Assembly (NCBI GenBank): GCA_903873705.1
Contig: CAIQPK010000051.1
Coordinates: 1-51,815, forward strand
Direction: 5' to 3'
DNA length: 51,815 nt
Source of the DNA: an uncultured Acidobacteriota bacterium
GTDB lineage: Bacteria; Acidobacteriota; Terriglobia; Terriglobales; Acidobacteriaceae
Shown: positions 1 through 51,815 of the stretch, in pieces
Layout of the letters: each line of letters starts with the position of its first letter
Numbering within the stretch: position 1 is the first letter of the stretch
The notes under the pieces: model-generated
The model's database searches: none
Seen by the model: only the letters and a program-made list of their open reading frames with translations
What the model was told of the DNA's origin: nothing
Translations under genes and position numbers: made by a program

Positions 1-1
1 C

Positions 2-109
2 GACGCCACCATCGTCGCCGAAGCCTCCGAAGCCGTCTTGGGCAGCATGAAGGGCCTCGCCGCCGCAGCCATTGAAGAAAAGAACCTCATGCAAAACCGC
101 GGCTGGTAA
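2..109 (+). CDS. C-terminal end of an unidentified protein (5' end outside window)
   Basis: An open frame enters from the left edge and stops at TAA 107-109. The 35 visible residues are Ala/Glu rich and end in NLMQNRGW. Codon use (C/G third positions) matches the neighbours and a strong terminator follows 16 bases later, so this is a real gene end. Too little is visible to name a family. Confidence 0.7.
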   Translation, partial: DATIVAEASEAVLGSMKGLAAAAIEEKNLMQNRGW

Positions 110-125
110 CTCATCCGAACAAACC

Positions 126-156
126 AAAAGGCCCGCCACCAGCGGGCCCTTTCGTT
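126..156 (+). terminator. Rho-independent terminator of the upstream gene
   Basis: Perfect 7-bp GC stem (GGCCCGC 130-136 and GCGGGCC 142-148) with a 5-base loop, preceded by AAAA and followed by CTTTCGTTT. It sits directly after the stop at 107-109. It could also work towards the minus-strand BrnA-like gene that ends at 171. Confidence 0.8.
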
Positions 157-170
157 TGCTGGACCTTTAC

Positions 171-485
171 CTACCTCTCTTGCTTCAATCCCTTCGCCCG
201 CAGCATCGCATCTTTCAACAACGCGTTCAGACGCGCCTGGTAGTCCTCCGCAGCGCTCTGCTTCAGCCACTCCAGAACCTCCGCATCCACCCGCATCGTC
301 ACCCGTCTCTTTGACGGCTTAGGCATCCCTCGCGATATAGCCTTCATCACGAACTCCTCAGTAAGCTTCGGAATGTCGCGGGCGACGGTCCTCCCCCTTG
401 GTCGGTCCGCAGCTCCAGGCTCCGCCCCATCACATGTCTTGCTCACGCCCACGTCGGCTAACGTTTTTGGAACAGATTTTGCCAT
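171..485 (-). CDS. BrnA-type antitoxin-like protein (ribbon-helix-helix), without a toxin partner
   Basis: 104 aa. The C-terminal half (residues ~58-98) has the BrnA antitoxin pattern: a basic KRRVTMRVDAEVLEWLK strand-helix, then DYQARLNALLKDAM, the usual 'Y.(T/A)R(L/I)NALL' helix. BrnA proteins bind DNA as dimers and neutralise the BrnT RNase, whose gene normally lies just upstream. The 281 bp upstream (486-766) have no open frame resembling BrnT, so this is an orphan. The N-terminal ~45 residues (Gly/Ala/Arg-rich) look poorly conserved, and the true start could be the Met at residue 47 (VMKAISRGMPKPSKRR). It could be a solitary regulator or a remnant of a toxin-antitoxin pair. Confidence 0.65.
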   Translation of the reverse strand: MAKSVPKTLADVGVSKTCDGAEPGAADRPRGRTVARDIPKLTEEFVMKAISRGMPKPSKRRVTMRVDAEVLEWLKQSAAEDYQARLNALLKDAMLRAKGLKQER

Positions 486-766
486 GGCAGTTTCATTCGT
501 CTCTTGCCGTCTGCTCTGGAATTAGCCGGCCTTCTTCGTCGCTCCACGGGTTATAGTGCGACCGTTATCTCTTCCTGAATCTTGATCTTGTCACCCACCG
601 CGGACAAACTTTCCTGTCAGAGGCAGAATGCATCCTGTCGGGTTGCACGCGCCGTGATCCCCATCACAGTTTCATCCCCGGATTTGCCTATAAGCTTCAA
701 ACCCTTCATAACGCCTCATCCGTAAACGCCGTACCCAAGCCTCGCGTCCACAGGTATCCTTGGCGC

Positions 767-2767
767 ATGTCTCTTCGCGGCCGCCTCTTTATCTCGATTT
801 GTGCGGTCGCACTCGCCTGCGGCAGCGCACTCTCCGCTCAGCAGCCAGCCGCCGTAGCGCCTCCCGCCGTCATCACCAACCTCGGCCCGGCCACCATCCC
901 CCTCGCTGCCCCCTGGCGCTTCCACACCGGCGACGACCCCGCCTACGCCCAGCCCACCTTCGACGATTCCGCCTGGCAATCCATCGACCCCGCCCAGCCC
1001 TGGGGCGACCAGGGTCACTGGGCCTATGCCGGCCAAGCCTGGTACCGCCTCCACATCGACTGGCAACCCATAAACACCACGCCCTTCGGCATCTTCGTCC
1101 CCGAAACCGCCTGCGCCTACCAGCTCTACTGGAACGGCACGCTCATCGGCAGCACCGACGCCATGCCAGCGCCCGCCATGCTCCCCTTTTCCCCCATCCG
1201 CGTCTTCCCCATAACCGACCCCAAAAGCGGCGTGCTCGCCATCCGCTGCTCCACCGCGCCACTCGATACCACCAGCGCCGGCAACGCCCTCGGCCTCAAC
1301 GCCGTCCCACAGATCGGCACACTCGACGCCGTCCGCAACCTCGCCGCCGCCGACAACGCCGTCCACTTCCGCAAGCGCTTCCTGCTCATCGCACAACTCG
1401 TGCTCTACCTCCCCCTCTTCTTCCTCGCGCTCATCGTCTGGCTCCACCACCGCGAGCAGCGGCTCCTCTTCTGGGTAGCCGCATTCCTCCTCGCCTCCGC
1501 CGTCTGGATCCTCATCGACGTATCCGTCTTCCCCTGGACCCTCGTCTACCCCACCTTCGAAGCCTTCAACGGCCCCACCTTCCACGCCTTGGTCGACATC
1601 TCCCTCTGGTACCTGCTCATCTACCTGCTCGATCTCAACCGCAACCCCGCCATCCTCCGCTGGACCCGTTGGCTGGCCTGCATCACCCTCATCGGCGTCC
1701 TGGGCGACTCGGTCGCCTTCCTGCTCCCGCACCGCGACACCCACATCCTCCTCTTTGAGCTGATCGACGCCGGCTCCACCATCCTCTTCTCAACCCCCGC
1801 CGTTTACCCGCTGATCCTGATCGCCCTCGCCTTCCGCAAACCCCTCGAGCCCGCCCGCCGCTTCGTCGCCATCGCCGCCTTCCTGGCCGACATGCTCTTC
1901 GTCGTCGCCCACACCGTAGAGCAGGGCCAGCGCTACACCCGCTGGACCCTCTTCGACCGCATCACCGGCCCCATCTTCTCCATCGCCGGCATCGACGTAA
2001 CCGCCACCGCCATCATCTCCCTGCTCCTCGCCGTAGCCATCGGCTACGCCGTCTACCGCTACGTCGTCGAGCAGGGCCAGCACCAGACCGCTCTCGAGCA
2101 GGAGTTCACCAACGCCCGAACCGTCCAGCAAGTCCTCGTTCCCGAAGACATTGCCCCGGTCCCCGGCTTCAACATCCACTCCGTCTACAAGCCCTTCGGC
2201 GAAGTCGGTGGCGACTTCTTCCAGATCATCCCCATCCCCTCCGGCGGCGTCATCGCCGTCATAGGCGACGTCAGCGGCAAGGGCATGCCCGCCGCCATGA
2301 CCGTCGCCCTCCTCGTCGGCACCGTCCGCACCCTCGCCTTCTACGAGCGCAGCCCTGCGCAGATCATGTTCGCCATGAATCTCCGCATGTTCGGCCGCAG
2401 CCAGGGTGGCTTCACCACCTGCCTCATCCTCCGCGCCGACCCCGACGGCACCATCACCACCGCCAACGCCGGCCACCTCTCCCCCTACATCGCCGGCCGC
2501 GAACTCCCCGTCGAAAGCGGCCTCCCCCTGGGCCTGGTTAAGGACGCCACCTACGACCAAGCCACCTTCCATCTCGCCCCCAACCAACAGCTGACCCTGC
2601 TCACCGACGGCGTCATCGAGTCCCGCTCCCACCTCACCGGAGAACTCTTCGGCTTCGACCGCACCGCAGCCATCAGCTACCAGCCCGCCGAAGCCATAGC
2701 CGCCGCCGCCCAACACTTCGGTCAGGACGACGACATAACCGTCCTAACCCTGACCCGCACCCCATAA
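767..2767 (+). CDS. Membrane-bound PP2C-type serine phosphatase (SpoIIE/RsbU family) with exported N-terminal sensor domain
   Basis: 666 aa. Residues 1-24 form a signal peptide ending in SALSAQ. Residues ~40-190 resemble a carbohydrate-binding-like jelly roll (DDSAWQ..., AWYRLHID...). Six to eight hydrophobic segments follow between ~205 and 435, in the manner of 7TM sensor proteins. The C-terminal ~220 residues are a SpoIIE-type phosphatase: a short linker helix (EQEFTNARTVQQVLVP), GEVGGDFFQ, GDVSGKGMPAAM, NAGHLSPY, LLTDGVIES and DDDITVLTL supply the metal-binding acidic residues. Such proteins usually dephosphorylate anti-sigma-factor antagonists in partner-switching pathways; no anti-sigma gene lies nearby. 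Start: ATG 767 with AGGTA about 10 bases upstream. Confidence 0.85.
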   Translation: MSLRGRLFISICAVALACGSALSAQQPAAVAPPAVITNLGPATIPLAAPWRFHTGDDPAYAQPTFDDSAWQSIDPAQPWGDQGHWAYAGQAWYRLHIDWQPINTTPFGIFVPETACAYQLYWNGTLIGSTDAMPAPAMLPFSPIRVFPITDPKSGVLAIRCSTAPLDTTSAGNALGLNAVPQIGTLDAVRNLAAADNAVHFRKRFLLIAQLVLYLPLFFLALIVWLHHREQRLLFWVAAFLLASAVWILIDVSVFPWTLVYPTFEAFNGPTFHALVDISLWYLLIYLLDLNRNPAILRWTRWLACITLIGVLGDSVAFLLPHRDTHILLFELIDAGSTILFSTPAVYPLILIALAFRKPLEPARRFVAIAAFLADMLFVVAHTVEQGQRYTRWTLFDRITGPIFSIAGIDVTATAIISLLLAVAIGYAVYRYVVEQGQHQTALEQEFTNARTVQQVLVPEDIAPVPGFNIHSVYKPFGEVGGDFFQIIPIPSGGVIAVIGDVSGKGMPAAMTVALLVGTVRTLAFYERSPAQIMFAMNLRMFGRSQGGFTTCLILRADPDGTITTANAGHLSPYIAGRELPVESGLPLGLVKDATYDQATFHLAPNQQLTLLTDGVIESRSHLTGELFGFDRTAAISYQPAEAIAAAAQHFGQDDDITVLTLTRTP

Positions 2768-2845
2768 CCGCCACCCCTTCGCGCCGAGCCCCTTACTTAC
2801 CCGGTTGTCATTGCCGCAGGGAATCTGCGTTGCTGTCGCAGTCCT

Positions 2846-2903
2846 TAGACAATTTCTCGCCAGAGAAATTGTCATCCTGAGCGCAGCGAACGGACCTGCT
2901 TCA
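2846..2903. repeat. Composite intergenic repeat, copy 1
   Basis: Contains TTTCTCGCC, a short inverted repeat (ACAATTTCTC/GAGAAATTGT) and GTCATCCTGAGCGCAGCGAA, followed by CGGACC. The same words in the same order, with one base change in the last, recur at 50275-50330. In both places a TTGCCG-type hexamer array lies close by. The 578-bp spacer (2768-3345) carries no convincing gene. Confidence 0.6.
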
Positions 2904-2941
2904 CCGCTTTTGCTCTCTCCCGTTCTTGCCGTCGCCTGTCC

Positions 2942-3013
2942 TTGCCGTTGCAGTTGCAGTTGCAGTTGCCCTTGCCGTTGCCATTGCCGTTGCTGTTGCT
3001 GTTGCTGTTGCCT
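2942..3013. repeat. Hexanucleotide array TTGCNN, 12 units
   Basis: Twelve consecutive 6-base units all begin TTGC. The last two bases vary in the order CG, AG, AG, AG, CC, CG, CA, CG, TG, TG, TG, CT. The unit is a multiple of three, so it stays open in some frames (Leu-Pro or Ala-Val runs), but nothing suggests it is translated. A degenerate two-unit relative occurs at 50280-50291. Confidence 0.85.
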
Positions 3014-3018
3014 CGAAG

Positions 3019-3086
3019 GTACCCCAAGGCTTCAGCCTTGGGTCTCATAGGACCCCCAAAGAACGGGGCTTCAGCCCCTGGGGTAT
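3019..3086. repeat. Nested double-hairpin intergenic element
   Basis: Two perfect hairpins both have the loop TTCA: CCCAAGGC 3023-3030 with GCCTTGGG 3035-3042, and GGGGC 3065-3069 with GCCCC 3074-3078. They are bracketed by TACCCCA 3020-3026 and TGGGGTA 3079-3085, which can pair to close a three-way structure. The outer arm overlaps the first hairpin, so alternative folds compete. It lies upstream of pdxT and could be a processed or attenuating RNA, or a REP-like mobile palindrome. Confidence 0.6.
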
Positions 3087-3345
3087 GCCCTCTCCCGCCC
3101 CGCCACCAAATCCTGTCAACCCCCTCCACCTCTGCAAAACTCCCAAAACCCGCGCCACCACCGACGATTTCTCTTCCAGAAACTTGGCGTACTATCTCCC
3201 GCCACCCGCTATCCTGTTAACAACGGTCAATAGAAAAAGCCGTCCAAACCACCACTGTGAACAAAAAGACACAAGTCTCCCCAGACTTCCCTCTTTGTTT
3301 CCCGCACATCCATCCCTAAGTACAGGAGGGGGGGCCACCCATACC

Positions 3346-3942
3346 ATGACCGCACCACTCACCATCGGAGTCCTCGCTCTCCAGGGAGCCTACGAAGCCC
3401 ACGCCGCCATGCTCCGCCAGCTCGGTGCCACCGCCATCCTCGTGCGGAAACCCGAACAACTCGCAGGCCTGGACGGCCTCATCATCCCCGGCGGCGAGTC
3501 CACCACCTTCCTCAAGCACCTTGAGCGCGCCGGCTTCTTCGACGCCCTCACTACCTTTGTCCAGAGCACCCCCACCTTCGGCACCTGTGCCGGCACCATC
3601 CTGCTCGCGAAAGAGGTCGGCAATCCACCCCAGCGCTCGCTCGCCGCCATGGACATCACCGTCGAGCGCAACTTCTACGGCCGCCAGAACGACTCCGTCA
3701 TCCTCCAGGAGCCCACCACCCTCCCCGGTGGCCCCCTCGAAATGGTCTACATCCGCGCCCCGCGCATCGCACACGCTGACCCGCAGGTCGAAGTCCTCGC
3801 CCGCCGCAACGGCGACCCTGCCTTGGTCCGCGAAGGCCACCTCCTCGCCGCCACCTTCCATCCCGAACTGGGCCACGACACCCGTATCCACCAGCTCTTT
3901 CTCGATATGACCGCCAAAGCGAAAGCCGAAAAACCAGAGTAA
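3346..3942 (+). CDS. pdxT: Pyridoxal 5'-phosphate synthase glutaminase subunit
   Basis: 198 aa, normal for PdxT. The protein hydrolyses glutamine and channels ammonia to PdxS, which makes PLP from ribose 5-phosphate and glyceraldehyde 3-phosphate. Class I glutaminase residues are present: the GGEST loop at 49-53, nucleophile Cys81 in FGTCAG, and His172/Glu174 in FHPELGH. The open frame runs far upstream through the TTGC array, but family length and AGGAGGGG at 3324-3331 place the start at ATG 3346. PdxS is not in the window. The downstream gene begins 23 bp later and may be co-transcribed. Confidence 0.95.
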   Translation: MTAPLTIGVLALQGAYEAHAAMLRQLGATAILVRKPEQLAGLDGLIIPGGESTTFLKHLERAGFFDALTTFVQSTPTFGTCAGTILLAKEVGNPPQRSLAAMDITVERNFYGRQNDSVILQEPTTLPGGPLEMVYIRAPRIAHADPQVEVLARRNGDPALVREGHLLAATFHPELGHDTRIHQLFLDMTAKAKAEKPE

Positions 3943-3965
3943 TGTAAAAGTAGAGGTTTGCTGCC

Positions 3966-4733
3966 ATGCCAGCCACTTTCACCCCACCGGGTATCGATCC
4001 CCGCCGCAACCTCGGCGAGGGCGACAACGGTGGCGGGCGCCGGCCCCCGGTAGACAAGCGCACCGGCGGCGGCGGAGAAGGCGACAACTGGAACGACCGC
4101 CCCGCAGGCAGCCGTGGCCCCCGCGACCGCCTCCGTCAGGCCCGCGCCGGCATGGCCCTCGCGCTGGGAGTCGTTTTTCTCCTCTTCATCGGCCTCATCG
4201 TCGCGTTCATCGTCACCAAGCACAGCTATCACTTCGACGCCCGCCAGAACTACGTCAACGACTGGCTCGCCATCGCGGTCCCGCGCATCCTCATCCTGAA
4301 CACCGTCATCCTCATCCTGAGCTCGGTCACCGCCGAACTCGCCCGCACCAGCATGTTCCGCGAGCAGGACGTCATGGAAGAGTGGATCGGCCTCGGCCGC
4401 CCCCTCTCCCGCCGCGCCACCGTCTGGATCGCCATCACACTCGCACTCGGGACCATGTTCCTCGCCGGACAGGCAGTAGCCTGGCAATAGCTCCACGCTC
4501 AACCGGCCTTCATCCGCTCGCTCTCCAGCACCCACTTCTTCTACGTCCTCACCGGCATCCACGCCCTCCACCTGATCGCAGGAGTAGGCGCCCTCATCGC
4601 CGCGTTAGCCATCCTGCGAGCCTCCCGCCAACTAGCCACCCGCCAGGTATGGACTGACCTCATAGTCTGGTACTGGCACGCCATGGGCGTCCTCTGGCTC
4701 ATGCTCTTCCTGCTCCTGGAATTCTTCCAGTAA
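3966..4733 (+). pseudogene. Heme-copper (cytochrome c) oxidase subunit III with an in-frame amber codon
   Basis: The reading frame from ATG 3966 to TAA 4731-4733 is 255 codons long with no shift, but codon 175 is TAG (4488-4490). Before it lie a hydrophilic Gly/Arg-rich N-terminus and three membrane helices (MALALGVVFLLFIGLIVAF, IAVPRILILNTVILILSS, WIAITLALGTMFLAG). After it lie two further helices with typical subunit III sequence (THFFYVLTGIHALHLIAG and WYWHAMGVLWLMLFLLLEFF). The local peptide WQ-stop-LHAQ fits a family WQQL pattern, so a single CAG to TAG change explains it. Subunit III is a non-catalytic membrane part of terminal oxidases; no other oxidase subunit is encoded here. It could be a recent null allele, a sequencing error or a suppressed codon. 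Confidence 0.85.
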
Positions 4734-4739
4734 CAAAAA

Positions 4740-4771
4740 GGAGTGCTGCAGAAGAACCTGCAGCCTGCTCC
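4740..4771. terminator. Hairpin between convergent genes
   Basis: GCTGCAG 4745-4751 pairs with CTGCAGC 4758-4764 across a 6-base loop, extended by GGAG 4740-4743 and CTCC 4768-4771. It lies just after the oxidase gene (preceded by AACAAAAA) and before the end of the oppositely oriented dehydrogenase. No U-tract follows on the plus strand, so termination is only probable. Confidence 0.45.
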
Positions 4772-4772
4772 G

Positions 4773-4807
4773 ACTACGCTCTACTCTCTACCATCTACCC
4801 TCTGGTT
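4773..4807. repeat. Heptamer array, copy 1: ACTAC, TCTAC x3, TCTGG, each plus two variable bases
   Basis: Five consecutive 7-base units: ACTACgc, TCTACtc, TCTACca, TCTACcc, TCTGGtt. The first five bases of each unit match unit for unit the array at 32744-32778, while the last two bases differ. The last unit touches the stop codon of the dehydrogenase (4807-4809). Confidence 0.7.
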
Positions 4808-5910
4808 CAAGGTTTCAGCACAATCTTCATCGAATCCGCGACAGGATTTGACGCCAGCCTCACCGCCTCCGCAGCCTCATCCAGCGTGAACCGGTGCGAG
4901 ATCAACTGCGTCAGATCCAGCTTCCCGGAGCGATAACCCTCGAACACCAGGTCAATTCCCTCCTGCTGAATCGCCACCGAAGCCGAGTAAGAACCCATCA
5001 ACGTCTTCTCATCCATGCAGACCGCCGCCGGATCAAACGGTGCCGTCCCATGCTGCGTACTAGCAAACAGCATCACGCGCCCGCCCGCACGAATCGCCGC
5101 CATCGCCGTAGCAATCAAGGCATCCGCACCAACCGCCACCAACGCCACATCCGCCCCACGCCCTTCGGTCGCGGCTTTAGCCGCCGCCACAACATCGCCA
5201 CGAGCGTCTATCGGATGCGTCAACCCGAACTTCGCCGCAATCGCATGACGCTCCGGATACAAATCCGACGTCAACACCGTCGCACCCGTCTGCTGCGCCA
5301 GCGCCGCCAGCAGTATCCCGATACTTCCCTGCCCAATCACCAGCACCGTATCGTCCGGCTCCAGCGCCAGCAGCTTGATCGCCTTGAAGCAAGTATTCAC
5401 CGGCTCAATAAACGCCGCCTGCTCAAACGGAATATCATCCGGCACCCGGATCAACCCCGCCGGCGTAACCCCATCGCCAACGATCCAATCCATCACCCGA
5501 ATGTACTGAGCAAATCCACCACCTGCAGCCTCACCCACGCCAGCCGTAGTACCCACCTTCTTATAGGTCTCACACTGTGCAAACGTCTTCTTCCGGCAGT
5601 AAAAACAATGCCCGCAAGGAATGTGATGAAACGCCATCACCCGGTCCCCCACCGCAAAACCCTTCACCCCATCGCCGACAGCAGCAATACTCCCGGCCAT
5701 CTCATGCCCAAACACCCGCGGCGCCGAATGCGACCCCGTATGAATCTTCTTCAGGTCCGTCCCACATATCCCGCAGGTATCAATCCGCACCAGCACTTCG
5801 CCCGACCCAATCGCGGGTACATCAACCGTCTCAGTACGCACCTCATCAACAGCGCGATAAACCGCTGCCTTCATCGTCTCTGCCTTCATCTCAAGCACCT
5901 CTCTCATCAT
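4807..5910 (-). CDS. Zinc-dependent alcohol/polyol dehydrogenase (MDR family), last gene of hopanoid operon
   Basis: 367 aa. Medium-chain dehydrogenase/reductase with catalytic zinc ligands Cys49 (GICGTD), His69 and Glu70 (FGHEM). Structural zinc ligands are Cys99, 102, 105 and 113. A Rossmann NAD(P) site follows (VLVIGQGSIG, ~195-204). It resembles sorbitol/threonine dehydrogenase-type enzymes, which interconvert sugar alcohols and carbonyls. The start overlaps the hpnG stop (TAATG at 5908-5912), indicating translational coupling; Met8 or Met13 are alternative starts. Because HpnG leaves a ribosyl side chain whose open form is an aldehyde, I infer this enzyme may reduce it to the tetrol. That role is not shown by sequence alone. 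Confidence 0.85.
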   Translation of the reverse strand: MMREVLEMKAETMKAAVYRAVDEVRTETVDVPAIGSGEVLVRIDTCGICGTDLKKIHTGSHSAPRVFGHEMAGSIAAVGDGVKGFAVGDRVMAFHHIPCGHCFYCRKKTFAQCETYKKVGTTAGVGEAAGGGFAQYIRVMDWIVGDGVTPAGLIRVPDDIPFEQAAFIEPVNTCFKAIKLLALEPDDTVLVIGQGSIGILLAALAQQTGATVLTSDLYPERHAIAAKFGLTHPIDARGDVVAAAKAATEGRGADVALVAVGADALIATAMAAIRAGGRVMLFASTQHGTAPFDPAAVCMDEKTLMGSYSASVAIQQEGIDLVFEGYRSGKLDLTQLISHRFTLDEAAEAVRLASNPVADSMKIVLKP

Positions 5911-6608
5911 TAGTCCCGCCTCTGTGCCGCAGCGGCGACCACGGCCTCAAGGCGTTCGTTGAGTGCAGACAACGCGCGCGCACTGTTGCGTCCAAGATGG
6001 ATCGTCTTCTTCCATCGCCATGGCCGAAGCGCTGTATGCAACGCAAATGCACCAACGCGAAAGCTCCCATGACGTCCTTCGAATCGTGAGAGCGACGCGA
6101 GTTCAAAATCGTGCGCATCGGATATCGCCTTGATCGCTCTGAACCGGATCTGGTTCGCGCGCGCCAAACGAGCAACCGTAGCCGCTTCCATATCGACAAG
6201 CGCAGCGTTATAAGTCTCGCCCAACCGAACTTTCTCGCGAACGCTCGCGATTGTATCCGTCGTCACGAGACGATAATAATCTCCCTGGTAATGGCTTCCC
6301 TCGAACTGTTCACCTGTCCGTGCATCAATCACCGGATCGACAGACACCACACTTCCCGGCCGCAAATCACTCATGCATGAACCAGCCAGTCCCACCGAAA
6401 CCAACTCAGCGATCCCACCCTCTGCCAAAGCGGCACGCACCGCAAGCGTGACCCGGTTGCTGCCCATGCCAGCAGCAACGATCACAGCGCTCGAAAGCCT
6501 GAACAGATGAATGCCATCCGCCCGTAGTTTCGAGTCAGCCTGCACTCCCTTTACAAGGCCCGCAATCTCACGTGGCAATGCGGCGATGATGGCGATCTTT
6601 TCAGGCAT
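5910..6608 (-). CDS. hpnG: HpnG-type hopanoid nucleosidase/phosphorylase
   Basis: 232 aa. Member of the nucleoside phosphorylase (MTA/SAH nucleosidase) superfamily: AAGMGSNRV near residue 50, VGLAGSCMSDLRPGSVV, VDMEAATVARLA (ribose-contacting Met-Glu) and ISDAHD as the catalytic aspartate region. In hopanoid producers HpnG removes adenine from adenosylhopane to give a ribosyl hopane. Assignment rests on family plus position beside hpnA, hpnH and the cyclase. Start ATG 6608 lies four bases from the hpnA stop. The stop overlaps the next start, so the two are coupled. Confidence 0.85.
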   Translation of the reverse strand: MPEKIAIIAALPREIAGLVKGVQADSKLRADGIHLFRLSSAVIVAAGMGSNRVTLAVRAALAEGGIAELVSVGLAGSCMSDLRPGSVVSVDPVIDARTGEQFEGSHYQGDYYRLVTTDTIASVREKVRLGETYNAALVDMEAATVARLARANQIRFRAIKAISDAHDFELASLSRFEGRHGSFRVGAFALHTALRPWRWKKTIHLGRNSARALSALNERLEAVVAAAAQRRD

Positions 6609-6612
6609 GTTC

Positions 6613-7629
6613 TTAGGATACCGGCGACGTCATAGCGCTCAGCACAGGCGCATACCCATTCGCCACAAACCACTCCACCGCCGCGCGCAACGCCTCATTC
6701 ACGAGCAAAACCCGAAACCCCAGTTCCCGCTCCGCCTTAGCCGACGAGGCAAACATCATCTTCTTCCCCATCCGCACAGCTTCAACCGTAGCGCGAGGCT
6801 CCTTGCCCCGCAGCTTACCCGTAACGTTCTCGTCGAAGAAGGCGAACGCCATCGCAACAGCATGTGGCACCTTCATTGTCGGCGAGGGCAATCCCGTAAT
6901 CGCCGCCAGCCGATCCAGTATCTGCTTCAACGTCAAGTTTTCCCCACCCAGAATGTACCGCTCCCCCGGCGTCCCGCGCTCCACCGCCACCAGGTGCGCC
7001 CGAGCAATCTCCCGGACATCCACCAGGTTCAATCCCGTGTCCACATAAGCGGGAAAGTTCTTATTCAAAAAGTCCACCAGAATTCGCCCAGTCGGTGTCG
7101 GCTTAGAATCGTGCGAGCCAATCGGCGTCGTCGGATTCAGCACCATCACCTGCTGCCCCGCGCGCGCCGCCGCCATCGCTTCCTGTTCCGCCAGCCACTT
7201 CGACCGCTTATAGTGCCCGATCATGTCAGCCTCACTAACCGGCGTAGCCTCATCCACAATCGTCCCGTCGATCTTGAATCCCATCGTCGCCACACTCGAC
7301 GTATAAACGACTCGCGGCACACCCGCCTCCCGCGCAAGCCGCAACAGTTCGCGCGTACCGTCCACATTGGCCTTGTACATATCTGCCGGATCAGGCACCC
7401 ACAGCCTGTAATCCGCTGCCACATGAATCAGCGCGTCGCACCCACGCAACGCCGCCGCAAATCCTTCCGGCGCCCGAAGGTCTCCCTGTACCACTTCAGC
7501 TTCTTTCGGAAGATGCGCGAGCACAGAAGACGCGCGAGCAAGACACACAATGCGTGCACCTTCCTCCACCGCCAGCCGCGCCACGTGCGACCCCACAAAG
7601 CCCGTCGCGCCTGTGATGAAAAGCTTCAT
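6613..7629 (-). CDS. hpnA: HpnA, hopanoid-associated NAD-dependent sugar epimerase-like protein
   Basis: 338 aa. Extended short-chain dehydrogenase: nucleotide-binding GATGFVGSH at residues 7-15, acidic D50 region (QGDLR), YTSSVATMG, catalytic YKRSK and the NPTTPIG loop. HpnA proteins are consistently found with hopanoid genes, but their exact reaction is not firmly established; a role in side-chain or glycosyl modification is likely. It starts six bases after the stop of the unknown 152-aa gene, so it belongs to the same transcript. Confidence 0.88.
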   Translation of the reverse strand: MKLFITGATGFVGSHVARLAVEEGARIVCLARASSVLAHLPKEAEVVQGDLRAPEGFAAALRGCDALIHVAADYRLWVPDPADMYKANVDGTRELLRLAREAGVPRVVYTSSVATMGFKIDGTIVDEATPVSEADMIGHYKRSKWLAEQEAMAAARAGQQVMVLNPTTPIGSHDSKPTPTGRILVDFLNKNFPAYVDTGLNLVDVREIARAHLVAVERGTPGERYILGGENLTLKQILDRLAAITGLPSPTMKVPHAVAMAFAFFDENVTGKLRGKEPRATVEAVRMGKKMMFASSAKAERELGFRVLLVNEALRAAVEWFVANGYAPVLSAMTSPVS

Positions 7630-7635
7630 GCCGAC

Positions 7636-8094
7636 TTAGTCGAGCTTCTCCGGTGCGATCTGAATATTCGTCTCGCCCGCTGCCTTCTTCTCCCAGTACT
7701 TCTTCACCCAGGCGTCGAAAGTCTTGCCCGCCGCCGTATCGCGTCCGCTGAACTTCAACCCAGCCACATCCGAGTACGCAATATTCACGCGCTCGTGCGG
7801 CTGTCCAGCTTTCGGCGTCGGCATCAACCGGATCACCGAGGTCTCCAGCGTTTTGCCGTTGAACCGGTCGTAAAGATAGCCCTCAACCGCAGAGCCATCC
7901 TTCCGCGTCACGGTGATATCGCCGCGATAATCGAAAGCCTTCTCCAGCGCCTCGCGAATTTCCGCATCGCTAGCCAGCGAAGGAATCGTTCCTTCAAGAT
8001 TCTCGCGCTCACGTCCGGCTGCATTCTCCAACTCATCCGGATTCGCATGTTGCAGCTGCTCAACCTTCAAGTGCTCCTGCTGCAGAGTCGCCAT
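7636..8094 (-). CDS. Unknown 152-aa protein within the hopanoid operon
   Basis: Start at ATG 8094 is preceded by GGGAGA and lies two bases from the hpnH stop at 8097-8099; a longer upstream frame exists but has no ribosome site. Residues ~1-40 are polar and Glu/Gln rich. Residues ~45-135 form a compact basic/acidic domain: IREALEKAFDYRGDITVTRKDG, EGYLYDRFNGKTLETSVIRL, then VNIAYSDVAGLKFSGRDTA and a Trp/Lys-rich tail. There is no signal peptide, membrane helix or obvious catalytic motif. The alternating short strands suggest a small beta-barrel (Sm/PRC-like), which is speculative. Tight packing between hpnH and hpnA argues for a role in hopanoid side-chain making or its control. Confidence 0.8.
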   Translation of the reverse strand: MATLQQEHLKVEQLQHANPDELENAAGRERENLEGTIPSLASDAEIREALEKAFDYRGDITVTRKDGSAVEGYLYDRFNGKTLETSVIRLMPTPKAGQPHERVNIAYSDVAGLKFSGRDTAAGKTFDAWVKKYWEKKAAGETNIQIAPEKLD

Positions 8095-8096
8095 GG

Positions 8097-9248
8097 TTAG
8101 TCTCCCGCCATGCTGGTCATCTTGTCGTTCACTGACGTCGTCACCACCACCGCCTGCGGCGCACCAATCTGCACTAGCGGCCCGTGGTTCGTTGGCTCCC
8201 ACTTGTTCAACAGATCCTGAGCATCAGGGTCGGTATACGAGCCCATAAACATCGCCTTCGCCGTCTGCAGCAACCCTTTCAGCGAGCCGAACGTGTAGTT
8301 CACGCCGCTTGCCTCATAGCCCGAGTGCACCATGCAGTTCGCGCAGCGCGGATTGCCGCTCTCGGTCCCATAATTCGACCACTCCACCGCTTCCATCAGT
8401 TCCTTGAACGTGTCCGCATAGCCATCCTGCAGCAGGTAGCAAGGCTTCTGCCACCCAAAGATCGAGTACGTCGGCATGCCCCACGGTGTGCAGGTCAGTT
8501 CCTTCTTGCCCATCAGGAACTCCATGAACATCGGCGACGCATTGAACGCCCACGTCTTCTTACGGTTCGACAGGATCGCACGGAACATCTTGCGCGACTT
8601 CGCCCGCCCCAGGAAGTGCTGCTGGTCCGGCGCCTTGTCGTACGTATAGCCGGGCGAGACCATCATGCTCTCTACGCCCGCATCCATCAACTGATCGAAA
8701 TGTCGCCGCACCGAGTTCGGGTCCGCTCCATCGAACAACGTCGTATTCGTCGTCACGCGGAAGCCCGCCGCCACCGCTTCGCGCACGCCTTCCATCGCAA
8801 TATCGTATCCACCCTCGCGGCACACACTGAAGTCGTGGTGCTCCTTCTCGCCATCCACATGTACCGAGAACGACAGAAACTTCGACGGCGTGAACAGGTG
8901 CAGCTTCTCTTTCAGCAGCAGCGCATTCGTGCACATGTACACGTACTTCTTCCGCGCGACCAGGCCAGCCACAATCTCCGGCATCTGCGGATGCAGCAGC
9001 GGCTCGCCGCCGGGGATCGCCACCATCGGCGTCCCGCACTCTTCGACAGCCTTGAAGCACTGCTCCGGCGTCAACTCTGCCTTCAAAATATGCGCGGGAT
9101 ACTGAATCTTGCCGCAGCCGGCGCAAGCCAGGTTGCAGCGAAACAGAGGCTCCAGCATCAGCACCAGCGGATATTTCTTCCGTCCGGTAAATTTCTGCTT
9201 CAGCACGTAGCTGGCGACGGTCCAAGCCTGGGATACGGGTACGGCCAT
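8097..9248 (-). CDS. hpnH: HpnH, radical SAM adenosylhopane synthase
   Basis: 383 aa. Radical SAM enzyme with the [4Fe-4S] cysteines C38, C42 and C45 in FRCNLACAGCGK, then the SAM-contacting GGEPLLHP. The C-terminal region is cysteine-bearing (CTPWGMPTYSIFGWQKPCYL and NPRCANCMVHSGYE). HpnH joins the 5'-deoxyadenosyl radical to diploptene, giving adenosylhopane, the first step of the extended side chain. Start ATG 9248 is preceded by GGAGTAA. It lies 66 bp downstream of the cyclase. Confidence 0.95.
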   Translation of the reverse strand: MAVPVSQAWTVASYVLKQKFTGRKKYPLVLMLEPLFRCNLACAGCGKIQYPAHILKAELTPEQCFKAVEECGTPMVAIPGGEPLLHPQMPEIVAGLVARKKYVYMCTNALLLKEKLHLFTPSKFLSFSVHVDGEKEHHDFSVCREGGYDIAMEGVREAVAAGFRVTTNTTLFDGADPNSVRRHFDQLMDAGVESMMVSPGYTYDKAPDQQHFLGRAKSRKMFRAILSNRKKTWAFNASPMFMEFLMGKKELTCTPWGMPTYSIFGWQKPCYLLQDGYADTFKELMEAVEWSNYGTESGNPRCANCMVHSGYEASGVNYTFGSLKGLLQTAKAMFMGSYTDPDAQDLLNKWEPTNHGPLVQIGAPQAVVVTTSVNDKMTSMAGD

Positions 9249-9314
9249 CCGGGTTACTCCTTTTGCAATACGAAACTCAAAATCTGATGCGGCACAACGC
9301 CCTGCGATGCGGAG

Positions 9315-11345
9315 TTAGCCGTCCGCTTGTTCCTTCTCAATCGACTTCCGATACGTCGTCAAAGCCAGCAGCGGAAAATACTGCTTGTACAAGTGATACC
9401 CAAGATAAAACACCCGCGGAAAGCCTGTTCCAGTGTAATAAGACTCGCCATTTCGGCCAGCCGCCAATTCATCCCACGAACCATCTTCGTGCTGCTTGTT
9501 GATCAGCCAGCGCACGCCCTTCGCGACCGAGTCCGACCGCGTATCGTTCGCAGCCAGCAGCCCCAACAACGCCCAAGCCGTCTGCGAAGGCGTAGATGGC
9601 CCAATCCCGCGCTGATCCGGGTCGTCATACGTCCCGCAAGTCTCGCCCCATCCGCCATCGGAGTTCTGCACCATACGGATCCACTCCGCCGCCTGCTGCA
9701 CCGAAGGCTCCAGGTACGAGTACTCCATTGCCTGCAACCCACGCAGCACCAGGAACGTCCCGTACAGATAATTCACGCCCCAGCGCCCGAACCACGAGCC
9801 GTCCGGCTCCTGCTCGCTCAGGATGAACTGCACAGCCTTCTCCACCCGCGCATCGCGCCGCGTGTAGCCGTAGCTGGCCAGCATCTCCAGGATGCGTCCG
9901 GTAATGTCCACCGTCGGCGGATCGATCATCGCGTTGTGATCCGCAAACGGAATCGACTCGAAAATCTTTTTCGTGTTGTCCTTGTCGAACGACGCCCATC
10001 CACCGTTCCTGCACTGCATCGCAAACACCCACGCGATCGCCCGCTGCGTCACCTCATGCTGGTAACGTTCGCGCGGATTATCCACCGCCCGCAGCGCCAG
10101 CAACACCTCGCCGGTGTCATCCACATCCGGCTGGTGATCGTTGTTGAAGAAGAAGCACCAGCAGCTCGCATCCGGGCACTTCACGTTGTGCGACCAGTCG
10201 CCCTGGTACCGAATCTCCTTGCTCAGCAGCCAGTCCGCCGCCTTCACCAGCCGCGGATCGTCCTTCGCCATCCCGGTCTCGCCCAGCGTCGACAGCACCT
10301 GCGCCGTGTCCCACACCGGCGGAAAGCACGGCTGCATCCGGAAAGTCGGCGTCGGATAATCCGGCTCGCCATTCGGCCGGTCGATGCCCAGCTTTTCAAA
10401 CTCGTCCATCGCGCGAATCAGCTGCGGATCGTCCGGCGTATAGCCCAGCACATGCAGCGCCACAATCGCGTTCAGCATCGCCGGATAGATCGCACCCAAA
10501 CCATCCGACCGCTCAAAGTGGTCCAGCATCCACCGCTCCGCCTTCTTCAGCGCAGCCTTGCGCAGCGGACGAATATGCACCCGCTCCGCCCAGTGCGCCA
10601 GCCGGTCGGTAAACAGGAAGAAATTACGCCACGAAATCGGGTGCCGCTTGTCCCACCGCAAGCGCAGGTCAGCGTTCTTGCGCCCACCCTTGAACAGCTC
10701 ATCGATCCCCTGCTCTGCCGGAATCTTCTTGAACGGCTTTTTCGCATAAATGATCGACAGCGGCACCAGGATCGCCCGCGACCACGCGCTGATCTCGTAA
10801 ATATTGAAGTAGAACCAGTCCGGAAACAACACGATCTCCGGCGGCACGGCCGGCACAGCGTCGTAGTCGTACTGTCCCAGCGCGCACAGATAAATCTTGG
10901 TAAACGTGTTGCACTCCACTACACCACCGAGCTTCAGCACGCACTCACGCGCCTTCGCCATGGCTGGCTCATCAGCCGTGTGCCCCATCAGCTTCAACGC
11001 CAGGTAGCACTTCACCCCGTAGTTCACGTTCGACGGGCCGCCGGGATACAGGCTCCACCCGCCATCGTCATTCTGGTGCCGCAGAATCTCGTTAATCGCG
11101 CGTTCCATCCTGCCGCGATCGCCCGTCCCCAGCAGCGTATGCATAAAGATGTAGTCCGCTTCGAGCATCACATCGGCTTCCAGCTCCCCACACCAGAAAC
11201 CATCCTCGTGCTGCTCACCCATCAGCCATTCGCACGACTTCTTGATCCCCTGGACGACGTGCTCCAGCGGCAGATCCATACGCCCAAAGCGCGGCTGCGC
11301 CGGAGAGCCCGATTTCGATTGCGGATTGGAAGGCAATGCACTCAT
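9315..11345 (-). CDS. shc: Squalene-hopene cyclase
   Basis: 676 aa, typical for the family. It cyclises squalene to hopene/hopanol at the membrane. The catalytic acid motif DVDD is at 407-410 (QPDVDDTGEVL). Several QW repeats are visible, for example QNDDGGWSLYPGG (~91-103), QCRNGGWASFD, EQEPDGSWFGRWG, QNSDGGWGETC and QHEDGSWDE. Substrate-pocket features such as YLYGTFLVL and SYYTGTGFPRVFYL are present. Start ATG 11345 has AGGT about 12 bases upstream. ispH lies 69 bp upstream, giving a precursor-to-product order along the operon. No farnesyl-fusing hpnC/D/E genes are in the window. Confidence 0.96.
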   Translation of the reverse strand: MSALPSNPQSKSGSPAQPRFGRMDLPLEHVVQGIKKSCEWLMGEQHEDGFWCGELEADVMLEADYIFMHTLLGTGDRGRMERAINEILRHQNDDGGWSLYPGGPSNVNYGVKCYLALKLMGHTADEPAMAKARECVLKLGGVVECNTFTKIYLCALGQYDYDAVPAVPPEIVLFPDWFYFNIYEISAWSRAILVPLSIIYAKKPFKKIPAEQGIDELFKGGRKNADLRLRWDKRHPISWRNFFLFTDRLAHWAERVHIRPLRKAALKKAERWMLDHFERSDGLGAIYPAMLNAIVALHVLGYTPDDPQLIRAMDEFEKLGIDRPNGEPDYPTPTFRMQPCFPPVWDTAQVLSTLGETGMAKDDPRLVKAADWLLSKEIRYQGDWSHNVKCPDASCWCFFFNNDHQPDVDDTGEVLLALRAVDNPRERYQHEVTQRAIAWVFAMQCRNGGWASFDKDNTKKIFESIPFADHNAMIDPPTVDITGRILEMLASYGYTRRDARVEKAVQFILSEQEPDGSWFGRWGVNYLYGTFLVLRGLQAMEYSYLEPSVQQAAEWIRMVQNSDGGWGETCGTYDDPDQRGIGPSTPSQTAWALLGLLAANDTRSDSVAKGVRWLINKQHEDGSWDELAAGRNGESYYTGTGFPRVFYLGYHLYKQYFPLLALTTYRKSIEKEQADG

Positions 11346-11414
11346 GCGACTACGGAATACCTCTTGCCGTCTCGCACGAGTGGGAGACGGTCGATGGTTA
11401 GGCCAACACGCAGG

Positions 11415-12434
11415 CTAAGCCGTCGGCTGCGCGATGGGCGTGGAGCCAATCGCCTTGATGATCTCGGGAGGCAGGCCAAAACGCACATTTTCAGGCATCA
11501 CTTCGATCTCTTCAACCGAACCGTATCCCTTGCCCTGCAGATAAAGCACCACATCCTGCACCAGCACCTCGGGCGCCGAAGCTCCCGCCGTAATGGCCAC
11601 CGTGTTCACGTTTTCAATCCACGCCGGCTGAATATCATCAGCCTTGTCGATCAGATAAGAATTCGTACCCAGGTTCTGCGAAACCTCAACCAGCCGGTTC
11701 GAGTTCGAACTGTTCCGCGAACCCACCACCAGCACCACGTCCGCCCCATGAGCCACGTTTTTAACCGCCGTTTGACGATTCTCCGTCGCGTAGCAGATAT
11801 CCTGCGCATGCGGCCCGATGATGTTCGGAAACTTCTTCTTCAACGCCTCAATCATGTAGCGAGCTTCGTCGAGAGAGAGCGTCGTCTGTGTCAAATAGGC
11901 GACTTTGTCCGGGTCGGGAACCACCAGCACCGCAACTTCCTCCACCGTCGATACCACCTGGGTCACGTCCGGAGCCTCCCCCTGCGTGCCTTCCACCTCT
12001 TCGTGGTCGCGATGCCCCACCAGCACCAGCGAGTAGCCCTGCTTGGCGAACTTGATCGCTTCAATGTGGACCTTGGTCACCAGAGGGCACGTCGCGTCGA
12101 TCACCTTTAGCCCGCGCTCCTTCGCCCGGTCCCGGACGGCCGGCGAAACGCCATGCGCGGAATAGATCACGCGCGCACCTTCAGGAACCTCGTCCAGCTC
12201 GTTGACGAAGATCGCACCCTTCTGGGCCAGATCGTTCACCACGTAGCTGTTATGGACAATTTCCTTGCGAACGTAGATCGGCGCGCCGAACGTATCCAGC
12301 GCAATCTGAACGATATCGATCGCGCGAACGACCCCCGCACAAAAGCCGCGAGGCTTCAGAAGGAGGACGCGCTTAGCCGCCAATCCGTTGCCGGACTGGT
12401 TAACATCGGTGGTTTCCAGTGTCGAGTTGCTCAC
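11415..12434 (-). CDS. ispH: 4-hydroxy-3-methylbut-2-enyl diphosphate reductase
   Basis: 339 aa from GTG 12434. Last enzyme of the MEP pathway: an iron-sulphur reductase turning HMBPP into IPP and DMAPP. The three cluster cysteines are C32 (PRGFCAGV), C116 (DATCPLV) and C214 (DICYATENRQ). HGVSP, GHRDHEEVEGT and SRNSSNSNRL are diagnostic. A longer frame to 12563 exists, but its extra N-terminus has no family resemblance. The GTG follows TATACT by nine bases, so the messenger may be nearly leaderless or use the weak GGGTGG. Placement at the head of the hopanoid cluster fits supply of C5 units for squalene. Confidence 0.93.
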   Translation of the reverse strand: MSNSTLETTDVNQSGNGLAAKRVLLLKPRGFCAGVVRAIDIVQIALDTFGAPIYVRKEIVHNSYVVNDLAQKGAIFVNELDEVPEGARVIYSAHGVSPAVRDRAKERGLKVIDATCPLVTKVHIEAIKFAKQGYSLVLVGHRDHEEVEGTQGEAPDVTQVVSTVEEVAVLVVPDPDKVAYLTQTTLSLDEARYMIEALKKKFPNIIGPHAQDICYATENRQTAVKNVAHGADVVLVVGSRNSSNSNRLVEVSQNLGTNSYLIDKADDIQPAWIENVNTVAITAGASAPEVLVQDVVLYLQGKGYGSVEEIEVMPENVRFGLPPEIIKAIGSTPIAQPTA

Positions 12435-12567
12435 CCACCCAGTATACGCGTTTTCGGCCTGTCTTAGCCCGTTTTGAACCAGAACCGGTGCAAAACGGTA
12501 GCGCCCGCCCCTTCGCAGAGGCAGGCTCAAACCGCGCGGACCAGCCCCCAGGGCCATCCACAAAACG

Positions 12568-12717
12568 TTACAGCTTCGAAGAGCACTCCGGATGCTTGCA
12601 ATCGCAAGTCAGCTGGGTAATGCCCTTGTTATCTTCGCAACTCTGGCTGCAGTACTTGTCCTTGCCAGAAACCGTACAGCTGCACAACTCATGGGCGCAC
12701 TTCTTCACGTCGGACAT
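12568..12717 (-). CDS. Small bacterial metallothionein (49 aa)
   Basis: Encodes a 49-residue protein with eight cysteines at 7, 12, 14, 23, 27, 38, 40 and 45, plus histidines at 8 and 42. The blocks CAHELCSC, YCSQSCED and CDCKHPEC match the prokaryotic metallothionein pattern (SmtA/BmtA family), which buffers zinc, cadmium or copper in the cytoplasm. There is no signal peptide. Start ATG 12717 follows a clear GAGGTAA site. It lies between recN and ispH on the same strand, 57 bp after recN's stop. A metal-responsive promoter is not evident. It could also bind iron or act as a small zinc-delivery protein. Confidence 0.85.
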   Translation of the reverse strand: MSDVKKCAHELCSCTVSGKDKYCSQSCEDNKGITQLTCDCKHPECSSKL

Positions 12718-12774
12718 GGAATTTACCTCGTAGCTGCCATCTTAGAGCTAACTTGCCTCTATCGCGTTGCTTAC

Positions 12775-14469
12775 CTAAGCGCGGCTTTGCGCCAACATCT
12801 GCTCAGCATGCCGCAGGGACGTCTCAGTCAGGCTCGCCCCGGAAATCATCCGTGCAATCTCCTCCACCCGCTCGCCGCTCTGCATTAACCGCACCCCGGT
12901 CTGCGTCCGCCCCCGCTTCTCCGCCTTCTCGATCAGAAAATGCTGATCGGCAAACGCCGCAATCTGCGGCAGGTGCGTAATGCAGATCACCTGCTGCGCC
13001 CGGCTCAGCGCCTTCAGCTTCTGCCCCACCGCCTCAGCCGCCCGCCCGCCAATACCAATGTCAATCTCATCAAAAACCAGCGTCCGCGGCAGCACAGACC
13101 CCTTCTTCTTCCCCACCGCCGCCGCACCCTCTTCCACAGATACCTTCAGCGCCAGCATCACCCGCGACATCTCACCACCCGAAGCAATCTCCGTCAGCGC
13201 CTTCAACGGCTCACCCGGATTCGTCGCAATCGCACAAGCCACCGTGTCCCAGCCGGCCGAACTCCACGCGGCCACATCGTCATCCGAGCTAACCGAAATC
13301 TGGAACCGCGCCTGCATCGCCAGCTCATTGATCTGCCGTTCGGCCATCTTCGCCAGCTTCTTGGCCGCCGCGCCGCGCTCCTCACTCAACTCCCGAGCAG
13401 CTTTCCGGTAACTCTCCGCCGCCCGCGCCAGTTCCGCCTGCAGCTCCACCAACCGCGCATCGCGATTCTCCAGCTCCGCCAGCTTATGCGCCACATCCCT
13501 CCCGAAGTCGATCACTTCGGCCAGCGTCGCCCCATACTTCCGCTTCACGCGATCCAGCGCCACCAGCCGCTCTTCAATCTCCTCCAGCCGCTCCGGCGAC
13601 GCCGTCACATTCCCCGCAAAATGCCTCAACGTTGCCGCCGCATCCTCCACCGCCGCCTTCGCCGACGCCACCTGCGCCGCCGTCTCCCTGAACTGCCCGT
13701 CGAACCGCGCCAGTTCCTCAACTTGCCTTAGAGCCGCACCCAGCAGCGAGCCTGCGGACGTCTCCGCCTCATACAGCAGATCCTGTGCCGCATTCGCCGC
13801 CGCAAACAGCCGCTCCGCGTTCGCCAGCACCCGCTTCTCGGTCTCCAGCGCTACATCTTCTTCTGGATCAGTCAGCCCTGCGCCCTCAATCTCATTAGCC
13901 TGAAAATTCCAGAGGTCAGCCCGTCGCAGCCGGTCCTGCTCCGCCCCCTGCAACTCCTCAATCTCGCCAGAAACCCGTTTCCACTCCGCAAACGCCGCGC
14001 TCACCGCATCAGCAGAAAGCACCCCAAACCGGTCCAGCAGCAGCCGCTGCTGCGCCTGGTCAAACGCCACCATCGTCTCCGACTGCGCATGTACCAGCGC
14101 CAACTCCGGCGCCAGTTGCCGCAGCACCCCCACCGTCGCCGGCTGGTTGTTGATGAACACTCGCCCCTTGCCGCTGGCCGAAATCTCCCGCCGCAGCAGT
14201 ATCTCGTCGCCCTCAGCGTCGATCCCGTTGTTCTCCAGAATCTCCTCAGCCCCGTGCGTCGCTTCAAACACGCACCCCAGCACAGCCTTCTCCGCACCAA
14301 ACCGCACCAGGTCGCTCGAAGCCTTGCCCCCCAGCAGCAGCGCCAGCGCATCGATCAGAATCGACTTCCCCGCACCTGTCTCGCCGGTTAACAAATTCAA
14401 CCCCGGCCCGAACTCGGCGACGGCATGGTCGATCACGGCATAATTTTCAGCGCGCAGCTCCAGCAGCAT
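12775..14469 (-). CDS. recN: DNA repair protein RecN
   Basis: 564 aa, standard RecN size. SMC-like ATPase acting early in double-strand-break repair. Walker A is GETGAGKS at 29-36. A long coiled-coil middle (~155-385) contains many Glu/Ala/Arg heptads. The ABC signature is IASGGEMSR, Walker B is TLVFDEIDIGIGG, and the H-loop is ITHLPQIAAFA near 500. Start ATG 14469 places the Walker A at the usual distance. No LexA-type operator is recognised upstream, but I cannot exclude one. Confidence 0.95.
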   Translation of the reverse strand: MLLELRAENYAVIDHAVAEFGPGLNLLTGETGAGKSILIDALALLLGGKASSDLVRFGAEKAVLGCVFEATHGAEEILENNGIDAEGDEILLRREISASGKGRVFINNQPATVGVLRQLAPELALVHAQSETMVAFDQAQQRLLLDRFGVLSADAVSAAFAEWKRVSGEIEELQGAEQDRLRRADLWNFQANEIEGAGLTDPEEDVALETEKRVLANAERLFAAANAAQDLLYEAETSAGSLLGAALRQVEELARFDGQFRETAAQVASAKAAVEDAAATLRHFAGNVTASPERLEEIEERLVALDRVKRKYGATLAEVIDFGRDVAHKLAELENRDARLVELQAELARAAESYRKAARELSEERGAAAKKLAKMAERQINELAMQARFQISVSSDDDVAAWSSAGWDTVACAIATNPGEPLKALTEIASGGEMSRVMLALKVSVEEGAAAVGKKKGSVLPRTLVFDEIDIGIGGRAAEAVGQKLKALSRAQQVICITHLPQIAAFADQHFLIEKAEKRGRTQTGVRLMQSGERVEEIARMISGASLTETSLRHAEQMLAQSRA

Positions 14470-14634
14470 GGCGTCCTCAAAGGGCAGTCATCGAGAGCAT
14501 AGCAAACGACACACCCCCAGGCGAAGAAAAAGCGCACCCCACTTTCACCGGTCGAGCTACTTTCGAAGTGATTGCCGTCTCCTAACCGTGTTGTAATGGG
14601 TGCGAAATATTTGCGATAGAACGGAGAAATCGAA

Positions 14635-15690
14635 ATGAAGTACCTTCGCGGCTCAGCGATCTTTGTAGTTCTGGCTTCTATGTCCCTCGCAGGGCAGGTG
14701 CATGCTCAGAAGCTGCCTGATGTAGACCAGGCGATCAACGACAAACTCCCCAACCCGTTTGACGGGCCCGTTGAAAACTGGGTCAAGTTCGAGGGCGACC
14801 GCAAGCTGGGCGCGACCATTGGCCTCTCATTCGACAGCAAGGGTCATCTATGGGCCGTTGACCGTTGCGGCGGCACCTCCTGCGAGAACAGCACGGTGGC
14901 ACCCATATTTGAGATCGACCCGAAAACGGGCAAGGTCTTGAGAAGCTTCGGCGGAGGCTTACTCGTTGTCCCGCACGACATTTTCGTCGATCAGAACGAT
15001 CACGACAATGTCTGGGTTTCTGACCAGTCCGCCTCCAAAGGCAAGGATAAAGGCGAGCAGGTCTGGAAGTTCAGCCCTGAAGGAAAGGTATTGCTCACCC
15101 TCGGCAAAGCCGGCCAGAAAGGCGACGCGCCAGACACCTTCAACGACCCCACCAGCATGGTGACAGGCAAGAATGGCGACATCTTCGTCTCGGACGGCCA
15201 CAACGCCCGCGGCCCCGTCGCCCGCATCGTGAAGTTCGATAAAACCGGCAAGTTCATCAAGGTCATCAGCCACAAGGGCTCCGGCCCCGGCGAACTCAGC
15301 GAGCCCCACTCCATCACCATCGATAAAGAAGGCCGCCTGTTAGTTGCCGACCGCGGCAACGTCCGCGTCAGCATCTTCGATCAGGAGGGCAACTTCATCG
15401 CTGCCTGGAAGCAGTTCGGCATCCCCACCCAGGTCTACGTCGACAAGAAAACCGACACCCTCTACGTTGCCGACAACTTCATTCGCCCTGAAGCTCCCGA
15501 CGCCCACCGCGGCGTCCGCATCGGCAGCGCCAAGACCGGCAAGGTGCAGTATTTCATTGAGGATCCCGATCAAAATCCGAAAGAAATCTCCCTCGGCCCC
15601 GACGCCGCAAAAGGCGACGGCAAGGGCACCTTTTACATCGGCGAAAACGACCGCAAAACCATCAAGAAGTTCACTATGAAGAAAAAGTGA
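14635..15690 (+). CDS. Exported NHL-type beta-propeller protein
   Basis: 351 aa. Signal peptide (MKYLRGSAIFVVLASMSLAGQVHAQ, ~25 residues) with cleavage after HAQ. The rest is repeated blades of the form 'hydrophobic-Asp-x-x-Gly-(x)-(hydrophobic)-V-(A/S)-D', such as FDSKGHLWAVDR, TGKNGDIFVSDG, IDKEGRLLVADR and KTDTLYVADN. This fits a six-bladed propeller related to peptidyl-amidating lyase and NHL proteins. A Cys pair (CGGTSC) may form a disulfide. Function unknown: such proteins bind ligands or act as lactonases/lyases. Start ATG 14635 with GGAG at 14622-14625. TTGCCG (14571) and TAATGG 16 bases further could be a promoter, weakly. Confidence 0.8.
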   Translation: MKYLRGSAIFVVLASMSLAGQVHAQKLPDVDQAINDKLPNPFDGPVENWVKFEGDRKLGATIGLSFDSKGHLWAVDRCGGTSCENSTVAPIFEIDPKTGKVLRSFGGGLLVVPHDIFVDQNDHDNVWVSDQSASKGKDKGEQVWKFSPEGKVLLTLGKAGQKGDAPDTFNDPTSMVTGKNGDIFVSDGHNARGPVARIVKFDKTGKFIKVISHKGSGPGELSEPHSITIDKEGRLLVADRGNVRVSIFDQEGNFIAAWKQFGIPTQVYVDKKTDTLYVADNFIRPEAPDAHRGVRIGSAKTGKVQYFIEDPDQNPKEISLGPDAAKGDGKGTFYIGENDRKTIKKFTMKKK

Positions 15691-15728
15691 TCCTGGCGGC
15701 CGGGGCGGCGGCTCCGCACACGATTCCC

Positions 15729-15768
15729 CACAGACTGAAAGAGCAGTGTCGCGGTCTTTCAGTCTGTG
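15729..15768. terminator. 14-bp perfect inverted repeat after the beta-propeller gene
   Basis: CACAGACTGAAAGA (15729-15742) pairs exactly with TCTTTCAGTCTGTG (15755-15768) over a 12-base loop. It is the longest perfect stem seen between genes in this window. There is no U-run on either side, so it may be a transcript-end stabiliser or a protein-binding palindrome between convergent genes rather than a classic terminator. Confidence 0.55.
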
Positions 15769-15823
15769 GACGCTGGTGCTATGCGCCACGGGACTTCGAG
15801 CAGGCTGTCCGACGCGTTTCTTC

Positions 15824-16714
15824 CTATGGACGCACGTCGCGTCCAGCGACCTCGTCTATAAACTCACGCAAATCCCGCAAAAAACTCCCATCCCTCGGTT
15901 CCATCAAGTCTGTGTGGCCAGCACCATCAATCATCCGTAATATCTTCGGATTATTTGCACGATCGTAGAGTTCCTTCACCATCCACGGCGGAGCGAGTGT
16001 GTCATCAGTCCCGCTGATGAAGAGCACTGGCACATGGATGGAACCCATCTTCTTTCTGTTATCGAAATCGTTGTCATGTCGAAGCCACTCCACCGGGCGC
16101 AGCGGATATCGAAAAATCCATTCCTGATTCCCAACATCGTCTGCGCTGGTTATTCCACTCAATAAGATCAGGCCTCCAGCATCAGGCATCTCCATGGCCA
16201 GCTGAGTTGCCACGCCCGAACCAACGGACCAACCGCAAATCACGATGTTCGACGCTGCAATGTGACGCTGTTCCTCCAGATAGAGCATAGCCACGCGCGC
16301 ATCCTCAGCCGTCGTGTTTCCATTCGTCTGAAACTGCCCTCCTTCCCCATAACCTCGATATTCCAGTAGAAGAACATTGCTTCCGGTGTCATGAAATACC
16401 TTTGCCTCGAGATTTACCTCCTGCTGCAGTACCTCGGCGTTGCCATGAAAATAAAGGATCGTCTTGGCATCCCGGCTTTGGGAAGGAATCCACCAGGCAT
16501 GCACCGCAGTCTCCCCGTCAACAGGAATGTGAATGTCCTCGAACGCCATACCCGCATCGGACGGAGTTACCTGTGCGAAATAGGCGGGTGCCGGAAAGAC
16601 CAGCTTGCCTTCAAAGACAGTCACGAGTATCACTACCGTTACATAAAGAGCAGCCAGACCGCCAAGCAGGACGATACCCAACCAACGCCGCGGCTTATCT
16701 AACTCAGCAGTCAT
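15824..16714 (-). CDS. Membrane-anchored alpha/beta hydrolase
   Basis: 296 aa from ATG 16714; the frame extends further upstream but without family likeness. One N-terminal helix (~10-35) anchors the enzyme with its catalytic domain probably outside the cytoplasm. The oxyanion region is YFHGNAE (~89-94), the nucleophile is Ser163 in GWSVGSG, the acid is in FISGTDDTLAPP and the histidine in GAGHTDL. This is the BEM46/ABHD13-like group of serine hydrolases of unknown substrate. It is divergent from tolQ with a 115-bp spacer that must hold both promoters. Confidence 0.85.
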   Translation of the reverse strand: MTAELDKPRRWLGIVLLGGLAALYVTVVILVTVFEGKLVFPAPAYFAQVTPSDAGMAFEDIHIPVDGETAVHAWWIPSQSRDAKTILYFHGNAEVLQQEVNLEAKVFHDTGSNVLLLEYRGYGEGGQFQTNGNTTAEDARVAMLYLEEQRHIAASNIVICGWSVGSGVATQLAMEMPDAGGLILLSGITSADDVGNQEWIFRYPLRPVEWLRHDNDFDNRKKMGSIHVPVLFISGTDDTLAPPWMVKELYDRANNPKILRMIDGAGHTDLMEPRDGSFLRDLREFIDEVAGRDVRP

Positions 16715-16829
16715 AAACAATGCGGCGGCCCACCTAAGGGAAATCCCCCTCCCACAGTACACCCCAAGACGTACCAACCCTGATACGCAACCCGCCCCAA
16801 CTCCTGCATCCAAGTAAACTAGGCCCAGC

Positions 16830-17615
16830 ATGAGTCTCATCACACTCGCCATCACGTTCTTTCAGGACACCGACGCTCCCGCCATCCCCGCCACCGCCTC
16901 GCACGACGGCGCGTTCATGGAGATGTTGCACAACAGCGGACCCACAGCGCTCACCGTCCTCGTCATCCTCCTGCTGGCCAGCATCTTCTCCTGGGCCATC
17001 ATGATCTCCAAGTGGAACGCCTTCCGCCAGGCCCAGGCCCAGGGCAAACGCTTCGTGCGCGCCTTCCGCAAATCCGGCCGCCTCTCGGAAATCGCCGCCG
17101 TGGCCGACCAGTTCCGCCCCAGCCCCCTCGTCGCCGTCTTCCACGAGATCCACGACGAGTACCAGCGCCAGTCCGGTGGCCGCGGCACCCCGCCCAACCC
17201 CGCCGCCCTCGAGCGCGCCGCGCAAACCGCCTCCAGCGAGTCCCTCACCCAGATGGAATCGCGCATGACGTGGCTCGCCACCATCGCACAGTCCGCCACC
17301 TTCATCGGCCTTTTCGGCACGGTCATGGGCATCGTCGACGCCTTCCATGGCCTCGGCACCGCCGGCGCCGCCACCTTGCGCGCCGTCGCACCCGGCATCT
17401 CCGAGGCCCTCATCACCACCGCCGCCGGCCTCGTCGTCGCCGTCCCCGCCCTCATCGGTTACAACCAGCTCACCGCCCGTGTCCGAGAGTTTGCCGCCCG
17501 TATGGACGACTTTGGCCGCGAGCTCCTCAACGCCATCGAAAACGCCGCGCTCGTAACGCCCGTCGCTCCCCCCGCGCCACCCGCACCCGAAGAACCCCGC
17601 CGGAGGACCTTCTAG
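16830..17615 (+). CDS. tolQ: TolQ (ExbB/MotA family proton channel)
   Basis: 261 aa. Three membrane helices: ~36-58 (ALTVLVILLLASIFSWAIM), ~150-172 (IAQSATFIGLFGTVMGIV) and ~187-210 (GISEALITTAAGLVVAVPAL). The LFGTVMGI and AAGLVVAVPA blocks are diagnostic. It forms the inner-membrane proton channel with TolR that energises TolA during cell constriction and outer-membrane upkeep. The C-terminus is Pro-rich. The tolR start follows directly after the stop, so expression is coupled. First gene of a six-gene Tol-Pal run. Confidence 0.95.
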   Translation: MSLITLAITFFQDTDAPAIPATASHDGAFMEMLHNSGPTALTVLVILLLASIFSWAIMISKWNAFRQAQAQGKRFVRAFRKSGRLSEIAAVADQFRPSPLVAVFHEIHDEYQRQSGGRGTPPNPAALERAAQTASSESLTQMESRMTWLATIAQSATFIGLFGTVMGIVDAFHGLGTAGAATLRAVAPGISEALITTAAGLVVAVPALIGYNQLTARVREFAARMDDFGRELLNAIENAALVTPVAPPAPPAPEEPRRRTF

Positions 17616-17616
17616 C

Positions 17617-18030
17617 GTGGCCTTCACCAACAGTCGCGGACGTACCCAGACCGCCCTCGCCGACATCAACATCACGCCGCTCGTCGACGTCGTACTCGTC
17701 CTGCTGCTGATCTTCATGCTCACCGCGCCCGTGCTGCAATCCGGCGTAGAAGTCGCCGTGCCCCACACACGCTCCGTCAATCAGCTCACCGAAGAGCGCA
17801 CCGTCATCACCATCGACAAAGACCAGAACGTCTTCCTGCAGGACAAGCCCGTTAACGTCAACGCTCTGAAATCGTTGCTCGCCTCCACCAACGGCCCCGG
17901 CAAGAGCAAGGTCGTCTACGTCCGCGCCGACGAGAAAGTCCCCTTCGGCGCCTTCGCCAGTGTGATGGACGCCGTCAAAGCTGCCGGCATCACCAACATC
18001 AGCATCGTCACCCAGCCCCTCAACCAGTAA
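17617..18030 (+). CDS. tolR: TolR (ExbD family)
   Basis: 137 aa from GTG 17617 with GGAGG 17602-17606 upstream. Short cytoplasmic start, one transmembrane helix with the proton-coupling Asp24 in NITPLVDVVLVLLLIFML, then a periplasmic ExbD domain (~45-137, ending ISIVTQPLNQ). It couples proton flow through TolQ to movement of the TonB/TolA-like partner. Its start is two bases after the tolQ stop and its stop is six bases before the next gene. Confidence 0.95.
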   Translation: MAFTNSRGRTQTALADINITPLVDVVLVLLLIFMLTAPVLQSGVEVAVPHTRSVNQLTEERTVITIDKDQNVFLQDKPVNVNALKSLLASTNGPGKSKVVYVRADEKVPFGAFASVMDAVKAAGITNISIVTQPLNQ

Positions 18031-18036
18031 CGAGCC

Positions 18037-18825
18037 ATGTCCACGTACGCCCATCCCGCCCCTGCCCAGCAAAACATCGGCGGCGGCTTCGTGGGCGCCG
18101 TCGTCCTGCACATCGCCGTCTTTGCCGCGCTCATAGGCGCCGCGTTACTCCACCCTGAAAACACCACCCGTTGGGGCGAGAACGCCACATCCGTCGGAGC
18201 CATCCAGGCCTCGATGGTCTCCTCCATCCCGCTGCCGCCCAAAGCCCCGCCTGTTGAAAAGTCCGTCCTCACCGAAGAGAACGTCACCAAGGCGCCCGCG
18301 GTGCAGCAAAAAGAAACCACGGTAGCCCCGCCTCGCCCCACCGACCTCCTCATCAAGGACAAGACCGCAAAAAATCCGAAGCTCGCAGAAAAGGTCGTCC
18401 AAGAAGCCGTCAAGCACCCGCAGCCCGTCCCGGACACCCCCAAGGCCGCCACCGGTGCCGCCGCCACGCAGCTCGCACAATCCGTCACTCAGGTCACCAA
18501 CGGCACCGCCACCACCAGCGTGCAGGACCGCGCTTTCGGCACCCGCTACGCCTACTACTTGCGCATCGTCGGCAACGCCGTCTCGCAGAACTGGTACAAG
18601 CAGGAGGCCGACCCCGGCGCATCGCAGGGCAAGAGCGCCACGCTCCTCTTCGACATCCAGCGCGACGGCACCGTCGCCAATCTCCGCATAGAAACCCGCA
18701 GCGGCTCCGTCTCGCTCGACCAGTCCACCATGCGCGCCGTGCAACGCATCGAAAGCTTCGGCCCGCTCCCAGGCAATGGCGATCGCGTCACGGTGGAGTA
18801 CAAGTTTGATTACCACAACCCATAA
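18037..18825 (+). CDS. TolA-like / TonB-family energy transducer
   Basis: 262 aa. Single N-terminal membrane helix (~17-40, FVGAVVLHIAVFAALIGAAL), a Pro/Lys-rich periplasmic linker (~65-145), and a C-terminal TonB/TolA-fold domain (~170-262: YAYYLRIVGNAVSQNWY, LLFDIQRDGTVANLRIE, DQSTMRAVQRIESFGPLP). It should link the TolQR motor to TolB/Pal across the periplasm. The linker is far shorter than the ~230-residue helical domain of E. coli TolA and the C-domain reads as TonB-like, so 'TolA' is assigned by position. Confidence 0.85.
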   Translation: MSTYAHPAPAQQNIGGGFVGAVVLHIAVFAALIGAALLHPENTTRWGENATSVGAIQASMVSSIPLPPKAPPVEKSVLTEENVTKAPAVQQKETTVAPPRPTDLLIKDKTAKNPKLAEKVVQEAVKHPQPVPDTPKAATGAAATQLAQSVTQVTNGTATTSVQDRAFGTRYAYYLRIVGNAVSQNWYKQEADPGASQGKSATLLFDIQRDGTVANLRIETRSGSVSLDQSTMRAVQRIESFGPLPGNGDRVTVEYKFDYHNP

Positions 18826-18874
18826 GCCTCAGCCCGTACACCCCCCAGCACCCATCTGTGCGTCTATCCTAGGG

Positions 18875-20278
18875 ATGATGAAAAGACGGATGATGCCTGG
18901 AACGTTCCGCTCTATTTCGACGAGGCTGGCAACACGCGTCTCTCAACCTGCTCTCAAGTCGCTGCTCGCCGCGGCGCTGTTCCTGTGCGCCGCGCCCATG
19001 CTCCATGCGCAGGACTGGTTCCACCTCGAAACCAGCACCGGCGCTGACCGCATCCGCATCGCCGTCGCCGACTTCAAGCCTCAATCCGCCGACCCCAACA
19101 CCGCCACCTGCAAGCGCGCCTTCGACACCACCCTCTTCGCCGACCTCAACGTCGCCGGCATCTTCGACATGGTCTCCAAGTCCCAGCTCCCGCAGGTCAC
19201 CCCCGGCGTCCCCGCCGAGATGAATCTCCAGCAGTGGGCCGCGCCACCCGCCACCGCCGCCATGGTCGCCTTCGGCAACCTCTCCGTGCAAAGCGGCCGC
19301 ATCATCGTCAACGGTTTTCTCGACGACGCCAAGAACACCCAATTCCCCCAAATCTTCGCCAAGCAGTACAGCGAAGAAGCCAGCGAAGACCAGGCCCGCC
19401 AAATCGCCCACCGTTTCGCCGACGAGATCATCGCCCGCCTCGGCGGCGGCATCACCGGCATCGCCGAAACCAAGATCTACTACGTCAAGCAGACCGGCGA
19501 AAACAAGGAAATCTGGGAGATGGATTACGACGGTGCCAACCAGCACGCCATCACCCACCTCGGCGCCACCTCCATCTCGCCGCGCGTCTCGCCGGATAAC
19601 TCCCGCATCGCCTTCAGCTCACTCAGCCGCGACGGCTTCCAGATCAGGATGTACTCGCTACTGCTCAACCGCATCGTCAACTTCCCCACAGCCCCCGGCG
19701 CTAACATCTCGCCCGCCTGGGCGCCCAGCGGTTCGCAGCTTGCCTTCTCATCGTCGCGCAGCGGTCGCGCCGAAATCTGGGTCTCTGACCCCGACGGCCA
19801 CGTCGCCCACAAGATCACCAGCTTCGGTCGCGACGCCTCGCCCACCTGGAACCCCAAGACCGGCTCCCAAATCGCGTGGATTAGCGGCCGCACCGGCCTG
19901 CCGCAGCTCTACGTCATGGACTCCGACGGCTCTGGCGTCCAGCGCATGACCGACGGCGGTTACGCCTCTTCACCCTCGTGGTCGCCCAACGGCCAGTTCC
20001 TCGCCTTCGCGTGGGACCGCAAATACGGCCCAGGCGCTCCCGGCGGACAGGACATCTACATCATGGAGATCGCCACCAAGCGCTGGATTCAGCTCACCCA
20101 TGACATCGGCCGTTGCGACTTCCCCTCCTGGTCGCCCGACGGCCGCCACCTCGTCTTCTCCAACAACCCCGACGGCCACGCCGACCACTGGCGAATCATG
20201 AGCATGCTGGCCGACGGCACACAAAAGCGGGCCCTCACCGGTTCCGGCACAGACATGCCGAACTGGAGCTGGAAGTAA
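18875..20278 (+). CDS. tolB: TolB periplasmic beta-propeller protein
   Basis: 467 aa from ATG 18875; paired ATGs (18875, 18878, 18890, 18893) leave the exact start open. Signal peptide ends ...PMLHAQ. The N-terminal TolB_N domain (~50-190, e.g. DRIRIAVADFKP) precedes a six-bladed propeller with repeated (S/W)SPDG-type blades: ISPRVSPDNSRIAFSS, ISPAWAPSGSQLAFSS, ASPTWNPKTGSQIAW, ASSPSWSPNGQFLAFAW and CDFPSWSPDGRHLVFS. It binds Pal and links it to the TolA-like protein. Order tolQ-R-A-B-pal-cpoB is the standard one. Confidence 0.95.
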   Translation: MMKRRMMPGTFRSISTRLATRVSQPALKSLLAAALFLCAAPMLHAQDWFHLETSTGADRIRIAVADFKPQSADPNTATCKRAFDTTLFADLNVAGIFDMVSKSQLPQVTPGVPAEMNLQQWAAPPATAAMVAFGNLSVQSGRIIVNGFLDDAKNTQFPQIFAKQYSEEASEDQARQIAHRFADEIIARLGGGITGIAETKIYYVKQTGENKEIWEMDYDGANQHAITHLGATSISPRVSPDNSRIAFSSLSRDGFQIRMYSLLLNRIVNFPTAPGANISPAWAPSGSQLAFSSSRSGRAEIWVSDPDGHVAHKITSFGRDASPTWNPKTGSQIAWISGRTGLPQLYVMDSDGSGVQRMTDGGYASSPSWSPNGQFLAFAWDRKYGPGAPGGQDIYIMEIATKRWIQLTHDIGRCDFPSWSPDGRHLVFSNNPDGHADHWRIMSMLADGTQKRALTGSGTDMPNWSWK

Positions 20279-20341
20279 ACTCTCTTAGCGGTGCCGGCCC
20301 CCAGCAATCAGCATCTTATGTGGTGCACGGAAGGAAGAAGA

Positions 20342-21112
20342 ATGACAAATCATTTCAAGGCCTGGAAGTTCGCGCTGCTCTCGATGGCAGCATCCCTCGC
20401 GCTCGCGGGTTGCCACCACAACAAGCCCATCAACACCACCGGCCTCGGCATCGACAACGCCCCCGCCGCCATGGGCCCCGCGCCCACGGCCACCCTCACC
20501 GCTGACCCGTTAGCCATCGACCTCGGCCAATCCGTCGTGCTCAACTGGCGCACCACCAACGCCACCAGCGTCGTCATCGATGGCATCGGCCCCGTCCCGG
20601 TGAACGGTACCCAGACCGTCTCCCCCGCCAACTCCACCAACTTCCATCTGCTCGCCCGCGGAGACGGCGGCTCCGTTGAAGCCAACATCCGCGTCACCGT
20701 CCGCGTCCCCACCGTCCCCACCACCACGGCGGAAGAGACTTCCACCACCGCCGACATGGGCAGCGAACAGGTCTTTCACCAGAACGTCCAGGACATCTTC
20801 TTCGACTACGACAGCTCCGACCTCCGTCCCGACGCGCAGACCAATGCTCTAGCCGCCGCCCGCTACCTCGCTTCCCATCCCGCCATCCGCGTCCTCATCG
20901 GCGGCTTCTGCGATGACCGCGGCTCAGCCGAGTACAACATTACCCTCGGCGAAAATCGTGCCAACGCTGCCCGTCAGGCCCTCATCAGCGCCGGCGTCGC
21001 CCCCGGCCGCCTTCGCGTCGTCAGCTACGGCAAGGAGCGCCAGTTCTGCACCGAAGAAACCGAAAGTTGCTGGCAGCAGAACCGTCGCGCCCAGTTCAAC
21101 ATCGATAAATAA
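20342..21112 (+). CDS. pal: Peptidoglycan-associated lipoprotein with an extra Ig-like domain
   Basis: 256 aa from ATG 20342, preceded by GGAAGGAAGAAG. Lipobox LALAGC with acylated Cys24. Residues ~60-135 look like an Ig/PKD-type beta-sandwich (LTADPLAIDLGQSVVLNWRT, INTNFHLL-like strands), not found in short enteric Pal. The C-terminal OmpA domain (~150-256) has FFDYDSSDLRPDA, GFCDDRGSAEYN, LGENRANAARQ and QNRRAQFNI, the peptidoglycan-binding signature. It anchors the outer membrane to the wall and partners TolB. Four Cys in the OmpA domain could form disulfides. Confidence 0.93.
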   Translation: MTNHFKAWKFALLSMAASLALAGCHHNKPINTTGLGIDNAPAAMGPAPTATLTADPLAIDLGQSVVLNWRTTNATSVVIDGIGPVPVNGTQTVSPANSTNFHLLARGDGGSVEANIRVTVRVPTVPTTTAEETSTTADMGSEQVFHQNVQDIFFDYDSSDLRPDAQTNALAAARYLASHPAIRVLIGGFCDDRGSAEYNITLGENRANAARQALISAGVAPGRLRVVSYGKERQFCTEETESCWQQNRRAQFNIDK

Positions 21113-21210
21113 AGCAGTTCTCTAACCCGGTCATCGGCCCTGCATCATCCGGCGGCGCGCAGCGACCATTCGCTACGCGCCGCTCAAGTCATCATCAACA
21201 GGAGCGTCCC

Positions 21211-22158
21211 GTGCTAACTTCATTTCGCCTCCGCTTTGCAGCCGCGGCGCTGCTCGTCTTCGCTCTCCCCCTGCCCCAGGCCCACGCCGTCAACAAGGAC
21301 ATGGTCCAGCTCCAGACCCAGGTCCAGCAGCTCCTCGACGCCGTCGCCCGTCTGCAGCAATCCAACGACGAGCGCATGGGCGTCATGAAGGACCTCGTCC
21401 AGCAGACCGCCGACTCCGTCAACAAGATGTCCCTCACCGTCGGTTCACTCGAACAGAAGCTCGCCGTTCAACAGGAAGCCAACGCCGCCAAGACCGACCA
21501 GCTCTCCGGCCAGATCCAGTCCCTCAACGACACCCTCGACGAGCTCAAAGCCCGCATGGCCAAACTCGACCGCGCCCTCGCCACCATCCAGAGCCAGGAG
21601 CAGTCCAACGCCGCACTCCTCCAGAATCTCCCCGGAACCAACCCCGGCGCTGGCGCCACACCGGACACCACCGCTGGCCCGGCAACCGCGCCCCAGCAGC
21701 AGATGGCAGACAACACCCCCGCTCCCGTCGTCCCTGTCGGCCGCAAGCCAGCCGCAGGCGTCCCCGCCGGCCCCGGCCCAGACGCCCTCTACCGTGCCGC
21801 GCTCGGCGACTACATGGCCGCCAAATATCCCCTCGCCGCCGGAGAGTTCACTGACCTCATCAATCAGTATCCCGACGACAACCTCGCCGGCAACGCCTAC
21901 TACTACCTCGGCGAAATCAACAGCAAGTCCGCCAAGCCCTCAGCCGCAGTCAAAGACTACGACCACCTCCTCGAGCGCTACCCCGACAACCAGAAGATCC
22001 CCGCAGCCCACCTGCACAAAGCCGAGGCCCTCATCGCCGTCCGCCAGACCGACGCCGGCATCCGTGAGTTCCGCGCCCTTATCCAGCGCTTTCCCAACTC
22101 ACCCGAATCCGCCCAGGCCCGCTCCAAACTCAACGCCATGGGCGCCCGCACCCGCTAG
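21211..22158 (+). CDS. cpoB: CpoB/YbgF: Tol-Pal-associated coiled-coil TPR protein
   Basis: 315 aa from GTG 21211 with AGGAG nine bases before. Signal peptide (to AHA, ~26). Trimerising coiled coil ~30-130 (LQTQVQQLLDAVARLQQS..., LEQKLAVQQEANAAK...), a Pro/Ala-rich linker ~140-190, and three C-terminal TPR repeats ~195-310 (DALYRAALGDYMAAKYPLAA, AYYYLGEINSKSAKPSAA, HKAEALIAVRQTDAGIREF). It coordinates wall synthesis with Tol-driven constriction. Last gene of the Tol run, followed by a palindromic repeat. Confidence 0.93.
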   Translation: MLTSFRLRFAAAALLVFALPLPQAHAVNKDMVQLQTQVQQLLDAVARLQQSNDERMGVMKDLVQQTADSVNKMSLTVGSLEQKLAVQQEANAAKTDQLSGQIQSLNDTLDELKARMAKLDRALATIQSQEQSNAALLQNLPGTNPGAGATPDTTAGPATAPQQQMADNTPAPVVPVGRKPAAGVPAGPGPDALYRAALGDYMAAKYPLAAGEFTDLINQYPDDNLAGNAYYYLGEINSKSAKPSAAVKDYDHLLERYPDNQKIPAAHLHKAEALIAVRQTDAGIREFRALIQRFPNSPESAQARSKLNAMGARTR

Positions 22159-22199
22159 ACAAGCACCCCCGCCTCCCGCACCAAATCCCAAGGGGTTGC

Positions 22200-22225
22200 C
22201 CCATGTCCGGATTCTCGGACATGGG
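22200..22225. repeat. Dispersed 26-bp palindrome, copy A
   Basis: CCCATGTCCG (22200-22209), loop GATTCT, CGGACATGGG (22216-22225): a perfect 10-bp stem. Copies B (23864-23889) and C (34437-34462) have the same stem. Copies A and C also share the left flank AATCCCAA.GGG.TGC. It lies in the 96-bp gap between cpoB and the convergent DapA-like gene, and may help end both transcripts. Confidence 0.85.
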
Positions 22226-22254
22226 TTCCACCGGCTTCCGCAGGACTACCAGCC

Positions 22255-23268
22255 CTAGCTAGGCATCTCCCGCAGCGCCGCTTCCACCCGTTCCCGCCCC
22301 GCCGCATTCAACGGCAGTCTGGGCAGCCTCGGCGCTCCACCGTAGTACCCATTCAAGTCACACCCATACTTCACCCCGGCCACACCCAGCTCCTCAGCCA
22401 GCAGTTGCGACGCCACCAGAATCCGGTCCGCCTTCTGGGCCGCCAGCGCATCATCGCCGTCCTTCCACGCCGCATAAACCTCATAACAGGCCTGCGGCGC
22501 ACAAGCAGCCAGCACCGGCGCCGCTCCACTCGCCCCGGCCCGCAGCACCGGCAGCATATCCGTGCTCCCCGCCGCCAGCACCTGGAACCCCACGCTCTTC
22601 GTCCGTGTCTTCAACATCGGCTGCGCCGTCCCCTGCCCCAGCGTCACCAGCCCGGACCCCGCAGCCCTCATCCGCCGCGTCACCGCCGCAAACACCGCCG
22701 TCACCTCAACCTCACGCTTCACACTCGCGGTCGCAGCAGCAATCTCCGCAAACCGCGCCGGAATCAAATCAGCATCGACCATCCCGATCAGATTCGCATG
22801 ACGTGCCAGCTCCGCCACCCACTCCACCGGCAGCGCCCGGCTGCCAAATCCGCTCCCCACCACCACCGGCAGCGGCGACGCATCCGCCAGCGCCCGGAAG
22901 TACACCATCGCCTCTTCCGCCGAATCGCCCTGCAACTGGTGCGGCGATTCAGCCAGCACCGCATCAAAACCCGTGTCAAACGCAACCTGCGCCGCCTCCA
23001 GCGAAGCACGCACGCTGTCCCGGCTCACGCCCGCGATCAACACCTTCTCATGCGCTGCCGCCCGCGCTACCGCGGCCAACACCTCTCCGCTCTCAGCGTC
23101 GGTCAGCCCATTCGCCTCGCTGCCCGGCCCAAGCACGATCAGTCCCGCCGCCGGCGTCTTCGAGAAGCGCGCCACATTCGCTTCCAGCTTCGCGGCAAAG
23201 AGCCGCCCATCACGATGAAAGGGTACTGTCAGAGGTACATGGAGTCCGTCAAGCAACATAAGTGTCAT
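22255..23268 (-). CDS. DapA-fold (dihydrodipicolinate synthase family) protein lacking catalytic residues
   Basis: 337 aa. The barrel pattern of the DHDPS/NAL family is clear: GLHVPLTVPFHRDGRL at the N-terminus, GLIVLGPGSEANGLTDAE, VLIAGVSRDSVRASLEAA and FDAVLAESPH. But the family's Schiff-base Lys (normally in G-I-K-x-x-S-G-D) is replaced by LIGMVDADLIP, and the catalytic Tyr (normally L-Y-N-x-P) by VVVGSGFG. So a normal aldolase/lyase reaction is unlikely. It could be a regulator, a diverged enzyme or a binding protein. Start ATG 23268, with Met4 as alternative. Confidence 0.8.
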   Translation of the reverse strand: MTLMLLDGLHVPLTVPFHRDGRLFAAKLEANVARFSKTPAAGLIVLGPGSEANGLTDAESGEVLAAVARAAAHEKVLIAGVSRDSVRASLEAAQVAFDTGFDAVLAESPHQLQGDSAEEAMVYFRALADASPLPVVVGSGFGSRALPVEWVAELARHANLIGMVDADLIPARFAEIAAATASVKREVEVTAVFAAVTRRMRAAGSGLVTLGQGTAQPMLKTRTKSVGFQVLAAGSTDMLPVLRAGASGAAPVLAACAPQACYEVYAAWKDGDDALAAQKADRILVASQLLAEELGVAGVKYGCDLNGYYGGAPRLPRLPLNAAGRERVEAALREMPS

Positions 23269-23308
23269 TCCAGTTTATGCCCGGTGGCGTACACTTTTCT
23301 CCAAGACC

Positions 23309-23803
23309 ATGGAATCCAAAGGCGTGGAAGAAGAGTTCGAGGTATCGCAGGGCAAGTCCATAGGTGAACTGTGGCGCGAAGCCGCCTGGTTTATCACCCA
23401 CACCGCGCTCGCGATCGTTGCGATGGTGGCCTCGATCGCCCTCTATTCCCTGGCCCACCCCAGTCCCACCGCCGATCTCCCCAAGCTGATCGGCACCGCG
23501 CTCGCCTTCATCGGTCCGCTCTTCTTCGGCTTCCTCATCGCCAGGTGGAAGCACAACGACACCGCCCGCTACGTCTGGATCTCCGGCATCATCATCTTCG
23601 CCATCGTCTGCGTCTGGGTCATCGATCTCCCCACCGGCCCCGGCCTCTGCGAGCACTGCCTCGTCCTCGAACGCCTCTGGCGCACCTTCTTCGACATCGA
23701 ACACGGCAGCGGACTCATGGCCGGCGAAGGCCTCATGGTCGGCAGCTGGGTCCCGCTATCGCTCTTCGGCTACGCCATCGGCGCCCGCTTCGGCCTCGAC
23801 TAG
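23309..23803 (+). CDS. Small four-helix membrane protein, unknown function
   Basis: 164 aa. Polar start (~1-25), then hydrophobic segments at ~28-48 (FITHTALAIVAMVASIALYSL), ~58-80 (LIGTALAFIGPLFFGFLIA), ~88-106 (VWISGIIIFAIVCVWVI) and ~142-160 (MVGSWVPLSLFGYAIGA). Between the last two is CEHCLVLERLWRTFF, a Cys-x-x-Cys that might bind a metal or form a disulfide. I do not recognise the family. Divergent from the DapA-like gene, 40 bp apart. A palindromic repeat follows. Confidence 0.7.
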   Translation: MESKGVEEEFEVSQGKSIGELWREAAWFITHTALAIVAMVASIALYSLAHPSPTADLPKLIGTALAFIGPLFFGFLIARWKHNDTARYVWISGIIIFAIVCVWVIDLPTGPGLCEHCLVLERLWRTFFDIEHGSGLMAGEGLMVGSWVPLSLFGYAIGARFGLD

Positions 23804-23863
23804 CCCCCGCAACAAGCCACCGCAGCTTTTCCGCAACAAGCCACCCAGAACGATTGTGGGTGC

Positions 23864-23889
23864 CCCATGTCCGGATTTTCGGACATGGG
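23864..23889. repeat. Dispersed 26-bp palindrome, copy B
   Basis: Same stem as copy A (CCCATGTCCG / CGGACATGGG) with loop GATTTT. It is preceded by GTGGGTGC, as in copy C. It sits in the 98-bp gap between convergent genes. Nearby, GCAACAAGCCACC occurs twice (23812 and 23833 regions). Confidence 0.85.
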
Positions 23890-23901
23890 ATCGGCAGAAT
23901 C

Positions 23902-26900
23902 CTAAACAGCCACAGCCAGCCGCCGCGCATGCAGGCTCTGCAACGCCTCCACCCGCCGCGTCCCGCTCTGCATCGACTCAATCCCTTCCACCGCAGCCCT
24001 CGCCGCAGCCATCGTCGTAATCGTCGGCACCCGCGCCAGCACCGCCGCGCCGCGGATTGCCTGATCGTCGAACACCCGCTCCTGCCCCTGCGGCGTATTC
24101 ACAATCAACTGGATCCGTTCGCCCTTGATCAGGTCGACAACGTTTGGCCGTCCCTCGTTCACCTTGTACACCCGCTCCACCTGCAACCCGCCGGCCTCCA
24201 GCAGCGCCGCCGTCCCATGCGTAGCCACCAGCCGGAACCCGAGATCGACGTACCGCTTCGCCAGCGGAAGCACGTTCTCTTTGTCGCGGTCGTTCACGCT
24301 GAAGAACACCGTACCCTCCAGCGGCAGATGCAGTCCCGCCGCCGTCTGTGCCTTGGCAAACGCCTCGCCAAAATTATCCGCCACGCCCATCACTTCGCCG
24401 GTCGACTTCATTTCCGGCCCAAGCACCGGATCCACACCCTGGAACTTGCCCCACGGAAACACCGGCGACTTCACAAAGAAGTGCTCGCCCGTCCCCAGGT
24501 CCTTGCCGCTGGCCAACTCCTCTGGCAGCAACTCCTTCAGCGTCCGCCCGGTCATCAACCGCGCCGCCACCTTCGCCAGTTGCACGCCCGTCGCCTTCGA
24601 CACATAAGGCACCGTGCGCGAAGCTCGCGGGTTCACCTCAATCACAAACACCTTGCCCCGCTGAATCGCAAATTGCAAATTGCAAAGCCCGATCACATTC
24701 AGCGCCAGCGCCAGCTTCCGCGTGTAAACGCGAATCGTCTCCAGCACCTCCGGCGACAGATCGACCGCCGGCAGCACGCACGACGAGTCCCCCGAGTGCA
24801 CCCCGGCCTCTTCGATATGCTGCATGATCCCGGCAATAATCACATCCTTGCCATCGCACAGCGCGTCGACATCCACCTCCTGCGCATCCTCCAGGAAGTG
24901 GTCGATCAGCACGGGCCGCTCCTGCGAGTACTCAATCGCCGAGCTCATGTACTTCACCACTTCGGCATCGTCATAAGCGATCACCATCGCACGCCCGCCC
25001 AGCACATATGAAGGCCGCACCAGTACCGGATACTCCACCCGCTTCGCTCCAGCAAGCGCTTCCTCAACGCTCGTGGCCAGCGCTCCCGGCGGCTGCGGAA
25101 TCTCCAGCTCGTTGATCAGCTTCTGAAACCGCTTCCGGTCCTCCGCCAGCTCAATCGACTCCGGCGACGTCCCAATAATCGGCACACCCGCCGCCTTCAA
25201 CGGCAGGCTCAAATTCAGCGGCGTCTGCCCGCCGAACTGCACAATCATCCCAATCTCCGCCCCGCCCGACGCCTCGTGCTCATACACCGCGAGCACGTCT
25301 TCCAGCGTCAGCGGCTCAAAGTACAACCGGTCGCTCGTGTCGTAGTCGGTAGACACCGTCTCCGGATTGCAATTCACCATGATCGTCTCGTAGCCGTCGT
25401 CCCGCAGCGCAAACGCCGCATGGCAGCAGCAGTAATCGAACTCAATCCCCTGCCCAATCCGGTTCGGCCCCGAGCCAAGAATGATGACCTTCCTCTTAGC
25501 CGTCGGCGGCATCTCGTCTTCTTCGTCGTAGCAGGAGTAAAGATACGGCGTCGAGCTATCGAACTCACCCGCGCACGTATCCACCATCTTGAATACCGGC
25601 TTCACACCCAGCTTCCTGCGCAGCTCCGCCACGCTCGCCACCGCGCCCTTGCCTTCCAGCTTCCACACTGCAGCCAGACGCTCATCGGATATCCCCATCC
25701 GCTTCGCCTGCTGCATCGTCGCCGTGTCCATCGCCTCAGGCTTCACTTCACCCACAGCTTTCAGTTCATCGGAAATCTGCTTCATCTGGTCCAGGAACCA
25801 CGGATCCATCCCCGTCAGCTGCGCCACCTCGCGCACCGTCTTGCCTACGTCGAACGCATAGCGCAGATACGCCAGCCGCTCTGGATGCGGCGTCACCAGC
25901 CGCTGCGTCAGCCGCCGCGGATCGATGTTGTCGTTGGTCCCCTTCTTGCCCGTCTCCAGCGACCGCACCGCCTTCATCATCGCTTCCTTGAAGGTCCTGC
26001 CAATCGCCATCACTTCACCCACAGACTTCATCTGCGGCCCCAGCGTCTCATTCGCTCCGCTGAACTTCTCAAACTGCCACTTCGGAATCTTCACGACCAC
26101 ATAATCAATCGTCGGCTCAAAGCACGCCGGCGTGGCCTTCGTAATATCGTTCTGCAACTCGTCGAGCGTATAGCCCACCGCCAGCCGCGCCGCAATCTTC
26201 GCAATCGGAAACCCCGTAGCCTTCGACGCCAGCGCCGACGACCGTGACACGCGCGGGTTCATCTCGATCACCGTCATGCGCCCGTTCTGCGGATTCACCG
26301 CGAACTGCACATTCGATCCACCCGTCTCCACGCCAATCTCGCGGATCACCGCAATCGCCGCATCGCGCATGGCCTGGTACTCGCGGTCCGTCAGCGTCTG
26401 CGCCGGAGCCACCGTAATCGAGTCGCCCGTATGCACGCCCATCGGATCGAAGTTCTCAATCGAGCAGATGATCACCACGTTGTCGTTCAGGTCGCGAACA
26501 ACCTCCAACTCATACTCTTTCCACCCCAGCACGCTCTCTTCCAGCAGGCACTCATGCACCGGCGAAAGATCCAGCCCGCGCGACAAAATCTCCATCAGCT
26601 CTTCGCGGTTATAAGCGATGCCGCCGCCCGACCCACCCAGCGTAAAGCTAGGCCGAATCACCACCGGAAAGCCAATCTTCGTCGCATACTCCAGCCCATC
26701 GCGAATGTTCGTAATCAGCGCGGACTTCGGCATATCCAGCCCGATCTTGTTCATCGCATCCTTGAACAACAACCGGTCTTCCGCCTTCTTGATCGCCTCC
26801 AGCTTCGCGCCGATCAGCTCAATCCCCAGCTGATCCAGCACACCCTTGTCGGCCAGATCGACCGCCAAATTCAGCGCCGTCTGCCCACCCACCGTAGGCA

Positions 26901-27183
26901 GCACCGCAAACTTGCCTTCCCGACCCTGCATCATCTCCGCTTCCACCCGCAGAATCTCTTCCACGTACGCCGGCGTCAACGGCTCAATATAAGTCCGGTC
27001 GGCAACATCAGGATCAGTCATGATCGACGCCGGGTTCGAGTTCACCAGCACCACCTCATACCCCTCGGCCTTCAGTGCCTTGCAAGCCTGCGTCCCGGAG
27101 TAATCGAACTCAGCCGACTGCCCAATCACAATCGGCCCCGAGCCGATCACCAAAATCTTCGCGATGTCATTCCTGCGTGGCAT
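23902..27183 (-). CDS. carB: Carbamoyl-phosphate synthase large subunit
   Basis: 1093 aa, full length. Makes carbamoyl phosphate for pyrimidines and arginine from bicarbonate, ATP and ammonia supplied by CarA. Two homologous ATP-grasp halves: the first starts [22 protein letters not shown] and carries [14 protein letters not shown] and [20 protein letters not shown]. The second starts [20 protein letters not shown] and carries [13 protein letters not shown] and [20 protein letters not shown]. The C-terminal ~150 residues are the MGS-like allosteric domain. Start ATG 27183 with AGGAAAG upstream. It is separated from carA by two membrane-protein genes, which is unusual. Confidence 0.97.
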
Positions 27184-27259
27184 ATGCGTGTTCTTACTTT
27201 CCTGCGCCGCTTGTTTTCAAAGCTCCTCAGTCAAGGAGCATCGGCGGCGCGTAAATCGG

Positions 27260-28409
27260 TTAGATCGTTACGGCGTCTGCATTTTGTTGCGATAGTGAAG
27301 AAAAAGATTGGCTCAAAAATACCGGATACCACTTTGTACGGACGCCCATCAAAAGGCCGCCCGTCGCCATGCTTAGCGCGATGACCACCACAGCGACCCG
27401 GCTCAACCTCGGCATCTCCGGAAACTCGGCCGGCGCTGCGTGCATGGCAACCACACAAAGCACCAGGAACGTCGTCAAACCCGCCAGAGCCTGCCACCGC
27501 GCCAGGTCCCATCCGAAAAAGTTCATGGACAGCGGAGCCAGCGCGGCGAATCACGTAGAGCAACACAAAAGTCGTTGGCCCAAACGCGACGGCACAAATA
27601 ATCTGTTTCGCCCACCACTGAAACTCCGCCATGTGCCCTAGCATCATCACCGCGTTGTCCTTCGCAGACCTCACCAGCACATCGAAGACTTCCTGTTGCG
27701 GCACAAAGTCCACGCGTGATTGGATCATCTGCTCCAGTGCCTTTGCTTTGACTGCTCCCATCGGTGCCCGCAGCGCCACCGCACAAGTAATCGCCAGGCT
27801 CACCACAAGAATCGCGCCCATGCTCACGTAAGCGAACCGCTTCCGCTCCCGCGCCCCTTGCAGCAAAAAACTCAGCAGGATCACCGGCAGGAAAACAAAC
27901 AGGAACATCTCATGCACCAGCAGCGCCACGCACAGCACCGGCATCGTCAGCGCCACCCTCAATCGAAGGTCGCGCACTAGTAAAACCGCCAGCGTCAAAC
28001 AAGCCAGCGGAATATCCAGGTAGCCATTCAAGCTCGAGAAAAACGTAGCCACATAGCTCGCCGCGAATATCGCGATCGTCACCCGCCCTGCAGGTTGCGC
28101 ATACAAACCTGACTTCCGGACAAACGCAACGTAAAGCAGCATCAGCGTTCCAAGAAGCGCAAACGACACCACCGCAAAACGTCCATAATGCCAAAGCTCA
28201 AGCGGTCTCCCCAGCGCCGCCCCGAATAGACCGCGCTTCACGAACCCCAGGCTGTAGTCCACCTGTCCCTGCGTTGCCGCCCAGTAACTCGGTGCCTGCA
28301 ACCCTTTCATCAGCGACACAAATCCCAACACAAACGCTGTCAACGTCCACGAAGCCTTCTCGTCCTGAAAAAGACGAAGCCTTCCGGACGGCGCGTCGTC
28401 CGTTCTCAC
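27260..28409 (-). pseudogene. Polytopic membrane protein with a frameshift near its 3' end
   Basis: From GTG 28409 the frame encodes about eight hydrophobic segments (WTLTAFVLGFVSLMKGL, ...LDIPLACLTLAVLLVR, MPVLCVALLVHEMFLFVFLP...) up to ...LLYVIRRAGSA. It then turns into non-membrane Gly/Arg-rich sequence. The -1-related frame, open from a stop at 27551-27553 to 27260, supplies the natural continuation PLSMNFFGWDLARWQALAGLTTFLVLCVV and a final helix. An extra base within 27527-27550 (for example GCTGGCT for GCTGCT) would explain it. The family looks like a cell-surface polysaccharide or lipid membrane enzyme but I cannot name it. GGAGG nine bases before the GTG lies inside a copied fragment of carA. 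An ATG at 28448, itself a copied carB start, is an alternative. Confidence 0.7.
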
Positions 28410-28448
28410 TTCGTCCAGTCCTCCATCATCGACATTCCTGCGTGGCAT
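28406..28448. repeat. Junction scar: first 16 bp of carB fused to last 28 bp of carA
   Basis: Read on the minus strand, 28448-28433 repeats carB's start ATGCCACGCAGGAATG exactly (compare 27183-27168). It is followed at once by 28433-28406, which matches the carA 3' end and stop (30262-30235) in 27 of 28 bases. The two pieces share one base at the joint. The carA piece brings its GGAGG and GTGA, which now serve as ribosome site and start for the frameshifted gene. Confidence 0.85.
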
Positions 28449-28486
28449 GCGTTTCCAATCTCTCGCGTGTCTTATAACGACCTCAA

Positions 28487-30238
28487 CTAGCCCGTCGTCT
28501 TCTGTCCTGTCCAACTCACAGCGCTAACCCTATACTCGCTCATCGAGTACCCCGGATAAAGGTCGTCCCAAAGCACCTGCATCTGACGATCGATCTGGCC
28601 TCGGTACGGGCTGTCCTTCCGCAACGCCAGTCCGTAATTCGCTGCGCCGGCGATGACGTCATACTCACGCAGCAACGCAGGGTCCGACAGCATCACACCG
28701 CGTTGATACGTATAAGCAGGGTGAGGAAGCCAGATGATGTCCGGCTTCCGCCGCAGCAGCGCATTCATGCTGACCCCGTGATGCGCAATTTCCGCATCAT
28801 TGAGCCCGGCGAGATCGATCAACGTTTTCTGCGGATTCTCAGCGCCCAGATAGCCCACTTCGGTCGCGGCAAGGGTCACTCCCCTGGGCAGCGGCTTCAC
28901 CAGCGCGTCGGACATCGCCGTGATCGTGCGAAACCAATCCGCCTCTGGTAAAGCTTTGGCAGCCACCACAGTCAGCTCCACCGGCGCGTAGACCTGGCTC
29001 CTGTTCTCGACTTTGCGATCCACATAGTCCAGGACCGCCGTGTGCGCTCGGCTCGGAACGAACAGCAACATCACACCGGCGGCAGCGAGGGCATGACCCA
29101 CCCACGCTCCTCGCGAAATGCCGCGTGATCCGCTCCCGATGCCCGCTGCAACAAACCTGTCCAGCAGCAGCAATCCCGGCACCAGGAAGAATCCCAGATA
29201 CGGGACGTAGTACCGCGAATCCAATCCCATGATCTGTGTCACGGTCAGTAGATAGGCAAACGTCAGCAGGGCAGGCACAAGGCAACACGCCACCATCCAC
29301 CCGTGTGCGCGCCGCGCAAACAAAGCCATCAGCAACAAGAAGGGACGACAGGCAGCCAGCACGCCCACAGCATTCGAGAACGGCAACCAGCGCTGCGCAT
29401 AGCCTTCATATCCGTGCTGGCTCTTCACATAAAAACTCAACGGCAAAGCCGAGTGAAAGTATGTCTGGCAAAGGCCAAGGTAAAAAGCAATGCCGCCGCC
29501 CACTATCGACACCACCGTCAACGTCTCACGCCAACTCCGGGCCCTAATGGACGCCGCTGGTCGTAAAAACTGCAGGAGCAACACCATCGTGCTCACCGCC
29601 AACGCCGCCTCCGGCCGGACCAGGAAGAACAAGACGCCCATCCCACCAACCGCCTGGGGCCGCACTCTTCCCTCCGCCCAGCCTAGCGCCAGCCCCACAA
29701 ACCATCCGCCCAGCAGCACGCCCAGCATCGTCTCCATGCCGTTCACTGAGTTCGGCAGATAGCACCGGGTCAACAGCAGCGGCACAGCCACCATCGGTGC
29801 CACGCGCCAGGCACTCGACATATAGGCGCTACAGGCGTTCTTCGCCACCGCCCAGGAAATCGCCCCCACCGCCCCCACTGAGCAAAGCCACGAGCCCACG
29901 ACCAACGCGCTCGACATCGACACGGGAAGAAAGCTCAGCACCAGCACCACCAGGCCCCACAACTGGCTCGTCTCGCCATACGTAGGGATGCCATCCGGGT
30001 TCCACGAAATGCCCAGACCGGATCGCATATTCACCGCGTACCGGAAAAACATGTACGCATCATCGAAGAGCAGCACCCGGTGCACCTGCATCCACAGCAT
30101 GGCAGTCCAGTACGCGGCGGCAGCAACAAGGAGCACTGCAGTCAGCCAGAATGCCCCACGCGAAAGCCACTCGCCGTTCTCGGAAAAGAATCTTTCCACG
30201 CCAGAAGACCACGTCTTCATGGAGCGCACGGAAGTCAC
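28487..30238 (-). CDS. GT-C-like polytopic membrane glycosyltransferase-type protein
   Basis: 583 aa. About ten to eleven membrane helices. The first periplasmic loop carries [15 protein letters not shown] and [21 protein letters not shown], the acidic and GxTSxLW pattern seen in bacterial lipid-linked-sugar transferases (GT-C fold). A hydrophilic C-terminal domain (~430-583) contains [13 protein letters not shown] and ends [12 protein letters not shown]. Start GTG 30238 overlaps the carA stop (GTGA) with GGAGGA nine bases before, so it is coupled to carA; ATG 30220 is possible but lacks a ribosome site. Substrate unknown. Its position between carA and carB is odd. Confidence 0.75.
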
Positions 30239-31371
30239 TTCTTCCAGTCCTCCATCATCGACCGGAACTGTTTGAACAGATAATGCGAATCATGCGGCCC
30301 GGGGCTGGCCTCCGGATGGTACTGCACGCTGAACATCGGGTCCGTCTTGTGCTTCAACCCAGCCAGCGTGTCATCGTTCAAATTCACATGCGTCGGCACC
30401 ACATCATCCGGCAGCGAAGCCGGATCGACATTGAAGTTGTGGTTCTGCGCCGTAATCTCGACCTTCCCCGTCTCCAGGTTCTTGATCGGATGATTCCCGC
30501 CGTGGTGCCCGAACTTCAGCTTGTACGTCTTGCCGCCCAGCGCGAGCCCGAAAATCTGGTGCCCCAGGCAAATCCCGAACATCGGCTTCTTGCCCTGCAA
30601 CGCCTGTACGTTCGCAATCGCATAATCGAGAGGCTCCGGATCACCCGGCCCATTCGAAAAGAAAATCCCGTCCGGCTCCATAGCCAGCACATCGGCCGCC
30701 GAGGTCCGCGCCGGCACCACCGTCACCCTGCAGTTCTCGCGCGCCAGCATGCGCAGAATGTTTTCCTTGATGCCGTAGTCGTACGCCACCACGTGCAGCG
30801 TGTCCTTCGCCGCCGCATCCGCCGCGGGCAGCAGTTTGTCGCCCGTCTGATTCTTTGCCTCGCTCGCGTCCCACGTGTAAGCCGTCTTCGTACTCACGAC
30901 CGAAGCCAGGTCCGTGCCATCCATCTTCTTATGCGCCAGCGCCTTCGCCACCAGCGCGGGAATATCCTCCACCGCCGTCGAAATCACGCCCCGCAGGCAG
31001 CCATTCGCCCGCAGGTGACGCACCACGGCCCGCGTATCGATCTCCGCAATCACCGGCACGCCGCTGCGTTCCAGGTACTCGTCCGCAACCTCGGTCGAAC
31101 GCCAGTTCGAGCTCACCGCCGAGAACTCCCGCGTCACCAGCCCCTCGATATACGGCCGCGCCGACTCTGCATCGCTCGGCGAAGTCCCATAGTTCCCAAT
31201 ATGTGGATTCGTCAGGACAACAATCTGACCCGAATAAGAAGGGTCGGTAAAGATTTCCTGATAGCCGCTCAGCGACGTGTTGAACACGACTTCGCCGACA
31301 CGTTCGGCCACAGCGCCAAACGCTTTCCCTCTAAAAATGCGCCCGTCTTCGAGCGCCAGAACTGCCTGCAT
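30235..31371 (-). CDS. carA: Carbamoyl-phosphate synthase small (glutaminase) subunit
   Basis: 378 aa from ATG 31371, preceded by GGAGAGA; a longer frame to 31476 lacks a ribosome site. The N-terminal CPSase domain ([38 protein letters not shown]) is followed by a class I glutaminase with Cys268 in FGICLGHQ, His352 and Glu354 in QYHPEASPG, plus [10 protein letters not shown] and HHGGNHP. It delivers ammonia to CarB. Its last codons contain the ribosome site and overlapping start of the next membrane-protein gene. Confidence 0.97.
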
Positions 31372-31440
31372 TGTCTCTCCGTAAACCAAATCGAGAGCCG
31401 ATTTGTTCAATTCTATCAGCCACAATTGTGCGGAAAACAC

Positions 31441-31470
31441 GAAAGCCCGGCCGAAGCCGGGCTTTGTTTT
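31441..31470 (-). terminator. Terminator after the small His/Cys-rich gene
   Basis: Perfect stem AAAGCCCGGC (31442-31451) and GCCGGGCTTT (31456-31465) with loop CGAA. It begins 25 bases past the stop of the 47-aa gene. T-rich sequence lies on both sides (GTTTT on plus, CGTGTTTTCC on minus), so it may act in both directions. Confidence 0.75.
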
Positions 31471-31489
31471 CAACACGCTTTACCGCCAG

Positions 31490-31633
31490 CTAATTCCAGC
31501 GGCAAACCCGATGTCCATGGCGATACCAGCAATGCCGGTGCCGGTGGTGGTGGTCCTGTGCCTGCGCCGGCACCACAACCCCAGCCAGCGTAATTCCGGC
31601 GACGAGAAGCATAAGAGCACGTTTCACGATCAT
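31490..31633 (-). CDS. Secreted 47-aa His/Cys/Arg-rich peptide
   Basis: ATG 31633 follows a strong GGAGAAAG site. Residues 1-26 are a signal peptide (basic MIVKR, hydrophobic core, AQA cleavage). The mature peptide of about 21 residues starts QDHHHRHRHCWYRHGH and ends RVCRWN: seven His, two Cys, two Trp. Such a peptide should bind transition metals or carry one disulfide. It is its own transcription unit, with a terminator downstream and carA further on. Comparable tiny exported His-rich proteins occur in Acidobacteria and Rhizobiales, mostly unstudied. Function unknown. Confidence 0.7.
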   Translation of the reverse strand: MIVKRALMLLVAGITLAGVVVPAQAQDHHHRHRHCWYRHGHRVCRWN

Positions 31634-31820
31634 TTTTCTTTCTCCTGTGGCCCGCATCATTCAGCCATCCTGTTGCGTTGGAGTGCCGATTTCGCGATAA
31701 GGTTTGCTCCCGAACACACCTCGATTTCACAATTCATAAAGCTCGGCCGTAAATCGCCTGTTTTCTGTAACCGCTCCCCTCTCACCCACGCAGCAGCCCG
31801 CTCCCGCCGGCCAACGTGAG

Positions 31821-32735
31821 ATGCTGACTAAAGGCATGGCAAAGCGCACTTCCAAAGCACCCGCAACACGCCCCAAACCCCCGGTTGAAGTCGTCGACCC
31901 GCGCTGGCTGCTCAGGGCAGGTGCCGGTGTGCTTCTCGCGGCGATCCTGTGCGCCTACTTCTCCCTCTGGCTGCTTTTCTGGCAAGGCCAGTGGCAATTC
32001 GCCTTGCATCCCTCGCACACCGTAGCCAACACACCCACCTCGCTCAACTTGCCCTTTGAACCCGTCCACTTCGGCGTCGATGCCGGCGGCACGCCGCAGC
32101 TCTCCGGCTGGTTCATCCCCTGCGACTCCCCCGCCGCCCCCACCGCGCTCATCCTTCACTCCGGCGACGGCAACATCGCCGACGCTCTCCCCACAGCCCA
32201 GCTCCTCCACACCGCACGCCTCAACGTCCTGCTTTTCGACTACCGCGGCTACGGCGCCAGCGCAGGCGAACATCCCGCCGAAGCCCAGATGCAGATCGAC
32301 GCCAACACGGCCCTCATCTACCTCGCATCCACGCGCCACATTCCCACTGCAACCATCATCCCCGTCGGCCTCGGCGTCGGCGCCTCGCTCGCCACCGATC
32401 TCGCTGCACAGAACCGCGACATCCCCGCCATCATCCTCGACTCCCCCTCCGGCGACATCGACTCTGCCGTCGAGCACGATCCTCGCACCCGTTTCGTCCC
32501 CGTCCGCCTTCTCCTGCACGAGCACTTCGCGCTCATCTCACCGCTTGGCGCCCTCGCCACGCCTAAGCTCATCCTCACCCGCACCACATCGCCCTACGAC
32601 GCACGCTCCGTCGCCAATCCCAAAATGACCGTCGAACTCAAACCCAACGATGACGTCGCCTACGTCCAGGCCCTCACGCGCTTCACTGACCAATACCTCA
32701 CCCACGTCATCCCGTCACTCACACCAAAGCCCTAG
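31821..32735 (+). CDS. Membrane-anchored alpha/beta-hydrolase-fold protein without the serine nucleophile
   Basis: 304 aa (Met1 at 31821; Met6 at 31836 also possible, neither with a clear ribosome site). Basic start, one anchor helix ~33-55 (AGVLLAAILCAYFSLWLLFW), then an alpha/beta hydrolase core: ALILHSGDGN for the oxyanion strand, LLFDYRGYGAS, and the nucleophile elbow as VGLGVGASLA. In the family the elbow reads G-x-S-x-G; here position 185 is Gly. The histidine near the C-terminus is also not obvious. The related hydrolase at 15824-16714 keeps its Ser. Probably a non-hydrolytic relative; ligand unknown. Confidence 0.75.
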   Translation: MLTKGMAKRTSKAPATRPKPPVEVVDPRWLLRAGAGVLLAAILCAYFSLWLLFWQGQWQFALHPSHTVANTPTSLNLPFEPVHFGVDAGGTPQLSGWFIPCDSPAAPTALILHSGDGNIADALPTAQLLHTARLNVLLFDYRGYGASAGEHPAEAQMQIDANTALIYLASTRHIPTATIIPVGLGVGASLATDLAAQNRDIPAIILDSPSGDIDSAVEHDPRTRFVPVRLLLHEHFALISPLGALATPKLILTRTTSPYDARSVANPKMTVELKPNDDVAYVQALTRFTDQYLTHVIPSLTPKP

Positions 32736-32743
32736 GCGCACTC

Positions 32744-32778
32744 ACTACCCTCTACGCTCTACCGTCTACACTCTGGCC
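32744..32778. repeat. Heptamer array, copy 2: ACTAC, TCTAC x3, TCTGG, each plus two variable bases
   Basis: ACTACcc, TCTACgc, TCTACcg, TCTACac, TCTGGcc. Five units in the same order as at 4773-4807 but with different spacer dinucleotides. It begins eight bases after the hydrolase stop. Confidence 0.7.
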
Positions 32779-32790
32779 GTTAAAGAAGCG

Positions 32791-32816
32791 AAGGCGCCCG
32801 ATACTCAGGGCGCCTT
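32791..32816. terminator. GC-rich hairpin downstream of the hydrolase
   Basis: AAGGCGCCC (32791-32799) and GGGCGCCTT (32808-32816) with an 8-base loop. No long U-tract on plus; CGCTTCTTT follows on minus. The rest of the 276-bp gap to 33012 shows only AT-richer sequence (TTGCATTTACTACACTTCATAAG region) and no gene that I can support. Confidence 0.55.
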
Positions 32817-33011
32817 GCGAATAGGTGGGAGGTTTTGTTGCGGATAGGGGAAACCAAACCCGTGGGGAGTAAAGGTTCGGCACTTGCATTTACTACACTT
32901 CATAAGACGCAGGTTACGCGAAAAAGTTCTGCTCAATCCTGCGGAAAAAAGCCCGTGTAAAAGTTGCCTGGCCCGTGTATTACGTTACATCGACTTCCAC
33001 ATCGAAACACA

Positions 33012-34325
33012 TTAGCTGAAATTCAAAAAATTCCGCGGATCTATTTTGGCACCAGGGAACACCGCATCCAGGTTCCGCGAACCCAGCGTCCGATACGCCG
33101 CTTCACCCAGGACATTGCGAAAATCCGTCGTCACAGCAAGGTCACGCCCTTCATTCAATTGGTCGTTATCCAATCCCGGCCACTTGCCGTAAACCTTCCC
33201 ACCCTTCACTCCACCGCCCAGCACAAACATCACATTGCCATGCCCGTGATCGGTGCCGCCCGTGCCATTCTGTCTCGCAGTGCGACCAAACTCCGACATC
33301 GTCACCACCGTGATGTTCTCTGCATCGTCGCCCATATCTTTCCAGAACGCCGCAATCGACTCCGAAAACTCCTTCAGACGATTCGCCAGTTGACCATTCA
33401 CATTTCCCTGGTTCTGGTGTGTGTCCCAATTTCCAATGTCAGAAAACGCCGCCTCCACACCCAGGTTCGCCTTCATCAACTGCGCCACCTGCTTCAGATT
33501 GTTCCCAAACGGCGTATTCGGATAAACAATCCCCGCCGCCGGCTGATAGTGCGCCGGATCGGCCGCCTTCAACATCTTCACCGCTTCAAACGTCTCCGCG
33601 CCCGTCCCATGCAGCACCGCATCCGAGCTCTGGTCATACATCGCCTGGAACGCATCCGAAATCGGCGATGTCGCCGGCCCTCGCCCGCCCACTGAAAAGT
33701 CCGCAACATTCGCAATCGCAATCGCCGGCAGCTTACCCTGCAGCGTCCGCGGCAGCTGCGTACCCAGCGCGACCGCGCGGAAAGCCGACTCCTTCCCACT
33801 CGTCTTCTCGTCCCGCAGCGCACGATTCAGCCAGCCATCCGGCGTAGCCTTCAACCCCGGCGTCCCACTCTCCATGTAATCCTGCGCATCGAAGTGCGAC
33901 CGCGTCGTATCCGGCGACCCCGCCGCATGAACAATCGCCAGATGCCCCTGCTCATATAACGGCTTGAACGCCGCCATCGCCGGATGCAGCCCAAACCGTC
34001 CATCCAGATCCAGCACCTGGTCCTGCTTGATGGCAATCGTCGGACGCATCGCGTAATAATTCTTTTCCTGATAAGGCACCACAACGCTCAGCCCGTCACA
34101 CGCGCCGCGCTGAAACAGCACCACCAGCTTCTTCTTGTTGGCCGCAGCCGTCGTCACCTCGGCCATCACGCTCCGCGTCAGGAACGCCGGAATCGCCGAC
34201 GTCCCCACCAGCGCCAGTGCACCACTTTTCATAAACCCGCGCCGAGAGACTCCGCGCCGCGCCAGGTCGCGCCCAGCCATATCGCAACCCCAGTCACTAT
34301 GGTCCAGCTTCCATCGAGCGCTCAT
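33012..34325 (-). CDS. DUF1501 family exported protein with Tat signal
   Basis: 437 aa from ATG 34325 with AGGAGAT upstream. The twin-arginine signal SRRGFMKSGALALVG (~26-40) followed by a hydrophobic stretch indicates folded export. The DUF1501 domain, related to alkaline phosphatase/sulfatase folds, shows LVVLFQRGACDGL, HSHFDAQDYMESG-type (SHFDAQDYMESGTPG), GNWDTHQNQG, MSEFGRTARQN and TDHGHGNVMFVLGG, whose Asp/His residues resemble a metal site. It is almost always paired with a DUF1800 gene, as here (175 bp upstream, same strand). Substrate unknown. Confidence 0.88.
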   Translation of the reverse strand: MSARWKLDHSDWGCDMAGRDLARRGVSRRGFMKSGALALVGTSAIPAFLTRSVMAEVTTAAANKKKLVVLFQRGACDGLSVVVPYQEKNYYAMRPTIAIKQDQVLDLDGRFGLHPAMAAFKPLYEQGHLAIVHAAGSPDTTRSHFDAQDYMESGTPGLKATPDGWLNRALRDEKTSGKESAFRAVALGTQLPRTLQGKLPAIAIANVADFSVGGRGPATSPISDAFQAMYDQSSDAVLHGTGAETFEAVKMLKAADPAHYQPAAGIVYPNTPFGNNLKQVAQLMKANLGVEAAFSDIGNWDTHQNQGNVNGQLANRLKEFSESIAAFWKDMGDDAENITVVTMSEFGRTARQNGTGGTDHGHGNVMFVLGGGVKGGKVYGKWPGLDNDQLNEGRDLAVTTDFRNVLGEAAYRTLGSRNLDAVFPGAKIDPRNFLNFS

Positions 34326-34436
34326 ATCGATCTCCTGAAACTTCCGGGGCACAATCCCCTGCTACATACAAACGCCAACCACCAACCAAAGTTGCTCAAG
34401 CCACCATCAGCCTCAGCAACCAATCCCAATGGGTGC

Positions 34437-34462
34437 CCCATGTCCGGATTCTCGGACATGGG
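34437..34462. repeat. Dispersed 26-bp palindrome, copy C
   Basis: CCCATGTCCG / CGGACATGGG with loop GATTCT, same as copy A, with left flank CAATCCCAATGGGTGC. It lies inside the DUF1800-DUF1501 operon spacer (34326-34500), so it would be transcribed and could tune the ratio of the two messages. Confidence 0.85.
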
Positions 34463-34500
34463 AGCCACCGCCACACGCACCACCGGCAGTCCTCTCTAAC

Positions 34501-36765
34501 CTACCGCCGCTGAAAGTCCGGCGACCCCAGCAACAACCCAGCCATCGCCACAACCGGTCCCTCATCCTCTGCACTCGAAGCCAGATCCGTCATCGACAAC
34601 CCAACGCCGGCGTACCCGCGCTTCTTGCCGCCTTTGGCGCCGACCAGCATCGCAGCACCATCCTCGTCGTTGCCACCCGCAGCCGGCCCCAGCGCCAGCC
34701 CCTTGCTGGCCGCCTCCACCTGTCCTGGACGATCCGCATGCTCCATCACCGCCGTAGTCGTCTTCTCCACCGCTGGCGCGCCCAGCAGCGCCATCTCCAG
34801 CGCCTTCTCCGTCTTCAGCGAAGGCGCCTTCGCTCCATCCACACTCGGATCGCCTAACAACTTCGCCCAGTCCGTCCGCGTTCCCGGCAGTACACCACCG
34901 CTCATCACCATCGCAAAGTTCATGCGCGACACCAGCGCCGTCGTGCTCACCCACTCATCCGCCAGCCACGAGTACCCATTCGGCGTCTGCATCCCATACA
35001 GCGGCATGCCCAGCCGATCCATCGCCTGCACCAGTGGCATCGCATTCACCACCTGCGCATCGCTCGCCCGCAACGCCGAAGCCACAAACTCCAGCGGCGT
35101 CTTCACCTTCGCCCGATAAACCGTCGGCGACCAGAACTCCGGCGAATCGAACATCGTCCGCAACACCGCCTTCATGTCCCCACCGCTCGCCAGGAACGTC
35201 TTCGCCATCCGATCTTCCACAGCCTTCGGAGGATCGTCGCTCACAAACCGCACCGCCAGCTTATGCGAAATAAACGCCGCCGTAGCCGGACTGGTCGCCA
35301 ACATATGCAGCACCTGCAGCGCTTCCTTCGCGCCGTCCTCGCGGATCGTCACACCCAGCACCTGCTTACTGCCACCCTCATGCCGCCGTTCGTCGAAAGT
35401 GAACCCGCCACCGCCACCCTGGTAAGGCCGGTCGATCGTCCACCCCGTCAGCACCTTCGCAAAATTCGTTACATCCGCCTGCGTGTATCCACTCCCGCAC
35501 GAAGGCTCCAGCTGCTTCACCGTGTGGTCGGCGCTCACCTCGCACCGCACGCCAATGGTGTGCAGCTCAATCAGCTCACGCGCATAGTTTTCGTTGATCC
35601 CCTTCGGCATCGCCTGCGCCAGCTGCGAGTTCGGCGCGAACCGCGCAAACCGCGCCCCCCGCGTCGCTGCCATCGAGTTCGGCCCAATGCTCTGCCAGTT
35701 GTCCAAATACATCAGCATCGCCGGACTCTCCGCCGTAGCCACCAGCAAATCCTCAAACTTACCCAGCGCCCGCGGCCGAATCGTATCCCGCTCATACGAC
35801 GACAGCAGGTACGGCTCCTGCGCATTCTTCCGTACGTAAACATTGAAGTGGTTCAGCCAGAAGTCCGTCATCACCGCTTCCAACTGCCGGTCAGAGTACA
35901 CATCCCGCAGCAGCCGCGACTCCAGCGTCTCCGCCCCCACCACCCTCACCGGCCCCTGCAGCGCCGCCAGGATCTCGGCCTGCTCCGGGTTCATCCCCGC
36001 CACCAGCTGTCCACGCTCCATCGGCCGCAGCTCCTGCCGGAAAGACGCCAGCTGGTCCGGCGGAATCGCCAAAATCTTCATCAGCCGTTCCTGCGGAGGC
36101 AGCGCCAGGATCGCCTCCACACTCTCACCTGCATAAGCCGCCCGCGGCCCGCGCTTCCGCACCTTCGCCACCGGGGTCAGCGCATCCGTCGATGCCGCCG
36201 CAGGGTCATTCATCGCCGCCGCATCCGCCGCCGCCATCGCGGGACTCATCCCGTCAGCATCCGCACCCTGCACCGGCTTCTTCGCTCCCTGAGCCGCCTG
36301 CAGCGCCTGCTGCCGCTCATACTGAGCCATGCCGTTGGCATAAATCGCATTTTCAACCGGATCGCTAGGCAGCGGCGTATGCTGACGAGCCATCTGCCGA
36401 AACATCTGCGGCGAAGGAAACTTCTGCATCAGCGCCTGCGGGCTCAACTGCATCGCCGGAAACCTCGCCAGCATCGCATTCAAATTCGCATCGTCAATAC
36501 TCCCCGGATTCAGCTGCCGCTCAAACCACGCCTTCAACCCCATCTTCTCGACCGCCGCCACATCCCCCTGCCGCGGCCCAAACGTAAACCGGTTCAACGC
36601 ATGAAGCGCCTTCTGCTCCTCGGTCAGCTTCAACCCCACCGGCGCCTTCGCCATCGGCTGTTCTGCCAGCAGCGGCCCCGCAACCATCACCGCGCACAAC
36701 GACGCCGTCACCGAAGCCTTACCGGCCTCGCGCATTAAACCCGCAAAATTCAGTAGTTTCGCCAT
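34501..36765 (-). CDS. DUF1800 family exported protein
   Basis: 754 aa from ATG 36765 with CCAGGAGCC upstream. N-terminal signal-like segment (~1-36, ...VTASLCAVMVAGPLLAEQ). The DUF1800 core begins LHALNRFTFGPRQGDVAAVEKMGLKAW and continues MTDFWLNHFNVYV, NYARELIELHTIGV and FAKVLTGWTI. A long Ala/Met/Gln-rich insert (~150-240) and a Gly/Ala-rich stretch near the C-terminus are low complexity. The biochemical function of DUF1800 is not known; it co-occurs with DUF1501 in Acidobacteria, Planctomycetes and Bacteroidetes. Transcribed before the DUF1501 gene. Confidence 0.88.
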   Translation of the reverse strand: MAKLLNFAGLMREAGKASVTASLCAVMVAGPLLAEQPMAKAPVGLKLTEEQKALHALNRFTFGPRQGDVAAVEKMGLKAWFERQLNPGSIDDANLNAMLARFPAMQLSPQALMQKFPSPQMFRQMARQHTPLPSDPVENAIYANGMAQYERQQALQAAQGAKKPVQGADADGMSPAMAAADAAAMNDPAAASTDALTPVAKVRKRGPRAAYAGESVEAILALPPQERLMKILAIPPDQLASFRQELRPMERGQLVAGMNPEQAEILAALQGPVRVVGAETLESRLLRDVYSDRQLEAVMTDFWLNHFNVYVRKNAQEPYLLSSYERDTIRPRALGKFEDLLVATAESPAMLMYLDNWQSIGPNSMAATRGARFARFAPNSQLAQAMPKGINENYARELIELHTIGVRCEVSADHTVKQLEPSCGSGYTQADVTNFAKVLTGWTIDRPYQGGGGGFTFDERRHEGGSKQVLGVTIREDGAKEALQVLHMLATSPATAAFISHKLAVRFVSDDPPKAVEDRMAKTFLASGGDMKAVLRTMFDSPEFWSPTVYRAKVKTPLEFVASALRASDAQVVNAMPLVQAMDRLGMPLYGMQTPNGYSWLADEWVSTTALVSRMNFAMVMSGGVLPGTRTDWAKLLGDPSVDGAKAPSLKTEKALEMALLGAPAVEKTTTAVMEHADRPGQVEAASKGLALGPAAGGNDEDGAAMLVGAKGGKKRGYAGVGLSMTDLASSAEDEGPVVAMAGLLLGSPDFQRR

Positions 36766-36924
36766 CAGTATGGCTCCTGGAGCAAGCCGCCTCGTACGGG
36801 CAAGGCTCACCCAACACTGGATGGAACACGAATGGCCCGGACCAGTTGCGCCCGAAAGTAAAAATCCGGTGCGCTCTGCAAATCTTTGCAAATAATAGCT
36901 CTCGAACGCCGCCAAGTGGTGCTC

Positions 36925-37116
36925 TTACGACTTTCGAACGGGAAACTTGTCATGCACGTAGGCGTAGACCACCCCCATCGTTATCCCACACAGAATTCGA
37001 CTAAACCATTCGCCTCTGATGTGGAAACCACCTTCTATTGCGAAATCCAAGGCCATTCCACCTAACAATATGAGGAATATTCCCGGCACCTTGGAACGAA
37101 TGGGGGTGTACATCAT
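36925..37116 (-). CDS. Small two-helix membrane protein, unknown
   Basis: 63 aa: MMYTPIRSK, helix GIFLILLGGMALDFAIEGGF, loop, helix FSRILCGITMGVVYAYVH, basic end. The hydrophobic pattern and absence of any overlapping larger gene make it plausible. Base use is less C-rich than its neighbours and no strong ribosome site is seen, so it may be recently acquired or a remnant. Confidence 0.5.
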   Translation of the reverse strand: MMYTPIRSKVPGIFLILLGGMALDFAIEGGFHIRGEWFSRILCGITMGVVYAYVHDKFPVRKS

Positions 37117-37188
37117 GCCAAGGATGCTAGCAGAACAAACTGGTCATTCGTCACAGATTTACGGCATGATCCAGCATTTCAATTACCC

Positions 37189-39390
37189 CTAAAACGCCGC
37201 TAAATCCGACATCGCCCGGAACAAATGCTCCGCCTGCGGCAGAATCACGTCCTCCATCAGCGGCTGATAAGCCACAAACGTATCCATCGCCCCAACCCGC
37301 TTTACCGGCGCATCCAGGTCGTGGAACAGCTCATCGCCAATCCGCGCGGCAATCTCCGCGCCGTAGCCCCAGCTCAACATATCCTCGTGAGCGACAATCA
37401 CCTTGCTCGTCTTCCTAACCGACGTCGCAATCGCATCCCAGTCATACGGCGACAGCGACCGCAGATCGATCACCTCGACCTTGATCCCGTGCTCCCGCTC
37501 CATCCGCTGCGCCGCCTGCAGCGCCCGCGGCACCACCGCACCAAACGTGATCACGCTCAGGTCCGTGCCCTCTTTCACCACGCTCGCCTTGCCAAACGGA
37601 ATCGCATACTCCGCCCCCGGATACCGCGACCGCCCAAACGTCTCCCGATACAGCCGCTTGTGCTCCAGGAACAGCACCGGGTCATCGCACCGGATCGCCG
37701 TCCGCAACAGCCCAATAGCATCCAGCGCATTCGAAGGCATCACCACCCGCACACCCGGCGTGTGCGTAAAAATGCTCTCCCCCGACTGCGAGTGATAGAT
37801 CGATCCACCCGTAAGGTACCCACCTGTCGGCACACGCATCACCAGCGGGCAGCTGAACTGCCCATTCGACCGCCACCGCATCACGCTCAACTCATTCCGC
37901 ATCTGGTGCATCGCCGGCCAGATGTAGTCGAAGAACTGAATCTCCACCACCGGCTTCATCCCGCGCACCGCCATACCAATCGCGCGGCCAACAATATTCG
38001 CCTCAGCCAGCGGCGAGTTCCACACCCGGTCATTGCCAAACTTCTTCTGCAGCCCGTGCGTCACCTTGAAGACGCCGCCCTTGCCCTTCAGCTTGCCCGA
38101 ACGCAGCTCTTTATCCCGCGTCACATCGGCCACATCTTCGCCAAACACCACAATCCGCGGATCGCGCGTCATCTCATCGCGCAGGCAGTGGTTGATCAGG
38201 TCCAGCATCGTGTGCTCATGTACAGCAGTGCCGTAAACCGGCTCCGTAGCAAACACCGCATCCGTCGGCTTCAAATCCTCCGAGTACTGATGCTTCAGAA
38301 TCGCCTCATGCGTCGCCGACGCCGGAGCCGCAGCCAGCGCCACATCCGCAGCCTGCTCCACCTCTTTGTCTACGCCGGCCTCAAGCTCCCGCAGCCCCGC
38401 CTCATCCAGGATTCCCTCTCGAAGAAGCCACACCTGCATCTTCGAAATAGGGTCCCGCAACGCATCCGCCTGCAGCTCTTCCTCACTGCGATAAGCCCGC
38501 TCATCATCCGAAAGCGAGTGCGAATAGGGTCGCGTCACATGCCCATGCACCACCGCCGGCCCTTTGCCCGCACGGCAGTAGGCCACCGCTTCCACCATCG
38601 CTTCATAACTCGCAATGGCATCGGTTCCGTCCACTTCCGCAAAGTGGAAGTTCGGAAAATTCGCAATCAGCCGCGAAATATTTCCACCCGGAGTATTCGC
38701 CTCCACAGGCGTCGAAATCGCATAGCCGTTGTCTTCAATCACGTAAACCACTGGCAGCTTCGCATTAGAGGCCGTGTTCAGCGACTCCCAGAACTCTCCC
38801 TGGCTCGTCGATCCCTCGCCGATCGACACATACGTCACCTCGTCGCCATGGAACGCCACGTCCTTGAACTGCCGATAATCACCCGCAGCCTTCTTCGCTG
38901 CCTCGGGATGCTTCGCAAAATACCGCCCCGCCTCCGCACACCCAATCGCGTGCAGACACTGCGTCGCCGTTGACGACGAGGGCGAAACAATATGCAGCTT
39001 CGGGCTCGTCCAGTGCGACGGCATCTGCCGCCCGCCACTCGAAGGATCATCCGCGGCTCCCACCGCCTGCAACAGTTGCGCTTCCACCGTCTGGCCCAGC
39101 GCCAGGCAAATCGCCCGGTCGCGGTAGTACGGCACAAACCAGTCATACCCCGGCTTCATCGCCAGTCCCGCCGCCACCAGCAGCGCCTCATGTCCCGCAC
39201 ACGAAATCTGGAAGAAAATTTTCTGCTGCCGCTTCAACAGGATTTCGCGGTCGTCGGTCCGCCGCGAAAGATACATCAGCCGATAGAACGCGATCAGCTG
39301 CGCAGAAGTCAGCCCACCCGCCACCGGCGCCGCCTCATCCCGCCGCGTCACTTTTCTCGCTGAAGCCTGTTTCTGGGCCAACTCGCTCAT
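37189..39390 (-). CDS. Fused E1 alpha-beta 2-oxoacid dehydrogenase (branched-chain type)
   Basis: 733 aa from ATG 39390 (GGAG directly adjoins it). Residues ~25-375 are an E1-alpha subunit with thiamine diphosphate motif [18 protein letters not shown]...EDNGYAIS. Residues ~395-733 are an E1-beta subunit ([63 protein letters not shown]). In most bacteria these are two genes; the fusion is known in several phyla. It decarboxylates 2-oxoacids such as those from Val/Leu/Ile and passes acyl groups to E2, giving branched-chain acyl-CoA for iso fatty acids. No E2/E3 gene lies nearby. Confidence 0.92.
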
Positions 39391-39558
39391 CTCCAAAACC
39401 GGGAAATCCCTTTCCGGATTCTACTCGTATCACGCCCACCCCACCTTCCGACAGCACCGTTTTCCACCGCCCCCGCCGCTATCAAAACTGTCGCAATTCG
39501 CAACACATTCGCCTCCCCGCTCCCACCAACGCCGATGCACCCAGTGTCTGAGGTCCTT

Positions 39559-41025
39559 ATGCATCGTCTCTTCGCCCTCGTCACAGCGACACTGTTCCTC
39601 TTCGCCACAGCAGGATGCGCCCCGCTCGCTATCACCCCCAGCTCCGCTGCGCCAGCCGCCATGACCGACGCCGCCGGCGTCAGCAACCTCGTCCCCGGCC
39701 GCTTCATCGTCGTCTACGCCAACGGCACCATCCCCACCACCACCGCGTCCAACACCGGCAGCACCCTCACCCAGAACCTCACCCGCTTTGGCCTCGCCGT
39801 TGTTCAATCCAATCCCGCCGACGACGCCACCACCTACGCCCGCCTCGCCACCCAGCCTGGCATCGCCTACGTTTTACGCGACCGCTACATCACCGGCCAC
39901 CAGATCTCCATCTCCCCCGCGCCTCCTGCAACCGACGCCGACCGCTACTACCGCAGCCCCCAAAACTGGGCCGTCATTCAGGCCGGCGGCTTCGGTGCCG
40001 GCACCCCCGGAGGCCCCACCAACGGCCCCTGGAACCTCACCCGCGGCGCAGACACTCGCATCGCCATCCTCGACAGCGGCGTCGATGCCACCCACCCCGA
40101 CATCGCCCCCAACCTCGTCTTCAACCGCAGCGAAATCGACCCTGCCGCCCTGCCCAGCCCCTGCGACGACGCCTCCCCCCAGGATCAGGCCGGCCACGGA
40201 ACCTGGACCGCCTCGCTCGCCGCAGCCGCTGCCGGACCCACTACCGGAGGCGTTATCGGCGTCGCCCCGCAAGCCAGCATCCTCAACATCAAGATCCTCG
40301 AGCGCCTCCCCGCAACTTCAGGCGCCGACCTAGCCTCCCGCTGCGTCAACGGCACCACCGGTGGTCTCCTCAGCTGGGTAGTACAAGGCATAGACGACGC
40401 CATCGCCGCCAAAGCCAACGTCATCTCCCTCTCCCTCGGCGCCATAGTCGACCTCAACAGCGGCGACGGGGCCGGCTGGAAAGCCACCTTCGACAGCGTC
40501 ACTCACACCGCCAACGCCGCCGGCATCGTCATCGTCGCCGCCGCCGGCAACGAAGGGCTCAACCTCTCAGCCGGAACTTACATCGAACTCCCCGCCCAGG
40601 CCCGCGACGTCCTCCCCGTCACCGCCTCCACCAATCCCGCCTGCGCCGAAACCACCTCACCCAGCGCCCCATGCGTAGCCGGCCCTGTCACCCGCCCCTA
40701 CTACAGCAACTACGGCGCGCGCCTTAACGCTATCGCCGGCCCCGGCGGCAGCTACCCAAACATCAGCGATACCGGCACCAACGGCTTCATCCGCGGCGCC
40801 TGCTCCACCAGCGGCTGCTTCAACCTCGGCAGCCAGCCCTACGTTCAAGCCATGGGAACAAGCGCCTCCGCACCCCTCGTAGCCGGAGCCGCCGCCCTGC
40901 TCCACGCCGCCCACCCAGCCTGGACCGCCACCCAGATCACCGCCGCGCTCCGCCTCTCCGCCGTCACCGTCCCCGGTATGGCTGAGCCGCTCCTCAACCT
41001 CCCCGGAGCCATCTCACTGCCTTGA
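39559..41025 (+). CDS. Subtilisin-like (S8) serine protease, predicted lipoprotein
   Basis: 488 aa from ATG 39559 with GAGGT upstream. Signal with lipobox FATAGC (Cys20). A short propeptide-like part (~40-125) contains PGRFIVVYANG. Catalytic triad Asp172 (AILDSGVD), His213 (GHGTWTAS), Ser435 (GTSASAPLVAG), and oxyanion Asn331 (AAAGNEG). Several Cys (e.g. 202/262, 362/372, 415/420) could form disulfides. Likely a surface or periplasmic protease for peptide scavenging. Divergent from the E1 gene with a 168-bp spacer. Confidence 0.93.
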   Translation: MHRLFALVTATLFLFATAGCAPLAITPSSAAPAAMTDAAGVSNLVPGRFIVVYANGTIPTTTASNTGSTLTQNLTRFGLAVVQSNPADDATTYARLATQPGIAYVLRDRYITGHQISISPAPPATDADRYYRSPQNWAVIQAGGFGAGTPGGPTNGPWNLTRGADTRIAILDSGVDATHPDIAPNLVFNRSEIDPAALPSPCDDASPQDQAGHGTWTASLAAAAAGPTTGGVIGVAPQASILNIKILERLPATSGADLASRCVNGTTGGLLSWVVQGIDDAIAAKANVISLSLGAIVDLNSGDGAGWKATFDSVTHTANAAGIVIVAAAGNEGLNLSAGTYIELPAQARDVLPVTASTNPACAETTSPSAPCVAGPVTRPYYSNYGARLNAIAGPGGSYPNISDTGTNGFIRGACSTSGCFNLGSQPYVQAMGTSASAPLVAGAAALLHAAHPAWTATQITAALRLSAVTVPGMAEPLLNLPGAISLP

Positions 41026-41026
41026 T

Positions 41027-41404
41027 CTAAATTTTCTTCAGAGCCCACTTCCGTATATCGGCTGCCAGTCTTTCAACCTCTTCCATCTTTTTCGCCATCT
41101 CCGGCGTAGGCTGATCGCCCTTCATGCCCTCCGCCTCGGCTTTTAACTCGGTCGTCAACTTCATCAGCAACGCCATATCTTTGGCAATCTTCTTCTGGCG
41201 CTCGATCACGGCATCCTTGGCGGCCTGTTCGATCTCCTTCCGCATGCCATCCGGATCAGTCAAGCCGCCCATCATCGTCGGCTGAGCATTCGGGCTCAGC
41301 GTAGGGTCCCGGATCGCTACACCCTTCGTCGTCTGCGCCCATCCGCAAGCCGGCACTGCCGCACATACCAGGCCCAACACACCCAACATCAAAAGCTTCC
41401 GCAT
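41027..41404 (-). CDS. Small exported helical protein, paralogue of the next gene
   Basis: 125 aa. Signal peptide (to ~23, ...PACGWAQ). The mature part is mostly charged helix: ERQKKIAKDMALLMKLTTELKAE, then MEEVERLAADIRKWALKKI. The same layout and words (RQKK, LLxLxTELKxE, KxxExExLAxDxK) occur in the protein at 41436-41849. The two stop/start pairs are 31 bp apart, so they form an operon from a tandem duplication. Function unknown; structural or chaperone-like envelope role possible. It ends one base after the convergent protease gene stop. Confidence 0.75.
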   Translation of the reverse strand: MRKLLMLGVLGLVCAAVPACGWAQTTKGVAIRDPTLSPNAQPTMMGGLTDPDGMRKEIEQAAKDAVIERQKKIAKDMALLMKLTTELKAEAEGMKGDQPTPEMAKKMEEVERLAADIRKWALKKI

Positions 41405-41435
41405 ATACTCTCCTTTCAGCTCGAAAGCCTCGCCC

Positions 41436-41849
41436 TTAGCCCTTCATCCGCTGCTTCACATCGTGCGCCAGCTTCTCAATCTCGTCAGCCTTACGCACTA
41501 CTTCCAGCGAGAGCTGATTCTTCGTGCTCTTGTCCACTTCGCTCTTCAGTTCAGTCGCCAGCTCCAGCAGCTTCGCCGTATCGTCAATCAGCTTTTTCTG
41601 GCGATCGTCGGCCACTGCCCGCACCCGCGCCGCTTCCTGCATCGCGCTTAGCGGATTGGGAGTCTCCGCCAAAGGATCGTTCGATCCCGGCCGCCCCGGA
41701 GAGCCCGTGCGATTCCCTCCAGTCTGTCCACCCATCGTTGACTGCCCGGAACCCATCGACTGCGCTCGCGCCACCCCCACGCGGGGCGCCGCAACAACCG
41801 CAACAGCTAGTAACACGGCAGCAGAAATACTCGGCATCAGAACACGCAT
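41436..41849 (-). CDS. Small exported helical protein, paralogue of the downstream gene
   Basis: 137 aa from ATG 41849 (GGAGG seven bases before; GTG 41852 is also open). Signal peptide (~1-30, ends ARAQ), a Gly/Ser/Thr-rich flexible segment (~31-60), then amphipathic helix (DDRQKKLIDDTAKLLELATELKSE...) ending EIEKLAHDVKQRMKG. This family is common in Acidobacteria; no activity is known to me. Divergent from mscS. Confidence 0.75.
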   Translation of the reverse strand: MRVLMPSISAAVLLAVAVVAAPRVGVARAQSMGSGQSTMGGQTGGNRTGSPGRPGSNDPLAETPNPLSAMQEAARVRAVADDRQKKLIDDTAKLLELATELKSEVDKSTKNQLSLEVVRKADEIEKLAHDVKQRMKG

Positions 41850-41929
41850 CACACACCTCCTGCCCGCGGCTCCAGCCCTCTCGGCTATCCTCTAAAGAGC
41901 AACGCTAGTTTTTTGCGGGCCACACCATC

Positions 41930-42847
41930 ATGCCTCTTTCCAACCCGATTCCACAAGACGAACGCACTCTCCACCGCCTCGAGCTGGGCTGGCACGACGA
42001 TCTCGTCACCTTCCTCCAGCACGGCCTGCCCCAAATCCTCGTCACCCTGCTCATCGCATTCGTCCTCTGGCAGATCACCGCGTTCTTCGTCCGCCGCATG
42101 CGCCGCACCGCCGACCTCCTCGTCGGCAACTCCCAACGTGCCGCGCAGCTACGCACCGCCGCCGGCATCATCCGCGCCTGCGCCTACTTCTTCATTGTGG
42201 CCTACATCATCATGCAGACGCTCAGCGCGGTCGGCGTCCCACTCGGCCCCTTCATCGCCTCCGCGGGCGTTATCGGCCTCGGCATCAGCTTCGGTGCGCA
42301 GTCCATCTTCAAAGACGTCCTCAATGGCATCTTCATCCTCATCGAAGACCAGTTCAATGTCGGAGACGTCGTCAAACTCGCTGGCCTCCAGGGCACAGTC
42401 GAGCACCTCACCCTCCGCTGCACCACCCTCCGCGACGGAGACGGCACCGTCTACATCGTCCCGAACTCGCAGATCGCCACCGTCTCCAACCTCTCCCGCG
42501 ACTTCGCCGTCGCCTCCCTCACCGTCAGCGTCGACGCCGCCATCGATCCCGACCGCGTCATCGCCTCCCTCCGCAAGCTCGGCTCCCAGCTCCGCATCGA
42601 CGAAGCCTTCGGCCAGGTCATCATTGACGATCCCAACGTCCTCGGTGTCGATAAAATCAACGGCCGCGAGGTCAGCTACATCGTCAACATCCGCGTCCGC
42701 GCCAACCAGCGCGACGGCGTCCTCCGCGAACTCCGCCGCCGCATCCTCCAAGCCTTCGACCGCGAAAACATCACCCTCGGCACCGCCACCAGCACCCTCA
42801 TCATGCCCACCAACGACCCCACAGCCCGTCCGGCAAGTTTGCCTTGA
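41930..42847 (+). CDS. MscS-type mechanosensitive channel
   Basis: 305 aa, similar in length to E. coli MscS. Three helices: ~32-52 (LPQILVTLLIAFVLWQITAFF), ~78-100 (IIRACAYFFIVAYIIMQTLSAVG), and the pore helix ~105-135 with the Gly/Ala pattern ASAGVIGLGISFGAQSIFKDVLNGIFILIEDQ. The beta-domain has VGDVVKLAGLQGTVEHLTLRCTTLRDGDG and YIVPNSQI, the MscS signature. Protects against hypo-osmotic shock. Start ATG 41930. Confidence 0.93.
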   Translation: MPLSNPIPQDERTLHRLELGWHDDLVTFLQHGLPQILVTLLIAFVLWQITAFFVRRMRRTADLLVGNSQRAAQLRTAAGIIRACAYFFIVAYIIMQTLSAVGVPLGPFIASAGVIGLGISFGAQSIFKDVLNGIFILIEDQFNVGDVVKLAGLQGTVEHLTLRCTTLRDGDGTVYIVPNSQIATVSNLSRDFAVASLTVSVDAAIDPDRVIASLRKLGSQLRIDEAFGQVIIDDPNVLGVDKINGREVSYIVNIRVRANQRDGVLRELRRRILQAFDRENITLGTATSTLIMPTNDPTARPASLP

Positions 42848-43164
42848 ACGAAATTGCCAAAATAATCTTTAAAACAGTTGCGAAGAATTCTGGTATAGAT
42901 TACATTTCGGTTAATAGTCTGAAAATTAGCAGTCGCGCTCTGAGTCCCGAAAAAGAAGAATCGACTCTTGGACACACATCCCATTCTGGTCAAGCTCGTT
43001 TTCTAAAAACGATGCTTATTGAGTGTGATCCTGCGCAGATGTAACGTCACGGGCACAACGCCCCTCTTAAAGTTCAAGTGACGTCCCCGCCCCCTGCGGT
43101 ATAGCCAAGATGCCTTTGTTTGCACACTGCATAAGACCAAACTTCATCGGACAACGATGGGGAA
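42848..43164. other. Gene-poor, more AT-rich stretch
   Basis: 317 bp after mscS with visibly more A/T than the flanks. Short open frames exist (for example a 66-codon frame from TTG 42844 that overlaps the mscS end) but none has a convincing ribosome site or known motif. I see no RNA gene. Confidence 0.4.
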
Positions 43165-43530
43165 TTGAGGTGTTACTTGCATGTCGAAACAGCATTTCTG
43201 TCTGCGTCGAGACTGTACCTGGAGCACCGAGCCCTCTTCAAAGCGCTTGGTGTACTGGTAGGACTACTCAGCATCAATCGAAGTCTGAAAAGGCTGCGCA
43301 TTACTGTGCAAATGCTCAATGAAATCGTTGACGGAATGGGAACGGTGGGCGAAACGTTCTGGAACGCGATGGGAAGAATGCGAATGTCGAAAATTCGGCA
43401 GCAACGGGCGGTATTGACCGCCAATACAGAGTTAGAGGTATACAGAAGCGATCTGAACCCCATCAACTTTAAACAACGTACTGCGTTCGACTCTTCTGAA
43501 AACCTTGAGCCGCAACGCCAACGTTCATAA
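43165..43530 (+). CDS. Hypothetical 121-aa protein in an AT-richer patch
   Basis: TTG start at 43165 (internal ATGs are at later codons). The central part (LEHRALFKALGVLVGLLSINRSLKRLRITVQMLNEIVDGMGTV) could form one helix pair; the tail is polar. Codon use differs from neighbours (many A/T third bases). Its stop falls in the loop of a 9-bp hairpin, as expected for a gene with its own terminator. No family recognised; it may be horizontally acquired or spurious. Confidence 0.35.
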   Translation: MRCYLHVETAFLSASRLYLEHRALFKALGVLVGLLSINRSLKRLRITVQMLNEIVDGMGTVGETFWNAMGRMRMSKIRQQRAVLTANTELEVYRSDLNPINFKQRTAFDSSENLEPQRQRS

Positions 43531-43540
43531 GACGTTGGCG
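43516..43540. terminator. Hairpin at end of hypothetical gene
   Basis: CGCCAACGT (43516-43524), loop TCATAAG, ACGTTGGCG (43532-43540): a perfect 9-bp stem without a U-tract. It lies between the hypothetical gene and the convergent YyaL gene ending at 43562. Confidence 0.5.
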
Positions 43541-43561
43541 TGCTGACTGACGAATTCAGCA

Positions 43562-45637
43562 CTAACCCCGCAATGCCGCCACCAACCCATCCCCATCCTC
43601 CACCACGGGCAGGCAAACACTCCCCCGGCAAACCACCGCAAAACTCCCGTCCACTCGGGGCACTCCCGGCAGCGTCTCCGCCAACGCCGGCGGCAGCTCT
43701 GTCAGCGACCCCACCCGAATCACACTCTTATTTACCGCGAACCGAACCAGCGCCAGCATCTCCAACTCATCCGCCAGCGCGTCCCTCCCCACCACACACA
43801 CCTGCACCGGAGCCTCCACCGCCCTCACCAGTGCCTGCGCATAAGTCGACGCATACAGCCCAAAGTGCTCCACGATCCCCGCAAACATCGCCAGCGTAGC
43901 CCGTGCCTTCACTCCATACTCGGCCTCCCCGCTCAACGCCTCCATCCGCAGCAGCAGCGTCGCAGCCACTGGATTCCCCGCCGGAACCGGCGCATCCTGT
44001 AAAGGCTTCCGCCGCGCCGTCAACGCCCCAATCGCCGCCCCACTCCGCTCGGTATCGAAGAACCCACCCTCGGCCACATCGTAGAACCGCGCCACCATCC
44101 CATCCGCAATCTTCTTCCCCGCCTGGTAGTACCGCATCTCGCCTGTGGCTTCCCACGCATCGACGCAGGCGTTCCCCACAAACGCATAATCCTCCAGTAC
44201 CCCCGCCACCCGTTCCGCCGGCGTCACCTCTTCGCCATAGGCCACCACGTGCCGCAACCCCGCCTCATCCTCCCAAGCCTCACCCAGCACCCGGTCCAGC
44301 GACAGCAGCGCGAAATCCTTAACCTCACTCAAACCCAGCCCGCGCCCCGCCGCAATCCACGCCGAGATGCACATCCCGTTCCATCCCGTATAAATCGTCT
44401 TGTCCACATAAGGCGTCTTCCGCTGCAACCGCGCGGCATACATCTTCTCCTTCGCCTCATCCAACACGACGCGCTGCTCCGCGGTAGGCGCACCCTTGAC
44501 GTGCAGCACATTCTTCGCCGTGTTGTGGTGCATGTCGCCCACTTCGCGAATATTCAAAAACGCCGCCGCCACCGCAAACTCTTCCGCGGTCAGCACCGTC
44601 CGAGCTTCCGCCTGCGTCCACGTAAAGTAGTCGCCATCGTCATCCAGCGAGTCATCCGCATCCTGCGACCCATAAAACCCGCCCCGCTCCCGGTCACTCA
44701 GCCACTCCTCCATCCACCGCAGTATCCCCTTCGCCACCCGCGCAAACTCCGGATCGACGAACGTCTCAAACGCGTGCACGTAATTCTTCAACAGCTCGCT
44801 GTTGTCATAAGCCATCTTCTCGAAGTGCGGCACCACCCACCGCTCATCCACCGAGTAGCGATGAAACCCGCCCGCCAGCTGGTCATGAATCCCACCTTCG
44901 GCCATCTTCCGCAACGTCGTCGTCACCACCGCCCGCGCGTCAGCCGCATTAGGCCCAGGCCGCCCCGCCGCATCGATCAGCAGCTCAATCGCCCCTGAGT
45001 GCGGAAACTTCGGCTGCGATCCAAACCCGCCATTTTTCGAATCGAACTGCGCCACGGTAGACGCCACCATCTTCTCCAGCAACGCGCTCCCCAGCGCCCC
45101 ACCCCGCCCCGAAAATGTCTCGCTCTCCTCAATCGCCGCCATCACACTCTCGGCCGACTCATCCACCTCGCCCCGCTTCTTCTCAAACGCCTCCGCCATC
45201 GTCAGCAACACCCGCTGAAAACTCGGCCGTCCATACCGGTCCTCCGGCGGAAAATAAGTCCCCCCAAAATAAGGCTTCCCATCCGGCGTCAGGAACGCCG
45301 TCAACGGCCACCCCCCTTGCCCACTGATCGCCGCCACCGCCGCCTGGTACCGCGTATCCACATCCGGCCGCTCATCCCGGTCCACCTTCACCGGCACAAA
45401 CAAATCGTTGATCATCTCGGCCAGCGCCGGGTTCTCATAACTCTCGCGGTCCATCACATGGCACCAGTGACACCACACCGCACCAATGTCCAGCAGCACC
45501 GGCTTGTCCTCAGCCTTGGCCTTCGCAAAGGCCTCCGCACCCCACTCGTTCCATTCCACCGGCTGAAACCGCGCCGACCGCAAATAAGCCGACGCTGCCT
45601 TCCCCAACCCATTTTCCTTACCCGTCACATCACTCAT
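43562..45637 (-). CDS. YyaL/DUF255 family thioredoxin-fold protein
   Basis: 691 aa from ATG 45637 (GGAG upstream). The N-terminal thioredoxin-like domain (~20-180) has WCHWCHVM with Cys56 and Cys59, and GQGGWPLTAFLTPDGKP. The remainder is an (alpha/alpha) barrel similar to N-acylglucosamine epimerase/cellobiose epimerase folds (GGIHDQLAGGFHRYSVDERW, HFEKMAYDN, ADSLDDDGDYFTW-type acidic stretch, YTGWNGMCISA). Widely conserved from bacteria to the human SPATA20 protein, with function unsettled. No signal peptide. Likely its own transcription unit. Confidence 0.92.
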   Translation of the reverse strand: MSDVTGKENGLGKAASAYLRSARFQPVEWNEWGAEAFAKAKAEDKPVLLDIGAVWCHWCHVMDRESYENPALAEMINDLFVPVKVDRDERPDVDTRYQAAVAAISGQGGWPLTAFLTPDGKPYFGGTYFPPEDRYGRPSFQRVLLTMAEAFEKKRGEVDESAESVMAAIEESETFSGRGGALGSALLEKMVASTVAQFDSKNGGFGSQPKFPHSGAIELLIDAAGRPGPNAADARAVVTTTLRKMAEGGIHDQLAGGFHRYSVDERWVVPHFEKMAYDNSELLKNYVHAFETFVDPEFARVAKGILRWMEEWLSDRERGGFYGSQDADDSLDDDGDYFTWTQAEARTVLTAEEFAVAAAFLNIREVGDMHHNTAKNVLHVKGAPTAEQRVVLDEAKEKMYAARLQRKTPYVDKTIYTGWNGMCISAWIAAGRGLGLSEVKDFALLSLDRVLGEAWEDEAGLRHVVAYGEEVTPAERVAGVLEDYAFVGNACVDAWEATGEMRYYQAGKKIADGMVARFYDVAEGGFFDTERSGAAIGALTARRKPLQDAPVPAGNPVAATLLLRMEALSGEAEYGVKARATLAMFAGIVEHFGLYASTYAQALVRAVEAPVQVCVVGRDALADELEMLALVRFAVNKSVIRVGSLTELPPALAETLPGVPRVDGSFAVVCRGSVCLPVVEDGDGLVAALRG

Positions 45638-45701
45638 CCCCACTCCATTCCACACACCAAGCAAAAGGGGCCGCAGCGACTAACCCGCCACGACCCCGCT
45701 T

Positions 45702-45736
45702 TATTCACTATTCACTATTCACTACTCACTATTCAC
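45702..45736. repeat. Heptamer array TATTCAC, five units
   Basis: TATTCAC x3, TACTCAC, TATTCAC in direct succession (45702-45736), then TGTC. It lies in the 103-bp gap between the TolC-like gene end (45741) and the YyaL gene start. Same period as the arrays at 4773 and 32744 but a different word. Confidence 0.85.
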
Positions 45737-45740
45737 TGTC

Positions 45741-47846
45741 TTACTGCGGCATCGGTGCCGGCGTAGCCGTCAGCGGAGCCGGTGCAGCCGGCGCCTGCGG
45801 TGCCGTCAGCCCGGGAATCACCGGCGCACTCGAAACCGTGCCGCTCGCCGCATCCTGCAAACTGATGCCGTAGCGATCCAGCGTGTTCGACAGAATCTGC
45901 TCCAGCGAAGCCCGGTCACGCGCATAAGCTGCCGAAGCCGCAATCAAGCTATTCGCCGCCGTCGCCAGGTTGCGCTGCTGCTGCAGCACGTTCGCCGTCG
46001 TCGATGCACCCAGCCGATACTTCTTCTGCTCGGCATCCAGGCTCTGCCCGGCATAGTTGTTGGCCGCCTGCGCTGCCTGCACTTGCGCCCGATCGTTGGT
46101 CAACGCGTACTGCGCGTTGATCACCTGGATCCGCACCTGCGTATACAGCTGCTGCAAGCGCATCTGCGTCTGCCGGTACTCCATTTGCGACCGCGCCTGG
46201 TCGGCCTGCGCCGTCCGGTTGCGCAACGGAATATTCAGCGTCACACCAATGCCGTAGTCCGGCGAATTGTTGCTCAGCGTGTCGCCCAGCACCGAGCCGT
46301 AACCCGCACTCGTCGGGCAAGGCGAAGCCGTCGTCGACACACAATTCGGGCTCAGCGATCCACCCAATCCGCTGCCGCCATAAAACGCATACCCATCCAG
46401 CACCGGCAGCAAACCATTGCGCTCAGCCTTGATGGTGATTTTGTTGTTCTCCATCGAAAGCGCCGCCTGCTCGATCTGCGGATTGTTCACGTAAGCCTGG
46501 CGCACCAGGTCCTCCACCGCCATGTCTTCTTCCGGCAGACGATCGAGACCCACACGGTCGGTAGGAACCACCGGCGCATTGGTCAGCTGCGGATCGTTCA
46601 GGTTCCGCGCTATCGCCTGCTTGATCAGCAGCTGCTGATACTCCAGATTCGACTGCGACGAAATCAGCGCCTGCTTGTCCGTCGCCACCGCCGAGTCCGA
46701 GTTCACCACATCCAGCGGCGCCAGCGTGCCAATCTCCAGTTGTTTGCGATTGTCCGCCGTCAACTGCGTCGACTGCTGCAGCGCGCGCGTCTTCGCCTGC
46801 TCATCCTCATACGCAGAAACCAGCGCCCAGTAGATGTTCTCTACCTGGGTCACCGTGTAAATCACCTGCTGCCGGAAGGCCGCGTCAGTAATCCGGCGAT
46901 CGTTCTTCGCCTGCACGATAAAGCGCCGGTTTACAAACGTGCAGCACCCTTGCAGGATGTGCTGCGTAGCCTGCACTCGCAGGCTGGTCTGCAGGGTCGG
47001 GTTGAAGATCGACCGCTGACTGTTGTTACTCACATGAGTGTTGTTGAACGTCGCCTGGAAGGCCGTTCCTGTCTCAAACCCTTGAAAATATCCGAAATTG
47101 TAGGTCGCCGTGTCCTGCGAGAGCGAGTTCGTTCCCGTAATCAACGCGCTCGATTGCGGCGTCGTTGCCCGCTCATACTGCACTGTCCCCGTCAGGTATG
47201 GGTCCATGTTCTCCGGCAGCGGTCCGCCGCCGTTCGTGCTCAGTACCAGCCCGGATGTTCCCGTGCTGCCGCCGCCTGCCGCAGCCGACGTACCCCCAGG
47301 GCCGCCGCCGCCGGAAATCGTCGACGTCGTTCCACCCAGCGTTCCCGTCACCAGGCCCGCAGAAACACCGCGCAGCGTCGATCCCGCCTTCGCCCGCAAA
47401 ATGTCCGTGTCCGCAATGTCCAGGTTGATCCGCGCAATCGCAATGTCGTAGTTGTTCTCCAGCGCCAGCGCCACCGCATCGGAAAGGCTCAGGTAGATCT
47501 TGCCGTCCCGCAGCAGTCCGCCCAGCCGCGGCGTATTGCCCAGCTGCGGCTGCGGATAGGTGATCGGCGTATAGATCTGCAGCGGATCTTTGAACGAGAA
47601 ATGGTGCGGATCAGAGTAATCCCGCGCGCTGTCCCGCAGGTAAAGCGGCTCAGTCGGCTTCGGCTGGGGTGCCTGTGGAAGCCCCGGTGTCCCCGTCGTA
47701 TCGTTCTGCACCGCCTGCTGTGCTGCCGGAGCCGTCGGATTCACCTGCGTCTGCGTTCCACCCGCCTGCTGCGCGAACGTCGGCTGCGCCCCACTCATCA
47801 ATACCAGAACGGCACAAGCCGCTGCCTGCATCTGCTTCAATTTCAC
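45741..47846 (-). CDS. TolC-family outer-membrane efflux-type protein
   Basis: 701 aa from GTG 47846 (GGAG nine bases before), which puts the signal peptide (LKQMQAAACAVLVLMSGAQPTFAQ) at the very N-terminus; a longer frame reaches 47918. The mature start is Pro/Gln/Thr-rich. Two OEP repeats follow: LSDAVALALENNYDIAIARINLDIADTDILRAK near 120, and AYVNNPQIEQAALSMENNKITIKAERNGLLP near 480, with long helices QARSQMEYRQTQMRLQQLYTQV. A Gly/Ser/Thr-rich insert lies near 170-200. Longer than E. coli TolC (~490 aa). No RND or ABC pump gene is adjacent, so it may serve several transporters. Confidence 0.9.
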   Translation of the reverse strand: MKLKQMQAAACAVLVLMSGAQPTFAQQAGGTQTQVNPTAPAAQQAVQNDTTGTPGLPQAPQPKPTEPLYLRDSARDYSDPHHFSFKDPLQIYTPITYPQPQLGNTPRLGGLLRDGKIYLSLSDAVALALENNYDIAIARINLDIADTDILRAKAGSTLRGVSAGLVTGTLGGTTSTISGGGGPGGTSAAAGGGSTGTSGLVLSTNGGGPLPENMDPYLTGTVQYERATTPQSSALITGTNSLSQDTATYNFGYFQGFETGTAFQATFNNTHVSNNSQRSIFNPTLQTSLRVQATQHILQGCCTFVNRRFIVQAKNDRRITDAAFRQQVIYTVTQVENIYWALVSAYEDEQAKTRALQQSTQLTADNRKQLEIGTLAPLDVVNSDSAVATDKQALISSQSNLEYQQLLIKQAIARNLNDPQLTNAPVVPTDRVGLDRLPEEDMAVEDLVRQAYVNNPQIEQAALSMENNKITIKAERNGLLPVLDGYAFYGGSGLGGSLSPNCVSTTASPCPTSAGYGSVLGDTLSNNSPDYGIGVTLNIPLRNRTAQADQARSQMEYRQTQMRLQQLYTQVRIQVINAQYALTNDRAQVQAAQAANNYAGQSLDAEQKKYRLGASTTANVLQQQRNLATAANSLIAASAAYARDRASLEQILSNTLDRYGISLQDAASGTVSSAPVIPGLTAPQAPAAPAPLTATPAPMPQ

Positions 47847-48102
47847 GATCAGTTCTCCACTTGCTTGCTTAATAGAAGATGGCGCCGGGCACAAAAGGTC
47901 TCGCTTATATTTCCACACGAGCTGCGTGCACCTCGCGCTCCGGGTCAGTGGCGCATTGTCTTTCCTAAGTACGACAGACCCTGCCGATTAGTTCCGAAAC
48001 CTTGTCAAAATCTCGATTCAGGTGTCACAAGTATAGCAACTGTCACTCCTTACCCGCCCCCCGGATGAAACCGTTCCCCTCCGTTCAAACCGGCGTGGTA
48101 GT

Positions 48103-48936
48103 GTGCCATTTGTGACCCAATGGAAGCTCACACTCAGCTACGACGGCACCAGCTTCCACGGCTGGCAGGTCCAGCCCGGCCTCCGCACCATCCAGGGCAC
48201 CCTCGCCCACGCCATCGCAGCCGTCACCGGAGAAACCGTTCTCCCCCAGGGCTCCGGCCGCACCGACGCCGGCGTCCACGCCCTCGCCCAGGTCACTTCC
48301 TTCGCCCTCCAGAGCCCCATCCCGCCCCGCAATCTCGTCCGCGCCCTCAACTCCTTCCTCCCCTCCAGCATCCGAGTCCTCGCCGCGGAGCCTGTGCCGG
48401 AAAACTTCCACGCACGCCATAGCGCCATCCGTAAAACCTATGAATACCGCATCTTCGAGCGCTACCCCTCACCTCACACATTCACTAATCTAGATGGCCC
48501 CGACGGCCGCATCTGTCCCGTCTTCCTTGCGCCCACCGTCTGGGACTGCCGCTGGAAACTCGACTTCGACCGCCTGCATGCCACCGCCGCCCGCCTCATC
48601 GGTGAGCATGACTTCGCCGCCTTCGCCGCCTCCGACCCCGACCGCTCCACCCGCGAAGACGCCTCCGGTCACCCACCCAGCACAATTCGCACCGTCTTCA
48701 CGTCCGAGTGGTGGCGCACCGATGAAACCCTCTTCTACCTCGTCTCTGGCAACGGCTTCCTCCACCACATGGTTCGCAACCTCGTCGGCACCATGGTCGA
48801 CCTCAACCGCAACAACCTTCCCCCCATCGCCATCGACGCCATCCTTGCCTCCCGCGACCGCACCCAGGCCGGCCCCACCGCCCCCGCTCAGGGCCTCTTC
48901 CTCGTCTCAGTCGAGTACCCGGAGGTCACCCCGTGA
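48103..48936 (+). CDS. truA: tRNA pseudouridine synthase A
   Basis: 277 aa (GTG 48103; GTG 48112 is a second candidate). Converts U38-40 in the anticodon arm to pseudouridine. Catalytic Asp55 in GSGRTDAGVHA; also LSYDGTSFHGWQVQP at the start, ARHSAIRKTYEYRI, GEHDFAAFA and GNGFLHHMVRNLVGTM near the C-terminus, all diagnostic. The stop overlaps the start of the M20 peptidase gene (GTGA at 48933-48936), with GGAGGT just before, so the two are translationally coupled. Confidence 0.96.
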   Translation: MPFVTQWKLTLSYDGTSFHGWQVQPGLRTIQGTLAHAIAAVTGETVLPQGSGRTDAGVHALAQVTSFALQSPIPPRNLVRALNSFLPSSIRVLAAEPVPENFHARHSAIRKTYEYRIFERYPSPHTFTNLDGPDGRICPVFLAPTVWDCRWKLDFDRLHATAARLIGEHDFAAFAASDPDRSTREDASGHPPSTIRTVFTSEWWRTDETLFYLVSGNGFLHHMVRNLVGTMVDLNRNNLPPIAIDAILASRDRTQAGPTAPAQGLFLVSVEYPEVTP

Positions 48937-50246
48937 CCTCCTCCCAAGCCGCCTCCGCCAACGCCCGCATCAACAAGATCGCCTCCGATCCCCGCCTCCA
49001 CCGCGCCTTTCACTGGCTCCACATCCACTCCCTCCAGATGCGCCAGTGGCAACTCGAAATGCTCGCTATCCCCGCCCCCACCTTCCACGAGTCCGCTCGC
49101 GCCGCCTGGTTCCTGGACCGCTTCCACCACCTCGGCCTAACCAACCTCCACCTCGACTCCGCCGGCAACGCCCTAGCCACACTCCAACCCACCACTCCAG
49201 CCCGGGTGGCCCATTCATCACAGCTTCATGCGATGAGTGGGGAACCTCACCCGCCCGCGCCCCCCCGCCTCCTCCTCTCCGCCCACCTCGACACCGTCTT
49301 CCCCCCCAACACCAACACCACCCCCCGCGAAGACGGCCCCCGCATCCTCGCCCCCGGCGCATCCGACAACGCCGCCGGCCTCACCGCTCTGCTCGCCATC
49401 GCCGCCGCCCTCCAGCACGCCGGCCTCGCCCCCGCCTGCCCCATCCTCTTCGCCGCCAACACCGGAGAAGAAGGCGCCGGCGACCTCTACGGCATGAAGC
49501 AGCTCTTCGCCCAGCAACCCTCCCACAACATCGCCGCCGCCCTCGCGCTAGAAGGCAGCGGCCACGCCACCATCGTCGACCGCGCCCTCGGCTCCCGACG
49601 CCTCCGCATCACCCTCACCGGCCCCGGAGGCCACTCCTGGGCCGACGCCGCCATGCCCAACCCCATCTTCATCCTCAGCCGAGCCCTCGCCGCGCTCTCC
49701 CGCCTCGAACTCCCCAGCACCCCCCGCACCACGCTCCACTGCGGCACCATCAACGGCGGCACCTCGGTCAACTCCATCCCGCAATCCGTCACCGCCGAGC
49801 TCGACCTCCGCTCCGTCTCCGCCGCCCAGCTCGACCTCACCGAATCCAGCGTCTTCACCCTCGTCCGCGACGCCGTCGAGACCGCCGACACCGCCCGCCT
49901 CCTCACCATCGCCATCGACCGCATCGGCAACCGCCCCGCCGCCGAACTCGCCTCAGACTCACCCCTCCTCGCCAGCGTCCACGCCGTCGACCGCCACCTC
50001 AGCATCCCCACCGCCTCCCGCATCGGCTCCACCGACGCCAACCTCCCCCTCTCGCTCGGCGTCCCCGCCCTCGCCATCGGCGCCGGCGGCACCGGCGGAG
50101 GTATCCACACCCTCCAGGAGTGGTTTGACCCCACCGCCCGCGAACTAGCCCTCCGCCGCATCCTCCTCCTCGTCCTCGACACCTGCCACCTCATCGCCGA
50201 AGGCCACCTCCCCCACAAACCACCCCACCAACTTAGCGAAACTTAG
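48933..50246 (+). CDS. M20 family metallopeptidase, with an in-frame repeat element
   Basis: 437 aa from GTG 48933. Zinc-ligand and catalytic motifs: His118/Asp120 (SAHLDTVF), Asp145 (GASDNAAG) and Glu179/Glu180 (NTGEEGAG). Substrate-binding dimerisation-domain blocks include GPGGHSWADAAMPNP and GTINGGTSVNSIP. A late His/Gly block is AIGAGGTGGGIHTLQEW. Related to PepT/aminoacylase-like di- or tripeptidases. Codons ~91-104 (RVAHSSQLHAMSGE) are made by a hairpin repeat at 49204-49243, placed in a loop just before the first zinc strand, so the fold may tolerate it. Coupled to truA. Confidence 0.9.
   Translation: MTSSQAASANARINKIASDPRLHRAFHWLHIHSLQMRQWQLEMLAIPAPTFHESARAAWFLDRFHHLGLTNLHLDSAGNALATLQPTTPARVAHSSQLHAMSGEPHPPAPPRLLLSAHLDTVFPPNTNTTPREDGPRILAPGASDNAAGLTALLAIAAALQHAGLAPACPILFAANTGEEGAGDLYGMKQLFAQQPSHNIAAALALEGSGHATIVDRALGSRRLRITLTGPGGHSWADAAMPNPIFILSRALAALSRLELPSTPRTTLHCGTINGGTSVNSIPQSVTAELDLRSVSAAQLDLTESSVFTLVRDAVETADTARLLTIAIDRIGNRPAAELASDSPLLASVHAVDRHLSIPTASRIGSTDANLPLSLGVPALAIGAGGTGGGIHTLQEWFDPTARELALRRILLLVLDTCHLIAEGHLPHKPPHQLSET
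49204..49243. repeat. Hairpin repeat inside the M20 peptidase coding sequence
   Basis: GGGTGGCCCATTCATC ... GATGAGTGGGG: the arms CCCATTCATC (49210-49219) and GATGAGTGGG (49232-49241) pair with one G-T. Its outline GGGTG-(G/C)CCCAT...TGGG is shared with the intergenic 26-bp palindromes at 23864 and 34437. It keeps the reading frame of the gene. Confidence 0.65.
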
Positions 50247-50274
50247 CGTTTAAACTTCCCGAACTTAGCGTCAA

Positions 50275-50330
50275 GGCCGTTGCCGTTGCCAGTTTCTCGC
50301 CGTCATTCTGAGCGCAGCGAAGGACCCCCG
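50275..50330. repeat. Composite intergenic repeat, copy 2
   Basis: GCCGTTGCCGTTGCC, then TTTCTCGCC, then GTCATTCTGAGCGCAGCGAAGGACC: the same words as the module at 2846-2903 next to the TTGC array. Just upstream AACTTAGCG occurs three times (50230-50270), the first overlapping the end of the peptidase gene. Confidence 0.6.
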
Positions 50331-50376
50331 AATTTTGTGCCCCCACGTCCCCTCGTAGCCCCGCTACACTGACAGC

Positions 50377-51815
50377 GTGACCCTCCCCAAACTCACCCTC
50401 CTCCTCGCCCTCGCCGCGCTCCCCGCCGCCGCCCAATCCCCCGACACCATCTACTTCAACGGCGACATCCTCACCGGCGCCCACCTCACCGCCGCCGACG
50501 CCTCAAAAACCCCCGCCCGTGTCACGGCCATCGCCATCTCCGCCGACAAAATCACCGCCACCGGCACCGACGCCCAGATCCTCGCCCTCAAGTCCCCTCA
50601 AACCCAGCTCGTGGACCTCAACAACGCCTTCGCCATGCCCGGCTTCAACGACGCCCACACCCACCTCGCCTCCGCCGGCCAGCAACGTCTCACCGTCGAC
50701 CTCGACGGCGCCACCTCCCTCGCCGACATGCTCGCCCGCATCCACGCCTACGCCGAGAAGGCCGCTCCCGGCGAGTGGATCCTCGGAGGCGGATGGGACC
50801 ACACCAAGTGGGAGTCCAAAACGCTCCCCACCCGCCAGGACCTCGACACCGTCACCCTCGGACACCCCGCCTTCCTCGAACGCACCGACGGCCACATCGC
50901 GATCGTAAACACCGCAGCCCTCAGCGCCGCCGACATCACCGCCCGCACCCCCGACCCGCAAGGCGGCAAGTTCGACCACGACGCCAGCGGCCAGCTCACC
51001 GGCATCATCCGCGAAGCCACCGCCAAGAACCTTATCGGCGTCCACATCCCCCCACCCTCCCCCGCCATGCGCCGCCAGGCCCTCCTCCTCGCCCTCGCCG
51101 ACGCCACCTCCCATGGCGTCACCAGCGCACAGGACTTCTCCGACTGGGACGACTTCCTCGTCCTCGAGTCCCTCGAAAAAGAGAACCAGCTTCCCGTCCG
51201 CATCTCCGAGTGGCTCACCTTCGGCGACCCCATCGACACCCTGAAAGCCCACCGCGACCACCACGACCCCAAAGACCCTCTCCTCCACACCGGCATGTTG
51301 AAGGGCTTCATGGATGGCTCTCTCGGCTCCCGCACCGCCGCCCTCGCCGCACCTTACGCCGACGACCCCACCAACAGCGGCATCCCCCGCTACGACCAGC
51401 CCACCCTCAACAAGCTCGCCGCCGAGCGCGCTGCAGCCGGCTTCCAGCTCGGCTTCCACGCCATCGGCGACCGCGCCAACGCCATGGCCCTCACCGCCTT
51501 CGAAGCCGCCAACGGCAAGCGCCCCTTCAACCCCGAAGCCCAGGTCGAAAGAGTCGTCCCCAACATCCGCGTCTTCCCGCCATCCGCACCGCTACTCAGC
51601 CAGACCAACCGCTTCCGCATCGAGCACGCCCAGGTCCTCCTCCCCGCAGACTTCGACCGCTTCGCCCGCCTCCACATCATCGCCAGCATGCAGCCCGTGC
51701 ACCTTATCACCGACATGAACTGGGCCGCCCAGCGCCTCGGCCCCAACCGCACGAAGAACGCCTACGCCTGGAAGTCGTTCCTCAACCACGGCGTCACCCT
51801 CGCCTTCGGCACCGA
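50377..51815 (+). CDS. Exported amidohydrolase (YtcJ-like, amidohydrolase_3), 3' end outside window
   Basis: GTG 50377 begins a signal peptide (LPKLTLLLALAALPAAAQ); 479 codons are visible and the frame is open at the right edge. Metal-dependent hydrolase features: DTIYFNGDILTG (beta-sandwich start), AMPGFNDAHTHL with the HxH pair, GGGWDHTKWE, GHPAFLERTDGH, the FMDGSLGSRTAAL block, GFHAIGDRAN and RIEHAQVL. The best relatives are formamide/amide hydrolases of the YtcJ group; substrate unknown. No ribosome site is obvious before the GTG, and the next in-frame starts would lose the signal peptide. Confidence 0.88.
   Translation, partial: MTLPKLTLLLALAALPAAAQSPDTIYFNGDILTGAHLTAADASKTPARVTAIAISADKITATGTDAQILALKSPQTQLVDLNNAFAMPGFNDAHTHLASAGQQRLTVDLDGATSLADMLARIHAYAEKAAPGEWILGGGWDHTKWESKTLPTRQDLDTVTLGHPAFLERTDGHIAIVNTAALSAADITARTPDPQGGKFDHDASGQLTGIIREATAKNLIGVHIPPPSPAMRRQALLLALADATSHGVTSAQDFSDWDDFLVLESLEKENQLPVRISEWLTFGDPIDTLKAHRDHHDPKDPLLHTGMLKGFMDGSLGSRTAALAAPYADDPTNSGIPRYDQPTLNKLAAERAAAGFQLGFHAIGDRANAMALTAFEAANGKRPFNPEAQVERVVPNIRVFPPSAPLLSQTNRFRIEHAQVLLPADFDRFARLHIIASMQPVHLITDMNWAAQRLGPNRTKNAYAWKSFLNHGVTLAFGT

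What the first reader, a model, noticed from the sequence alone, without database searches (positions are those of the whole stretch)
28406..28448. carB-start/carA-end scar between two membrane-protein genes
On the minus strand 16 bp of the carB start (exact) is joined, sharing one base, to 28 bp of the carA end (one mismatch). The order carB-5' then carA-3' is what remains if carA-X-carB and carA-Y-carB were placed in tandem and the inner carB-carA deleted. It implies that the carA/carB gap swaps membrane-protein cargo by recombination, and that the downstream gene keeps the carA-derived ribosome site and GTGA start.
Basis: partly seen in the sequence, partly recalled or inferred. Interest (0 to 1): 0.75.

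Follow-up and report, generated by a model that had tools for sequence, protein, structure and literature searches.

The report
Scar between stacked carA-carB cargo genes
A 43-base scar made of the start of one core gene and the end of another suggests that two unrelated cargo genes, which related bacteria carry singly between those core genes, were stacked together by recombination, and the same slot in relatives holds many different passenger genes.

Summary
The scar is real. On the minus strand, 16/16 bases of the carB start meet 27/28 bases of the carA end, sharing base 28433. The predicted relatives exist: G006 and G008 carry X alone between carA and carB (G007 a damaged X after carA, contig ends), and four genomes of another genus carry Y alone, starting in the carA stop. 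Three further scars lie between cargo genes in the family: G305 (carB head; order Y then X), G379 (carB head), G039 (carA tail; decayed in G111). Over 90 occupied gaps, 4 genomes score >=13 against their own carA tail or carB head; 0 of 360 decoy comparisons exceed 11. The gap is a cargo site: 90 of 162 genomes hold >150 bp there, including restriction-modification, ParE, Y1-transposase-like and secreted proteins. It is not unique: pheS-pheT and trpB-trpA vary too. Correction: Y is now broken (deletion plus frameshift), and the carB ATG is also in frame with it.

The parts
30235..31476 (-). carA ORF (small subunit of carbamoyl-phosphate synthase; longest ORF, true start probably further in); last 28 bases 30262-30235 match the scar tail; stop TGA overlaps the next start (GTGA)
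   Evidence: ORF; 80-89% identity to carA of congeners
28487..30238 (-). cargo gene X, 583-aa hydrophobic protein with an FDDAYMFxRYA motif (glycosyltransferase-like by recall only); ORF opens in the carA stop, a later ATG start is possible
   Evidence: homologs in the carA-carB gap of G006, G008, G305 and after carA in G007; no Pfam, NCBIfam or convincing PDB match
28433..28448 (-). scar part 1: first 16 bases of carB, ATG in frame with Y
28406..28433 (-). scar part 2: last 28 bases of carA with one mismatch, carrying a GGAGG ribosome-site-like stretch and the GTGA start of Y
27260..28409 (-). cargo gene Y, hydrophobic protein, broken: first part 28409 to about 27549 in one frame, C-terminal part 27526-27260 in another; a segment of roughly 70 bp missing against homologs
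   Evidence: homologs in the gap of G061, G362, G251, G388, G305
23902..27183 (-). carB (large subunit of carbamoyl-phosphate synthase); first 16 bases 27183-27168 match the scar head

Best explanation
The carA-carB junction is a passenger-gene slot that works like a minimal mobile element: cargo genes sit between two conserved core genes and are exchanged by recombination in those genes. In the ancestor of this genome the slot held Y. A DNA fragment carrying carA-X-start of carB entered, paired with carA by homology, and was joined at its other end illegitimately: after base 16 of its carB, to a point 28 bases before the end of the resident carA. That put X between carA and Y and left the carB-head/carA-tail scar. 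Keeping those 28 bases kept the ribosome site and start of Y. Similar stacking happened separately on the carA side (G039) and on the carB side (G305, G379), where the downstream gene opens at the carB start codon in frame. Shown: the scar, single-cargo relatives, the other scars, the many kinds of cargo. Inferred: the order of events, the homologous anchor, the one-step joining, natural DNA uptake.
For: Scar exact. X alone in the gap of G006 and G008, and after carA in G007; Y alone in G061, G362, G251, G388, opening in the carA stop. Three other scars, each between two cargo genes: G305 carB head 22 bp (19/22 to its own carB), G379 carB head 32 bp (28/32), G039 carA tail 25 bp (24/25); scores 25, 22, 20, 16, 13 against at most 11 in 360 decoy comparisons. 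In G039 the gene after the tail scar is 53% identical to the gene that directly follows carA in G180, as Y's relatives directly follow carA. Gaps in 162 genomes run from -1 to 3074 bp. The carA stop is TGA, which allows the overlapping start, in 70 of 90 occupied gaps and 21 of 72 empty ones (p = 6e-10, not corrected for relatedness); same direction inside g1, g32 and g35. All three carB-head scars are in frame with the next gene (chance 1/27).
Against: The overlap at the G000 joint is 1 base, whereas one-sided insertions studied in the laboratory mostly show 3-10 bp and generally an accompanying deletion (PMC3240628, passages). A search for donor tracts in carA and carB was inconclusive. Natural competence was not tested. 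Of 11 genomes whose gaps by eye hold two unrelated modules, 6 show no scar. X also lies away from carAB in 6 congeners whose gap is resolved, so it need not come from a carA-carB slot. The single-cargo relatives are far from G000 (X 45-52%, one short G007 piece 66%; Y 36-39%), so they are not direct donors. The TGA excess is absent in g9, g34, g45, g63 and g66, where nearly all stops are TGA.
Confidence: 0.6

Rival explanations
1. One reading: carA-X-carB and carA-Y-carB came to lie in tandem (single crossover or merodiploid) and the inner carB-carA block was deleted, leaving the carB head and carA tail.
For: Gives exactly the order X, carB head, carA tail, Y. Both single-cargo forms exist. 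X of G000 groups with X of G305 (support 89/88, below the tool's star level), and both genomes hold X and Y in opposite order, which a tandem array could yield.
Against: Needs two steps. G305, G379 and G039 keep only one of the two pieces. Tandem copies are unstable, so their absence is weak evidence.
Confidence: 0.25
2. A transposase or other dedicated enzyme (for example the Y1-type transposases found as cargo) inserts genes next to the carA end or carB start.
For: 14 of 97 gap proteins match Y1_Tnp; the G039 scar adjoins such a gene.
Against: No transposase recognised in the G000 gap. Repeats there are the scar copies plus short or low-identity families, with no inverted pair at the ends of X or Y. 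Cargo variation also exists at pheS-pheT and trpB-trpA. Cargo ends were not compared systematically.
Confidence: 0.08
3. Local duplication by template switching in one genome: replication copied the carA end and carB start between X and Y that were already neighbours.
For: The scar tail is closest to the own carA (27/28).
Against: Does not explain why the joined pieces are the boundaries that X and Y have in single-cargo relatives, nor the similar pattern in three other loci.
Confidence: 0.05

Closest known systems
Minimal mobile element (MME) of Neisseria (Saunders and Snyder 2002, cited in PMC3898611)
   Same: Different whole-gene cassettes between two conserved genes, restriction-modification among the cargo, exchange attributed to recombination in the flanking genes (PMC3898611, passages).
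   Different: Here in the family of Edaphobacter and Granulicella kin, compared between species rather than strains; carB-head and carA-tail scars between stacked cassettes; cargo often opens in the carA stop.
Homology-facilitated illegitimate recombination (S. pneumoniae, A. baylyi, P. stutzeri; PMC3240628)
   Same: One homologous end and one illegitimate joint would give each of the four scars in one step.
   Different: Joint overlap only 1 base in G000; no loss of resident genes seen; homologous end not shown.
Orphan immunity-gene arrays of Vibrio cholerae T6SS clusters (PMC5361080)
   Same: Proposed successive one-sided insertions at a fixed anchor, with older cargo pushed downstream (passages).
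   Different: Here the anchor is a biosynthetic operon, carA and carB stay whole, and insertions are inferred from either side.
Variable carA-carB spacer of Neisseria gonorrhoeae (recalled, not seen in any call)
   Same: carA and carB separated by variable sequence.
   Different: Recalled as repeat-rich spacer, not as gene cassettes with scars.

Membership tests
[quoted passage not shown]
Minimal mobile element | Different whole-gene cassettes in different strains | tested here: met
   Different cargo between species; 20 Pfam families among 97 ORFs from 90 gaps. One genome per species is held, so strains were not compared
Minimal mobile element | Incorporated solely by homologous recombination in the flanks | tested here: inconclusive
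   No integrase recognised in the G000 gap, but mosaic tests were inconclusive and some gaps hold transposase-like genes
Homology-facilitated illegitimate recombination product | Illegitimate joint, in most cases with 3-10 bp microhomology | tested here: inconclusive
   Joint clear; overlap 1 base in G000; donor sequences unknown for the others
Homology-facilitated illegitimate recombination product | Homologous recombination at the other end | tested here: inconclusive
   No held genome is close enough to show a crossover
Homology-facilitated illegitimate recombination product | Insertion generally coupled with a deletion | tested here: not met
   carA, both cargo genes and carB are all present; the deletion seen lies inside Y. 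For this reason the locus is said to work like HFIR, not filed as a member
Transposon insertion | Terminal inverted repeats or short target duplication | tested here: not met
   the 28-bp and 16-bp direct repeats are the scar copies; no inverted repeats at X or Y ends

The most novel reading that the evidence does not exclude
The carA tail and the carB head act as portable sockets. Cassettes travel with these ends, are stacked on either side of a resident gene, and the downstream gene captures carB's start codon in frame (in G379 the first 9-11 CarB residues appear to form the front of a signal peptide). The scar copies in G000 also flank X (28 bp) and Y (16 bp) as direct repeats, so either gene could be lost cleanly again: a slow, reversible cassette register inside a core biosynthetic operon, and one of several such slots in these genomes.
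Probability: 0.35. Interest if true: 0.7.

Novelty: new variant of a known kind. Interest (0 to 1): 0.55.

Why it matters
Gene slots between conserved genes are usually inferred from presence and absence alone. Here joint fossils record how two cassettes came to share a slot, in four loci of one family. That makes the mechanism of cassette stacking testable, places restriction and toxin genes inside a core biosynthetic operon, and suggests that tightly coupled enzyme pairs (carAB, pheST, trpBA) are docking sites in these bacteria.

Tried and rejected
Chance match: rejected. Donor tracts in carA and carB: inconclusive; over the carB stretches tested G000 is mostly the least g1-like of 11 congeners, not only near the joint. 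rplK as control: unusable, since no conserved gene follows rplK in the 26 loci. pheS-pheT as a quiet control failed informatively: 11 of 25 genomes at -4 and 14 of 25 at 306-4785 bp; of 28 genomes, G021 had no pheS match, G007 no readable pair, and G022 no pheT within the stretch fetched. trpB-trpA carries 298-463 bp in 6 of 22 readable genomes. No scar was taken there, though a 13-base match to the pheS tail lies inside a 4.5 kb gap (L395), which equals the weakest carAB scar (G305) and was judged chance because it does not start at a gene boundary. Weaker carA-carB matches left out of the count: G383 and G269 (score 12; G269 inside a methyltransferase gene), G111 (11, taken as a decayed copy of the G039 scar). 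In one search G383 (12) and G046 (10) also exceeded their 60 shuffles. Structure of X from a single sequence was poor (mean pLDDT 40); no fold search was made. X and Y gave no family in Pfam, NCBIfam or PDB sequences beyond marginal hits. Rfam: nothing in 26900-31500. Y tree unresolved; X tree does not make the carAB copies one clade (3 changes). Of nine paper searches, five were on carAB (45, 47, 53, 85, 95); 85 was swamped by beetle papers. None gave a carA-carB cassette site in Acidobacteriota; most subscription papers are not held.

Full report
Observation. On the minus strand, 28448-28433 equals the first 16 bases of carB and 28433-28406 equals the last 28 bases of carA with one mismatch; they share one base. 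The 16-mer occurs only at carB and at the scar in the 4.18 Mb genome held. A repeat finder run on 26900-31500 returns both pairs independently. Gene order on the minus strand is carA, X (583 aa), scar, Y, carB.

What X and Y are. Both look like multi-pass membrane proteins from their hydrophobic sequence (no topology tool was run). Neither matches Pfam, NCBIfam or PDB sequences beyond marginal hits. X has invariant F58 D59 D60 M63 F64 R66 Y67 across 14 homologs, which I recall as typical of GT-C glycosyltransferases; no call shows it. Y has 7 strong homologs besides itself (E below 1e-20) in 398 family genomes, of which 5 lie in a carA-carB gap. Y of this genome reads through about 300 codons and then loses frame: against homologs of 412-417 aa a stretch of roughly 70 bp is missing and the C-terminal part continues in another frame. 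It is described as broken; an assembly error is not excluded, but a missing block of that size is less likely to be one.

Of 28 genomes of the genus (some incomplete), 12 have an X match. In G006 and G008 X lies between carA and carB with no Y; in G006 it opens in the carA stop, in G008 193 bp after it. In G007 X follows carA up to a contig end and is damaged: an in-frame stop, and about 200 bp missing inside. In G009, G014, G015, G018, G019 and G023 X lies away from a resolved carA-carB gap; G016 and G020 are unresolved because contigs end. Y has no match in the other 27 congeners, but in genus g35 four genomes have carA-Y-carB: G061, G362, G251, G388. In all four the Y frame opens in the carA stop (ATGA or GTGA), as in the scar. 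G305 has both in the opposite order: carA-Y-X-carB.

Other scars. Between Y and X of G305 stands a 22-base carB start (MPRRNDI; 19 of 22 to its own carB) that opens the X frame. In G379 the second cargo gene, a CarboxypepD_reg protein, begins MPRRNDIPKIL followed by a hydrophobic stretch that looks like a signal peptide; its first 32 bases match its carB head at 28 of 32. In G039 a carA tail of 25 bases (24 identical) stands between a Y1_Tnp gene and a weakly GIY-YIG-like gene; the latter is 53% identical to the gene directly after carA in G180, which, as in G039, is followed by a toxin-antitoxin-like pair. G111, same genus as G039, has a decayed version. I scored every occupied gap (more than 150 bp, 90 genomes, 77,309 bp) against its own carA tail and carB head: five matches in four genomes reach 13 or more (25, 22, 20, 16, 13), while 360 comparisons with reversed or reverse-complemented heads and tails never exceed 11; two further true matches score 12. 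In 60 shuffles per gap (52 gaps) none reached the observed score of these five matches, though the G000 gap gave a shuffle of 15 for the head. A pattern search for MPRRNDI-type starts in 398 genomes found two copies in five: G305 and G379 in the gap; G205 and G312 far apart; G304, whose second copy is presumably its second full carB.

The slot. The set favours close relatives, because carB positions were taken from capped lists. Members by Pfam over 97 ORFs: Y1_Tnp 14, CarboxypepD_reg 12, N6_N4_Mtase 8, ParE 7, XhoI 6, GT87 3, GIY-YIG 2, TIR 1 and others. The first ORF of at least 75 aa opens with a 4-base overlap of the carA stop in 44 of 90; a TGA stop after A, G or T gives such a start by itself, so this count alone is weak. 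But the stop is TGA in 70 of 90 occupied gaps and 21 of 72 empty ones; this holds inside g1 (13/18 against 1/6), g32 (6/8 against 0/8) and g35 (8/15 against 3/29), and cannot be seen in g9, g34, g45, g63 and g66, where nearly all stops are TGA. It suggests that cargo arrives with, or selects for, the coupled carA end.

Is the slot special? Controls in the same genus say no: pheS-pheT is -4 in 11 of 25 readable genomes and 306-4785 bp in 14; trpB-trpA carries 298-463 bp in 6 of 22, in this genome a small protein opening in the trpB stop. So carA-carB is one of several slots.

Mechanism. Four scars share a shape: two cargo modules, and between them a short edge of carA and/or carB. One-sided anchored insertion explains each with one joint: anchor in carA for G000 and G039, anchor in carB for G305 and G379. 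Tandem duplication and deletion also explains them with two steps. I prefer the first (0.6 against 0.25), with the caution that the G000 overlap is 1 base where published cases mostly show 3-10 bp and a deletion (PMC3240628, passages), that flank mosaics could not be resolved, and that 6 of 11 two-module gaps (sorted by eye) show no scar. In all three carB-head scars, G000 included, the carB ATG is in frame with the next gene; with three cases (1/27) this is suggestive only.

Known or new. The slot fits the definition of a minimal mobile element as quoted in PMC3898611 (passages), except that exclusive homologous recombination is not shown. Stacked scars and start capture at carAB were not found in the open-access library by the searches made (45, 47, 53, 85, 95). 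I call it a new variant of a known kind.

Noticed in passing
L289-L317, L395-L406 (pheS-pheT of the genus): pheS and pheT overlap by 4 bases in 11 of 25 readable congeners and are separated by 306-4785 bp in the other 14; pheS-pheT is also recalled (no call) as a Neisseria MME site.
   Followed up: partly
L383 and L365-L387 (trpB-trpA of the genus): 6 of 22 genomes, including this one, carry 298-463 bp between trpB and trpA, four with an ORF opening in the trpB stop.
   Followed up: partly
L184:167-1914, L170:907-1923 (carA-carB gaps in genus g9): A DNA methyltransferase plus XhoI-family restriction enzyme pair sits between carA and carB, opening in the carA stop in L184; in L170 the methyltransferase lies behind another cargo gene without a visible scar. 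Similar pairs by eye in L171, L178, L202, L203, L208.
   Followed up: partly
L141, L153, L140, L195 (Pfam-checked); others: Y1_Tnp (RAYT-like by recall) transposase genes recur as carA-carB cargo across genera: 14 of 97 gap ORFs.
   Followed up: partly
L147:1570-2022 (-): A CarboxypepD_reg protein whose apparent signal peptide begins with CarB's first residues (MPRRNDIPKIL).
   Followed up: partly
L009:1-1400 (-), genome G007: The X homolog after carA is damaged too (in-frame stop and about 200 bp missing), so cargo decay in this slot is not limited to Y of this genome.
   Followed up: no
L355 (rplK region of this genome): rplK is followed by an ORF that by recall resembles Uma2 nucleases; no conserved gene follows rplK in the genus.
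   Followed up: no
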